Shown: piece after piece, positions 1 through 42,147 of the stretch
How positions within the stretch are numbered: position 1 is the first letter of the stretch
Layout: each line of letters begins with the position of its first letter
Source of the DNA: Thermoleophilaceae bacterium
GTDB taxonomy: Bacteria; Actinomycetota; Thermoleophilia; Solirubrobacterales; Thermoleophilaceae
Length of the DNA stretch: 42,147 bases
Direction of reading: 5' to 3'
NCBI GenBank assembly: GCA_030447905.1
Contig: JAUJNZ010000001.1
Span: 143,531-185,677 of the forward strand
Notes under the pieces: model-generated
Databases searched by the model: none
Told to the model about the DNA's origin: nothing
Seen by the model: only the letters and a program-made list of their open reading frames with translations
Made by a program: the position numbers and the translations under genes

Positions 1-945
1 GCGCAGGCCGGTGGTGAGCGCCGCGTAGATCTCGGCCTCGGGGGAGAGGGGCTCGGACCGCTCTACGCTGCCCGTGCTCGGTGCGTCGCCGTCGGCCGCT
101 ACCTCGACCGATCCGAGCCGCGCCACGCCGGCCCCGTTCGCTCGCTCGCGACGGACGGCCTCGCGGTGGGAGGCGTCGCGCAGGCGCTCGGCCGCGACGG
201 CGCCGAGGTCGACCGTGCAGAGCGTGAGCGCCTCGTCGAACTGGGGCGCCCGGGCCAGCACCTCGCCGCGCTCGTCGATGACCGCGCTCATGCCGTCGAA
301 GACGAGCTCGTCCTGGCCGCCGACCAGGTTGCAGAAGGCGACGGCCGCGACGCTGTCACGCGCGCGCTGGGCGAGCATGCGCTCCCGGTCGAGCGGCTTT
401 CCGGCGTGGTAGGGCGACGCCGACAGGTTGGCGATCAGCTGTGCGCCCGCGAGGGCCTCCGAGGTCGCGGGCGGGCCGGGCTCCCAGACGTCCTCGCAGA
501 TCGTCAGTCCGATCTCGGCGCCGTTCAGCTCAAGGAGTGCGGGTCGCTCGCCGATCTGGAAGTAGCGATGCTCGTCGAAGACGCCGTAGTTGGGCAGGTA
601 CATCTTGCGATAGGTGGCGACCACATGCCCGTCGGCGAGCACGGCGGCCGCGTTGTAGACGTCGTCGGCTCGCTCGGGGAAGCCGACGAGCGCCACGATC
701 CCGGCGGTCTCGGCCGCGAGCTCCTCGAGCGTCCGGCGGGCGGCGTCGAGGAAGCCCGGCTTGAGCAACAGATCCTCGGGCGGATAGCCGCACAGGGCGA
801 GCTCCGGGAAGACGACGAGTGCTGCCTCCCGCTCCCGCGCGGTCGCCGCCATGTCGGCGATCTTGCGCGCGTTGTCCTCGAGGTCGCCAACCGTGACGTT
901 GACCTGACCGAGAGCAAGTCGCAGTGGCGCGTTGCGCATGCTCAT
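1..945 (-). CDS. nadE: Glutamine-dependent NAD+ synthetase, N-terminal part (runs off window)
   Basis: Glutamine-dependent NAD+ synthetase makes NAD+ from nicotinate adenine dinucleotide, using ammonia released from glutamine by an N-terminal nitrilase-type domain. The visible 315 residues cover that domain: Glu48 in FPELAL, Lys114 in YRKMYLPNYGVFDE and Cys150 in ICEDVW form the Glu-Lys-Cys triad. The frame is open to base 1, where it reads EAEIYAALTTGLR, the usual entry to the synthetase domain, so the ATP-pyrophosphatase half lies outside the window. The start is ATG at 945; a second in-frame ATG at 939 is possible. The gene is divergent from the subtilase. A complete paralogue lies at 12652-14448. 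The family call is secure; whether this copy is intact cannot be seen. Confidence 0.93.
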   Translation of the reverse strand, partial: MSMRNAPLRLALGQVNVTVGDLEDNARKIADMAATAREREAALVVFPELALCGYPPEDLLLKPGFLDAARRTLEELAAETAGIVALVGFPERADDVYNAAAVLADGHVVATYRKMYLPNYGVFDEHRYFQIGERPALLELNGAEIGLTICEDVWEPGPPATSEALAGAQLIANLSASPYHAGKPLDRERMLAQRARDSVAAVAFCNLVGGQDELVFDGMSAVIDERGEVLARAPQFDEALTLCTVDLGAVAAERLRDASHREAVRRERANGAGVARLGSVEVAADGDAPSTGSVERSEPLSPEAEIYAALTTGLR

Positions 946-1023
946 GGACGCAAGTATGAAGGCGAAACGCGCGGGCGTATCTACACTCAGGACATCGACC
1001 GGCACGTCGGCAGGGGAAGCTTC

Positions 1024-2751
1024 ACGCGCCGCGGCCTCCGGGCCGCAACGCTCGCGCTCGCGCTCGTAGGGGCGCTGGCCGCGCCTGCCGGTGCCCAAGC
1101 GCCCGCCCCGCAGCCGGGCGCGCCGCTGATCGGGGCCGACCGCGACCGCGACCGGATCTCCGACGACCTCGAGCGCCGCCTCGCTCCGCGCGAGGGCGGC
1201 GAGCTCGTCGACGTGATCATCACGCTGGAAGATCCGGCGTCGCGGGACCGGTTGGGTCGCCTCGAGCGCGGGGTGGGGGACTTCGTCCTGCGCGACCGCT
1301 TTCGCTCCGTGGACGGGTTCGCGGCGAGGGTGACCGAGAGGCAGGTCGCCACGCTCGCCAAGCGCTCCGGCGTCGTCTCGGTCCAGCAAGACGCACCGGT
1401 ACGGGCGCTCAACAACTCGGCCCAAGCCGCCTTCGGCGTGGCCGAGGCGCGGCGCGACAACCCCTACCTCGACGGCAACCGCGGCGGCAGTCCGGCGACC
1501 TACTCCCGCCGGGACATGGTGGCCGCCGTGATCGACACGGGCATCGACGCGCGTCACCGCGACCTCGACGAGGGCAAGGTCATCGCCTTTGCCGACTGCG
1601 CCGCGGGCCCGTGCCGGGTCCGCCGACCCTACGACGACCACGGCCACGGCACCCACGTCGCCGGGACGCTCGCGGGCGAGGGCGATGCCCGGGCCGACCG
1701 CCGCCTGCGAGGGGTGGCTCCCGGGGCCGCGCTCGTAGGAGTCAAGGTGCTCGGAGCCGACGGCTATGCCTCGGAGTCGAGGGTCATCGCCGGCATCGAC
1801 TGGGCGATCGCCAACCGCGGCCGGTACGGCCTCGAGAGCGTCAACCTCTCGCTCGCGGCGGGTGGTTGCTCGGACGGGACCGACGCGATGTCCCAAGCCG
1901 CCAACCGCGCCGCCACTGCCGGCCTCGTGGTGACCGCAGCCGCCGGGAACTCCGGCCCGACGCCCTGTTCCATCGAGTCTCCGGCCGCCGCGTCCGGTGC
2001 GATCGCGGTCGGAACGATGGCGGACTTTGGGGCGGGGGGGTTCCTGGCTCACCCCAGCTCGGGCCGCGGCCGGCCCGGCGGCATCGTCAAGCCGGACGTG
2101 ATGGCCCCGGGGGAGGCAATCACCTCCGCCAGACGGGGCAGCCTGACCGGCTACGCCACCCGGAGCGGGACGAGCTCCGCGGCCCCCTTCGCGGCCGGAG
2201 TCGGGCTGTTGATGCGCGATGCCTCGCCCTCGCTCTCTGCGGCCGACATCAGGGGCCGGCTCAGGCGGTCGTCGGTCGACTGGGGCATCGGCGGCAGCAG
2301 CTCCACGCTCACCTCGCGCGGGCCCGACGTCGACTTCGGGTGGGGGCGCCTCGACGCCTACGCGGCGTTGCGCTCGTCGGGTGCGACCCGTCTCACGAGC
2401 CCGCCCCGGGTCTCCGATCACCGTCTGATCGAAGGCGGCCTCAGCCCGACGACGACCGTCCGCGAGTTCCCGCTCGACGTCGCCAATCGCTGCCTGCCGC
2501 TCGCCGCCAGCCTCATCATCCCCGGCCACTCGACCGGCGACGACTTCGACCTGTACCTGAAGGATCCGGCCGGCCGTCAGGTCGACGCCAGCTACACGAC
2601 CGCGCGCCAGGAGAGCGTCTCGGTCGCACCGGCCCGGACGGGCCGTTATCGGCTCCGGGTCGTGTCCTACGCCGGCGAGGGGCCTTTCTTCGTCGACGTA
2701 TCCGCCGGCCTCGCCAGGCCGCCGGCGAGCGCCCCGGCGACCTGTCGCTGA
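1024..2751 (+). CDS. Secreted subtilisin-like (S8) serine protease with no normal start codon
   Basis: Exported subtilase. Numbering from position 1024, the catalytic triad is Asp171 (VIDTG), His208 (HGTHVAG) and Ser384 (GTSSAAP), with the oxyanion Asn309 in AAAGNSGP. A signal peptide (RRGLRAATLALAL then a small-residue cleavage site near AGAQA) precedes an I9-like propeptide region (about residues 50-130). A C-terminal beta-sandwich of the pre-peptidase type (DDFDLYLKDPAG to GRYRLRVVSY, about 500-565) follows the catalytic domain. No ATG, GTG or TTG is in frame between 625 and the signal peptide. ACG at 1024 sits 5-6 bases after a good ribosome site (aggggaa, 1012-1018), exactly where a start is expected. 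The alternative is ATG at 956 with one G missing from the GGGG at 1013-1016. Substrate unknown. Confidence 0.85.
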   Translation, partial: TRRGLRAATLALALVGALAAPAGAQAPAPQPGAPLIGADRDRDRISDDLERRLAPREGGELVDVIITLEDPASRDRLGRLERGVGDFVLRDRFRSVDGFAARVTERQVATLAKRSGVVSVQQDAPVRALNNSAQAAFGVAEARRDNPYLDGNRGGSPATYSRRDMVAAVIDTGIDARHRDLDEGKVIAFADCAAGPCRVRRPYDDHGHGTHVAGTLAGEGDARADRRLRGVAPGAALVGVKVLGADGYASESRVIAGIDWAIANRGRYGLESVNLSLAAGGCSDGTDAMSQAANRAATAGLVVTAAAGNSGPTPCSIESPAAASGAIAVGTMADFGAGGFLAHPSSGRGRPGGIVKPDVMAPGEAITSARRGSLTGYATRSGTSSAAPFAAGVGLLMRDASPSLSAADIRGRLRRSSVDWGIGGSSSTLTSRGPDVDFGWGRLDAYAALRSSGATRLTSPPRVSDHRLIEGGLSPTTTVREFPLDVANRCLPLAASLIIPGHSTGDDFDLYLKDPAGRQVDASYTTARQESVSVAPARTGRYRLRVVSYAGEGPFFVDVSAGLARPPASAPATCR

Positions 2752-2814
2752 GAGTCACGACCGCGTCGCGGCCGCTCCGGCGGCGCCGGTGCCCACCGGC
2801 TCTCACGCGGGGAA
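2749..2814 (+). terminator. Hairpin-rich stretch after the subtilase, possible terminator
   Basis: The inverted repeat GCCGGTG/CACCGGC (2785-2800) lies inside a wider TGAGAG...CTCTCA pairing (2749-2754 with 2809-2814) that begins at the subtilase stop codon. There is no T-tract, so intrinsic termination is uncertain. It may instead limit read-through into the amidohydrolase gene 16 bases further on. Confidence 0.3.
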
Positions 2815-2829
2815 TAGGCTTCCGCGCCC

Positions 2830-4005
2830 GTGTACGCCGACTCGGCCCTCCAGCCGTGGTACGACGCTCTCCGCGAGAGCGTCCCCGCGCTGCGCCTCTT
2901 CGATGCCCACACCCACACCGGCGCGAGCGACCCCGACGGCTTCACCTGCTCGATCTACGAGGTAGCCGAGGCGCTCGATCTCGTCGACGCTCGCGGCGTG
3001 GTCTTCACCATGCACGAGCCCACCGGCTACTCACGCGCCAACGATCGCGTGCTCGCCGAGGCGGCGGCCTCGGAGGGCAAGCTCGTCGGCCTGTGCCGGC
3101 TCGACCCGCACGAGCGCCCAGTCGCGGAGGCCGAGCGCTGCCTCGCGGCGGGGGCGCGCGGGATCAAGCTCCACCCTCGCGCCGAGGGCTTCTCGCTCGC
3201 CGATCCCTCGGTCGAGCCGATCTTTGCGCTCGCGGACGAGCGACGGCTGCCGATCGTCGTCCACGCGGGCCGAGGGATTCCCGCGCTCGGCCGCCACGTG
3301 CTCGGGCTCGCCGAGCGCTTTCCACACGCCCGGCCGATCCTCGCTCACGCGGGAATATGCGACCTCGCCTGGATCTGGCGCCGCCTCGACGACCACCCGA
3401 ACGTCTTCTTCGACACCGCCTGGTGGAGCACGCTCGACCTGCTGACCCTGTTCAGCCTCGTGCCCCCCGGGCGGATACTGTGGGCTAGCGACCTCCCGTA
3501 CGGCACGCCGCTCCAGGCGGCCGTGCTCGCGCTGCGCTGTGCGCTCGAGGTCGGACTGTCGCCCGAACAGGTCGCGAGCGTCGCCGGCGGGCAGATCGAG
3601 CGGTTGCTCGCGGGGGAGGACCCGCTCGACGTCGGTCCGGCACCGGGAGGAGAGCACGCGGAGGGCGACGTCCTGCTCGACCGCGTGCACGGTGCCCTCG
3701 TGAACGCGATCGGGCGGATAATGGGGGGCGAGGAGGGCGATGCGGGAGTTGGGCTCGCGCGCCTGGCTTGCGAGGTGGGGGAGGAGGCTCCGCAGGCGCC
3801 CGCGTGCCGCTCGGTGCTGGCGCTGCTCGACCGCTACGAGCGCCACGCCGCGACGGTGAGCGACTCGAGCGCGCCGGGAAACCTTCCCGGCGCGCGGTTT
3901 CCCAGCCTGCACCTGCTCATCGTCGCGGCCGGGGTCGCGCGGACGCCGCGGGTGGCCCTGCCCGTCGAGCCCGAACCCGTGGCAGCGGGCGAGCGCTCGC
4001 CGTAG
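2830..4005 (+). CDS. Amidohydrolase-superfamily (amidohydrolase_2/TatD-like) metal-dependent hydrolase
   Basis: TIM-barrel metal hydrolase of the amidohydrolase superfamily. Visible metal and active-site motifs are DAHTHTG (about residues 25-31), GIKLHPR (about 113-119), IVVHAG, ILAHAG and the late aspartate in ASDLPYG. These cover the full barrel in roughly the first 270 residues. The remaining 120 or so residues form a less conserved, partly helical extension that is not usual for the family. The start is GTG at 2830 (MYADSALQ); no better start lies between it and the conserved DAHTHTG. The gene follows the subtilase in the same direction, 78 bases away, but no functional link is evident. 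Substrate cannot be deduced. A long antisense frame (4278-3031) is a shadow. Confidence 0.8.
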   Translation: MYADSALQPWYDALRESVPALRLFDAHTHTGASDPDGFTCSIYEVAEALDLVDARGVVFTMHEPTGYSRANDRVLAEAAASEGKLVGLCRLDPHERPVAEAERCLAAGARGIKLHPRAEGFSLADPSVEPIFALADERRLPIVVHAGRGIPALGRHVLGLAERFPHARPILAHAGICDLAWIWRRLDDHPNVFFDTAWWSTLDLLTLFSLVPPGRILWASDLPYGTPLQAAVLALRCALEVGLSPEQVASVAGGQIERLLAGEDPLDVGPAPGGEHAEGDVLLDRVHGALVNAIGRIMGGEEGDAGVGLARLACEVGEEAPQAPACRSVLALLDRYERHAATVSDSSAPGNLPGARFPSLHLLIVAAGVARTPRVALPVEPEPVAAGERSP

Positions 4006-4069
4006 TCCCTCGCTCGCGCGAGTCCGTGCAGGGCTCAGGCCCGCGCAACTTGCGCCCGACGGGTGGGTT

Positions 4070-4252
4070 AGATGAACCAGCCAAGCCCGAGTTCGGCATG
4101 CCGAGCCGCCGGCGCCCGCGCCGGCGGACGGGGGAACCATGGGGCGCGCGATGTGCGTCCGGGGCGAATCGGCCGGTGCTCCGGCCTTAGCGGGATGGGA
4201 TGTACACCCCGCGAGCCCGTCAGCTAACCCCGTAGGCGACCGAGAAAGGAAG
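4070..4252 (+). promoter_or_regulatory. Cyclic-di-AMP riboswitch (ydaO/yuaA class)
   Basis: The leader of the RlpA-like gene carries the ordered conserved blocks of the ydaO class: gccaagcc (about 4079), ggggaacca (4131-4139), ggggcgaatc (4161-4170), agcgggatgggatgtacaccc (4188-4208), then gtcagctaaccccgtaggc (4219-4237) and a purine-rich gaaaggaag. Variable hairpins such as ccgccggcgcccgcgccggcgg sit between the blocks, as in known examples. In this class c-di-AMP binding generally turns expression down, and in actinomycetes the targets are often secreted cell-wall proteins, which fits the next gene. The downstream purine-rich stretch (4243-4251) probably doubles as the ribosome site for TTG 4261. 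The exact 5' limit is uncertain. Confidence 0.88.
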
Positions 4253-4260
4253 CCAGCCCC

Positions 4261-5460
4261 TTGACCGCGAGTGCTCATGCCCGTCCAAGCCGTCCGCTGA
4301 CCGCGGCGCTCCTGCTCGCGTCCCTCGTGGTGCTCGTGCTCTGGGGTCCGGGGGCGACGACGGCCTTGGCGCAGGAGCGCGAGGAAGCCGACGGGCCACG
4401 CTCGGCCGCTCGCGGCGCAGGCTCGGGGGCGGCGGGACCGGATCGAGACGCTCGCGCTTCACGGCGGAGTCCCGGCACCTCCAGGGTCGGGGCGAAAACC
4501 GATCCGACCGGCGACGACCGGCGAGCGAGTCGCGATCGAGCGGCCAAGAGCTTGTTTGCTGCCAAGCGTCGCTCGCGGTCTCGTAACGAGGGCGACGGCC
4601 GCTCTGATCGGGGCGAGTCGATCCGCGCCCGCGCCGACGCCATGCCGAGAGACCCGCGCGAGCGCGCCGCCGAGCTGCGCCGCGAGGCGCGCGCCCGGGC
4701 GGAAACCGTCCGACGCAAGGCCCGGGCCCGGGCCGAGGCGATACGGCGCGAGGCGCGCGCCCGTTCGCAGGCCGTCCGACGCGCCCGGGACGGCACTCGC
4801 CGTAGCGACGCCGGCTCGCCCGACCGATCGCCTGCGCGCGAACGCGCGAGCGCGAGCTCCGGAGAGGCGAGGGTATCGATCGCAGAAGAGGCGAGGGTGT
4901 CGATCGCCGGTCGCGAGCGCATCGAGCTCCTGCCGGGCCGGCGACACATCCTTCGCGGCACCCGGGCGCTCGTACGCGGGTACGTGCCGTCGGGGCGCTC
5001 CGGTCGCACCGTCGTGCTCGAGATCCTGCTCGGCCGGCGGTGGTATGAGCGCGACCGCGCCCTCACCGGCGCCGAGGGGAAGTTCTACCTCGGGTGGTAC
5101 CCCCGGGGGATCGGACGCTACTGGGTGCGCGTGCGGGAGATCAATGCGAGCTCGGAGACGCTCCCGAGCCGCTCACGGCGGCTCTACATCTACCGCCGGG
5201 CGGTCGCCTCCTGGTACGGGCCGGGCCTCTACGGAAACCGTACGGCGTGCGGACAGACCTACACGAGCCGGCTGCTCGGCGTGGCGCACCGCTCGCTTCC
5301 GTGCGGCTACCGAGTCACGATTCGCTACCACGGGCGGTTCATCACCGTTCCGGTCGTCGACCGGGGTCCCTACGTCAGGGGGCGCGACTACGACCTCACC
5401 AACGCCACCAAGGAGTACCTGCGCTTCGCGGGCGTCGACGGAGTCTGGGCGACCGCCTGA
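4261..5460 (+). CDS. Secreted RlpA-like double-psi beta-barrel cell-wall protein with Arg/Ala repeats
   Basis: Exported 399-residue protein. A signal peptide covers about residues 1-38 (hydrophobic LTAALLLASLVVLVL, cleavage after TTALA). Residues 40-215 are an Arg/Ala-rich, low-complexity linker holding three 11-residue repeats of the form RR(E/K)ARARxxxV/I (140-172; 33-bp DNA repeats at 4678-4776) and a perfect tandem EARVSIA (24-bp repeat at 4864-4911). A beta-sandwich-like segment follows (about 220-305). The C-terminus is an RlpA-type double-psi barrel (about 315-398) with ASWYG, CGQTY and the conserved acidic VVDRGPY. RlpA-like barrels act on or bind peptidoglycan; lytic activity here is inference. 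The TTG start follows a ribosome site and the c-di-AMP riboswitch, so expression is probably set by that second messenger. Confidence 0.85.
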   Translation: MTASAHARPSRPLTAALLLASLVVLVLWGPGATTALAQEREEADGPRSAARGAGSGAAGPDRDARASRRSPGTSRVGAKTDPTGDDRRASRDRAAKSLFAAKRRSRSRNEGDGRSDRGESIRARADAMPRDPRERAAELRREARARAETVRRKARARAEAIRREARARSQAVRRARDGTRRSDAGSPDRSPARERASASSGEARVSIAEEARVSIAGRERIELLPGRRHILRGTRALVRGYVPSGRSGRTVVLEILLGRRWYERDRALTGAEGKFYLGWYPRGIGRYWVRVREINASSETLPSRSRRLYIYRRAVASWYGPGLYGNRTACGQTYTSRLLGVAHRSLPCGYRVTIRYHGRFITVPVVDRGPYVRGRDYDLTNATKEYLRFAGVDGVWATA

Positions 5461-5479
5461 GCAGTCAGTTGTCCCTGCC

Positions 5480-6196
5480 CTAGCTGGCCTGGCTCACCGG
5501 CCGCAGCAGGACCTCGTTCACGTCCACGCGCTCAGGTTGGGATAGCGCGTACATCACTGCGCGGGCCACGTCGTCGTCCTCGAGCGCCCCCTTGGGCCGG
5601 TTCTCGAAGAACGGCGTGTCGACCAGGCCGGGTGAGACCAAGGTGACGCGGATGCCCGCCTCGGGCATGTCACTGCGGATCTCCTGACGCAGGCTCTCGG
5701 CCATGGCGGTGACGGCGTGCTTGGTCGCCGAGTAGAGCGAGCCCTGCAGGGGCCGGCGCCCGGCCACCGACCCGGTGAGCACGAAGTGTCCCCCGCCCGC
5801 GTCGCGCAGGTGGGGGAGGGCGGCCCGGATCGTGAATGCGACGCCGAGCACGTTGGTCTCGACCATCTCGCGCCAGTGTTCGACCGACTCCTTGAGGAAG
5901 CCGCGTGCGGCTCCGAATCCGGCGTTGGCGAAGACTGCGTCGAGGCGTCCGAAGTGCTCGATCGTCGCCGAGACGAGCTCCTCCTGATCCTCGAAGGTCG
6001 TCACGTCGCAGCGGTGGGCGAGGGCCCGCTCTGAGCCGCCGAGCTCGTCGGCGAGCCCGCGCAGGCGCTCATGGGAGCGGGCAGCGAGCGCGACCCGCCA
6101 GCCCTCCTCGACGGCACGCCGGGCCGTGGCGGCGCCGATGCCTGTGCTCGCACCGGTGATGAGGAGGACAGGCGCTTCGCCTGCGGGGTCGCTCAT
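5480..6196 (-). CDS. Short-chain dehydrogenase/reductase (classical SDR)
   Basis: NAD(P)-dependent oxidoreductase of the classical SDR family, 238 residues. It shows the Rossmann glycine motif TGASTGIG (about 14-21), the structural NAG in FANAGFG, and the catalytic Ser (LTGSVAGRR) and YSATK (Tyr-x3-Lys). Its ATG at 6196 overlaps the stop of the upstream aldo-keto reductase by four bases (ATGA), so the two are translationally coupled. A longer frame reaching 6367 would run far into the neighbour and is not favoured. The substrate cannot be read from sequence; pairing with an aldo-keto reductase suggests handling of carbonyl compounds. The gene converges on the RlpA-like gene, 19 bases away. 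Confidence 0.88.
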   Translation of the reverse strand: MSDPAGEAPVLLITGASTGIGAATARRAVEEGWRVALAARSHERLRGLADELGGSERALAHRCDVTTFEDQEELVSATIEHFGRLDAVFANAGFGAARGFLKESVEHWREMVETNVLGVAFTIRAALPHLRDAGGGHFVLTGSVAGRRPLQGSLYSATKHAVTAMAESLRQEIRSDMPEAGIRVTLVSPGLVDTPFFENRPKGALEDDDVARAVMYALSQPERVDVNEVLLRPVSQAS

Positions 6197-7164
6197 CCCT
6201 CGGGCGTCGGTCCGGCGACCGCGACCGCGCCTTCCATGATCGAGTCGATGCGCTCGAGGTCGTCCTCGGGGAGCTCGATGTCGGCTGCAGGGGCGGTTCC
6301 CTCGATGTGATCGGGACGCCGGGCGCCGACCACGGCCACGTGCACGCCCGGCTGGGCCAGCGTCCACGCGGCCGCGAGCTGGGCCACCGTGTGACCACGC
6401 TCCTCGGCGAAGCGTCCAAGCTCCTCGACGACCTCGAGGTTGCGCTCGAAGCTCTCGCCCTGGAAGAGAGGACTCGAGGCGCGCCAGTCGTCCTCGGGCA
6501 GCTCGGTGTCGCGGTCGAACCTGCCCGATAGCAGCCCGTGCGCCATCGGGCCATATACGAGCACGCCGATGTCGTGCTCGCGGCAGTAGGGCAGGACGTC
6601 GCGCTCGATGTCGCGGCGGAAGAGATGGAAGGGGGGCTGCAGCGTCTCCACCGGCCGTCCGCGCGAGAAGCCGTCCATCTCCTGGGGGGTGAAGTTCGAC
6701 ACGCCAACGTGGCGGATCTTTCCCTCCTGGACGAGCTCCTCTAGGGCGCCGGCGCTCTCCTCGAGCGGCGTGTCGGGATCGGGCCAGTGGACCTGGTAGA
6801 GGTCGATGTGGTCGACGCCGAGGTAGCCCAGGCTCTCCTCCACGCCCTCACGCAGCCACTGCGGGCTCGAATCCCGCTTGAGCTCGTCATCCTCCATCCG
6901 CAGGCCGCCCTTGGTGGCGAGCACGATTTCGTCCCGGTGGGAGCGCAGCTCGTCACCGAGCGCCTTGGCGATGAGCTGCTCGGAGGCGCCGAAGCCATAG
7001 CCCTGGGCAGTGTCGAAGAAGTTGATGCCGAGGTCGAGCCCGCGCCGCAGGGCCGCCACGCTCTCCCGCTCGTCGAGCGACCCCCAGTCCCCGCTGAACT
7101 GCCAGGTGCCGAAGCAGATGCGCGACACGTCGAGGCCGGTTCTGCCGAGTTTCGTGCGTTTCAT
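6193..7164 (-). CDS. Aldo-keto reductase
   Basis: Aldo/keto reductase with an (alpha/beta)8 barrel, 323 residues. The catalytic tetrad is visible: Asp and Tyr in FFDTAQGYG, Lys in VLATKGG and His in QVHWPDP. NADPH-binding motifs HVGVSNF and VVGARRPDHIE occur late in the protein. It most resembles the general stress / L-glyceraldehyde-3-phosphate reductase type (start MKRTKLGRTGLDVS). ATG 7164 is preceded by a strong aggagg ribosome site; the frame can be extended to 7344 but that part has no family similarity. First gene of a two-gene unit with the SDR. A small hairpin (7188-7208) sits just upstream. Confidence 0.92.
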   Translation of the reverse strand: MKRTKLGRTGLDVSRICFGTWQFSGDWGSLDERESVAALRRGLDLGINFFDTAQGYGFGASEQLIAKALGDELRSHRDEIVLATKGGLRMEDDELKRDSSPQWLREGVEESLGYLGVDHIDLYQVHWPDPDTPLEESAGALEELVQEGKIRHVGVSNFTPQEMDGFSRGRPVETLQPPFHLFRRDIERDVLPYCREHDIGVLVYGPMAHGLLSGRFDRDTELPEDDWRASSPLFQGESFERNLEVVEELGRFAEERGHTVAQLAAAWTLAQPGVHVAVVGARRPDHIEGTAPAADIELPEDDLERIDSIMEGAVAVAGPTPEG

Positions 7165-7187
7165 GGTCCTCCTGGCTGCGGTCGATA

Positions 7188-7208
7188 AGGACGGGAGCGA
7201 ACCGTCCT
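7188..7208. other. Inverted repeat upstream of the aldo-keto reductase
   Basis: Perfect 7-base inverted repeat AGGACGG/CCGTCCT with a 7-base loop, 24 bases upstream of the aldo-keto reductase ATG. It could be an operator, a leader hairpin or part of a terminator; there is no T-tract to decide. Confidence 0.35.
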
Positions 7209-8060
7209 CCTGACCGTTTCCCGCTGAGCGGGCCCCGCGAACGTGCTCAGCCGCCGCGAGGCGACTCCTCGAGGGCGAGGGCGCGCTCGACCCGTCCCTC
7301 GTCGGCGAGGCCATCCTCGACGTGGATCTCGAGCGCAGGGGCATCGCCTCCTACCGCGACCCGGCCAGGAAGTGCCGCGCGAGGTCCAGGCGGGTACGCC
7401 CGACACCGTGAGCTCCCATCGGACACCGGGCGAAGCCGCGACCGTCGGCGGTACCGAGGTTGTGGGGACCGCGGGGACGGTGGGCAGCGCCGCGGTCGTC
7501 GGCAGCGCGGCCACCGTGCGCAGCGCGGCGGTGGCGGGGAGCGCGGGGACGGTGGGAAGTGCAGGCGTCGTCGGCAGCGCCGGTGTGCTCGTGAGCGCTG
7601 GAGTCGTTGGGAGCGCCGGAGTGGCGGCCGGACTCGGCAACGTCGGTTGCGCGGCGTGCGTGGCGTGCATTGGCTGTGTGGACTGAATCGGGTGCGTCGC
7701 ATGCATCGGGTGCGTCGGCCTTCGCGGAGCGGTCGGCGCGATCGGATAGGTGCATCGGCGCCGGTAGCCCGGTGCGGGGGGCGGATGGAGCGATTGCCGG
7801 GGCCGACCAGGCCCGATCGCCTGACGATCTGGCCCTTCGAGTCCGCGGCTTCGGCGTCGATGTCGAGTGGCGCGGTGCCGCCGGCAACCAGCGCGCGACC
7901 GTCGTTCGCGGTCTGCTCGAAGAGACGGGTGTCAGACACCGGCTTCGCCAGGGTGTGGACGGGCGCACGTGGATGCTACGGCGGGCCACGCCGCATTCGA
8001 GACGTTCTCAGTGCTTGATAATGGAGGTTATGGAAAGCAGTGCGCGCGAAGCGTCGGTGA
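7209..8060. other. Gene-poor stretch upstream of the sulfur-type cluster
   Basis: About 850 bases in which no frame on either strand resembles a known protein. It holds the 18-bp-period repeat tract (7420-7720) and, at its right end, an AT-richer patch with GATAAT (8017-8022) that could be a -10 element for the TauE-OsmC-rhodanese genes; no good -35 is seen. A short frame starting MEVMESSAREASVS at 8021 follows a GGAGG but leads only into the antisense-like shadow of the permease gene. The long frames here (for example 7939-7247 minus) look like chance openings in GC-rich DNA. Confidence 0.5.
7420..7720. repeat. Degenerate 18-bp-period tandem repeat tract
   Basis: The sequence repeats with an 18-base (six-codon) period for about 16 units. 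Read on the plus strand it gives V-G-S-A-(A/G)-(V/T) hexapeptides; on the minus strand it gives A-L-P-T-(T/V)-P hexapeptides that run on into MHATHP, IQSTQP and MHATHA. The right end contains an exact 13-base repeat, atcgggtgcgtcg, spaced 18 bases apart (about 7687-7717). Units are diverged but in phase, which suggests selection or recent expansion in a coding frame. No convincing start or domain flanks it on either strand, so it is listed as a repeat and not as a gene. Confidence 0.7.
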
Positions 8061-8705
8061 GTGCCTCAGAGCAAGAGCAACGCCAGGCCGCTGCGATCGC
8101 CGGCGGCGCCGGCCAAGCGCGCCACGGACGTGTGCTGGCGCCACGCCGGGCTGTTTACCGCCGCTGCCCTGCCCGGGATCGTCGCCGGCACCGCCGCCGG
8201 CGCCGCCGTCAGCGGACGAGGACTGCTCGCAACGTTCGGCGTCGTCATGCTCATCGTCGCCTACGCCACGGCGCACAAGAAGACCATTCAGGCCGGCTCG
8301 GACGAGCGCTGCCCCGGCATCCGTCCAGCCTGGCATGCTGGATTCGGCGCGCTCGTCGGATTTCTGACCGGGTTTCTCGGCGTCGGCGGCGGCTTCGTCG
8401 TCGTCCCGGTCCTCGCCGTCGCGCTGAGCTTTCCCATGCACAGCGCCGTCGGGACCTCGCTCGCGATCATCACCGCCACCGGGGTGCTCGGCGCAGCCGT
8501 CCACTTCGCCTCCGGGCGCAGCATCGACGCCGACGTCACGATCGCGATGACCGCGGCGATGGTCGCCGGAGCGCTCGGCGGCGCGCGGCTCGGCCAGGGC
8601 GTGTCCGAGCGCGCGCTCGCGCGCGGCTTCGCCACGCTGGTCGCCGTCGTCGCCGTCTACCTGATCGCAAGCTCCGCGTTCTTCGGCGGCCCGCCCGAAA
8701 GTTAA
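8061..8705 (+). CDS. TauE/SafE-type permease, N-terminally short
   Basis: Membrane protein of the TauE/SafE (sulfite/organosulfonate exporter) family, 214 residues against about 250-270 normally. The second family repeat is complete (GFLTGFLGVGGGFVVVPVL, then SAVGTSLAIITATGVLG), followed by two further helices. The first repeat with its own glycine-rich motif is absent: similarity begins near CWRHAGLFTAAALPG (about residue 26), after a polar leader that looks unrelated. So the gene is probably 5'-truncated, or its start region carries a frame break. GTG 8061 is the only sensible start in this frame. It is followed 23 bases later by osmC and then a rhodanese, suggesting export or detoxification of a sulfur compound (inference). 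Confidence 0.78.
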   Translation: MPQSKSNARPLRSPAAPAKRATDVCWRHAGLFTAAALPGIVAGTAAGAAVSGRGLLATFGVVMLIVAYATAHKKTIQAGSDERCPGIRPAWHAGFGALVGFLTGFLGVGGGFVVVPVLAVALSFPMHSAVGTSLAIITATGVLGAAVHFASGRSIDADVTIAMTAAMVAGALGGARLGQGVSERALARGFATLVAVVAVYLIASSAFFGGPPES

Positions 8706-8728
8706 GTCATCGACACAAGGAGGACAGC

Positions 8729-9259
8729 ATGCACAACGTCAACATCGACGCCCTCAACAAGACCATCGACAAGGCGCGCCAGGACCCCTCAGCCGTCGCC
8801 CAGCAGGTCAGCTTCGACGGCGAATGGAACGTCGCCGACGGCCCCCAGTTTCGCGCCACGATCCCCGCCCCCAACGGCGACGCGGTGACGTTCGAGGCGG
8901 ACTTCCCCCCGCCGATGGGCGGCACCGGATCAGCGCCCAACCCGCTGGCCTACTGCTTCTGGGGCGGCCTTGCCTGCTACGCGATGACCTACGCCCAGGA
9001 GGCCGCCCGCCAGGGCATCGAGCTTCGCGCACTGCGCGCCCGCGCCGAAGCGCGCGTCGACCAAAGCCGCGCGCTCGGCGTCACCGACAACGCCCCCGTC
9101 GAGCAGATCGACTGGCAGCTCGACGTCGACGCCGACGCCACCGCCGAACGCCTGCAGGAGATAAAGCGCATCGCCGACGACCACTGCCCCGGCGTCTACT
9201 GCGTGGCCAACCCGATCGACCTGCACACCCACCTCAACATCACCGCAGACAGCGCATGA
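8729..9259 (+). CDS. OsmC/Ohr-family protein
   Basis: OsmC-like protein of 176 residues. Members of the family are thiol-dependent peroxidases or related redox proteins. The two conserved cysteine regions are visible: NPLAYCFWGGLACYA (the helix carrying the first catalytic Cys) and DHCPGVYC (second Cys with the following Pro). An N-terminal beta-rich half (about 30-70) precedes them. A textbook ribosome site, aaggagga (8717-8724), lies before ATG 8729. The stop overlaps the rhodanese start (ATGA), so the two are coupled. With TauE/SafE and rhodanese neighbours, a role in reactive sulfur or persulfide handling seems more likely than organic-peroxide defence; this is inference. Confidence 0.85.
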   Translation: MHNVNIDALNKTIDKARQDPSAVAQQVSFDGEWNVADGPQFRATIPAPNGDAVTFEADFPPPMGGTGSAPNPLAYCFWGGLACYAMTYAQEAARQGIELRALRARAEARVDQSRALGVTDNAPVEQIDWQLDVDADATAERLQEIKRIADDHCPGVYCVANPIDLHTHLNITADSA

Positions 9260-9732
9260 AGATCCAGCGCGCCAGCCGCGCCGCCGACCGGATGATGGTC
9301 CCCAAGTGCGCCGACCAGCCCGGCTACGTCATCGTCGATTCAACCTGGGGGCAGATCCAACCGCTCGAGGTCGCTGCCGGCGTACAGACGATCGCCGAGC
9401 TCGACGTCATCGAGCACCTCCAAGCCGGCCGGCCGCTCATCGACACCCGCCACCCAGAACAACACCAGCAGGCGACGATCCCCGGCGCGCGCGGCATCCC
9501 ACACGAGCAGATCACCGCGCGCGTCGACGAACTCGACCCCGAGCAGGTCACCGTCCTGTTCTGCAACGGACCGCAATGCCCCGCCACACCGCAAGCCGTG
9601 CACGCCCTGCTCGAACACGGCTATCCGGCCGAGCGGCTGCGCTACTACCGCGGCGGCATCCACGACTGGATGACACTCGGGCTGCCCGTCGACGGCTCAC
9701 GCGCTCGCGCCGCCGGCCCATCAGCGCGATGA
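9256..9732 (+). CDS. Rhodanese-like sulfurtransferase
   Basis: Single-domain rhodanese of 158 residues. After about 40 N-terminal residues comes the rhodanese fold: [10 protein letters not shown] with the conserved Asp-x-Arg, [10 protein letters not shown], and the active-site loop [14 protein letters not shown], whose first Cys would carry the persulfide. The loop has a second cysteine in place of the usual Arg/Lys-Ser ending, a variant seen in some family members. The C-terminal [16 protein letters not shown] is typical. ATG 9256 overlaps the osmC stop, so translation is coupled. It would move sulfane sulfur, possibly to or from the OsmC protein (inference). Confidence 0.88.
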
Positions 9733-9759
9733 CGCACAGACCCCGGCAACGAGCCATCG

Positions 9760-9909
9760 CGGGCAGTGCGAAGCCGTGTGCGAACAGGCTGGGCCCGCCG
9801 AGCAGCGCGAGGCATCAGGCCGGCCTTCGCGGACGGACTGCCAGATGAGATAGGCGCCACCAATCTCGGCGACAGCCGCCACCGGGAACAGCTCGACGGA
9901 GCGTGCCAC
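9760..9909 (-). pseudogene. YnfA/UPF0060 small membrane protein remnant
   Basis: Minus-strand translation from GTG 9909 gives the N-terminal signature of the YnfA family ([20 protein letters not shown]). It then loses frame near 9812 and continues as [18 protein letters not shown] in the next frame before similarity ends. One added C near 9812 would rejoin the two parts, but the last half of the normally ~105-residue, four-helix protein is absent, because the rhodanese gene follows. So this is a 3'-truncated remnant. Intact YnfA-type proteins are small multidrug-resistance-like membrane proteins. Confidence 0.5.
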
Positions 9910-10301
9910 GACTGCCGGCGGTTCTCGACGGCCGCTGACCGTACGAAGGTCGGGCTGGTACAAGACGTTGACGCCAAATCTCTCCGCGCGACACGCGAAG
10001 GTCAACGTCGTGCAGAGTGCGCGGGTCTCGCGGGGAAGACGCCCTGTCGTTGTCGCTGCGCCGGCCACGTAGCGCCGTCGGTCGAGCTGATCGCGCCGAG
10101 TCGGTGGCGACAAACACTAAGAGTTGGATTTCGCGCCGATGATGGCGCTACCGCAGCCCGCGACACCGTTCGCCGACTATTCAGCCCCTCGCCAGAGGCG
10201 AGCCGCGTCGGTTGTGAGGAGTTTCGGGTCAGGCCTGGCGGCTAGGTAGCAGCCGGCCTGAGGGCGTTGGTGGGGCCAGCGCGACACGCGACGGTTCTCG
10301 T
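9910..10301. other. Gene-free stretch between YnfA remnant and CDF transporter
   Basis: About 390 bases. Frames on both strands (for example plus 9766-10245 and minus 10113-9721) lack family features or sensible starts. Apart from the YnfA start immediately to its left, nothing recognisable was found. It is the right border of the accessory island. Confidence 0.45.
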
Positions 10302-11204
10302 TCAGGCGCTCGCCGACCGGTCGAGGACGGTGTCGGCAAAGGAGGAGGGATCCTCGAGAGGCTCGAGGTGGGTGAAGACCACGAGCTGCGGGACCGCGGC
10401 GCGCAACTCCGCCTCGAGCTCTTCGAGCAGGTCGTGACCGCGCTGCACCGTCCAGGCTCCGGGTACGAGGACGTGCACGGAGAGAAAGGAGAGCCGACCC
10501 GCGCGGCGGGTGCGCAGCGCATGGAAGCGGATCGAGTCCTCGCGGGCTCGACGCAGCACCTCGTCGATCGCTTCGCGCTCGGCGGCCGGGAGCTGGCGGT
10601 CCATCAGGCCGCCCGTCGAGCGGCGCACGAGCCCGGCGCCGGTGACGAGGATGTTCGCGGCCACGGCCAGGGCGATCACCGGATCGAGCCACTCCCAGCC
10701 GGTTAGCGCCACCGCCCCGACCCCGGCCACGACGCCCACTGAGGTCGCCACGTCGGTAAGCAGGTGCCGGCCGTCGGCCTCGAGGGCGATCGACCGCTGC
10801 CTGCGTCCGGTGCGCAGGAGCACGCCCCCGACCACCAGGTTGATAAGCGACGCGCCGCCCGCGACCGCAAGCCCCACGCCGACTTCCTCGAGCGGCAGCG
10901 GATCGAGCAGACGGTCGACCGCCGCCCACCCGATGCTCACGGCCGCCAGGAAGATCGCCGCCCCCTCCACCCCGGCCGAGACGTACTCCGCCTTGGCGTG
11001 GCCGTAGGCGTGCTCCTCGTCCGGGGGCTTCGCGGCCCACCGCAGCGCGCTGAGCGCGAGCACCGCCGCGACGAGGTTTACCACCGATTCGAGCGCATCG
11101 GAGAGCAGCCCGACCGAGCCCGTCAGCATCCAGGCGAGCGTCTTCAGGGCGATGGTCGCGACGGCCGCAGCGACCGCCAGCCACCCAAAGCGGGTCAGCG
11201 GCAC
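10302..11204 (-). CDS. Cation diffusion facilitator (CDF) family transporter
   Basis: CDF/ZnT-type efflux protein, 300 residues from GTG 11204 (MPLTRFGWLAV). Helix-rich N-terminal domain with the family signature SVGLLSDALESVVN (about 29-42), the cytoplasmic motif PPDEEHAYGHAKAEY, and the second metal-site region EADGRHLLTDVATS (His-x3-Asp). The C-terminal cytoplasmic ferredoxin-like domain spans about 205-290. In the first metal site the usual Asp-x3-Asp appears as Glu-x3-Asn, so the metal may not be zinc. ATG 11261 or TTG 11267 could extend the N-terminus by about 20 residues, but relatives I know begin near LTRF. Likely exports a divalent metal in exchange for protons. Confidence 0.87.
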   Translation of the reverse strand: MPLTRFGWLAVAAAVATIALKTLAWMLTGSVGLLSDALESVVNLVAAVLALSALRWAAKPPDEEHAYGHAKAEYVSAGVEGAAIFLAAVSIGWAAVDRLLDPLPLEEVGVGLAVAGGASLINLVVGGVLLRTGRRQRSIALEADGRHLLTDVATSVGVVAGVGAVALTGWEWLDPVIALAVAANILVTGAGLVRRSTGGLMDRQLPAAEREAIDEVLRRAREDSIRFHALRTRRAGRLSFLSVHVLVPGAWTVQRGHDLLEELEAELRAAVPQLVVFTHLEPLEDPSSFADTVLDRSASA

Positions 11205-11379
11205 GTTGCGACCTTGGTTGGGAACACCCACCGGACGGGTGAGGCTAGAGAAGCCCGCCATGCCCAATCGGCCGGGTGCGTCGCCGGGATGCCCTTAGCG
11301 GCGGGCCACGTTCCGGCCGCACGATCGAGGCCGACGGCCCGGCGAGCGACCGCCGCAGCGCGCCTGTACTCTCGGGCTC

Positions 11380-11613
11380 TTGACCGAGCTCTCCGCCCTC
11401 AACCGCATACGTATCGAGGTCGAGCGCGACCTCTGCATCGGCTCAGGCGACTGCGTCGATGCGGCACCCCGGGTCTTCGCCCTCGACGACGAGGGCAAGG
11501 CGATCGTCCTCGATCCTGACGGCGCGACCCCCGACGAGGTGGTCGACGCGGCGCGCAACTGCCCGGTGACCGCGATCTTCGTGGTGGGCGAGGACGGCGA
11601 CATCTATCCCTGA
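11380..11613 (+). CDS. 3Fe-4S ferredoxin (P450-type)
   Basis: Small ferredoxin of 77 residues with the single-cluster pattern CIGSGDC ... NCPVTAI, that is Cys-x5-Cys then Cys-Pro. The alanine/aspartate arrangement in place of a fourth Cys indicates a 3Fe-4S cluster, as in ferredoxins that serve cytochrome P450s. The start is TTG at 11380; none better is seen before VERDLCIG. No P450 or ferredoxin reductase gene is in the window, so its partner is unknown. It is divergent from the CDF gene with about 175 bases between them, in which I see no clear promoter. Confidence 0.88.
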   Translation: MTELSALNRIRIEVERDLCIGSGDCVDAAPRVFALDDEGKAIVLDPDGATPDEVVDAARNCPVTAIFVVGEDGDIYP

Positions 11614-11722
11614 AGGCCGCTGGGTCGGGCGAGCGCCTCGACCCCCCCGGCGAGCACTCGCGCTCGCTCGGTTCTTCTGGACCGGCCGAGGGGCCGGGCC
11701 GCGCCGCCTAACCTCGGCGGCG

Positions 11723-12671
11723 GTGGGGTCCTACCTCCCCCCTCCTGGTACTGCCGACGGCCGCTTCGCGCCCAGCCCAACCGGCCCGCTGCACCTCGGC
11801 AACCTCCGCACCGCGCTGCTCGCCTGGCTCTTCGCCCGGTCGGCCCGCGGCGCGTCCTACCTCCGCATGGAAGATCTGGATGCCGCTCGCGTGCGGCCCG
11901 GCGCGGCGACGGGCCAGCTCGAGGACCTGCACGCGCTCGGGCTCGACTGGGACGGACCCGTCTTGCATCAGGCCCAGCGCCTCGACCTCTACCGCGACGC
12001 GATCGGGCGGCTCGAGGCCGCCGGGCTCGTCTACCCGTGCTACTGCAGCCGGGCCGAGATCCGCGCCGCCGTCTCCGCGCCCCACAAGTCGGCGCCCGCG
12101 TACCCGGGCACCTGCCGTGAGCTCTCGAGGGCGCAGCGGACCGAGCGCGCGCGCGGCGGCCGCCCGCCGGCGCTGCGTTTTCGGGCAGACGGCGCGACGG
12201 TCGCCTTCGACGATGCCCTCCTCGGCCGCTGCGCCGAGATCGTCGACGACTTCGTGGTCCGCCGCGGCGACGGAGCGCCCGCCTACAACCTCGCGGTCGT
12301 GGTCGACGATGCGGCCCAGGGGGTCGGCCAAGTCGTCCGCGGCGCCGACCTCGTCGAGACTACACCCCGCCAGCTCGTCCTTCGCCCGGGCGCTCGGCCT
12401 GCCCGAGCCGGCGTTCGCCCACGTTCCCATCCTCCACGGGCCGGACGGGCGCCGGCTTGCCAAGCGCCACGGCGCGGTCACGCTCGCCGAGCGCCGCGAG
12501 CGCGGGGAGTCGCCGGCGGAGGTGCGGTCCTGGCTGGCGGCCAGCGTCGGGCTCGCCGAGCCCGGCGATGCCGCCGACACGGCCGGGCTCCTCGCGCGCT
12601 TCAAGCCCGAGCGCCTCTCCGGCTGCGCGACGCGCCTCGGCTTCGACGAGCTCACGCCCGCGGCGGCGTAG
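11723..12671 (+). pseudogene. gluQ: Glutamyl-Q tRNA(Asp) synthetase, one frame break
   Basis: GluQ-RS attaches glutamate to queuosine at position 34 of tRNA(Asp). The protein lacks an anticodon-binding domain, as expected (about 315 residues). It has the HIGH-type motif PSPTGPLHLGNLRTALL (about 17-33), the GluQ zinc site CYC ... YPGTC (about 109-132) and the KMSKS-type RRLAKRHGAVTL near the end. The frame from GTG 11723 holds as far as TPRQLVL (about 12380); the remaining ARALGLPEPAF onward is in the next frame, up to the stop at 12671. The total length of 949 bases is three times 316 plus one: dropping one T of the pair at 12381-12382 gives a smooth RQLVLARALGLPEP. Either a recent pseudogene or a sequence error. 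The end overlaps nadE by 20 bases. Confidence 0.88.
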
Positions 12672-14448
12672 GGATCGCTGCGCCCGTCCCATCCGGCGAG
12701 GCCACGAGCTCCTCCTCCTCGGCGGCGAAGGGGCGCCATGAGTTGGCGATCGGCATGCGCCGGTCCTTGCCAAAGGCGCGCGCGGTGATCTTCACCCCCG
12801 GTGGTGCCTGGCGACGCTCGAACTCGGCGTCGTCGATGAGCTGGAGCACGCCGCGAACCGTCGCGCGGTCGAAGCCGGCGGCGATGATTCCCTCGGGGCC
12901 CCCTCCCTCCTCGACGTAGCGCTCGACGATCGGGTCGAGGATCTCGTAGGGAGGCAGGTCGAGCCATTCCTGGTTCAGCGCGGTGGGCGGGCGCTCGAGC
13001 ACGGCCTCGGGAATGGCGCGGCCGCGGGCGTTGCGATGACGAGCGAGCTCGTAGAGCAGGGTCTTCGGGCAGTCGCGGATCGGCGCAAAGCCGCCGGCCA
13101 TGTCGCCGTAGAGGACCGCCGAGCCGACCGACAGCTCGCTCTTGTTGCCGGTGGCAAGCAGGAGGCGACCCAGCTCGTCGGCGATGGCCAGCAGCATGGC
13201 TCCCCGCGCGCGGGCGTGGAGCTCCTCCTCCGTACGCTCGGTGAGGGAGTCGCCGAGCACTGAATCGAGCCCCGCGACAAGAGCGGTGAGGACGGGCGCC
13301 ATGTCGACGATCTCGGACGCGATTCCCAGGTCGGCGGCGAGCCGGCGGGCGTTGGCGACCTCGACGTCCGGGGTTCCAGGCGAGGGCATCGAGATCCCGA
13401 GCACGTTCTCGGGGCCGAGTGCGTCGGCGGCGACGGCGGCGGTCACCGCCGAGTCGATCCCGCCCGAGAGGCCGAGCACGGCGGCGCTGGCCCCGTTTCG
13501 ATGCGTGAAGTCGCGCGTGCCGACGACGAGGGCCTGCCACACCTGCTCGAGCTCGCCCGCCTGCGGCGGCGATGCGGGTGGAGGCTCGGGCGCGCGCAGG
13601 GCGCCCACTCGCGCGTGGACGACATCGGGGCGGCCGCGCAGCGGGCGCGGGCGGGCGAGCGGCACGTCGAGGCAGAAGCGGGCGGGCTCGAACTGGGCGG
13701 CGCGGAAGAGCAGGTTCCCGTCGCCGTCGACCACGATCGACCCGCCGTCGAAGACGAGCTCGTCCTGGCCGCCGACGCAGTTGACGTAGACCACAGGCAC
13801 CCCGTTGCGCCGCGCGACCGCCGCGGCCAGCGCGCGGCGGCCCTCGGCCTTGCCGCGATGGAAGGGCGACGCGTTGGGAACGAGGAGGACTTGGGCGCCG
13901 CTTGCGGCCTGGGCCTCCGGGGGTCCATCGCCCGACCACAGATCCTCGCAGATCGACACGCCCGCCACCGTCCCGCCGATCCGCCACAGCGCGCTGGGGC
14001 GTCGCCCTGCCGCGAAGTTGCGCGCCTCGTCGAAGACCTCGTAGTTGGGCAGCAGGACCTTGTGGTAGATCCCGCGGACCTCCCCGTCCGACAGGAGAGC
14101 CGCCGCGATCGACACTGCGCGCCGTCGCGAGTCGCGTCCGCGGCGCGGGCGAACCGCGTCGATCGTGCCGACCACGGTCGTGGTGCGGCCGGAGTGTCGC
14201 GCGAGCTCGGAGAGGGCCGACAGCGCCGAGTCGACGAACTCGGGCCGCAGCGCCAGGTCGTCGAGCGGGTAGCCGGTCAGCGCCAGCTCCGGCAGGACCA
14301 GCACATCCGCTCGCTCGCCCTCCGCCCAGCGCATGGCGTCGAGGATCCGGTGGCAGTTGCCCTGGATGTCGCCGACGACGTTCTCGAGCTGCGCTCCGGC
14401 CACGCGTAGGGCCTCCGGGCGAGGACTCGTCGGATCTGTCTCTGTCAT
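12652..14448 (-). CDS. nadE: Glutamine-dependent NAD+ synthetase (complete)
   Basis: Final step of NAD+ biosynthesis, 598 residues, of the usual two-domain length. Glutaminase domain: Glu54 (LPELAL), Lys130 (YHKVLLPNYEVFDE) and Cys167 (ICEDLW). Synthetase domain: pyrophosphatase loop LGLSGGIDSAV (SGGIDS at 328-333), then ATGNKSELSVG, and the C-terminal FGKDRRMPIANSWRP. ATG 14448 was chosen because similarity begins at LRVAGAQLENVVGD; upstream extension to 15006 is antisense to the next gene. It is the second NadE of the window, so this organism appears to carry two paralogues. Convergent with gluQ (20-base overlap), divergent from the queuosine-salvage gene (48 bases). Confidence 0.96.
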   Translation of the reverse strand: MTETDPTSPRPEALRVAGAQLENVVGDIQGNCHRILDAMRWAEGERADVLVLPELALTGYPLDDLALRPEFVDSALSALSELARHSGRTTTVVGTIDAVRPRRGRDSRRRAVSIAAALLSDGEVRGIYHKVLLPNYEVFDEARNFAAGRRPSALWRIGGTVAGVSICEDLWSGDGPPEAQAASGAQVLLVPNASPFHRGKAEGRRALAAAVARRNGVPVVYVNCVGGQDELVFDGGSIVVDGDGNLLFRAAQFEPARFCLDVPLARPRPLRGRPDVVHARVGALRAPEPPPASPPQAGELEQVWQALVVGTRDFTHRNGASAAVLGLSGGIDSAVTAAVAADALGPENVLGISMPSPGTPDVEVANARRLAADLGIASEIVDMAPVLTALVAGLDSVLGDSLTERTEEELHARARGAMLLAIADELGRLLLATGNKSELSVGSAVLYGDMAGGFAPIRDCPKTLLYELARHRNARGRAIPEAVLERPPTALNQEWLDLPPYEILDPIVERYVEEGGGPEGIIAAGFDRATVRGVLQLIDDAEFERRQAPPGVKITARAFGKDRRMPIANSWRPFAAEEEELVASPDGTGAAIPTPPRA

Positions 14449-14496
14449 CGGCTGGCCTCCGCGCGCATCGTAACGGCGCGCTACAACCCGCAGGCC

Positions 14497-15423
14497 ATGG
14501 CGCTCGTCGACGAGATCCGCTCGGCCTGCGCCTTCGTGGCCGCGCGGGCGCGTTGGGTGCGGATCGCGTCGAACGAGCAGATCGCCGAGTACGCCCGCGC
14601 CCTGCCGGCGCCGGCGGCCGCCCTCGGCCCCGACCCCGAGGTCGCCGTCCTGGACGGTCCGCCCGAGGTGCGCGCCGCCTTCGCCCTGACCCTCGACGCG
14701 ATCAACTTCGGGTCGGGCTTCTGGCCGGAGATCCGCAGGCGTCCCGGGCGCTCGGGCTTCACCACGATGGCCCTCGGCCTGCGCGAGCGCTTCGACGCAG
14801 CGGGGCCGTGGTCGGCGACGCGACTCGAGGCGATCGACGCACCGACGGTCGCGCGAGCGCTCGGCCAGGACCCCGGCCACTCCCTGATGGAGCTCTACGC
14901 CGAGTCGCTGCGCGACCTCGGGCATCGCGTGGTGGCCGAGCACGGCGGTCGCTTCTCGGCGGTGGGGCAGGCGGCCGGGGGCTCCGCCGTCACCCTGCTC
15001 GAGCACCTCTCCGGCTGGGGGTGCTTTGCCGACGTCTCGACCTACGACGGCCGGGCGGTTCCCTTCTACAAGCGGGCCCAGCTCGCCTGCGCCGACCTAG
15101 CGCACGCCGAGGTCGCGCAAGTGCGCGACCTCGACCGGCTCACCCTGTTCGCCGACAACCTGGTTCCCCACGTGCTGCGCGTCGACGGCCTGCTCGCCTA
15201 CGACGAGTGCTTGCTCGCCCGGATCGATGCCGGAGAACTCCTCGAGCGCGACTCCGCGGAGGAGGTCGAGATCCGCGCCTGCGCAGTCGAGGCCGTCGAG
15301 CGGATCGCCCGGGCCCGGCCCGAGCTGAGCCCCCAGCAGCTCGACCACGTGCTCTGGAATCGCGGTCGAGGGGCGGCCTACAAGGCACGTCCCCGCCACC
15401 GGGCGCGCTCGACCGCCTACTGA
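14497..15423 (+). CDS. Queuosine salvage protein (Qng1/DUF2419 family)
   Basis: Member of the DUF2419 family (human C9orf64/QNG1). These enzymes hydrolyse queuosine 5'-phosphate, or queuosine, to release queuine for re-use in tRNA. Seen here: LDAINFGSGFWPEI (about 66-79), the TLLEHLSGWGCFAD region, YDGRAVPFYKRAQLACADL (about 188-206), and LFADNLVPHVLRVDGLL near the end. 308 residues, close to the family size. ATG 14497 starts a clean frame just before DEIRSACAFVA. It lies 1.8 kb from gluQ, which acts on queuosine-tRNA, making a queuosine neighbourhood. No de novo queuosine genes or tgt are visible. Function is by family similarity. Confidence 0.82.
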   Translation: MALVDEIRSACAFVAARARWVRIASNEQIAEYARALPAPAAALGPDPEVAVLDGPPEVRAAFALTLDAINFGSGFWPEIRRRPGRSGFTTMALGLRERFDAAGPWSATRLEAIDAPTVARALGQDPGHSLMELYAESLRDLGHRVVAEHGGRFSAVGQAAGGSAVTLLEHLSGWGCFADVSTYDGRAVPFYKRAQLACADLAHAEVAQVRDLDRLTLFADNLVPHVLRVDGLLAYDECLLARIDAGELLERDSAEEVEIRACAVEAVERIARARPELSPQQLDHVLWNRGRGAAYKARPRHRARSTAY

Positions 15424-15462
15424 CCCCGTCCGGCCGATCGGCCCTCTGCCAGACTTCTCGCC

Positions 15463-16080
15463 GTGGCCAAGCAACGCCAGCAGCGAATGCAGATGCGCAC
15501 GGGTACCCTTACCGCCCTGCCCGAGCTCGAGGAGCGCACCGACGAGCAACTAAAGAGCGAGTCCAAGCACCGCGCGGCGGCGCGGACGATCCTCGGGGCC
15601 CGCGCCGCGGAGCGCTACGACTCCCAGACCGCCCGGCGGTTCTTCAACGAGGCGCTCGCCGCCTGCACTCCCCAGGAGCGCCCCTACCTGCGCCAGATGA
15701 TGAAGGCCTCGCTCGCCCAAGCCGAGCGGCGCCCCGACGAACTCAAGGATGCGATGGAGAAGCTGGGCCAGGCGCCGCCCACGGGGCGCCAGATGCTCGC
15801 GCTGCGACTCATGGGCCTCGTTTCCCCTCCCCCGGGCGCGAGCTTGGCCGCTCGGGCGCGCGGCATCGCCATCCTGCTGGGGATCGTCGTAGTGGTGCTC
15901 GCCGCCGGCTACGGGCTGGCCGAGCTCGGCGCGCTCCCCTTCGGAGGGATCGGCCTCCTGGGCGGCTTGCTCGTCGGCCTGGTGATCGTGATCGCCGTGC
16001 TCGGCGTGCTCGTCCTGCTCGGGCGTCGGCGCCAGGCGCGCCAGCGCGAGGCCGCCCGGACCGCTCCGCGCCCCGGCTGA
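15463..16080 (+). CDS. Uncharacterised membrane protein with two C-terminal helices
   Basis: 205 residues from GTG 15463 (MAKQRQQRMQMR). The N-terminal 125 residues are charged and helical, with a possible helix-repeat region (ERYDSQTARRFFNEALAAC, then YLRQMMKASLAQAERR) reminiscent of TPR-like hairpins. Two hydrophobic helices follow (about 133-155 and 162-186), then a short Arg-rich cytoplasmic tail. I do not recognise a named family. It lies 39 bases after the queuosine-salvage gene on the same strand and may be co-transcribed, and is convergent with the YbbN-type gene (7 bases). Confidence 0.7.
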   Translation: MAKQRQQRMQMRTGTLTALPELEERTDEQLKSESKHRAAARTILGARAAERYDSQTARRFFNEALAACTPQERPYLRQMMKASLAQAERRPDELKDAMEKLGQAPPTGRQMLALRLMGLVSPPPGASLAARARGIAILLGIVVVVLAAGYGLAELGALPFGGIGLLGGLLVGLVIVIAVLGVLVLLGRRRQARQREAARTAPRPG

Positions 16081-16087
16081 CCGAAGC

Positions 16088-16828
16088 TCAGTAGATCGCC
16101 GCCGCCAGACGACGCCGATGCTCTCGGGCGAGCGGGTCGTCGGGTCCGAGCTCTGTGAAGATGGCGACCATGGCCTGACGGATGGCGTCGCGCTCGGCGC
16201 CCTCGGTCGCGGCAAAGGCCTCCTGCAAACCCTCGAGAGCGGCGGCGTGGTCGCCGCGGTCCCAGGCGGCGAACGTCTCGTCGAGGCGGTGGCCATCCTG
16301 GGACAGGCGGGCGCGGGCGGCGAGCCCGGCGGCCAGGAAGTCGTGCGGGAAGGGCTCGACGACCGCCAGCGCCTCGTCGGTCTCACCCCGCGCGAGCAGG
16401 AGGCGGGCGAGCTTGCCGGCCGCATCAGCCTGGAGTGGATCGAGCTCGAGGGCTCGGCGCAGGGATACCTCGTCGTCCGCGGCGGCCAGCTCAGCGGCCT
16501 CCGAGGGGACGAGCGCGTCGAAGAATCGCTCGACCTGCGCGGGCGGCGCGGCGCCCGTGAACTCACTGGCGACCGCCCCGTCCCGGAAGGCCTTGACCGC
16601 CGGGATGCCCTGCACCCGGTAGGTTTGGGCGAGGCCGGGGTTGCGGTCGATGTCAACCTTCGCCAGGTCGACCTTTCCCTCGCGAGCCGACGCGGCGGCC
16701 TCGAGGGCCGGGGTGAGCTGGCGGCACGGGCCACACCATGCCGCCCAGAAGTCGACGACCACGGGAACCGTGCTCGAACGCTCGATGACCTGCTGCCCGA
16801 AACCTGCCTCGTCGATGTCTATGACCAT
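16088..16828 (-). CDS. YbbN/CnoX-type thioredoxin with TPR domain
   Basis: Thioredoxin-fold protein of 246 residues. The thioredoxin domain covers about 1-105 with the active site WAAWCGPCRQ and the cis-proline segment VQGIPAVKAF. A C-terminal helical TPR-like domain (about 115-245) contains ALELDPLQADAAGKLARLLL and a last repeat ending in DPLAREHRRRLA. This arrangement matches YbbN/CnoX, a holdase that protects proteins from oxidative aggregation and passes them to chaperones; that role is from the family. ATG 16828 (MVIDIDEAGF) fits relatives better than the extension to 16873. Divergent from the HAD gene. Confidence 0.88.
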   Translation of the reverse strand: MVIDIDEAGFGQQVIERSSTVPVVVDFWAAWCGPCRQLTPALEAAASAREGKVDLAKVDIDRNPGLAQTYRVQGIPAVKAFRDGAVASEFTGAAPPAQVERFFDALVPSEAAELAAADDEVSLRRALELDPLQADAAGKLARLLLARGETDEALAVVEPFPHDFLAAGLAARARLSQDGHRLDETFAAWDRGDHAAALEGLQEAFAATEGAERDAIRQAMVAIFTELGPDDPLAREHRRRLAAAIY

Positions 16829-16881
16829 GTGGACAAGGATATTCGCCACGCCGATCTTGCCGGCTCGTACCATCCCGCGGC

Positions 16882-17694
16882 GTGGACCTCTCCGAGCGCG
16901 TCGAGCCCTATGACCAGGTCATCCTCGATCTCGACGGTTGCGTCTGGGTCGGCCACGAGGCCACCGCCGGAGCGCCGCAGGCGATCGCCGCGCTGCGGGA
17001 GGCGGGAAAGCGCGTCGCCTTCGTCACCAACGACCCGCTGCGGGCCACCGAGGACTACGTGGCCCGGCTGTGGTCGATAGGAGTCCAGGCCTCGGTCGAC
17101 GACGTGGTCACCGTGGGCGGGGCCACCCAGCGCCTCCTGCAGGAGACCCGCTCGGGGAGCACGGCCTTTGTGATCGGGACCGAGTCGATGCGCCGCCACG
17201 TCGCCGCTGCGGGCCTGCGCGCGCTCAACGGCTCCGACCTCGCCGCCGAGGCCGACGTGGTGGTCGTGGCCGGCGTCGACTATCTGGACCTAGACGACCT
17301 GCGGATCGCCACCCAAGCGCTGCGTCGCGGCGCCGGGCTCGTGGCCACGAGCCGCGACGCCGTCTACCCGACCGCCGACGGCCCCTCGCCGGGGACCGGC
17401 GCGATCCTCGCGGCGGTCGAGTACGCGTCGGGGGCCACGGCGAAGATCGTCGGCAAGCCCGAGCCCGAGCTCTTTGGGACGGCGCTCGACCGCCTCGGCG
17501 AAGGGCGTACGCTGGCCGTGGGCGATCGCCTCGACGCCGACGTAGCCGCCGCCGCCGCGGCGGGCCTCGACGCCGCGCTCGTGCTCACCGGGGGGACCAC
17601 GGCCGAAGAAGCCGACGCGGCCAGCGCGCTGGGCCTGCTCCACGTGGCAGAGAGCCTGGCCACGCTCGTCCTCGACGGCGCGAGCTACTCGTAG
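16882..17694 (+). CDS. HAD-superfamily phosphatase, NagD/AraL-like
   Basis: HAD hydrolase of subclass IIA, 270 residues. Motif I is DLDGCVW (nucleophile Asp in ILDLDG), motif II is VTNDP, motif III Lys is in KIVGKPEPELF and motif IV is VGDRLDADVAAA. The C2-type cap lies between motifs II and III (about 80-175). This set is typical of NagD-like phosphatases, which remove phosphate from sugars, nucleotides or damaged metabolites; the substrate is not predictable. GTG 16882 begins the only frame with MDLSERVEPYDQVILDLDG. Its end overlaps the convergent gene by 10 bases. Confidence 0.9.
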   Translation: MDLSERVEPYDQVILDLDGCVWVGHEATAGAPQAIAALREAGKRVAFVTNDPLRATEDYVARLWSIGVQASVDDVVTVGGATQRLLQETRSGSTAFVIGTESMRRHVAAAGLRALNGSDLAAEADVVVVAGVDYLDLDDLRIATQALRRGAGLVATSRDAVYPTADGPSPGTGAILAAVEYASGATAKIVGKPEPELFGTALDRLGEGRTLAVGDRLDADVAAAAAAGLDAALVLTGGTTAEEADAASALGLLHVAESLATLVLDGASYS

Positions 17695-18659
17695 ACCACG
17701 AACTCGGGTTGGGGGCGCAGGCTCAGCACATCGCGCGGCGCCATCAGGCCGGTGTCCTCGCGGTAGAAGAGCTTGAAGCCGTGGCGAGCGGGGTCGCGGC
17801 CCCGCACGAACTCGTCGTACTTGTCGACCTTGAGCGTGCGATCGCCGAAGCCGTCGACGTTTAGGACGAGCTCGACGCCGGGGTAGCGGCGCAGGCGCTC
17901 ACGGTTCTCGACCATGTCCTTGGTGAACTGGTGGACGACCAGCAGCTTCTCGGGCAGCCGCCCGCGGCGGACGATCTCCGACAGGCGCGCGGAGATCGCG
18001 TTGACCTCGTCGGCGGTCATCGAGCCGATCGTCTCGCCCGGCACTTCTCCCTCCCCCATGTGCCACTCCGGGTCGAGCGCTACGCTCACCTCGGGCTCGG
18101 CGAGGTAGCCCTCGAGCGCGCGTAGCTCCTCGAGGAAGTCGGCCCGTCCCGGCTGGATGTCGAGCACGAGCAGAGCCCGGGCCCGGCGGGCCGCGGCCAG
18201 GTACCGGCGGATCGTGTCCGGCTCCTGACGCGTACGGTACCTCCCGTCGTCGCCGGCACTCGCGTTGGCGATGACCGCGATCAGCTCAAAGGCGGGCAGC
18301 GTCGGCCGGGCGGCGGGGCCCTCGGCGTAGGGCCGCGCCTGGCGCTCGAGCCTGCGGGCCACCGACGCGGGGGAGCCGATCCCGAGCACGCCGAGCTCCT
18401 CGTCCTGGGGTGCGCCGTAGAAGCCGACCACGCGCGACTCGGGGAAGATGCTGCGCCCGCCCCGCGGGAGCTGGGGCAGGGGCGCCGCCGCCTCGGTGTC
18501 CCGGCCGCCGTTCTGGGCTCCCCCGGAGAGCGCGGCGAGGCCGAGCACCACAACGAGTAGAAGCGCTCCGGCGCCCGCTGCGGTGAGCACCGTCCGGCGC
18601 TGACGCGCGCTGCGGCGCCGGGCCTGGTCACGCCGTGCGCGCCGGTCACGCTGCTCCAC
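17685..18659 (-). CDS. Membrane-anchored extracytoplasmic protein of unknown function
   Basis: 324 residues from GTG 18659. A very basic N-terminus (EQRDRRARRDQARRR) is followed by one hydrophobic helix (about 23-46: TVLTAAGAGALLLVVVLGLA), so the rest should lie outside the cell. Conserved-looking stretches are VVGFYGAPQDEELGVLG, LLVLDIQPGRADFLEEL, VSVALDPEWHM and VELVLNVDGFG. The alternating strand-helix pattern and the acidic residues at strand ends suggest a TIM-barrel enzyme, perhaps glycosidase-like, but I cannot assign a family. Convergent with the HAD phosphatase; divergent from the DUF2103-like gene. Confidence 0.72.
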   Translation of the reverse strand: MEQRDRRARRDQARRRSARQRRTVLTAAGAGALLLVVVLGLAALSGGAQNGGRDTEAAAPLPQLPRGGRSIFPESRVVGFYGAPQDEELGVLGIGSPASVARRLERQARPYAEGPAARPTLPAFELIAVIANASAGDDGRYRTRQEPDTIRRYLAAARRARALLVLDIQPGRADFLEELRALEGYLAEPEVSVALDPEWHMGEGEVPGETIGSMTADEVNAISARLSEIVRRGRLPEKLLVVHQFTKDMVENRERLRRYPGVELVLNVDGFGDRTLKVDKYDEFVRGRDPARHGFKLFYREDTGLMAPRDVLSLRPQPEFVVYE

Positions 18660-18722
18660 GCCCCCAGCCTATCCCCGTCATTGCGGTACACGCGCCGCCG
18701 GCACGCCACCATGGAGGACCAG

Positions 18723-19016
18723 ATGGCGCGCAAGACCCACCACAAGCACTCGTCCTCGAAGGGCTATCGCCGACTCCTCGACGGCCTCGCCGCCCTCGAC
18801 GGCGTCCATCGCGTCGCCACCGGGCGCGTCAAGCCGCGGATGGGCTCAGGCCGCCCCGTGGCCCCGATCTCGAAGGTCCGCCGAACCGAGTCGGGACTCT
18901 CGATCACGATAAACGCCGAGGGCGCGATCATCGACGCCTACGTGGTGACCGACCGCCCGGAGGAGGTCGCGGCGGCGATCGCCGAGCGCGGCTGGAGCGC
19001 ATCGGAAGATTCCTAG
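18723..19016 (+). CDS. Small basic protein resembling DUF2103 (predicted metal-binding)
   Basis: 97 residues from ATG 18723, which follows GGAGGA (18713-18718); ATG 18711 is an alternative. The His/Lys-rich start (ARKTHHKHSSSKGYRRLL), the middle VHRVATGRVKPRMGSGRP and the sheet-forming tail (IIDAYVVTDRPEEV) resemble DUF2103, a family predicted to bind metal and otherwise uncharacterised. The resemblance is from memory of the family pattern and moderate. The stop is 11 bases before the lipid kinase start on the same strand, so it probably heads this run. Confidence 0.65.
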   Translation: MARKTHHKHSSSKGYRRLLDGLAALDGVHRVATGRVKPRMGSGRPVAPISKVRRTESGLSITINAEGAIIDAYVVTDRPEEVAAAIAERGWSASEDS

Positions 19017-19027
19017 ACTCCCGCGCC

Positions 19028-19921
19028 GTGCGCGACCGCTCGCTTACCCTGATCGCCAACCCCGTCGCGGGCGGCGGCCGGGGACGGCGGTCCCTGGACG
19101 CGGCCTGCGCCGAGCTCGAGCGTCTGGGCGCGCGGTTTAGCGCGGTAACCGCTACGAGCGGGGAACACGCGATCGAGCTCGCCCGGGAGGCGGTCGGCGC
19201 CGGAGCCGAGACCGTGGTGGCCGTAGGCGGCGACGGCCACGTCGGCTCGCTCGCAGGTGTCATGCGGGATACCGACACGCCGCTCGCGATCGTTCCCGCC
19301 GGACGGGGCAACGACCTGGCGCGCGTACTCGGCATTCCCACCGATCCGGCCGCAGCCGCTCGCCTCGCGCTCGGCGGCGAGCCGCGCCCGCTCGATGTCG
19401 GCGAGGTCGGCGGCGTCCCGTTCCTCGGCATCGCCAGCGTCGGCTTCGACTCGGAGGCCAACCGGATCGCCAACGAGTCGCGGCACCGGGGAGACGCGGT
19501 CTATCTGTACGCCGCGTTGCGGGCGCTCGCCGGCTGGCGCCACGCTCGATTCGAGGTCACCGTCGACGGATCGCCCCACGCCTTCACGGGGTACACGGTG
19601 GCGGTGGCGAACTCGAAGGCCTATGGGGGCGGGATGCTGTTGGTTCCCCACGCCGTGCTCGACGATCGCCGCCTAGACGTCCTGATGGTGCACGAGCACT
19701 CCCGGCTGCGCTGGCTGGCCACGGTGCCGCGCGTCTTCCGCGGCACGCACGTCGGTGACCCGAGGGCACACTTCCTGACGGCCCAGGTCGTCGAGGTCAG
19801 CGCGGACCGGCCGTTCACGGTCTACGCGGACGGCGAACCGATCGGCGAGCTGCCCGTAACCGTGCGGTTGGCCGAGCGCCAGGTCCGGATAGTGGCGCCG
19901 GCCGTCGGGGCGGCGCAGTGA
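19028..19921 (+). CDS. Diacylglycerol/lipid kinase family protein (YegS/BmrU-like)
   Basis: Lipid kinase of the DAGK catalytic family, 297 residues. The opening LIANPVAGGGRGRRSL (about 7-22) is the conserved nucleotide-side region, VVAVGGDGHVGSLAG (about 62-76) the GGDG loop, and IVPAGRGNDLARVLGIP (about 88-104) the second signature. The threonine that normally follows GGDG is His here, which may alter nucleotide binding. The C-terminal beta-sandwich ends in YADGEPIGELPV. GTG 19028 is the start; the stop overlaps the next GTG by four bases. Likely phosphorylates a membrane lipid; substrate not known. Confidence 0.88.
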   Translation: MRDRSLTLIANPVAGGGRGRRSLDAACAELERLGARFSAVTATSGEHAIELAREAVGAGAETVVAVGGDGHVGSLAGVMRDTDTPLAIVPAGRGNDLARVLGIPTDPAAAARLALGGEPRPLDVGEVGGVPFLGIASVGFDSEANRIANESRHRGDAVYLYAALRALAGWRHARFEVTVDGSPHAFTGYTVAVANSKAYGGGMLLVPHAVLDDRRLDVLMVHEHSRLRWLATVPRVFRGTHVGDPRAHFLTAQVVEVSADRPFTVYADGEPIGELPVTVRLAERQVRIVAPAVGAAQ

Positions 19922-20673
19922 GGCCGTTCGACGAGGCCGTCGCCTGGCACGACGTCGAGTGCGGCGGCTACGACGCCGACCTCTCGCTCTGGCGAGAGCT
20001 CGCCGCCGCCCGCCCGGGACCCGTCCTCGAGCTCGGGGCGGGCGCCGGACGGGTGGCGCTCGACCTCGCTGCGGGCGGCCACGAGGTGACCGCCCTCGAC
20101 TCCGATCCCGATCTCGTCGCCGTGTGCTCCGCCCGCGCACGCGCGCGCGGCCTGCGGGTCGACGCCGTCTGTGCAGACGCGCGCAGCTTCGCGCTGGGTC
20201 GACGCTTCTCGCTCGTGCTCGCGCCCATGCAGGTCGTCCAGCTCCTCCAAGAGTCGGGACGGGAGGCGATGCTCTCCCGGGTGCTCGCTCACCTCGAGCC
20301 GAGCGGCCTCTTCGCGCCCGCCCTTGCCGATCCCTTCGCCGGCCTCCCGGCCGCCGACTCCCTCCCGCCTCTCCCCGATACGGGTGTCCACGACGGGTGG
20401 GCGCTCGCGAGCACTCCGGTCGCTGTGCGCGAGGAGGAGCTCTCGCGCGGAGAGCGAGCCGTCGCCATCGACCGCCTGCGCCGCGCAGTCTCCCCCACGG
20501 GCGAGACCGTCGAGTCCGCAGCGACCGTTCGCCTGTCGGTCTTCCCGGCCACAGAGCTCGCCGCGAGCGCCGTCGCCCACGGCTTTCGCCGGCTTTCCGA
20601 TCGCTCGGTTCCGGACACCGAGGCCTATGTGGGCTCGACCGTGCTCATGCTGGAGGCGTCGCGCCGGCCGTGA
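19918..20673 (+). CDS. Class I SAM-dependent methyltransferase
   Basis: 251 residues. SAM-binding motif I is VLELGAGAGRVALDLA (about 38-53), then the acidic motif II (VTALDSDPDLV) and motif III region VCADARSFALG. The start resembles small methyltransferases that open with AVAWHDVE-YDADLSLW. The substrate-binding C-terminal half is beta-rich and not diagnostic. GTG 19918 overlaps the lipid kinase stop and the TGA overlaps the gatD start at 20670, so three genes are translated as one coupled unit. The methylated substrate is unknown; an envelope lipid or peptidoglycan precursor would fit the neighbours (inference). Confidence 0.85.
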   Translation: MRPFDEAVAWHDVECGGYDADLSLWRELAAARPGPVLELGAGAGRVALDLAAGGHEVTALDSDPDLVAVCSARARARGLRVDAVCADARSFALGRRFSLVLAPMQVVQLLQESGREAMLSRVLAHLEPSGLFAPALADPFAGLPAADSLPPLPDTGVHDGWALASTPVAVREEELSRGERAVAIDRLRRAVSPTGETVESAATVRLSVFPATELAASAVAHGFRRLSDRSVPDTEAYVGSTVLMLEASRRP

Positions 20674-21392
20674 CCCCCACGCTGCGCGTGTGCGCGCTCT
20701 ATCCCGAGCTGATGAACATCTACGCCGACCGGGGCAACCTGCAGGTGCTGCGGGCGCGCTGTGCCTGGCGAGGTCTCGGCTTCGAGCTGCGCGGGAGCAC
20801 GCTCGGCGACGACCTCGACCCGCACGCGCACGACCTCTTCTACATCGGGGGCGGCCAGGACCGCGACCAGATCGCCGTGGCCGAGGACATGGTGGGCACC
20901 AAGCGCGACGGCCTCCACGCCGCCGCCGACCGCGACGCGGTGATCCTCGCCGTATGCGGCGGATACCAGCTGCTCGGGCGCTCCTACCAGCTCGGGGAGC
21001 AAACCATTCCCGGCATCGGGCTCATCGGCCTGACGACGGTGCGCGAGCCCGGTCCGCGCCTGATCGGCAACTGCGCCATCGAGTCCGAGATCGCCGGAGG
21101 GTCGCGCGTCATCGCGGGCTTCGAGAACCACGGCGGGCGGACCTACCTCGACTCGGGCGAGCGGCCGCTCGGGCGGGTCCTGTCCGGCCACGGCAACAAC
21201 GGTCGCGACGGAGGCGAGGGCGTGCGGCGGGGCAACGTCGTCGGCACCTACCTGCACGGCCCGCTGCTGCCCAAGAACGTTTGGCTCGCCGACCGGCTCG
21301 TCGAGGCGGCCCTGGGCGTCGAGCTCCAACCGCTCGACGACGGACTCGAGGAGGCCGCGCACCGCAGCGCGCGGCGAGCGGCGGGGGTGTGA
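20670..21392 (+). CDS. gatD: Lipid II isoglutaminyl synthase, glutaminase subunit GatD
   Basis: GatD provides ammonia from glutamine to MurT, which amidates the alpha-carboxyl of D-glutamate in lipid II. 240 residues of the CobB/CobQ-like class I amidotransferase type: start LRVCALYPELMNIYADRGN, oxyanion region YIGGGQDRDQ (about 58-67), nucleophile Cys96 in LAVCGGYQLLG, an Arg in GPRLIGN (130), ENHGG (152-156) and catalytic His196 in GTYLHGPLLPKN. GTG 20670 overlaps the methyltransferase stop. The partner murT, usually the adjacent gene, is not in the window, so it must lie elsewhere. Confidence 0.9.
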   Translation: MTPTLRVCALYPELMNIYADRGNLQVLRARCAWRGLGFELRGSTLGDDLDPHAHDLFYIGGGQDRDQIAVAEDMVGTKRDGLHAAADRDAVILAVCGGYQLLGRSYQLGEQTIPGIGLIGLTTVREPGPRLIGNCAIESEIAGGSRVIAGFENHGGRTYLDSGERPLGRVLSGHGNNGRDGGEGVRRGNVVGTYLHGPLLPKNVWLADRLVEAALGVELQPLDDGLEEAAHRSARRAAGV

Positions 21393-21407
21393 GCCATAGC
21401 CGGAGAG

Positions 21408-21839
21408 TCACCGCCCGGTCGACCCAAACCCCCCGGCCCCCCGCCTCGTCTCCTCGAGTGAGGGCAGCTCCCACAGCTCCGGCGCCGAAAACGCCACGAG
21501 CACGAGCTGTGCGATCCGATCACCCACCGCGACGTCGAAGGGCTCCCGGCGGTCGGTGTTGAGCAGCAGCACGCGGACCTCGCCGCGGTAGCCCGGGTCG
21601 ATCAGGCCGGGCGCGTTGGCGAGCGCGATGCCGTGGCGCAGCGCGAGACCCGAGCGCGCGAGGACCAGGCCGGCGAACCCCTCGGGGACAGCGAGCGCGA
21701 GACCGGTGCCCACGCTCGCGCGCTCGCCGGGGGCGATCGTCGCCGTCTCGGCGGCGTGGAGGTCGTAGCCTGCGTCTCCCTCATGGGCGGGCGCCGGCGA
21801 GCGGGCGTCGTCGTGGAGCCGCGTGTAGGGGAGGATCAC
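21408..21839 (-). CDS. dut: dUTP diphosphatase (trimeric dUTPase)
   Basis: Hydrolyses dUTP to dUMP and pyrophosphate, keeping uracil out of DNA and feeding dTMP synthesis. 143 residues with all five trimeric dUTPase motifs in order: GDAGYDLHA, ARSGLALRHGI, NAPGLIDPGYRGEV, DRIAQLVL and the C-terminal RGAGGFGSTGR, which closes over the substrate. GTG 21839 overlaps the hflX stop by four bases (GTGA), so it is coupled to hflX. Convergent with gatD, 15 bases away. Confidence 0.95.
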   Translation of the reverse strand: MILPYTRLHDDARSPAPAHEGDAGYDLHAAETATIAPGERASVGTGLALAVPEGFAGLVLARSGLALRHGIALANAPGLIDPGYRGEVRVLLLNTDRREPFDVAVGDRIAQLVLVAFSAPELWELPSLEETRRGAGGFGSTGR

Positions 21840-23173
21840 TCGGGGGCGGCGCCATCGGAGGCGCCGCTCTTCACCGCGAAGCGCTCGAAGCGCGCCGCGA
21901 CCCCGGCCGGCACGCGTGCGCGGACCCTCGCTCCCTCGGGGGTGTCCTCGCGGTCCAGCTCGCCCGCCACGTCGTGGAGCTCGGCCAGGCGGCCGCCCTC
22001 GCGGTAGGGAACGAGCACGTCGACGGGCCGCAGCGCGCGCAGGAACCGAGCCTCGACGGCGTCGCGCAGCTCGTCGCGCCCCTCGCCGGTTGCGGCCGAC
22101 ACCTGGATCGCCCGCGGATGGCGAAACTCGAGCTCGCGCCGGCGCTCGCGGTCGAGCAGGTCGACCTTGTTGAGGGCTAGAAGCTGCGGTTGCTCGGCGG
22201 CTCCGATGCCGGCCAGGACCTCCTCGACGGCGGCGATCATCTCCTCGATCTCCTCGTGCGCAGCCGCGGCGTCGACGACGTGCACGATCAGGTCGGCGCG
22301 CAGGGTCTCCTCGAGCGTCGCCCCGAAGGCCTCGACGAGCTGGTGGGGCAGCTTGCGGATGAACCCGACCGTGTCGGTGAGCAGGTATCGGCGGCCGGAG
22401 ATCTCGAAGGAGCGCGTGGTGGGGTCGAGGGTGTGGAACAGCCGGTCGCGCACGCCCGCGGCGGCGCCGGTGAGCGCATTGAGGAGAGTCGACTTGCCGG
22501 CGTTCGTATAGCCGGCGAGAGCCACAGTCGGAAGGTGCGCGCGCTCGCGCTCCTGACGCATGACCGCTCGGGTCGAGCGGGTACGCTCGAGCTCTCGCCG
22601 CAGCGCGGAGATGCGGTCGCGGGCGAGGCGACGGTCGGTCTCGATCTGGGTCTCCCCCGGTCCCCGCGTGCCGATCCCGCCGTCCATCCGGCCCGCGCCG
22701 AGGCGCTCGAGGTGGGTCCACAGGCCGCGCATGCGGGCGAGGTTGTACTCGAGCTGGGCGAGCTCGACCTGGAGCTTGCCCTCGGCCGAGCCGGCGTGCT
22801 CGGCGAAGATGTCGAGGATGATCGCGGTCCGGTCGATGACCGGCACGCCGGTCTCCTGCTCGAGGTTGCGCTCCTGGCGGGGGAGCAGCTCGTCGTCGCA
22901 GGCGATCAGGTTGGCGCCCGATCCCCTGGTCGCCTCCTTGAGCTCGGCGAGCTTGCCCCGGCCCAGGTAGCGGTCGGGGTCCGGTCGAGGGCGGCGCTGG
23001 GTGAGCTCGCCGGCCACGGCGACCCGAGCGGTGCGCAGGAGCTCGCGCAGCTCGGACAGGTCGGGCTCGTCGGGGCCGGCGGCGATCAGCATGGCGCGCT
23101 GGCGCGCCCGGGGATTGCGGAGGCCCTCGCCATAGCGCGTTCCGTCACGGCGGGCGTGGCGGTCGCCATCCAT
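21836..23173 (-). CDS. hflX: Ribosome-associated GTPase HflX
   Basis: HflX splits or rescues stalled 70S ribosomes under stress. 445 residues: N-terminal subdomain with RYLGRGKLAELKEA (about 70-83) and GTRGPGETQIETDRR (about 168-182) preceding the helical linker, then a G domain with GYTNAGKSTLLNAL (G1), DTVGFIRKLPHQLVEAF (G3) and LNKVDLL (G4). ATG 23173 was chosen because it is the first start before recognisable sequence; GTG 23176 is equivalent. First gene of the hflX-dut pair; divergent from the GNAT gene with 95 bases between, which must hold both promoters. Confidence 0.95.
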   Translation of the reverse strand: MDGDRHARRDGTRYGEGLRNPRARQRAMLIAAGPDEPDLSELRELLRTARVAVAGELTQRRPRPDPDRYLGRGKLAELKEATRGSGANLIACDDELLPRQERNLEQETGVPVIDRTAIILDIFAEHAGSAEGKLQVELAQLEYNLARMRGLWTHLERLGAGRMDGGIGTRGPGETQIETDRRLARDRISALRRELERTRSTRAVMRQERERAHLPTVALAGYTNAGKSTLLNALTGAAAGVRDRLFHTLDPTTRSFEISGRRYLLTDTVGFIRKLPHQLVEAFGATLEETLRADLIVHVVDAAAAHEEIEEMIAAVEEVLAGIGAAEQPQLLALNKVDLLDRERRRELEFRHPRAIQVSAATGEGRDELRDAVEARFLRALRPVDVLVPYREGGRLAELHDVAGELDREDTPEGARVRARVPAGVAARFERFAVKSGASDGAAPE

Positions 23174-23268
23174 CACCCACCAGTGTAGGGCCGCGCCTCG
23201 GCGGCGATGGCGTCGGTGCGGCTGGGGGCCGAGCCCCGACACGACCGTGCGATGGCTACCTTGAGCCG

Positions 23269-23733
23269 ATGACGCCGTCCACCGACGCCATCGAGGTGTC
23301 GAGCGATCCCGCCCGCCTAGACCGCCACCTCGTCCACCGCTTCCTCTCGCGCGAGTCCTACTGGGCTTTGGGGGTCGCCCGCGAGACCGTCGAGCGGGCC
23401 ATCGAGGGGTCGATCCCCTTCGGCCTGTACGACCACGGCGCTCAGGTCGGCTTCGCGCGCGCGGTGACCGACGGCACCACCTTCGCCTGGATCGCCGACG
23501 TGTTCGTCGTCGGCTCCCACCGCGGGCGCGGGCTCGGCCACCGCCTCGTCGCCGCCGTGCTCGACCACCCCGAGGTCCGCGGGTCGCGCAACGTCCTGCT
23601 CGCGACCGCTGACGCCCACGAGCTGTACGCGCGGCACGGGTTCGCGCCGCTCGACAGGCCCGACCTGTATCTCCAGCTCCGCCAGCCCGGTCGTGAGCCG
23701 TTCGCGCCCGCCGGGGGGCGGCCGGAGGTGTAG
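23269..23733 (+). CDS. GNAT-family N-acetyltransferase
   Basis: 154-residue acetyltransferase. The acetyl-CoA binding motif A is VFVVGSHRGRGLGHRLVAAVL (about 81-101), preceded by the beta-strand TTFAWIADV and followed by LLATADAHELYARHGF, the usual C-terminal motif B. The N-terminal LSRESYWALGVARETV is typical of a small subgroup of uncharacterised acetyltransferases. The acceptor is unknown. Convergent with the DUF429 gene, 6 bases away. Confidence 0.88.
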   Translation: MTPSTDAIEVSSDPARLDRHLVHRFLSRESYWALGVARETVERAIEGSIPFGLYDHGAQVGFARAVTDGTTFAWIADVFVVGSHRGRGLGHRLVAAVLDHPEVRGSRNVLLATADAHELYARHGFAPLDRPDLYLQLRQPGREPFAPAGGRPEV

Positions 23734-23739
23734 CGGTGG

Positions 23740-24543
23740 CTACCCGCTCGGCCGTGGCCCGGCGCGCTCCGCAGGCGCTTGGGGGGCGGGCATCGCCCCC
23801 TCGGCTTCTCGCCCGGTGTCTCCGAGCCGTGCCCGCGGCACACGCGGGATCACGCCCTCGCTCGAGAACATCTCCGGCGCCCGTGAGCCGGGCATGACGA
23901 CGACGCCCTCCTCCGGGTCGCCAAGCCAAGCCGCATGTCCGACCGCATACCGGTGCGCGCACAGCGCCGCCGCGGCGGCCTCGATCTCCTCGATGCGACG
24001 GCTCCAAAGGTCGCCGCCCGAGTCCTCGACGTGGCCCTCGGTCAGCTCGTCGATGCGGGTCAGCACCCCGAGCGGGTGGCGGCGCGCCGGCACGCGACGA
24101 CCCTCCAGGGCGCAGAAGACCGCGTCGATGTTGACCTCGAAGACGCCGGCCTCCCGAAAGATGCCGTCCTCGACGCGCCCCTCCTGCTCGCCTTCGGGTC
24201 CCACCGGCGCGTCGGTGGACACGTCCGGGACGAAGAGGCCGAGCTCCTCGAGCGCGTCGAACAGCGCGAAGCCCGTCTCGAGCGAGGCGCGCGGGCTAAC
24301 CCCCCGCCGGCGCAGAGCCGCGTCGCATACCCGCACCTGGCGGCCGTCCAGGGGATCTCCCTGCGGAGCCCCGATCGCCACCGCGATATCGCCAAGCGCC
24401 TCGAGCTCCTCGACGACCTCGGCCGGCGAGCCCGGCTCGTAGAACGTCGCGCGCAGGCGAATCGGAGGGTCGCCGGTGCGCATCTCCTCGAGTCGGCAGA
24501 GCTGCTGGAGCTCGCTGCCAACCGCTATCCCGCAATACCTCAC
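23740..24543 (-). CDS. DUF429-family protein (predicted RNase H-like fold)
   Basis: 267 residues from GTG 24543, which overlaps the dapL-like stop (GTGA). Recognisable DUF429 stretches: IAVAIGAPQGDP, then VRVCDAALRRRGVSP, FEVNIDAVFCALEGRRVPAR, and late HAAWLGDPEEGVVVMPG. DUF429 proteins are predicted RNase H-like nucleases of unknown role; the usual N-terminal first acidic strand is altered here (CGIAVGSELQQL), so activity is uncertain. The last 30 residues are Pro/Ala-rich. A longer frame to 24750 is antisense-like overlap with the aminotransferase and was rejected. Confidence 0.65.
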   Translation of the reverse strand: MRYCGIAVGSELQQLCRLEEMRTGDPPIRLRATFYEPGSPAEVVEELEALGDIAVAIGAPQGDPLDGRQVRVCDAALRRRGVSPRASLETGFALFDALEELGLFVPDVSTDAPVGPEGEQEGRVEDGIFREAGVFEVNIDAVFCALEGRRVPARRHPLGVLTRIDELTEGHVEDSGGDLWSRRIEEIEAAAAALCAHRYAVGHAAWLGDPEEGVVVMPGSRAPEMFSSEGVIPRVPRARLGDTGREAEGAMPAPQAPAERAGPRPSG

Positions 24544-25724
24544 GCCGCGCGTCCCTCCGCCGCCCCGAGGCTCGAGCGCAGGCGCTCGACGGCCTCGCAC
24601 AGCCGGTCGTCGTCGATCGTGAGCGAGATGCGGAAGAAGCCCTCGCCGTTGGGCCCGTAGGCCCCGCCCGGCGAGACCACGACCGCGGATTCCTCGAGCA
24701 CCTTCTCGCAGTAGGAGGCCGAGGAGTGCCCGGCGGGCACGGGTGCCCACACGTAAATCGTCCCCATGGGGGGCGTGACCGCGACGCCGATTTCGCGCAG
24801 CGCGTCACAGACGAGGTCGCGTCGGCGCTCGTACAACGCGCTCATCTCGCGCGCCGCCTCGTCGCCCTCGGGGGAGAGCGCGGCGGCGGTGGCGAGCTGG
24901 ACGGCCTCGAACATGCCCGAGTCGATGTTGGTCTTGAGGCGCCAGTAGGGCTCGAGCGCCGCGGCGTTGCCGACGATCGCGGCGGCACGCCAGCCGGTCA
25001 TGTTGTAGCCCTTCGAGAGCGAGAAGACCTCGACGCCCACCTCCTTGGCGCCCGGGGTGGCCAGGAAGCTCGGCGCGACGTAGCCGTCGAAGGTGGTCTC
25101 GGTGTAGGAGGCGTCGTGGACCACGAGCAGGTCGTGCTCGCGCGCAAAGGCGACGGCTTGCTCGAACAGACCCTCAGGAGCGACCGCGCCCGTCGGGTTG
25201 TTCGGGTAGTTGAGGTAGAGCAGACGGGCGCGCTCGCGAGCATCGGCGGGGATCGCCTCGAGGTCGGGAGCGAAGCCGCGTTCGGGCCGAAGCGGCATGA
25301 GGACCGGCTCGCCGCCCGCGAGCAGCGGTCCACCCGTGTAGACCGGGTAGCCAGGATCGGCGGCGAGGGCGACGTCGCCCGGATCGAGAAACGCGAGGTT
25401 GAGGTTGAAGATGCACTCCTTGGCCCCAAGCGCGGGCATGATCTCCGTTCCCGGGTCGAGCGTGACGCCGAAGCGGCGCGCGTAGAAGGCGGCGACTGCT
25501 TCGCGAAGCTCGGTCCGCCCGCGGTTCGAGGGGTAGCGATGCGTGCCCGGGTCGGCGGCCGCCCTGGCGAGGGCGTCGACCATGAGCGCGGGCGTGGGCG
25601 TGTCGGGATCGCCGATGCCGAGGCTGATCACGTCGATTCCCTGCGCGCGCTTTTCGGCGATCTTGCGCTCGAGCTCGGCGAACAGGTACGGCGGGATCCG
25701 GCTCAGGCGCTCACTCGGTTGCAT
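24540..25724 (-). CDS. dapL: LL-diaminopimelate aminotransferase-like class I aminotransferase
   Basis: PLP-dependent aminotransferase of 394 residues. In the DapL route it turns tetrahydrodipicolinate directly into LL-diaminopimelate. Seen: IPPYLFAELERKIAEKRAQG at the start, SLGIGDPDTPTP, GAKECIFNLNLAFLDPGD, YLNYPNNPTGAV (Asn-Asn-Pro cofactor contact), HDASYTETTFDGY, and the PLP lysine in SLSKGYNMTGWRAA. These match the DapL/MTH52-type class, and the adjacent dapF supports the assignment; related aspartate-type aminotransferases share much of it. ATG 25724 lies inside the end of dapF (14-base overlap), indicating coupling. Feeds peptidoglycan and lysine. Confidence 0.85.
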   Translation of the reverse strand: MQPSERLSRIPPYLFAELERKIAEKRAQGIDVISLGIGDPDTPTPALMVDALARAAADPGTHRYPSNRGRTELREAVAAFYARRFGVTLDPGTEIMPALGAKECIFNLNLAFLDPGDVALAADPGYPVYTGGPLLAGGEPVLMPLRPERGFAPDLEAIPADARERARLLYLNYPNNPTGAVAPEGLFEQAVAFAREHDLLVVHDASYTETTFDGYVAPSFLATPGAKEVGVEVFSLSKGYNMTGWRAAAIVGNAAALEPYWRLKTNIDSGMFEAVQLATAAALSPEGDEAAREMSALYERRRDLVCDALREIGVAVTPPMGTIYVWAPVPAGHSSASYCEKVLEESAVVVSPGGAYGPNGEGFFRISLTIDDDRLCEAVERLRSSLGAAEGRAA

Positions 25725-26571
25725 GCAACTCCTCCACGAGCTCGTCGCTGAGGGTGCCACGGTAAACCGGCAGCGCCCAGCCCGTCAGCCGCACGCCGAG
25801 GTCCTCGGAGACCTCGACTTCGAGGTCGCCGCCGTCGAGGTGCACGGTCACCGGGCTCTCGGCGCCCCGCAGGACCGCCGCGACGGCGGCGCCGCAGGCA
25901 CCTGTGCCCGAGGACAGCGTCTCCCCCACGCCGCGCTCGTAGATCCGCGCGGCGATCTCGGTCTCCGTCTCCTGCCGCCAGAACGACACGTTCGTGCGGT
26001 TCGGGAACAGGTCTGTATTGCCCTCGATCGGCGAGCCGAGCTCCTCCAAGTCGAGGTCCTCGAGCGGCGGCGAGTCGTCCGCTCGCACCTCGATCGCGCA
26101 CTGGGGGTTGCCGATCGAGACGTGCTGGAAGGGCAGCCTGCGTCCAGCCACGGTGATTACCCCGGCGCCGCCTTGGTCACCGGACGGAAAGTCGGGCGAG
26201 CGCAGCCGAGCCCGTCCCATGTCCACCGAGCACGTCGTCGATCCGGTGATCTGCGGCCGGATCTCACCCGCCGCGGTCTCGATCGAGAAGACGTCGTGCT
26301 CGACCCAGCCCGAGCGGCGCAGATAGAGGATGGCCTCTCGGGCGCCGTTGCCCGAGAGCTCGGCCTCCGACCCGTCGGGATTGAAGATCCGCAGGCGGGC
26401 GACGTAGCCCCGCTCCGACGGCTCGCTCAGGAGCAGCACGCCGTCCGAGCCGATGCCGGTGTGGGCGGCGCACAGCCGGCGCACGCGCTCTGCGGTCAGC
26501 TCGAAGGGAAGGTCCCCCTGCTCGACGATCAGGTAGTCGTTGCCGAGCGCCTGCCACTTCTCGAAGGTCAT
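25711..26571 (-). CDS. dapF: Diaminopimelate epimerase homologue with Ser at both catalytic Cys positions
   Basis: DapF interconverts LL- and meso-diaminopimelate using two opposed cysteines. This 286-residue protein has the family fold marks: WQALGNDYLIVE (substrate Asn in GND), FNPDGSEAELSGNGAR, VSIGNPQCAIEV and YERGVGETLSSGTGACG. Canonical DapF has Cys immediately before GNG (about position 73) and before GTG (about 217). Here both are serine: codon TCG at Ser73 and TCG at Ser221. The remaining Cys226 is the non-catalytic one of GACG. So it may be a Ser/Ser variant enzyme, a different racemase or epimerase, or inactive. ATG 26571 (MTFEKWQALG) was chosen over extension to 26625. dapL overlaps its end. 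Confidence 0.9.
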   Translation of the reverse strand: MTFEKWQALGNDYLIVEQGDLPFELTAERVRRLCAAHTGIGSDGVLLLSEPSERGYVARLRIFNPDGSEAELSGNGAREAILYLRRSGWVEHDVFSIETAAGEIRPQITGSTTCSVDMGRARLRSPDFPSGDQGGAGVITVAGRRLPFQHVSIGNPQCAIEVRADDSPPLEDLDLEELGSPIEGNTDLFPNRTNVSFWRQETETEIAARIYERGVGETLSSGTGACGAAVAAVLRGAESPVTVHLDGGDLEVEVSEDLGVRLTGWALPVYRGTLSDELVEELHATE

Positions 26572-26706
26572 CGCGGGTGGGAGCCGAGGTCGGGTGGGGA
26601 CGAGGAGCGGGGCATCGCTGGGCACATAGCCGCGGCGGTCAGGGCGCGGCGGCCGGCGACCCGAGGCGGGCCATCCGGGCGGCCGGCGGGTTCGTTCGGC
26701 GCGGCA

Positions 26707-27639
26707 CTATAGACATCCGGCGATCTCCTCGGCGACCTCGGCAGGGTCGCGCCCGGTCACGTCGATTCGCTTGACCCCGGCGAGCTTTCGCATCCACGTG
26801 AGCTGGCGCTTGGCGAGGTTGCGCGTGCGCCGCTCGAGCGCCTCGACCTCGCCGGCGAGCAGCTCCTCGAAGCCGAGTGCCGCGCGGGCCGTCGCGGAGG
26901 CGCCGGCGGCGGCGGCGCGACGTACCTCCTCTTCCGCCCCCGCGGCGACCATCTCCTGGACGCGCCGCTCGATCGCCGCGTAGAGCGCGCCGCGCTCGGC
27001 GATGAGGCCGACGAGCAGGGTCGGGCGGCGCGTCGCGCTCGTCCAGAGCTGGGACTTGCCGGATTCCGAGGGGACCGGGAGCGGGACCTCCCCGGTCTCG
27101 AGCAGCTCATGGGCACGGACTATCCGGCTGCGGTCGGCCGGGTCGATGCGAGCCGCGGCGTCGGGTGACCGGCGACCGAGCTCGGCGTGCAGGGCGGCTG
27201 GTCCGCGAGCAGCCAGGTCCGCCTCGACCCGCTCGCGAACGCCGGGACCGGGGGGCGGGCGCAGGTCGAGCTCGCTCAGGGCGGCGCGCAGGTACATGCC
27301 CGTTCCCCCGACGACGATCGGGCGCCGCCCGGCGGCCAGCGCGGCGTCGATCTCGCGGTGGGCGAGCGGCACGTACTCCCCCACGGAGAAGGTGGCGCTC
27401 ACCGGCACGGAGGCGACGAGGCGGTGCTCGAGGCGGGCCTGCTCGGCGGCGGTGGGGGCCGCGGTGAGGGTCTCGAGGCCCGCGTAGACCTGCAGGGCGT
27501 CGGCGGAGATCGCGACCGGGTCCTCTCCGAGCCCGCGCAGCCGCTCGCCCAGGGCGACGGCGATGGACGTCTTGCCGATTCCGGTCGGACCGAAGAGGGC
27601 GACGACCTCGGGGCGCCCCGCGGGCGCTGGATCGCTCAG
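26707..27639 (-). CDS. miaA: tRNA dimethylallyltransferase MiaA, probable CTG start
   Basis: MiaA adds dimethylallyl to N6 of A37 in tRNAs reading UNN codons, the substrate for MiaB. 310 residues from CTG 27639: P-loop LFGPTGIGKTS (15-25), SADALQVYAG (DAQ-type substrate motif), GGTGMYLRA (about 110-118), and the C-terminal RNLAKRQLTWMRKL. Starting at the first standard codon (27408) would remove the P-loop and about 77 essential residues. No ATG, GTG or TTG lies in frame between 27408 and the upstream gene. CTG 27639 overlaps the miaB stop (CTGA), the usual coupling geometry in this genome. Length fits the family well. Confidence 0.9.
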   Translation of the reverse strand: MSDPAPAGRPEVVALFGPTGIGKTSIAVALGERLRGLGEDPVAISADALQVYAGLETLTAAPTAAEQARLEHRLVASVPVSATFSVGEYVPLAHREIDAALAAGRRPIVVGGTGMYLRAALSELDLRPPPGPGVRERVEADLAARGPAALHAELGRRSPDAAARIDPADRSRIVRAHELLETGEVPLPVPSESGKSQLWTSATRRPTLLVGLIAERGALYAAIERRVQEMVAAGAEEEVRRAAAAGASATARAALGFEELLAGEVEALERRTRNLAKRQLTWMRKLAGVKRIDVTGRDPAEVAEEIAGCL

Positions 27640-29081
27640 AGCGCGGCGGAGAGGGCCCGCGCCTCGCCGGCGAGGGTGGTGCTGGTGGCGCCGGTGATCT
27701 CGACGCCGACGAGCTCCCCGGGCTGCGGTCGAGCGCTTACCTCCCCGGTGTCGGACCCCACATTTCCCAGACCGAAGTTTACCGTCTTGTTGTGGCGCGT
27801 GCGCCCGCGCAGGCGCGAAGGGTCGGTGCGGGAGGGTCCCTCCACGAGTACCTCCATGGTTCGACCGACGAACCGCTGTGCGCGCTCGGTGGCCCGCCGC
27901 TGAACGGTCTCGACCAGCCGGTCCATCCGCTCCCGCTTGGCCGCGTGTGGGAGCTGACCGTCCATGCCGGCGGCCTCGGTTCCACGCCGCGGCGAGAACA
28001 GGAACGTGAACGCCGAGTCATAGCCGACCTCCTCGACCAGCGACAGCGTCTGCTCGAAGTCGTCGTCGGTCTCGCCGGGGAAGCCGACGATGATGTCGGT
28101 GGTGAGCGCACAGTCGGGCACGTGGTCCCGGATCAGTGCCACCCGATCGAGGTAGCGCTGGCGGTCGTAGGTCCGGCGCATGGCCTTGAGCATGCGGCTC
28201 GAGCCCGACTGCAGCGGCAGATGGATGTGCTCGCAGAGCGCCGCCAGCTCCGCGTGGGCGCGAACGACGTCCTCGCGCATGTCCTTGGGGTGCGGGCTCG
28301 TGTAGCGGATGCGGTCGATGCCCGCGACGGCATCGACGGCAGCCAGCAGCTCGGCGAAGGTGACCCTCTGGTCGCGGGGTAGGTCGCGGCCGTAGGAGTT
28401 GACGTTCTGGCCGAGCAGGGTCACCTCGCGCACGCCGTCGGCCGCGAGGCGCTCGACCTCTCCCACGAGCTCGCCGGGCGGTCGGCTGGCCTCGCGCCCA
28501 CGCGTCGAGGGGACGATGCAGTAGGCGCAGCGGCAGTTGCAGCCGACCGAGATCTGCACCCACCCCTGGAACTCGCGCGCCCGCTTCATCGGCAGGTGCC
28601 CGGAGAAGCCCTCGAACTCGAAGTAGCCCTGCGCGGTCAGCGAGTCGCTCGTCAGGAACTCGGCCAGCTTCGGGATCTGGCCCGGGCCGAAGGCGACGTC
28701 GACGAACGGGAAGCGCTCGAAGACGCGCTCCTTCATCGACTGCGACCAGCACCCGCCCACCCCGACGACGCGCGCCGGATCCTCTCCCTTGAGCCGCTTG
28801 GCCTCACCGAGGTGGGCGACGAAGCGGTTGTCGGCCGACTCCCGGATCGAGCAGGTGTTGAAGAGGATCAGGTCCGCCTCGTCGCGCGCGGGGGCCTCGC
28901 GGTAGCCGAGCGACTCGAGCATGCCCTTCATCCGCTCGGAGTCGTGCTCGTTCATCTGGCAGCCGAAGGTGGTGAGGTGGTAGCGCTTCGGGATTCCCTC
29001 TCTCGGGTACGCTCGCTTCGCTCGCTCAGGGAGCCCCTCGATAGGGAACCCCTTCGCGCGGCCATCGTCGATCGACCTCAC
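27636..29081 (-). CDS. miaB: tRNA-2-methylthio-N6-dimethylallyladenosine synthase MiaB
   Basis: Radical-SAM methylthiotransferase that converts i6A37, the product of MiaA, to ms2i6A37. 481 residues: UPF0004 domain with FGCQMNEHDSERM, FNTCSIRESA and VGGCWSQ (three cluster cysteines), radical-SAM motif GCNCRCAYCIVPSTRG (Cys-x3-Cys-x2-Cys, about 180-195), and a C-terminal TRAM domain (RTMEVLVEG to LVGVEITGA). The N-terminus carries about 33 extra residues before YHLTTFGCQMNE; GTG 29081 is the only start found for them. Downstream miaA overlaps its stop; rny ends 9 bases upstream, so the three form a unit. Confidence 0.95.
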   Translation of the reverse strand: MRSIDDGRAKGFPIEGLPERAKRAYPREGIPKRYHLTTFGCQMNEHDSERMKGMLESLGYREAPARDEADLILFNTCSIRESADNRFVAHLGEAKRLKGEDPARVVGVGGCWSQSMKERVFERFPFVDVAFGPGQIPKLAEFLTSDSLTAQGYFEFEGFSGHLPMKRAREFQGWVQISVGCNCRCAYCIVPSTRGREASRPPGELVGEVERLAADGVREVTLLGQNVNSYGRDLPRDQRVTFAELLAAVDAVAGIDRIRYTSPHPKDMREDVVRAHAELAALCEHIHLPLQSGSSRMLKAMRRTYDRQRYLDRVALIRDHVPDCALTTDIIVGFPGETDDDFEQTLSLVEEVGYDSAFTFLFSPRRGTEAAGMDGQLPHAAKRERMDRLVETVQRRATERAQRFVGRTMEVLVEGPSRTDPSRLRGRTRHNKTVNFGLGNVGSDTGEVSARPQPGELVGVEITGATSTTLAGEARALSAAL

Positions 29082-29090
29082 GCGGCGATT

Positions 29091-30656
29091 CTATTTTGCG
29101 TAGTCCACGGCACGGCTCTCGCGGATAACCGTGACCTTGATCTGACCAGGGAACTCGAGCTCCTTCTCGACGTCGCGGGCGATCGCGTGCGAGAGGAGCG
29201 CCGCGGCGTCGTCGTCCATGGCCTCGGGGCTCACGACCACCCGCACCTCCCGCCCGGCCTGCATGGCGAAGACCTTCTCGACGCCCTCGTGGCGGTTGGC
29301 GATCTGCTCGAGGTCGCGCAGGCGCTTCATGTAGTGCTCGAGCGACTCCCCTCGCGCGCCCGGACGCGCGCCCGAGAGCGAGTCGGCGATCTGCACCACG
29401 ACGGCCTCGATGGTCTGCAGCTCGACCTCGTTGTGGTGGGCCTCCATGGCGTGCGCGACCGCCTCCGACTCCCCGTAGCGGCGAGCGATGTCGCCACCCA
29501 CCAGCGCGTGGGGACCCTCGATCTCGTGGGTCACCGCCTTGCCGATGTCGTGGAGGAGCGCCGCTCGGCGGGCGCACTTGGCGCTCGCGCCGAGCTCGGC
29601 GGCGAGCGTGCCGGCGAGGTTCGCGCACTCGACCGAGTGGGCGAGCACGTTCTGCCCGTAGCTCGTGCGGTAGCGCAACCGGCCGAGCAGCTTGACGAGC
29701 TCGGGATGCAGTGCACCCGCCTCGGCGTCGAACACGGCCTGCTCGCCGACCTCGACGACGTGTCCGTCCATCTCCGTGACGGCCTGGTCGTAGGCGTCCT
29801 CGATGCGCGCGGGGTGGATCCGCCCGTCCTCGAGCAACTTCTCGAGGGTGATGCGCGCGATCTCGCGGCGGACGCCGTCGAAGCCCGAGAGGACGACCGT
29901 CGAGGGCGTGTCGTCGACGATGAAGTCGATGCCGGTCAGGGTTTCGAGCGAGCGGATGTTACGCCCCTCGCGGCCGATGATCCGGCCCTTCATGTCGTCG
30001 GAGGGAAGCTGAACGACCGACACGGTCGTCTCGGCGGCGTGGCCGGCGGCAAGCCGCTGCATCGCGGTGGCGAGGATGCTGCGAGCGCGGCGGTCGGCCT
30101 CTCGCTTGGCCTCTTCCTCGGCTTGGCGGATCATCCGGGCGCTCTCGTGCTCGAGCTCATCCTCGAGCTCCCGCAGGAGGATCTGCTTGGCCTGGCCGGC
30201 GGTGAGCCCGGCGATCCGCTCGAGCTCGCGCAGCTGGTCTCGCCGAGCCGAGTTGACCTGGTCCTGGCTCTGCTCGAGGTTGCGCTGGCGATCGTCGATG
30301 GCGCGCTCGCGCCGCTCGAGGTCGGCGAGCTTGACGTCGATCGACTGCTCCTTCCCGAGCAGCCGCTCCTCGATCCGCCCCACCTCGGCCCGCCGCTGGA
30401 CGAGCTCGAGGTCGAGCTGCTCGCGTAGATCGGCGGTCGACGGCCCTGCCGACGCCTCCCCTTCCTCCTCCTCGAGTGCCACCGGGGCTGGCGACGCAGC
30501 GAACGAGGCGCCCTGCGGTACGACTCCCACGCTCGACCGCCCGTTCTCGGCGGCCGCGGCTCCGTCCGTGCGAAGGCCCCGCGCGCGATGTGTGGTCGCG
30601 ACCACGGCCACCGCGGCCGCCGCCAGCACCACCAGACCGATCAGCACGATCTCCAT
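29091..30656 (-). CDS. rny: Ribonuclease Y
   Basis: Membrane-anchored endoribonuclease that starts mRNA decay. 521 residues: N-terminal helix (about 2-22, EIVLIGLVVLAAAAVAVV), a long charged coiled coil (about 65-190), a KH domain with GRIIGREGRNIRSLETLTG, and an HD domain with LLHDIGKAVTHE (metal-binding His-Asp). ATG 30656 follows a good ribosome site (gaggaga). A Pro/Ala/Glu-rich insertion (about 25-65) follows the helix. Heads the rny-miaB-miaA run, with a probable own promoter about 265 bases upstream. Confidence 0.95.
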   Translation of the reverse strand: MEIVLIGLVVLAAAAVAVVATTHRARGLRTDGAAAAENGRSSVGVVPQGASFAASPAPVALEEEEGEASAGPSTADLREQLDLELVQRRAEVGRIEERLLGKEQSIDVKLADLERRERAIDDRQRNLEQSQDQVNSARRDQLRELERIAGLTAGQAKQILLRELEDELEHESARMIRQAEEEAKREADRRARSILATAMQRLAAGHAAETTVSVVQLPSDDMKGRIIGREGRNIRSLETLTGIDFIVDDTPSTVVLSGFDGVRREIARITLEKLLEDGRIHPARIEDAYDQAVTEMDGHVVEVGEQAVFDAEAGALHPELVKLLGRLRYRTSYGQNVLAHSVECANLAGTLAAELGASAKCARRAALLHDIGKAVTHEIEGPHALVGGDIARRYGESEAVAHAMEAHHNEVELQTIEAVVVQIADSLSGARPGARGESLEHYMKRLRDLEQIANRHEGVEKVFAMQAGREVRVVVSPEAMDDDAAALLSHAIARDVEKELEFPGQIKVTVIRESRAVDYAK

Positions 30657-31008
30657 ATCGGGTGTCTCCTCGTTCAGCTCGCCTACGCGAGCCTGAAGTC
30701 TGCGTACCTCGGCCCAGACCGACGCGCAAGACACCAGGACCGTGCTCTTTCAGGCAGACGTGTGGCCGCGGGGAACCACACCACGTACAGCGCGCCGCTA
30801 GCTCGCTCCTTCCTGCTCGTCCGCTGGGTGATCCGGGGGTGTCATCGACTTCTGCCGTGGAAGCGTGGTTATCTGGTACCTGATCTGCGACGGACGGCTA
30901 GGCCCGTTCCGCGACAGAGATTAGTACCGTGGGACCGTCGGTTCAAGAGGCGGCCGGGCGGTTGCCGGCGGGATCGGCCGGGACCCCTCATGATCGCTCA
31001 CGCCGAGC
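30657..31008. other. Intergenic region between recX and rny
   Basis: About 350 bases without a gene. It holds the candidate rny promoter and the long leader. A T-loop-like ggttcaaga at 30941 has no pairing arms, so no tRNA is called. No intrinsic terminator for recX was found. Confidence 0.5.
30919..30947 (-). promoter_or_regulatory. Candidate promoter for rny
   Basis: On the minus strand, TTGAAC (30947-30942) and TAATCT (30924-30919) are separated by exactly 17 bases, a plausible sigma-A-type promoter reading toward rny. It would give a leader of roughly 255 bases. The -10 matches consensus only partly, so support is moderate. Confidence 0.35.
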
Positions 31009-31515
31009 TCAGGGTGGCTCGGCCGTTGGGGACGGGCAGGAAATCTCCCGCTCGTGGCGACGTATGGCCTCGTATGCGACATCGGCGTCGTAGCCGCGGC
31101 GGACGAGCAGGCCCAGGGCGCGCTGACGACCCCGATCGTCTGCCGGCGGGACAGCCACGCGCTCGGCGAGCAGGGCGCGCGCCGTCTCGAGCTCCGCCTC
31201 ACCGCGATCGGCGAGCACCTCGCGCGCGAGCTCGGGCGCGATCCCCCGGCGCTCGAGGGCTCGGGCGATCCGCTCCCCGCCCCACCGGTCGAGCCGTCGC
31301 CGATCTTCGACGAAACGGCGCGCGAAGCCGGCGTCGTCGAGGTATCCGGCGCCGGCGATCTCGGTCAGCGCCGCATCGGCGGCGGTCGGCTCGACGCCTC
31401 GTCGCTCGAGCAGCGCCCGTAGCTCGGCGAACGTGTGGTCGCGCCGGGAGAGCGCCCGCCAGGCGAGCGTGAGCGCCCGGCGGTTCTCTCCAGAAGCGTG
31501 AGCCTCGCGGGGCAC
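31009..31515 (-). CDS. recX: RecA regulatory protein RecX
   Basis: RecX binds and restrains RecA filaments. 168 residues of three-helix repeats: ALTLAWRALSRRDHTFAELRALL (about 14-36), then AGYLDDAGFARRFVEDRRRLDRWG (about 56-79) and a last repeat with ALGLLVRRGYDADVAYEAIRR. The motif GYLDDAxFA is typical. GTG 31515 lies 30 bases after the recA stop on the same strand, so it is probably co-transcribed with recA, as in many bacteria. Confidence 0.92.
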   Translation of the reverse strand: MPREAHASGENRRALTLAWRALSRRDHTFAELRALLERRGVEPTAADAALTEIAGAGYLDDAGFARRFVEDRRRLDRWGGERIARALERRGIAPELAREVLADRGEAELETARALLAERVAVPPADDRGRQRALGLLVRRGYDADVAYEAIRRHEREISCPSPTAEPP

Positions 31516-31545
31516 CGACGCCTCGCGGTTCGCCCGAGAAGTGCC

Positions 31546-32688
31546 TCAGGCGGCCTGGCGGACCGAAGCTCCGGCGCTCGAGCCGTCCTCGGCGCCGTTC
31601 GGGGCAGCGGAGTCCGAGAGCGCGCCGTCCTGGGTCGAGGCCCCGCCATTGACGCTCTCGACCGGTCCGGTCCGGCGTTCCACTCCCACGGCCTCGTAGA
31701 TGCGTCGCTCGATCGTCTCGGCGACGTCGGGATGCTCGCGCAGGTAGGCCTTGGCGTTGTTGCGACCCTGTCCGAGCCGCTCGTCGCCGAGCGAGAAGAA
31801 CGAACCCGACTTCGTGACGATCTTGTGCTCGATGCCGAGGTCGATCAGGCAGCCCTCCGAGGAGATGCCGTCGCCGTACTCGATGTCGAACTCGGCCTGG
31901 CGGAACGGGGCGGCTACCTTGTTCTTGACCACCTTGACTCGGACGCGGTTGCCGATCGCCTCGGTGCCCTCCTTGAGGGTCTCGATGCGGCGAATATCCA
32001 GTCGCTGCGAGGAGTAGAACTTGAGCGCGCGACCGCCGGGCTGGGTCTCCGGTGAGCCGAACATGACGCCGACCTTCTCGCGGATCTGGTTGGTGAACAG
32101 GCATAGGGTGCCGGCGCGGTTGAGGTTGCCGGCGAGCTTGCGCGTCGCCTGACTCATCATCCGAGCCTGGAGGCCGACCGTCTGGTCACCCATCTGCCCC
32201 TCGAGCTCCGCCTTCGGAGTGAGCGCGGCGACCGAGTCGATGGCAACGACGTCGATCGCACCCGAACGGACGAGCACGTCGGCGATCTCGAGCGCCTGCT
32301 CGCCGTAGTCGGGCTGGGAGACCAGCAGCTCGTCGACGTCCACGCCGATGCGCTTCGCATAGATCGGGTCCATGGCGTGCTCGGCGTCGATGAAGGCGCA
32401 GGTGCCGCCCTGGCGCTGGGCCTCGGCGAGGACGTGGTAGACGAGCGTCGTCTTGCCCGACGACTCGGGCCCGAAGACCTCGACGATGCGCCCGCGCGGA
32501 AGGCCGCCGACCCCCAGTGCGAGGTCGAGCGAAAGCGCGCCACTCGGGATCGCGGAGACGCGCACCGCCGCCCGCTCGTCGCCCATGCGCATGATCGACC
32601 CCTTGCCGAAGTCGCGCTCGATCTGCCCGAGGGCACTGCCGAGGGCCGCCTCGCGGGCCTTTGCCGCCTTGTCGTGATCCTTGTCCAT
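31546..32688 (-). CDS. recA: Recombinase RecA
   Basis: DNA strand-exchange protein and co-protease. 380 residues: Walker [11 protein letters not shown] (about 70-79), catalytic Glu in [11 protein letters not shown], Walker [14 protein letters not shown]-binding loops with [19 protein letters not shown] and [20 protein letters not shown], and a Ser/Ala/Gly-rich tail (about 345-380). ATG 32688 follows ggagcaaaagca. A longer frame to 33405 is antisense to thpR and not used. No clear actinomycete SOS box (GAAC-N4-GTTC type) was found upstream. Followed by recX. Confidence 0.98.
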
Positions 32689-32906
32689 TGCTTTTGCTCC
32701 TGGCTCTCTGTTCTCGTCCCGGTTTCGTGGGTGGGGCGAAGGTAGGGGACGGATCGGACGCCATGGGGAACTTGGGTGACGATCTCCCGACACCTGTGTG
32801 ACAGCTACGCGACAAAGGCGGTGACGGCTGCGGACGCTCGAGGTCCTCGCACCGAGCTCGTCAAACCTCGCTTGCGCACCCCAAGAGGGCAGGCCGGACG
32901 ATGCGC
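32689..32906. other. recA upstream region
   Basis: 218 bases between recA and thpR, both on the minus strand; it should hold the recA promoter. A partial TTGTCGCGT on the minus strand recalls the LexA-independent recA promoter of actinomycetes (TTGTCRGTG-N8-TANNNT), but the TA element is missing, so nothing is called. Confidence 0.35.
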
Positions 32907-33521
32907 TCACGGCCGCAGGCGGTGGCGCGCGAGCGGCTCGTAGCGAGCCCCGCCCGGGGCGAGGTGGGATCGGTAGAGGGTGACGTGCTCGAAGCGCAGC
33001 GGCCCTTGGGGTCGCTCCGCCTGGGGCGGCAAGGCGGGGCTCGGCTGGCGTCCCGCGTGCCCGCGCACGCGCGCGAGGGTCATGTGCGGCCAGAAGGGGC
33101 GCCGCTCGGGAGCGTGCAGCTCCTTGGCTTCGAGCGCGTCGGAGGCGACGGTCTGGACGGCCCCGGCGCGGCGCTCGGGATCGCCTAGACCGAGCGCGAG
33201 GAGCCGCGGGCGCCGGCGCGGCAGGGCCTCGACCCCGAGGGGCCACAGCTCCGGTGCGGACAACCCCGCGAGGGCGCCCAAGGTCCCGGCGATCGGCTCG
33301 ATCTCCGCCTCGGGGCGATGGCCGAGGAAGACGAGCGTCACGTGCAGGCTCTGTGCCGGTACCAGTCGCAGCCCGGCTTGTCCCGTCAAAGCCGAGTCGC
33401 GCCACGCGGCGAGCGCCGTCCGTGCCGAGTCGACCGGGTCGAGGGCGAGGAAGAGGCGAGCCCGCGAGACCCCCGGCCTCCGACCGCCATCCGCCTCCTC
33501 AGGTGGGCGCCGGCTCTCCAA
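32907..33521 (-). CDS. thpR: RNA 2',3'-cyclic phosphodiesterase (2H family, ThpR/LigT)
   Basis: 2H phosphoesterase of 204 residues as drawn. The two catalytic His-x-Thr/Leu motifs are [10 protein letters not shown] and WPHMTLARV, placed about 85 residues apart, with FLALDPVD at the start of the fold. Family members hydrolyse RNA 2',3'-cyclic phosphates. The start is doubtful. TTG 33521 is in frame but has no ribosome site. The good site AGGAGG right after the cinA stop leads to ATG 33487, which is out of frame by one; one extra G in the run of five at about 33471-33475 would join it to RARLFLALD. Coupled to cinA. Confidence 0.87.
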
Positions 33522-34797
33522 GCAGCAGGGCTCGCAGGACGTGCATCGCCAGAGTGGTCGAGCGGTCGCGGACCTCGGCCCGCTCGCCCGGGATGACGAG
33601 GTCACGGGCGACCTCCCGCCCGTCGGCGAGCCTCGCCGCGAAGCAGACGTAGCCGACCGGCTTCTCCTCCGTTCCCCCGCCGGGGCCGGCGATCCCCGTG
33701 ACGGCGACCGCCGCGTCGGCGCCTAAGCGCCCGACTGCCCCCGCCGCCATGGCGCTCGCCACCTGCGGCGAGACCGCCCCGTGGCGGGCGATCAGGGCCG
33801 GGTCGACGGCGAGCAGGCTCGCCTTGGCCTCGTCGGCGTAGGCCACGACGCCTCCGGCGAAGTACGCCGACGCCCCGGCCGGCCCGCTCAGCCGCCCCGC
33901 GAGCTCGCCGCCCGTGCACGACTCGGCCACCGCGACGGTCGCCTGCGACTCGCGTAGCAGCGCCGCCACCTGTTCGTCGACGGTCGCGCCGTCGTCCGAG
34001 AACAGCTGCGGTCCATGGCGTTCGCGCACGAGGTCCAGCAGTCCCTCCCAGGCCGCCTGTGCCGGTGGCTCGTAACGGACCCCGACCTCGAGCTCGCCGC
34101 GCCGCAGGCACGTCGTGACCTCGAGCTCGCCGAGCCGGTCGATGTGCGCCTCCCCCACCCGCAGCGTCTCGGCGATCTCGGACTCGGGGATCCCGATCAG
34201 CCGCAGCGTACGGTGCTCGTAGCGCGACCGCCCCGCCACCGCGGCCCTGAAGGCCTCAGTCGCGACGGCCTCGGGCCACAGGGACTGGAGCTCCCGGGGC
34301 GGGCCGGGGAGGACCACCAAGGTCGGGCGACGGTGGCCGTCGACCGGCGGAACGACCAGACCGGGCGCGGTCCCCGCGGGCCCCAGCACGTCCGCCCCGA
34401 CCGGGATCGTGGCCTGCTTGCGAGTGGAGGCCTCGATCGCCGCCTGATCGAGTCCCCGCCAGCGCTTGAGCAGCGGCTCGACGATGGCGGCGATGCGGCG
34501 CTCGAGCTCCTCGTCCAGAAACGAGTCGCGCCCCTGGAAGCGGCCCACGACCTCGGCGGTGAGGTCATCGGCGGTCGGGCCCAGCCCGCCGCTGGTGACC
34601 ACGAGGTCGACGCCCTCTGAGGCCAGGAAGCGAAGCTGGGCCGCGACGTCAGCCGGGCGATCGCCGCAGATCGCGATGTGGGCGAGCTCGATCCCGAGCT
34701 CGGAGAGCCGGTCGGCGAGCCAGGGACCGTTGCGATCGGGGACCCGCCCCGCCAAGACCTCGGTGCCGGTGACGACGATGCCGGCGCGCGCGCTCAC
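33499..34797 (-). CDS. cinA: CinA: competence/damage-inducible protein with NMN amidase domain
   Basis: 432 residues. The N-terminal molybdopterin-binding-like domain has [17 protein letters not shown] and [13 protein letters not shown] (pyrophosphatase in the family). The C-terminal PncC domain (about 265-430) has [17 protein letters not shown] and [17 protein letters not shown]; it deamidates nicotinamide mononucleotide to nicotinate mononucleotide, feeding the NadD-NadE route, so the link to the two nadE genes is natural. GTG 34797 ([11 protein letters not shown]) was chosen; TTG 34829 is possible but its ribosome site is too close. An IS110-type element lies immediately upstream and may disrupt the original promoter. 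Confidence 0.94.
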
Positions 34798-34847
34798 CGA
34801 ACGGCCGGGGCGGCTGCGCTCATTGGTCAACCTCCCCGCATGTCGAC

Positions 34848-35028
34848 CACCGCCGGGGGAGCGCCAACGGCGCTTGCCCCAAAGAGGGCCCGCATGAGAC
34901 CAGCGCCCCCGGCGGTGCGAGGCACCAGAAGCCCCAACAGGACGTCGCGCCCCTGAGCGCCCGTCAATGAGCGCCCGCAACGGTACCTCGCGGTCGAGGC
35001 AAACGCAACCGAGCGAGGAGGGAGACAG
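34848..35028 (+). ncRNA. Candidate IS110 bridge RNA
   Basis: IS110 elements encode a bridge RNA from the non-coding end next to the transposase; its loops pair with donor and target DNA. The 180 bases before the transposase are strongly structured: a perfect 12-bp stem (34848-34859 with 34906-34917) encloses 46 bases with inner hairpins AGCGCC/GGCGCT (34860-34874) and GCCC/GGGC (34876-34889). Then come a 14-base-period direct repeat TGAGCGCCCG (34954-34963 and 34968-34977) and a hairpin CCTCG/CGAGG (34986-34999) just before the ribosome site. The fold fits a bridge RNA, but pairing to the ends was not shown. Confidence 0.5.
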
Positions 35029-36239
35029 ATGGGCGCCTGCGCCGGCATCGACTGGGCCAAGGACAAACACGACGTGGTCGTCGAGGACAAACGGGACCGG
35101 GTGTTGCTCGACTTCACCATTGCCCACGATGAGGCGGGCATCGTCGAGCTGTGCTCGACACTCGTAGCGCACGAGGTCGAGCGCGTGGCCGTCGAGCGCC
35201 CCGACGGGCTGATCATCGAGCGGCTGCTCGCGGCGGGGCTCGTCGTCTTGGCGCTGCACCCCAACCAGGTCAAGGCCGCGAGGCCGCGCTTTCAGGTGGC
35301 GGCCTCGAAGTCCGACCGCTTCGACGCGTTCGTGCTCGCAGAGCTCGCCCGCACCGACTCCCACCGCTTCCGGGCGCTCGTCCCCGACGCCGACGAGACC
35401 AAGGCCCTGCGGGCTCTCACCGCGCCCGCGAGGACCTGGTCGAGGCGCGCGTCGCGCTCGCCAACCAGCCGCGCGCCGAGCTCGAGCGCTTCTGGCCGGG
35501 GACGGTGAGGTTGTTCGCCGAGATCGACTCGTCGATCACGCTCGCCTTCCTCGAGCGCTATCCGACGCCGGCCGCGGCGCGTGGGCTCGGCGAGCAGCGC
35601 CTCGGCGGCTTCCTCGCCCGCCACGGCTACTCGGGACGGCGCACGCCGGCCGAGTCGCTCGAGCGCCTCAAGGACGCGCCGCGGGGAACGGCCGGCGAGG
35701 CGGAGGTCGAGGCGCGCGGTACGGTCGTGCTCGCCCTTGTCGCCACACTGGGTCCGCTCGTCGAGCAGATCCGGCTCTTGACGAGCGAGATCGCCGGCGC
35801 GGTGCGCGCCCACCCCGATGGCGAGATCTTCCTGTCGCTCTTTCGCGACCCGAAGTCGGTGGTCTGCGCGGCCACCCTGCTCGCTGAGCTGGGCGACTGC
35901 CGCGGGCGCTATCCCTCGAGCGCCGCGCTCGCCGCCGATGGGGGCGTGTCGGCGGTCGCGGTCGAGTCCGGCCGGCGCCGAGTCGCGACCTTTCGCCGCG
36001 CCTGCGATCCGCGCCTGCGGGCGGCGCTCTCGACACTCGCCGACGCCACCCGCCACCACCATCCCTGGGCGAGGCGCCTCTACCGCGACGCCCGCGCGCG
36101 CGGCCACGACCACCCCCGCGCCACGCGCACGGTCGGGCGCGCGTGGACGCGCGTGCTGTGGCGCATGTGGCAGGACGGCGTGCCCTACGACCCAGCCCGA
36201 CACGGCTCTCTCTGTCGTCAATTGGCGACGGAGGGTTGA
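35029..36239 (+). pseudogene. IS110-family transposase with one frameshift
   Basis: DEDD-type recombinase of about 400 residues. N-terminal RuvC-like half: [24 protein letters not shown] and [17 protein letters not shown] supply the acidic residues. C-terminal Tnp-20 half: ATLLAELGDCRGRYPSSAALAADGG, then VESGRRR with the likely catalytic Ser. The frame from ATG 35029 (good ribosome site gaggaggga) is lost at about 35421: CTCACC-GCGCCC lacks one C, and the rest ([15 protein letters not shown] onward) is in the next frame to TGA 36239. One added C would restore a full protein, so it may be inactive or a sequencing error. Length with repair is normal. Confidence 0.85.
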
Positions 36240-36250
36240 CACAGGACGTC

Positions 36251-37044
36251 TCATGCCGCCCCGTCCCCGTCCGCACACGGGCGCTGGCCCGACGGTATCT
36301 GGCGCGGGTCCTTGCCGGGCGCAAAGGAGAAGCCGACCGATTTGGTCTTGGTGCCCAGGTCGACGTCGTCACCGTTGACGCGGACCTCCGCGGAGGGGCG
36401 CCCGAGATTGAGCCGCAGCCGCCGGCCGCGGAAGGATCGCGCCGAGGTCAGGCTCCCTTCGTAGAGCGGCGCCTCTCCCTCCCCGCGGTCGACGCACACG
36501 TAAGTGGGCTCCACCGGGCTGACCTTCAGCTTGACGCTCTTGGGCCGCGCGCGCGCTCGCGCCTCCGGCGCTCACGACGCTCGCGGCGCTCATCCGCCTC
36601 CCTTTGGACGGCCTGCTCGGTGCCGCCGTCCCCACCCTGCTCGGGCCCTCCGCCGCCGCTCGTGAGCCCGAGCACCAGGAACAGCACGAGCAGTGCGGCG
36701 ATGCCCCCGGCGACGAGCAGGCCGGTGGCCGGAGGACGCCGTTCGTAGCGCATCGGCTCCCGGCGGCTCGGCGGGCGCCGGAAGGCCGGCGCGGGGTCCT
36801 CGTCGGGGAGGCCCTCGCTGCTCGCGCGGAACTCTTCGACGATCACGCGGGCGTCGAGCCCGAGGTGCTCGGCGTAGGTCTTCAGAAATGAGCGGACGAA
36901 GGTCGGCCCCGGGAGCAGGTCGAACTCCTCGTTCTCGAGCGCACGCAGGTACTTCGCGCGGATCTTCGTCGCGCGCTCTACCTCGCCGATGTCGACCTGC
37001 TGGCGGATGCGCGCCTCGCGCAGGGTCTCACCGATCCCGGGCAT
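36251..37044 (-). pseudogene. rodZ: RodZ-like HTH membrane protein, frame broken at a CG repeat
   Basis: RodZ links the MreB cytoskeleton to the membrane; actinomycete homologues share an N-terminal HTH, one membrane helix and a DUF4115 periplasmic domain. Here: HTH MPGIGETLREARIRQQVDIGEVE and FVRSFLKTYAEHLGLDAR, membrane helix ATGLLVAGGIAALLVLFLVL (about 118-138), an Arg/Glu-rich linker, then DUF4115-like EPTYVCVDRG ... LYEGSLTSA ... VRVNGDDVDLG. The HTH frame stops at 36526, while the C-terminal part lies in another frame ending at 36251. The switch occurs at the (CG)5 run near 36546-36555; the total of 794 bases is 264 codons plus two, so removing one CG unit repairs it. ATG 37044. Confidence 0.82.
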
Positions 37045-37120
37045 GGCACGTATTCTGACGCACGCGTGCCCGCGTGCGGGAGCGGGCCGATGTGGCCTGC
37101 GGTGGCCGGCGGCCCGGCGC

Positions 37121-39702
37121 TCACCCCCGCTCGAGGACCCCGCCTCGACCGGCTCGTCGAGCGCCGCGAGCACGCGCGGCACGTCGGTCTCTGAGATCAG
37201 TACCTGCCGCGCCTTCGACCCCTCATAGCCTGAGATGACCCCGCGGCGCTCCATCATGTCGATCAGCCTCCCGGCACGGGTGTAGCCGACGCGCAGGCGC
37301 CGCTGGAGCATCGAGGTCGAGGCCGAGCCAAGCTGGGCGACCGTGGCGATCGCCTCGCCGAGCAGCTCGTCGGCATCGGGATCGAAGTCGTCGGGCGAGT
37401 CGCTCTCGTCGGCCTCGACCTCCTCGAGCAGCTCCTCGTGAAGCTCGGGCTCGCCCTGGCGGCGCCAGTGGTCGGTCAGCCGCTCGATCTCGTCCTCGGC
37501 GATGTAGGCGCCCTGGATGCGCGCGCCGCGCGACTCGGTCGCCGGGCGGAAGAGCATGTCGCCCTGGCCGAGCAGCGACTCGGCGCCGTTCGAGTCGAGG
37601 ATCACCCGCGAATCGGTCTGCGAGGACACGGCAAAGGCGATCCGCGCCGGCACGTTGGCCTTGATCATGCCGGTGATGATGTCCGCGCTCGGGCGCTGAG
37701 TGGCGAGCACCAGGTGGATGCCGACCGCGCGCGACTTCTGGGCGAGGCGGATGATCGCGTCCTCCACGTCGGCGGGCGCAACCATCATCAGATCGGCGAG
37801 CTCGTCGATCACGCAGAGGATGTAGGGCAGCGGGCGGTCGCCTCGCTCCTCACGGGTGCGGTTGAGCTCGACCAGATTGCGCGAGCGCGCGAGGCTCATG
37901 GTCGAGTAGCGCTCCTCCATCTCCTTGATCAGGTTGGCCAGCACGTTGGCCGCCACACGCGGGTTCGTGACCACCGGGGTGATCAGATGGGGGATCGACT
38001 CGTAGTGGTTGAGCTCGACCTGCTTGGGGTCGACGAGCACGAGCTTCACGTCGTGGGGGGAGGCGTGGAGGAGGATCGAGGACAGCATGGCGTTGACGCA
38101 CCCCGACTTGCCGGAGCCGGTGGTCCCGGCGACGAGAAGGTGCGGCTGGCGGGCCAGATCGGTCCCGATGGCCTTGCCGGCGATGTCCTTGCCGAGCCAC
38201 ACGGTCAGCGGCGACCAGCCGCTCGGGGCCTCCTGGTAGACGTCGCCGAGGTAGACGACCTTGCGGTCTCGATTCGGGACCTCGACTCCCACCGCCGTCT
38301 TGCCGGGGATCGGCGCGAGAATGCGCACGTCGGTGGCGGCGAGCGCGTAGGCGATGTCGTCCTTGAGCTGCGCGACCTTGGACATCTTCGTCCCGGGCGC
38401 GAGGCGCAGCTCGTAGCGGGTGACGTGCGGGCCCGAGACCGTGCCGGTCACCGACGCGTCGACGCCGAAGTGCGAGAGCGCCTCGACCAGCGCGGCGCCG
38501 AGCCCGACCTCCTCGCCGGTGTCCGCGCGGTCGGCGCCCTCCTTCGAGCGGCGCAGGAAGCTCGGGCGCGGAGGAACGTAGACGAAGTCGTCGGCCTCGG
38601 TGATCGAGGCGCGCAGGCGGCCTTGGGGGGTGAGGTCGTCGGGGCCCGGGATCCGCGAGGGCGCCCCCTCCCCCCGCCCGGAGCCGGTGGCCACGGTCAC
38701 GTCCTCGTCTGCGCTTGGGGGCTCGTCGGCGAGCGCCGGCTCTGACTCGATCAGCTCGTCGAGCGACTCCGGCTCGGGCTCCTCGGGCTTACCGCGCCCC
38801 GCGCCGAACTCGGGCGCCGGGGGGAACTCCGGCACCTCCTCGTACGGGCTGTCTCGGCTCTCGTCCCGCCGGGGGGGCACCTCGACGTGGGTGGCGCGGA
38901 CGATCGGCTCGACCTCGGGCGGGCGCAGCCCGTCGCCGCCCTCCCCTGATACGCCACCCGAGACCGGGTCAGGGGCGAGCGGCCCGACCGCCGGCGGCCC
39001 GGGCACCGGCTCGGAGCGGGTCGGCCCCTGTCGACGCCGCGGCCCCGTTCGCGGCGCCCGCCGGGTCACCACCGCTGCGAAGTCGCCCGTCGACTTGCGC
39101 ACGCGCCGCGTAGTCGAGGCCATCCCCTCCCCCGTCGCCTTGAGCACCCCGGCCACGGTCGCCCCGGTCAGCAGGAGCAGTCCGGTTACGGCCAGGAAAA
39201 GCACCAGGATGTCGGCGCCGACCTCCTGCAGGAGAAGACGTGCGGCCCAGAAGAAGGCCTCCCCGAGGGCGCCGCCGTGACTGCGGAAGAAGGCCGGGTC
39301 GAAGAAGCCCTCCCGCGGCGGGCGGTCGGGCCCGAGCCCGAAGCTCTGCGCGGCGAGCCCGAGGAGCAGCGCGGCGATCACGCAGAGGGCGCCGGCCTTG
39401 AGCGGCCGGGTCGTCGGTAGCATCGGACGCAGGACGAGCACGGCCCCGACCGCGAAGATCCCCACCGGCGCCAGGTAGGCCACACGTCCGCCCAGGTACA
39501 TGAGCGCGCTCGCCAGCGCCTCCCCGAGCTCTCCACCCGCCCAGCCCATGTAGAACACGAAGGCGAGAAAGGCCGCGACGGCCACGAGCGCGATCCCGAT
39601 CACGTCGAGGTGGCGCTGCGCGAGCGCGGGCAGGCGGGGGAAACGAGGCGGCGGCCGGCGCGCGGGCCGCCGCGGGCGCCTCTTCGCAGGACGGCGGGCC
39701 AT
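37121..39702 (-). CDS. ftsK: DNA translocase FtsK/SpoIIIE
   Basis: Septal DNA translocase. About 860 residues: four N-terminal membrane helices (about 25-180), a Pro/Glu-rich acidic linker (about 210-400), then the motor with VTRYELRLAPGTK, Walker A VAGTTGSGKSGCVNAML, Walker B YILCVIDELADLMM and LVLATQRPSADIITG, and the C-terminal gamma winged-helix (STSMLQRRLRVGYTRAGRLIDMMERRGVISG). ATG 39702 (MARRPAKRRP) was chosen. There is no stop where the family ends: the frame runs on through SSSGGERRAAG into rodZ and stops only at 36526. One added G in the run of five at about 37124-37128 would end FtsK at TGA 37121. Divergent from the response regulator. Confidence 0.95.
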
Positions 39703-39781
39703 ACGACCGATCCTTCGACATCGGCGGGCGTGACCCTGCCGCACGCGGACGCCGATGGACCGGGCGCCTACCATCTCCAGC

Positions 39782-40462
39782 ATGGCCCGGAACGCGCGCG
39801 TGCTGGTCGTCGAGGACGACGTCGAGATCGCCGGGGCGCTCCGGCGCTCGCTCGCCCTCGAGGGCTACGACGTCGAGCTCGCGGGCGACGGGGTCGCCGC
39901 ACTGGCGGAGGCCGAGACCTTCGAGCCCGACGCCGTCGTGCTCGATCTCGGCCTGCCGAAGCTCGACGGGGTCGAGGTCTGCCGGCGCCTGCGCGACCAG
40001 GGCGACGTCCCGATCCTCGTCCTGACCGCCCGCGATGCCGTCGAGTCACGGGTCGAGGGCCTCGACTCCGGCGCCGACGACTATCTGGTCAAGCCCTTCG
40101 AGCGCGCCGAGCTGCTGGCGCGCGTGCGCGCGCTGCTGCGCCGTCGCCCGCCGCGCGGGACGGCCTCGCTCGTGGTCGGGGACCTGCGCCTGAACGCCGA
40201 TCGCCACGAGGCGCGGCGCGCCGGCCGGCAGCTCGACCTCACGAGCCGCGAGTTCGAGCTGCTCGAGCACCTGATGCGCAACGAGCGGCTCGTGACCTCG
40301 CGCGAGTCCCTGCTCGAGGACGTGTGGGGCTACGCGCCCTTCTCGGAGACCAACACCGTGGACGTCTTCGTCTCGAACCTGCGCCGCAAGCTCGAGGCCG
40401 GGGGTGAGCCTCGAATGTTGCATACCGTCCGCGGAGCCGGATACGTGTTGAGATCGCCGTGA
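39782..40462 (+). CDS. OmpR/PhoB-family response regulator
   Basis: 226 residues. Receiver domain (1-120) with the acidic pocket VVEDD, phospho-acceptor Asp55 in VVLDLGLPK, switch Thr in VLTARD and Lys104 in DYLVKPF. DNA-binding winged helix (130-224): DLTSREFELLEHLMRNERLVTSRE and VDVFVSNLRRKLEAGGEPRMLHTVRGAGYVL. It resembles MprA/TcrA-type regulators of actinomycetes. ATG 39782 was chosen; ATG 39755 would add nine residues. The TGA overlaps the kinase GTG. Divergent from ftsK with 79 bases between, which must contain both promoters. Signal unknown. Confidence 0.94.
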   Translation: MARNARVLVVEDDVEIAGALRRSLALEGYDVELAGDGVAALAEAETFEPDAVVLDLGLPKLDGVEVCRRLRDQGDVPILVLTARDAVESRVEGLDSGADDYLVKPFERAELLARVRALLRRRPPRGTASLVVGDLRLNADRHEARRAGRQLDLTSREFELLEHLMRNERLVTSRESLLEDVWGYAPFSETNTVDVFVSNLRRKLEAGGEPRMLHTVRGAGYVLRSP

Positions 40463-41922
40463 TCGGACGCCGCCGCTTCAACCGCCTTCCCATCCGGTGG
40501 CGCCTCGCGCTCACCTCGGCCGTCCTGACCCTGGTAATACTCGCGACCTTCGCGGTGGTCATGGGAGCGTTTACGGCCGAGCGCCTGCGCGACGACTTCG
40601 ACAACGACGTCCGCGCGCGCGCCGCCGACCTCAAGGACCGCATCCGCGTCGCGCGGGAATTCCCCTCGGGCCGCGTGATCCTCGAGCAGGACGACCTCGG
40701 GCAGGTGATCGTCAACGTGGCCGCCTCGGGCGACGGGGCAGTGCGCGTGATCGACACCGGGGGCGAGATCATCGCCCCCTCGGCGGGAGGGCCGGCACTC
40801 GGGCCCCCGCGAGCGGGCATCCGCGAGGTCGGCCCCTACCGAGTCGCCTCAGAGCCGCTGTACGCGGGGTCGCTGACTCCGGTCGCCTACCTCCAGTACG
40901 CCAAGGCGAGCCGCAGCCTAGGGGCCACGCTCGACCGGCTGCGGATCTTCCTGGCTCTCGGCGTGGTGGCGGGAACCGGCCTGGCGCTGCTGGCGGGAAC
41001 CGCGGTCGCCCGCCGCGCGATGGCGCCGGTCGGGCGGCTGACCCGGGCGGCCAAGCACGTGGCTCAGACCCGGAACCCCACCGTGTCGCTCCCCAAGCCC
41101 CCGAGCGAGGACGAGGTCGCCGACCTCGCACGCACGCTCGAGGAGATGCTCCACGCCCTCGACCAGGCCCAGGGCGAGACCGAGTCGGCGCTGCGCCGGC
41201 AGCGCGAGTTCGTGGCCGATGCCTCGCACGAGCTGCGCACCCCGCTCACCGCGGTGCTCGCCAACCTCGAGCTGCTCGAGGCCTCGCTGGAAGGTGAGGA
41301 CCGTGAGCTCGCCGCCTCCGCCCTGCGCTCCTCGCGGCGGATGCGGGGTCTGGTCGCCGATCTGCTGCTGCTGGCGCGGGCCGATGCGGGGCATCGGCTC
41401 GCGCGTGAGGCGGTCAACCTCGGCCAGGTCGTCCGCGAGGCCTGTGGCGAGGTGGCTCCCCTCGCCGTCGACCACAACCTGTCGGTGTCGACTCCTGAGG
41501 GCCGGGGCTCGGACGGTCCCGTGCTCGTCGAGGGCTCGGGCGACGAGCTCCACCGCCTGACGCGCAACCTGCTCGAGAACGCGGTCGTGCACACGCCGGC
41601 GGACACTCACGTCCAAGCGATCCTGAGCACCGACGACGGAGCCGCCACCCTAGATGTCTGCGACGACGGCCCCGGGGTGCCGTTCGAGCTGCGAGGCCGC
41701 GTCTTCGAGCGCTTCGTACGCGGAGACTCCGACAACGGCGCCCGAGTCGGCACCGGCCTCGGCCTGGCGATCGTCCGCGCGGTCGCCGAGCGCCATGGCG
41801 GCTCGGTCGAGGTCGGCGTGGGCCCGGCGGGTGGTGCTCGCTTCACCGTCCGGCTGCCCGCAGGACCGGGGGTGGACGCCGGCTCGCCAACCCGGGCGCG
41901 CGCGCCCGAGCCCGCTGCGTGA
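40459..41922 (+). CDS. Sensor histidine kinase
   Basis: Partner of the response regulator, 487 residues. Membrane helix about 15-37, an extracytoplasmic sensor (about 40-160), second helix about 163-182, HAMP linker (about 183-235), then FVADASHELRTPLTAVLANL with phosphorylated His257. The ATPase domain has NLLENAVVHTP (N box), CDDGPGVPFELRGRVFERF (G1/F) and GTGLGLAIVRAVAERHGG (G2). GTG 40459 overlaps the regulator stop, so the two are translated together. The sensor domain has no recognisable ligand pocket. The stop at 41920-41922 overlaps GTG 41919 of the next gene. Confidence 0.94.
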   Translation: MIGRRRFNRLPIRWRLALTSAVLTLVILATFAVVMGAFTAERLRDDFDNDVRARAADLKDRIRVAREFPSGRVILEQDDLGQVIVNVAASGDGAVRVIDTGGEIIAPSAGGPALGPPRAGIREVGPYRVASEPLYAGSLTPVAYLQYAKASRSLGATLDRLRIFLALGVVAGTGLALLAGTAVARRAMAPVGRLTRAAKHVAQTRNPTVSLPKPPSEDEVADLARTLEEMLHALDQAQGETESALRRQREFVADASHELRTPLTAVLANLELLEASLEGEDRELAASALRSSRRMRGLVADLLLLARADAGHRLAREAVNLGQVVREACGEVAPLAVDHNLSVSTPEGRGSDGPVLVEGSGDELHRLTRNLLENAVVHTPADTHVQAILSTDDGAATLDVCDDGPGVPFELRGRVFERFVRGDSDNGARVGTGLGLAIVRAVAERHGGSVEVGVGPAGGARFTVRLPAGPGVDAGSPTRARAPEPAA

Positions 41923-42147
41923 GACGACGGGGCGGGCCACCGGGCCCGCGCTAGCCGCAGCCGGCTGGGGCCTCGTCGGCGGATCGGCCCTCGTGCTCGG
42001 CGCCGGCATCGGGTGGTGGCGAGACCCTCAGCGGGTCATCGCCCTGGTCATGGCCTTCGGCGCCGGCGTCCTGATCAGTTCCCTCACCTTCGAGCTGACC
42101 GAGGAGGCCTTCCGCCGCGGCGGTGCGGTCGCGGGGGCGGGCGGCCT
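41919..42147 (+). CDS. ZIP-like metal transporter, N-terminal part (runs off window)
   Basis: The last 230 bases give a membrane protein start: PALAAAGWGLVGGSALVLGAG (helix 1), then RVIALVMAFGAGVLIS and SLTFELTEEAFRRGG (helix 2 end), which resembles ZIP-family metal transporters; only about 75 residues are visible. GTG 41919 overlaps the kinase stop (GTGA), the normal coupling here, but its frame hits TAG after 11 codons, and the conserved part is in the next frame. One extra G in the GGGG at 41929-41932 would join them. CTG 41915 is the in-frame alternative. The gene may be intact apart from that base. Confidence 0.55.

What the first reader, a model, noticed from the sequence alone, without database searches (positions are those of the whole stretch)
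25711..26571. DapF homologue in which both catalytic cysteines are serine
The sequence shows ELSGNGAR and TLSSGTGACG where DapF requires Cys-Gly-Asn-Gly and Cys-Gly-Thr-Gly. Both codons are TCG on the coding strand, and both lie in otherwise intact motifs, so base-calling error is unlikely. Known DapF uses a two-thiol mechanism and Cys-to-Ser mutants are reported to be badly impaired. The gene overlaps a dapL-like gene, so it should be the epimerase of the DapL route. It may be a natural Ser/Ser epimerase, a changed specificity, or a relic.
Basis: partly seen in the sequence, partly recalled or inferred. Interest (0 to 1): 0.62.

Follow-up and report, generated by a model that had tools for sequence, protein, structure and literature searches.

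The report
Serine-for-cysteine cell-wall epimerase, DapF
An essential bacterial enzyme that is thought to need two cysteines to flip an amino acid for cell walls and lysine has two serines instead in this genome, in every sampled member of its order and in some other Actinomycetota groups, which suggests that the textbook mechanism is not the only one.

Summary
The gene at 26571-25711 (- strand) is the only DapF of its genome, scores well above the DapF equivalog cut-off, and has Ser73 and Ser221 (both TCG) at the two catalytic Cys sites. It is not a one-off. All ~60 distinct DapFs read from this order (Solirubrobacterales), all 33 read from family f7 and all 4 from f11 are Ser/Ser, encoded by both TCN and AGY codons. 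Elsewhere in the phylum Ser/Cys, Cys/Ser and further Ser/Ser forms occur; on the DapF tree the state changes at least 13-14 times. All other DAP-contacting residues and the fold are kept, the gene sits in miaB-miaA-dapF-dapL, LysA is present in 47/47 genomes searched, the Ddh bypass passes its cut-off in none, and cell walls of this order contain meso-DAP (published). The best reading is a working DAP epimerase with a natural serine pair as acid/base (inferred, not assayed). Loss of the inhibitory Cys-Cys disulfide known from C. glutamicum DapF is a plausible reason (speculative). Relic and base-call error are excluded; changed specificity is unlikely. This is a new mechanistic variant of a known enzyme: Ser/Cys has precedent in 4-hydroxyproline epimerase, and I found no report of a Ser/Ser DapF.

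The parts
25711..26571 (-). dapF orthologue, 286 aa, both catalytic cysteines replaced by serine
   Evidence: TIGR00652 202.7 bits > cut-off 114.65; PF01678 139 bits; sole copy; AlphaFold2 model pLDDT 95.3, best PDB matches all DapF
26353..26355 (-). codon TCG of Ser73 (H. influenzae Cys73, Anabaena Cys75)
   Evidence: just before helix 74-86 in the model
25909..25911 (-). codon TCG of Ser221 (H. influenzae Cys217, Anabaena Cys224)
   Evidence: just before helix 222-234 in the model
26101..26103 (-). codon CAG of Gln157, His in every Cys-containing DapF aligned and in the Ser/Ser forms of other families; Gln in 59/59 of this order
24540..25724 (-). dapL-like LL-diaminopimelate aminotransferase gene, start ATG overlaps the dapF stop by 14 nt
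   Evidence: NF006756 523.9 bits > cut-off 507, TIGR03540 512 bits but below its cut-off 593; overlap; same neighbour in most relatives
26707..27639 (-). miaA upstream of dapF (start probably CTG at 27639, overlapping the miaB stop)
   Evidence: PF01715/TIGR00174; frame open to miaB with P-loop GPTGIGKT
27636..29081 (-). miaB-like gene, conserved neighbour upstream of miaA
   Evidence: name from the sequence and from family knowledge, no family scan run on it; the neighbour recurs in the loci

Best explanation
The gene encodes the genome's DAP epimerase. It makes meso-DAP (D,L-DAP) from the LL-DAP delivered by the neighbouring DapL, for peptidoglycan and for lysine through LysA, and it does so with a serine pair in place of the usual thiol/thiolate pair. 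Shown here: Ser/Ser at the two catalytic sites, lineage-wide conservation, retained DAP-binding residues and fold, synteny, sole copy, LysA present, no Ddh over its cut-off. Inferred: Ser73 and Ser221, at the N-termini of helices 2 and 4 where backbone amides and the helix dipole lower the pKa of the Cys in known DapFs, act as alkoxide/hydroxyl base and acid on opposite faces of the alpha-carbon. Speculative: the exchange was favoured because it removes the Cys-Cys disulfide that inactivates Cys/Cys DapF on oxidation, which replacement at either site achieves; that would explain why Ser/Cys, Cys/Ser and Ser/Ser all exist.
For: Sole DapF in the own genome and in Svornostia abyssi, Solirubrobacter phytolaccae and four other relatives (the extra hits are 12-13 bits with a stop inside). 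LysA, which needs meso-DAP (family knowledge), found in 47/47 genomes, 46 over the cut-off; Ddh over its cut-off in 0/47. MurE over the cut-off in 13/13 genomes, with the TSDNPR motif seen in 12 of 13. [quoted passage not shown] The side-chain DAP contacts of Anabaena DapF (PMC12039745), N13, N66, N77, N164, N197, E215, R216 and T226, are conserved in 59/59 sequences of the order. dN/dS 0.18-0.27 among close relatives. Synteny miaB-miaA-dapF-dapL shared with Cys/Cys DapFs of the class. Model: both serines sit directly before the two central helices, pLDDT 95; closest PDB entry 9mro, closed Anabaena DapF, TM 0.86-0.88. Precedent for a natural Ser base in this fold: 4-hydroxyproline epimerase B9K4G4 with Ser93/Cys255 (PMC4113996). 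Natural Ser/Cys and Cys/Ser DapFs occur. Redox inactivation of C. glutamicum DapF by a Cys83-Cys221 disulfide and H2O2 (PMC5296763).
Against: Engineered Cys-to-Ser enzymes of the fold are badly impaired: PddB under 0.1%, with the same reported for M. tuberculosis DapF (PMC8225329); F. nucleatum HisR greatly reduced (PMC11602996). The hydroxyl pKa of about 16 against about 10 for a thiol makes a free Ser a poor base at neutral pH. No activating residue unique to the Ser/Ser forms was found; in this order the nearby His is even lost to Gln. No activity has been measured. The redox argument is not strict: aerobic actinobacteria such as C. glutamicum keep Cys/Cys.
Confidence: 0.8

Rival explanations
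1. DapF has lost epimerase activity. An unidentified, non-homologous enzyme makes meso-DAP, and the Ser/Ser protein is kept for another role, such as binding DAP, regulation, or a scaffold with DapL.
For: Engineered Cys-to-Ser enzymes are nearly dead. The order has further coordinated active-site changes: H->Q157, W->F/Y211, A->S220.
Against: It needs the same replacement in at least three groups (this order with f7/f11, f46/f49, and the f40/f26 paralogues) and partial loss in many Ser/Cys and Cys/Ser lineages. The known bypass Ddh is absent. Catalytic-site neighbours and DAP contacts stay conserved. Replacement is always by Ser, never by Ala or Gly, in the sampled sequences.
Confidence: 0.1
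2. The enzyme has changed substrate or reaction: racemase of another amino acid, or a one-sided proton exchange or elimination, as in Ser/Thr or Cys/Thr members of the proline racemase superfamily.
For: DapF relatives have become histidine, O-ureidoserine and diaminobutyrate racemases. In the proline racemase superfamily, changes of the catalytic pair go with changed reactions in some clusters.
Against: All residues that bind the distal zwitterion of DAP (N64, N155, N194, E212, R213) are invariant in the order. The gene is paired with dapL, and the genome has no other DapF for LysA and MurE. It scores as the DapF equivalog.
Confidence: 0.07
3. Relic or sequencing artefact.
For: Only that the canonical catalytic residues are missing.
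Against: About 60 distinct Ser/Ser sequences in the order from independent assemblies, including a complete Svornostia abyssi chromosome; both Ser codon families used; dN/dS 0.18-0.27; intact frame and operon.
Confidence: 0.01

Closest known systems
Canonical two-thiol diaminopimelate epimerase DapF (H. influenzae, Anabaena 9mro, A. thaliana 3ejx, C. glutamicum 5h2g; TIGR00652)
   Same: Sequence (36% to Anabaena and A. thaliana), fold, DAP-contacting residues, helix N-terminal placement of the catalytic side chains, synteny in the class
   Different: Both catalytic Cys are Ser; in this order the neighbouring His (HiDapF 159) is Gln
Ser93/Cys255 4-hydroxyproline 2-epimerase B9K4G4 (Avi_7022), proline racemase superfamily (PMC4113996)
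   Different: Other family and substrate; only one of the two bases is Ser, the other is still Cys
Engineered HiDapF C73S (2q9h) and C217S (2q9j)
   Same: Same residue positions carry Ser; among the closest PDB folds
   Different: Artificial single mutants made to trap the open form; here both sites are Ser naturally, with other nearby changes
C. glutamicum DapF (PMC5296763)
   Same: Actinobacterial orthologue
   Different: Its Cys pair forms an inhibitory disulfide (redox switch), which a Ser/Ser enzyme cannot form

Membership tests
DapF (TIGR00652 equivalog, sequence family) | Score above the curated cut-off over the full length | tested here: met
   202.7 vs 114.65 bits, residues 1-275, profile 1-269/270
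DapF (TIGR00652 equivalog, sequence family) | Residues that bind both zwitterionic ends of DAP | tested here: met
   N11, N64, N75, N155, N194, E212, R213, T223 equal Anabaena N13, N66, N77, N164, N197, E215, R216, T226
DapF (TIGR00652 equivalog, sequence family) | DapF fold, catalytic side chains at the N-termini of the two central helices | tested here: met
   Model pLDDT 95.3; helices 74-86 and 222-234; the 26 best PDB matches are DapF apart from O-ureidoserine racemase 7vdy
Two-thiol (Cys/Cys) DAP epimerase, mechanistic class | Catalytic cysteine 1 (HiDapF Cys73) | tested here: not met
   Ser73
Two-thiol (Cys/Cys) DAP epimerase, mechanistic class | Catalytic cysteine 2 (HiDapF Cys217) | tested here: not met
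   Ser221
Diaminopimelate epimerase (EC 5.1.1.7), activity | Interconverts LL-DAP and meso-DAP | not testable with these tools
   Indirect support only: sole DapF, LysA and MurE present, no Ddh
DapL route of lysine/DAP synthesis | LL-DAP aminotransferase beside or in the genome of this dapF | tested here: met
   NF006756 above its cut-off, TIGR03540 below its stricter one; neighbour conserved in most relatives

The most novel reading that the evidence does not exclude
A cofactor-independent amino-acid epimerase that works with two serines, hence without any thiol, is the normal housekeeping enzyme of whole bacterial lineages. The catalytic pair of DapF has switched between Cys and Ser repeatedly in the phylum (all four combinations exist), possibly under selection to remove an oxidation-sensitive disulfide.
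Probability: 0.75. Interest if true: 0.75.

Novelty: new variant of a known kind. Interest (0 to 1): 0.64.

Why it matters
DapF is the model for how a weak thiolate can pull a proton of pKa about 29 from an amino acid, and it is a drug target whose covalent inhibitors (aziDAP) attack the cysteines. Whole lineages that make meso-DAP with no Cys in the active site would show that the two-thiol mechanism is not obligatory. They would also provide natural Cys/Cys, Cys/Ser, Ser/Cys and Ser/Ser enzymes with which to measure what each thiol contributes, and should be insensitive to thiol reagents, aziDAP and peroxide. Annotation pipelines call these proteins ordinary DapF, so the trait is hidden.

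Tried and rejected
Base-calling error or chance: rejected (independent relatives, both codon families). Second Cys-type DapF: none in the own genome or six relatives. Ddh bypass: none over the cut-off in 47 genomes; sub-threshold hits under 30 bits. Relic: rejected by dN/dS and conservation. Selenocysteine or recoding: rejected because ordinary Ser codons of both kinds are used. A single origin of Ser/Ser in the class: the best tree interleaves Cys/Cys lineages (f5, f10), but the AU test does not reject one clade (p 0.37), so the number of origins inside the class is open. A search of the phylum of a Kordiimonas genome for the site-2 Ser motif found 0 of 349, against 58 of 396 in Actinomycetota; the pattern demands neighbouring residues, so this is a lower bound. 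Literature: no report of a natural Ser DapF found, but only open-access papers were searchable. Plasmid search: only ordinary distant DapF, under 60% identity. I did not have model coordinates, so Ser-Ser distance and Gln157 geometry were not measured.

Full report
What is there. The - strand ORF 26571..25711 encodes a 286-aa DapF. Pfam PF01678 (139 bits) and the NCBI equivalog TIGR00652 (202.7 bits, cut-off 114.65) both cover it fully. At the two catalytic positions it has serine: Ser73 in AELSGNGAR and Ser221 in GETLSSGTGACG, both TCG. It lies in miaB-miaA-dapF-dapL, with a 14-nt overlap between dapF and the dapL-like gene. It is the only PF01678 gene in a 2.58-Mb, 95%-complete genome.

How widespread it is. 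A scan of genome contigs gave 52 close relatives from Thermoleophilia/Solirubrobacterales (or MAGs not classified further); all have Ser at the first site and all with a readable second site have Ser there too (one is masked). Reading DapF from whole genomes of the class showed Ser/Ser in every sampled member of this order (59 distinct), of family f7 (33) and of f11 (4), but Cys/Cys in f5, f6, f8, f10, f12 and most of f9. Genus g51 of f9 contains Ser/Cys enzymes. Across the phylum Cys/Ser is found in families f15, f23, f36, f44 and f50. Ser/Cys occurs in f19, f26, f27, f33, f34, f56 and f75, and Ser/Ser with one Ser/Cys in f46/f49. Among 213 distinct DapFs, chosen partly by motif and so not a frequency estimate, there are 105 SS, 60 CC, 31 CS and 15 SC. 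With the two columns left out of the tree, the pair needs at least 14 changes (13 in the careful subset tree); site 1 needs 10 and site 2 needs 9. Whether the three Ser/Ser groups of the class have one origin is unresolved (AU p 0.37). In a phylum outside Actinomycetota, reached through a Kordiimonas genome, the site-2 Ser motif was found in 0 of 349 genomes.

Why it is not an error or a relic. Relatives encode the serines with TCN and AGY codons, dN/dS between close relatives is 0.18-0.27, and only Ser or Cys was ever seen at the two sites, never Ala or Gly.

Why it is probably still a DAP epimerase. The residues that hold DAP in Anabaena DapF (PMC12039745) are retained without exception in the order. 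The model (pLDDT 95.3) is closest to closed Anabaena DapF 9mro and places both serines directly before the two central helices, as the cysteines are in known DapFs. LysA was found in 47 of 47 genomes, MurE in 13 of 13, and the alternative meso-DAP route Ddh over its cut-off in none of 47. Cell walls of Solirubrobacterales contain meso-DAP (PMC3035278; PMC10722151). Two named relatives, Svornostia abyssi and Solirubrobacter phytolaccae, have a Ser/Ser DapF and no second one. From DapL onward no other known enzyme can supply the D-centre (pathway knowledge), so either the Ser/Ser enzyme works or an unknown enzyme does.

How it may work. In known DapFs one thiolate removes the alpha proton and the other thiol returns it to the opposite face. 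Engineered single Cys-to-Ser enzymes of this fold keep less than about 0.1% (PMC8225329) or greatly reduced activity (PMC11602996). Yet a natural 4-hydroxyproline epimerase with Ser93/Cys255 catalyses the two-base reaction (PMC4113996). I infer that the serines act as alkoxide/hydroxyl pair with second-shell adaptation. The changes specific to this order (His to Gln157, Ala to Ser220, Trp to Phe/Tyr211, Met to Leu72) are candidates, but f7 and f11 keep the His, so Gln157 is not required for a Ser/Ser site. The driving force may be oxidation: C. glutamicum DapF is inactivated by a disulfide between its two catalytic cysteines (PMC5296763), which replacement of either Cys prevents. That is speculation consistent with independent replacement at each site.

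Comparison and novelty. By sequence, fold, synteny and substrate pocket it is a DapF orthologue. It fails the defining feature of the two-thiol mechanistic class at both sites, so I do not file it there; it probably works like it. No paper found describes a natural Ser-type DapF, within an open-access library only. I rate it a new variant of a known kind, with activity the missing proof.

Noticed in passing
window 27639-27408 (-): miaA has no ATG/GTG/TTG before its P-loop; the frame is open up to the miaB stop, and a CTG at 27639 overlapping that stop may be the start codon (translational coupling).
   Followed up: partly
window 23740-24750 (-): ORF downstream of dapL without a Pfam or NCBIfam hit, yet conserved at 39-87% identity in relatives such as L034, L033 and L100.
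   Followed up: no
L205 and L206: Second DapF-like paralogues in genomes that also have a Cys/Cys DapF; they are Ser/Ser with SGTG changed to SATG or SAAG, a candidate for a changed function.
   Followed up: no
L050, L079, L080 and many f7 loci: Here the dapF neighbour is not dapL but an opposite-strand aminotransferase of about 35% identity, suggesting a different LL-DAP route or a dapL elsewhere.
   Followed up: no
L019, L022, L023, L025, L028: Ser/Cys DapFs inside one genus (g51) whose other members are Cys/Cys: natural near-isogenic pairs for enzymology.
   Followed up: partly
G310, G324, G380: Near-complete actinobacterial genomes of families f24, f31 and f45 with no DapF at all, possibly lineages with Lys- or Orn-type walls.
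   Followed up: no

Follow-up and report, generated by a model that had tools for sequence, protein, structure and literature searches.

A candidate bridge RNA with element-specific guides at the left end of an actinobacterial IS110-group insertion sequence

The folded stretch in front of a transposase gene from a Thermoleophilaceae bacterium is almost certainly the bridge RNA gene of an IS110-group insertion sequence, an RNA whose loops would guide target and donor and which would be made from the joined element ends. It lies in a window of 42,147 nucleotides (GenBank assembly GCA_030447905.1, contig JAUJNZ010000001.1), and all features of the element given below are on the plus strand of that window. 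An earlier note, made from the letters of the window, had proposed a candidate bridge RNA at this place. The proposal is borne out by covariation of the structure, by four guide arms and by the position at the left end. The RNA adds a member to an already known kind of guide RNA.

The element spans 34819-36249 (1,431 bp) and was inserted without a scar at a core CT. A search at the DNA level covered 151 genomes, the window's own genome among them. The three other genomes of the same genus that were compared (G002, G003 and G001) all have matches to a 501-base joined query that run through the site (501/501, positions 2-499 and positions 2-500, respectively); with a shorter joined query the G003 and G001 alignments cover the cinA side only. 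In G002 two abutting matches, to window 34780-34823 and 36251-36299, overlap by 4 bases and mark the empty site at the rodZ-cinA junction; the earlier note had proposed looking for empty sites. The flanks joined with 34819-36249 left out align to G002 over 261 columns at 91.6% with 0 gaps, and target duplication beyond the short core is therefore absent. The element occurs once in its own genome.

The insertion point lies between rodZ and cinA (names taken from the sequence and the earlier note), both of which are on the minus strand, and the rodZ stop codon is retained. The left target LT, GGCTGCG, is host DNA at 34812-34818 and is followed by the core CT; it lies at the rodZ stop codon and 26 bp upstream of the cinA GTG, and was assigned from the empty site in G002 and the guide match. 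The left end (34819-34825) carries the core CT and the right donor RD, CTCATTG. The earlier note had rightly seen the left end of an element but had placed its start at 34826, 7 bases inside the true start at 34819. The right end (36240-36249) carries the left donor LD, ACAGGACGT, at 36241-36249, and beyond it host DNA resumes with the core CT and right target CATGCCG (36250-36258), as mapped from the ends, the guide match and the empty site. We also observed a palindrome in the window at the rodZ stop, GGGGCGGC..GCCGCCCC (34803-34814 / 36255-36266), with the target as its loop; its arms match at 8/8, as do those of about 2% of control centres. A REP-like or palindromic target was rejected as a family trait, 17 of 18 joined sites lacking 8/8 arms and the window's being the only one that has them.

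The transposase gene occupies 35029-36239. Its assignment to IS110 in the earlier note agrees with Pfam, which finds DEDD_Tnp_IS110 (PF01548, E 2.9e-25) on 35029-35508 and the C-terminal serine domain Transposase_20 (PF02371, E 2.9e-10) on 35424-36239, in two frames. A homologous transposase passes the NCBIfam model NF033542, 'IS110 family RNA-guided transposase', with 166.7 bits at a cut-off of 140. With 210 bp before the transposase and about 10 bp after its stop codon, the element has a long left end and a short right end. The RNA lies in the left end, upstream of the transposase, as in the IS110 layout, and not in the right end, a position that the earlier note had named as speaking against its proposal; the IS1111 group was rejected on this ground. 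A 7-bp inverted repeat in the window copy, GGTTGAC/GTCAACC, coincides with the candidate promoter boxes described below. It was rejected as an IS1111-like subterminal repeat, of which that group has 7-17 bp, since its left arm is lost in several homologues (L079 and L080, for example).

Relatives were sought in the same 151 genomes and in 399 genomes of the class, 232 of the order, 103 of one family and 396 of the phylum. The named genome collection gave 27 loci, mostly from Solirubrobacterales and other Actinomycetota MAGs and including one Conexibacter genome; a few are labelled Chloroflexota or Bradyrhizobium and are possibly misbinned. From 40 named sources scanned we kept 27 distinct left-end RNAs, setting aside repeated instances of one and the same element, L067 (which has a damaged target loop and no donor loop), three loci with intron remnants (L075, L076 and L083) and four that were divergent or partial (L086, L088, L089 and L090). 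L042, whose contig stops before the left end, was counted for right target and left donor only and stands outside the structure alignment. Rfam recognises parts of group II introns in L075 (330-465), L083 (415-494) and L076 (1-211), upstream of the transposase and beside the 3' arm of the donor-binding stem. We considered whether the L075 bridge RNA contains such an intron, and the 5' half of the RNA was not seen upstream of the intron.

The bridge RNA is delimited by its covarying structure to about 34840-35005, its 5' end being predicted from the -10 box and its 3' end from the closing helix, and the covariance model finds it in the genome as a single hit (E 5.7e-34). The closing helix P1 (helix 1) joins TCGACC at 34843-34848 to GGTCGA at 34992-34997. 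Within it, the 5' arm of the target-binding stem (34849-34865; helices 2 and 3) pairs with the 3' arm at about 34903-34916, placed by the consensus structure, and the target loop holds an apical hairpin, GCCC/GGGC, at 34875-34889 (helix 4). The donor-binding stem (helix 5) is formed by GAGGCACC at 34919-34926 and GGTACCTC at 34982-34989. The apical hairpin of its loop, at 34946-34964, is GCGC/GCGC in the window and varies among homologues (GCGC/GCGC, GCCC/GGGC and GGCGT/ACGCC). A perfect 12-bp stem reported from the sequence earlier is present within the arms that a repeat search returns at 34848-34862 / 34903-34917 (15 nt, 93%). The strong structure reported with it is also real: the folding energy of 34826-35028 is -96.4 kcal/mol, compared with a mean of -78.2 for shuffled sequences (z = -4.0; none of 200 shuffles was as low). 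Relative to its own shuffles, the opposite strand is folded just as strongly (z = -4.55), so folding energy alone gives no strand, which comes from the guides and the homologues. A supposed 14-base direct repeat proved to be an exact 10-mer, TGAGCGCCCG, at 34954 and 34968 with a start-to-start spacing of 14; it is incidental, since the aligned homologues do not keep it and the copy at 34968 runs into the right donor guide.

Lack of covariation among homologues had been named as a way to refute the proposal, and covariation is present. RNAalifold applied to 26 homologues gives 21 pairs, 9 of them changed on both sides. To these pairs we added the P1 helix and the outer donor stem by hand, and the resulting consensus of 35 pairs is paired in 90.4% of 909 cells; 15 pairs and 56 cells are changed on both sides, compared with shuffled means of 7.6 and 18.4. 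None of 500 shuffles reaches any of five structure measures, and with slid partners pairing falls to 37-47%. P1 is the weakest helix, with 77% of its cells paired. The window sequence fails four consensus pairs: 115/163 and 116/162 in the donor-loop stem, 104/172, which is unpaired in 15 other homologues too, and 23/83 (a gap). The two-loop structure is thus conserved with covariation, as in bridge RNAs. The model built from the 26 sequences also detects the RNA ahead of the transposase at 14 more distant loci that did not enter the model (L089, L127-L136 and L140-L142; E 1.3e-15 to 4.8e-7); the same search gave no convincing match in L138, L139 or L126 and weak matches only in L137 and L088.

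The guides are ordered LTG, hairpin, RTG in the first loop and LDG, hairpin, RDG in the second. The left target guide LTG (34866-34874) reads AACGGCG followed by the core CT, was assigned by its covariation with LT across 26 elements, and matches at 6/9 in the window copy, core included. The right target guide RTG (34890-34898) reads CCGCATG followed by AG, complementary to the core; it matches 36250-36258 at 8/9, again with the core, and was assigned by covariation in 19 elements. The left donor guide LDG (34937-34945), ACAGGACGT, is identical at 9/9 to 36241-36249, and the right donor guide RDG (34965-34971), CAATGAG, pairs at 7/7 with 34819-34825. Loop 1 therefore pairs with both target strands, core included, and loop 2 with both donor ends, as in known bridge RNAs. 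That guide segments might be legible in the loops had been foreseen, and loops that fail to pair with the element ends had been named as another way to refute the proposal; all four guides do match the target and both donor ends.

The pairing with element ends and target is element-specific in all four guide arms. Own partners are matched better than those of other elements for LTG-LT (4.50 versus 2.73 of 7, n = 26), for RTG-RT (5.11 versus 2.75 of 7, n = 19, most strongly in the first five bases), for LDG-LD (8.63 versus 7.89 of 9, n = 19) and for RDG-RD (6.92 versus 5.69 of 7, n = 26). For each arm 0 of 20,000 permutations were as good as the observed pairing, although these sequences are related and the counts are not independent probabilities. 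RTG and its target switch jointly between the sister elements L066/L070 and L069/L042, and RDG and RD change jointly through CTATGAG/CTCATAG, CAATGAG/CTCATTG, CAGTAAG/CTTACTG, CTATCAG/CTGATAG and CTATAGG/CCTATAG. The RNAs of L066 and L070, from one genome (G081), are nearly identical except for the hypervariable bases of LTG, RTG and the hairpin loops. Some elements count against the pattern: in L060 both donor ends mismatch the guides of the element itself (8/9 and 6/7), LTG matches are weak (4/9) in L079, L087 and L060, each L073-type element for which both ends are available (L073, L080 and L062) has one LDG mismatch, and single donor bases are mismatched in L087, L085, L053 and L042. The donor ends of L060 (G313:C125) are those of the window element, and this copy is possibly a hybrid or was mobilised in trans. 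Together these elements offer a natural set of programmable recombinases from Actinomycetota, beyond the few systems studied experimentally, in which targets, donors and guides can be read from sequence and a natural change of core is included.

The window copy itself is probably inactive at present, since its transposase frame is broken and two of the four pairs of the stem beside LDG and RDG are lost. The break, which the earlier note had given as one missing C, is a one-base frameshift near 35415-35425 that separates the DEDD (RuvC-like) domain from the serine (Tnp) domain; homologues with an intact frame exist, an intact relative being L077 in Conexibacter sp. DBS9H8, and the intact frame expected of an active element is missing here. 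The two lost pairs, 115/163 and 116/162, are C-C in the window, and in the 26 aligned rows the first is formed in 24 and the second in 25. Together with the single copy in the genome and an LTG that matches at only 6/9, these defects make it quite likely that what was a bridge RNA in the past is, in this copy, a decayed relic without present function. Against this, the donor guides still match perfectly, and a transposase provided in trans could allow the RNA to work. Of 59 residues scored as invariant across 19 homologues, moreover, the window copy differs at only 4, a number inside the 0-5 seen for 18 of these homologues (11 for L015), which points to a recent frameshift or an assembly error, although we rejected this count as a decisive measure of transposase decay.

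The guides of relatives suggest a preference for a particular kind of site. RTG ends in TGAG in 15 of 27 elements. Of these, 11 have a right target, and RTG agrees with it at positions +1 to +4 in all 11; on the opposite strand the original codon reads ATG in 6 cases and GTG in 5, the guide matching each. The left end carries CTCAT, which is ATGAG read outward. Read from the ATG so restored, the host flank has an open frame of at least 200 codons in 7 of 14 elements and of at least 70 in 10 of 14; among 85 control RTGAGC sites taken from these flanks the shares are 17.6% and 40% (binomial 0.006 and 0.018). Pfam domains exceed the cut-off in 7 of the 10 longer frames (3HCDH_N, FAD_binding_4, HMA, adh_short, DUF6052, CDP-OH_P_transf and CoA_trans), the first domain beginning near the profile start at residues 5-44; among the remaining longer frames Pfam gave a sub-threshold HEAT match in L070 and none in L053 or L060. 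In the wider clade 10 loci were tried and 8 frames scanned, L130 (13 codons) and L136 (contig end) being left unscanned. L128 is placed at the sucD start (residues 1-289 aligned with positions 1-289 of profile NF004230), L135 at a HAD hydrolase, L142 at a SnoaL_4 protein, L131 at a histidine kinase whose GAF domain begins at residue 102 after an apparent membrane segment, and L141 at a frame with a thioredoxin match below cut-off; no family was found for the frames of L134, L024 and L133. Insertion at a start codon that the left end supplies anew was noted individually for L064, L065, L068, L069, L081, L015, L128, L135 and L142. Judged from these frames, RTGAG-type relatives often appear to sit on start codons (sucD and a copper ATPase, for instance), the left end re-supplying the start codon.

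Additionally, pairing with the anti-Shine-Dalgarno sequence averages -7.9 in 14 RTGAG-type left ends, compared with -4.7 when shuffled, and -1.25 compared with -1.1 in 12 other left ends; it is weak in L065, L053, L060, L069 and L015. On the transposase tree the RTGAG trait is scattered, with four changes, L136 being scored as 'other' though its RTG reads GTGAG. We tentatively suggest, as a reading that is plausible but falls a little short of probable, that the window element belongs to a broad actinobacterial IS110 clade with a bridge RNA spelled so as to recognise the starts of translation. RTG would be the antisense of ATG-AG or GTG-AG and LTG the next codons, and the left end, read outward, would offer a Shine-Dalgarno-like AGG and ATG/GTG-AG, so that a gene split at its start codon would have its initiation region rebuilt and its protein unchanged, while single guide changes would repeatedly switch between ATG and GTG genes. 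A somewhat more doubtful account, though still a serious one, is that the association with start codons reflects only the survival of harmless insertions and not guide design. The motif encoded by RTG, CTCAY, is short and matches many sites that are not starts, and together with selection it could give the same pattern. Four of 14 elements have fewer than 25 codons after the restored ATG (9 in the window, 11 in L066, 21 in L009 and 20 in L019), and the window copy sits on an ATGAG that is no gene start. However, ATG-AG or GTG-AG is spelled in antisense by the RTG arms themselves, which change along with the target, 11/11 at +1 to +4, and design and selection are not mutually exclusive. Homing to start codons with rebuilt translation, if true, would explain spread with little harm and would suggest a route to DNA insertion at gene starts that leaves the gene unbroken. 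Among the papers listed in a literature search mostly confined to open journals, we recognised none linking a bridge-RNA guide with start codons. A published precedent for such targeting within the IS110 family is IS900: going by its title, a 1997 paper by Doran et al. reportedly has IS900 targeting translation initiation signals.

The bridge RNA reading is further supported by a natural core change. In L072 (136-318 and ends) the core is CC in donor and target instead of CT; its LTG ends in CC and its RTG and RDG end in GG. A search of the left end against Rfam with E up to 1 gave no family match, and the whole window gave only a c-di-AMP riboswitch elsewhere (RF00379 at 4089-4253, 50.2 bits). 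A role as a leader, attenuator or terminator hairpin that controls the transposase, in place of a guide RNA, is very improbable: the structure does sit immediately before the transposase start, and both strands fold strongly, but a leader predicts neither loops that match element ends and targets element-specifically nor the L072 core swap, and Rfam recognises no known leader.

For the bridge RNA, a mechanism may be drawn by analogy with IS621, from which transcription, protein binding and strand exchange are carried over. Upon excision the ends would join in a circle, and the joined ends would act as a promoter transcribing about 165 nt of the left end. The putative promoter is TTGACA-N17-CAACCT, its -35-like box (TTGACA, 36236-36241) and -10-like box (CAACCT, 34828-34833) being predicted from sequence and 17 bp apart. 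The -10 box is a poor match; it is matched in 26/26 on-contig left ends, although the left-end pattern demanded its A and T and their invariance is partly built in. The transcript would fold into two stems with internal loops enclosed by P1, with LTG and RTG of the first loop pairing with the bottom and the top target strand, respectively, and LDG and RDG of the second with the joined element ends. The recombinase, with its DEDD and serine domains, would then unite donor and target and carry out strand exchange at the core CT.

The element resembles IS621, whose bridge RNA was described by Durrant et al. 2024 (PMC11208160) and Hiraizumi et al. 2024 (PMC11208158), in its left-end RNA before the transposase, in two internal loops, target then donor, in the order and strand sense of LTG, RTG, LDG and RDG, and in a CT core within the pairings. 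Joined ends that form a promoter, predicted here, are reported for IS621 (PMC11208160), and a promoter of the same kind for ISEc11 and ISEc21 (PMC11187229). Handshake pairing is reported for IS621 (PMC11208158), and the corresponding positions fit: the bases after the core guide of RTG (34899-34900 in the window, their role taken from that paper) are AC in 27/27, complementary to the GT before the donor core in 17/19, and the base after the core guide of RDG is C in 27/27, with G before the target core in 26/26. These bases hardly vary, so the fit is consistency and not covariation. The IS621 protein is only distantly related to the window transposase (PDB, E 6.4e-14). The window family also differs from IS621 in RTG pairing over about 5 non-core bases, in an LDG spanning the 9 bases ahead of the core and apparently ending at or within it, and in P1, which closes both stems; no such helix was noticed in the IS621 passages compared, and IS621 has a separate 5' stem-loop.

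The seekRNA of ISEc21, also of the IS110 group (Siddiquee et al. 2024, PMC11187229), is alike in coming from an upstream non-coding region and in having its bottom-strand match 5' of its top-strand match. Natural re-direction of related elements, as seen here, was shown there for ISEc11/ISXne4. The active RNA of ISEc21 is a 74-nt species with target matches, whereas the window RNA is predicted from sequence. IS900, an IS110-family element of Mycobacterium, is alike in its target motif CATGNNNNNNTCTCCTT (PMC8141618), which can be read as a ribosome-binding site plus a start codon in antisense. In the window family, by comparison, the cut would fall after RTG-AG, inside the start region, the start codon would be provided anew by the element end, and the site can be assigned to the guide arm that spells it.
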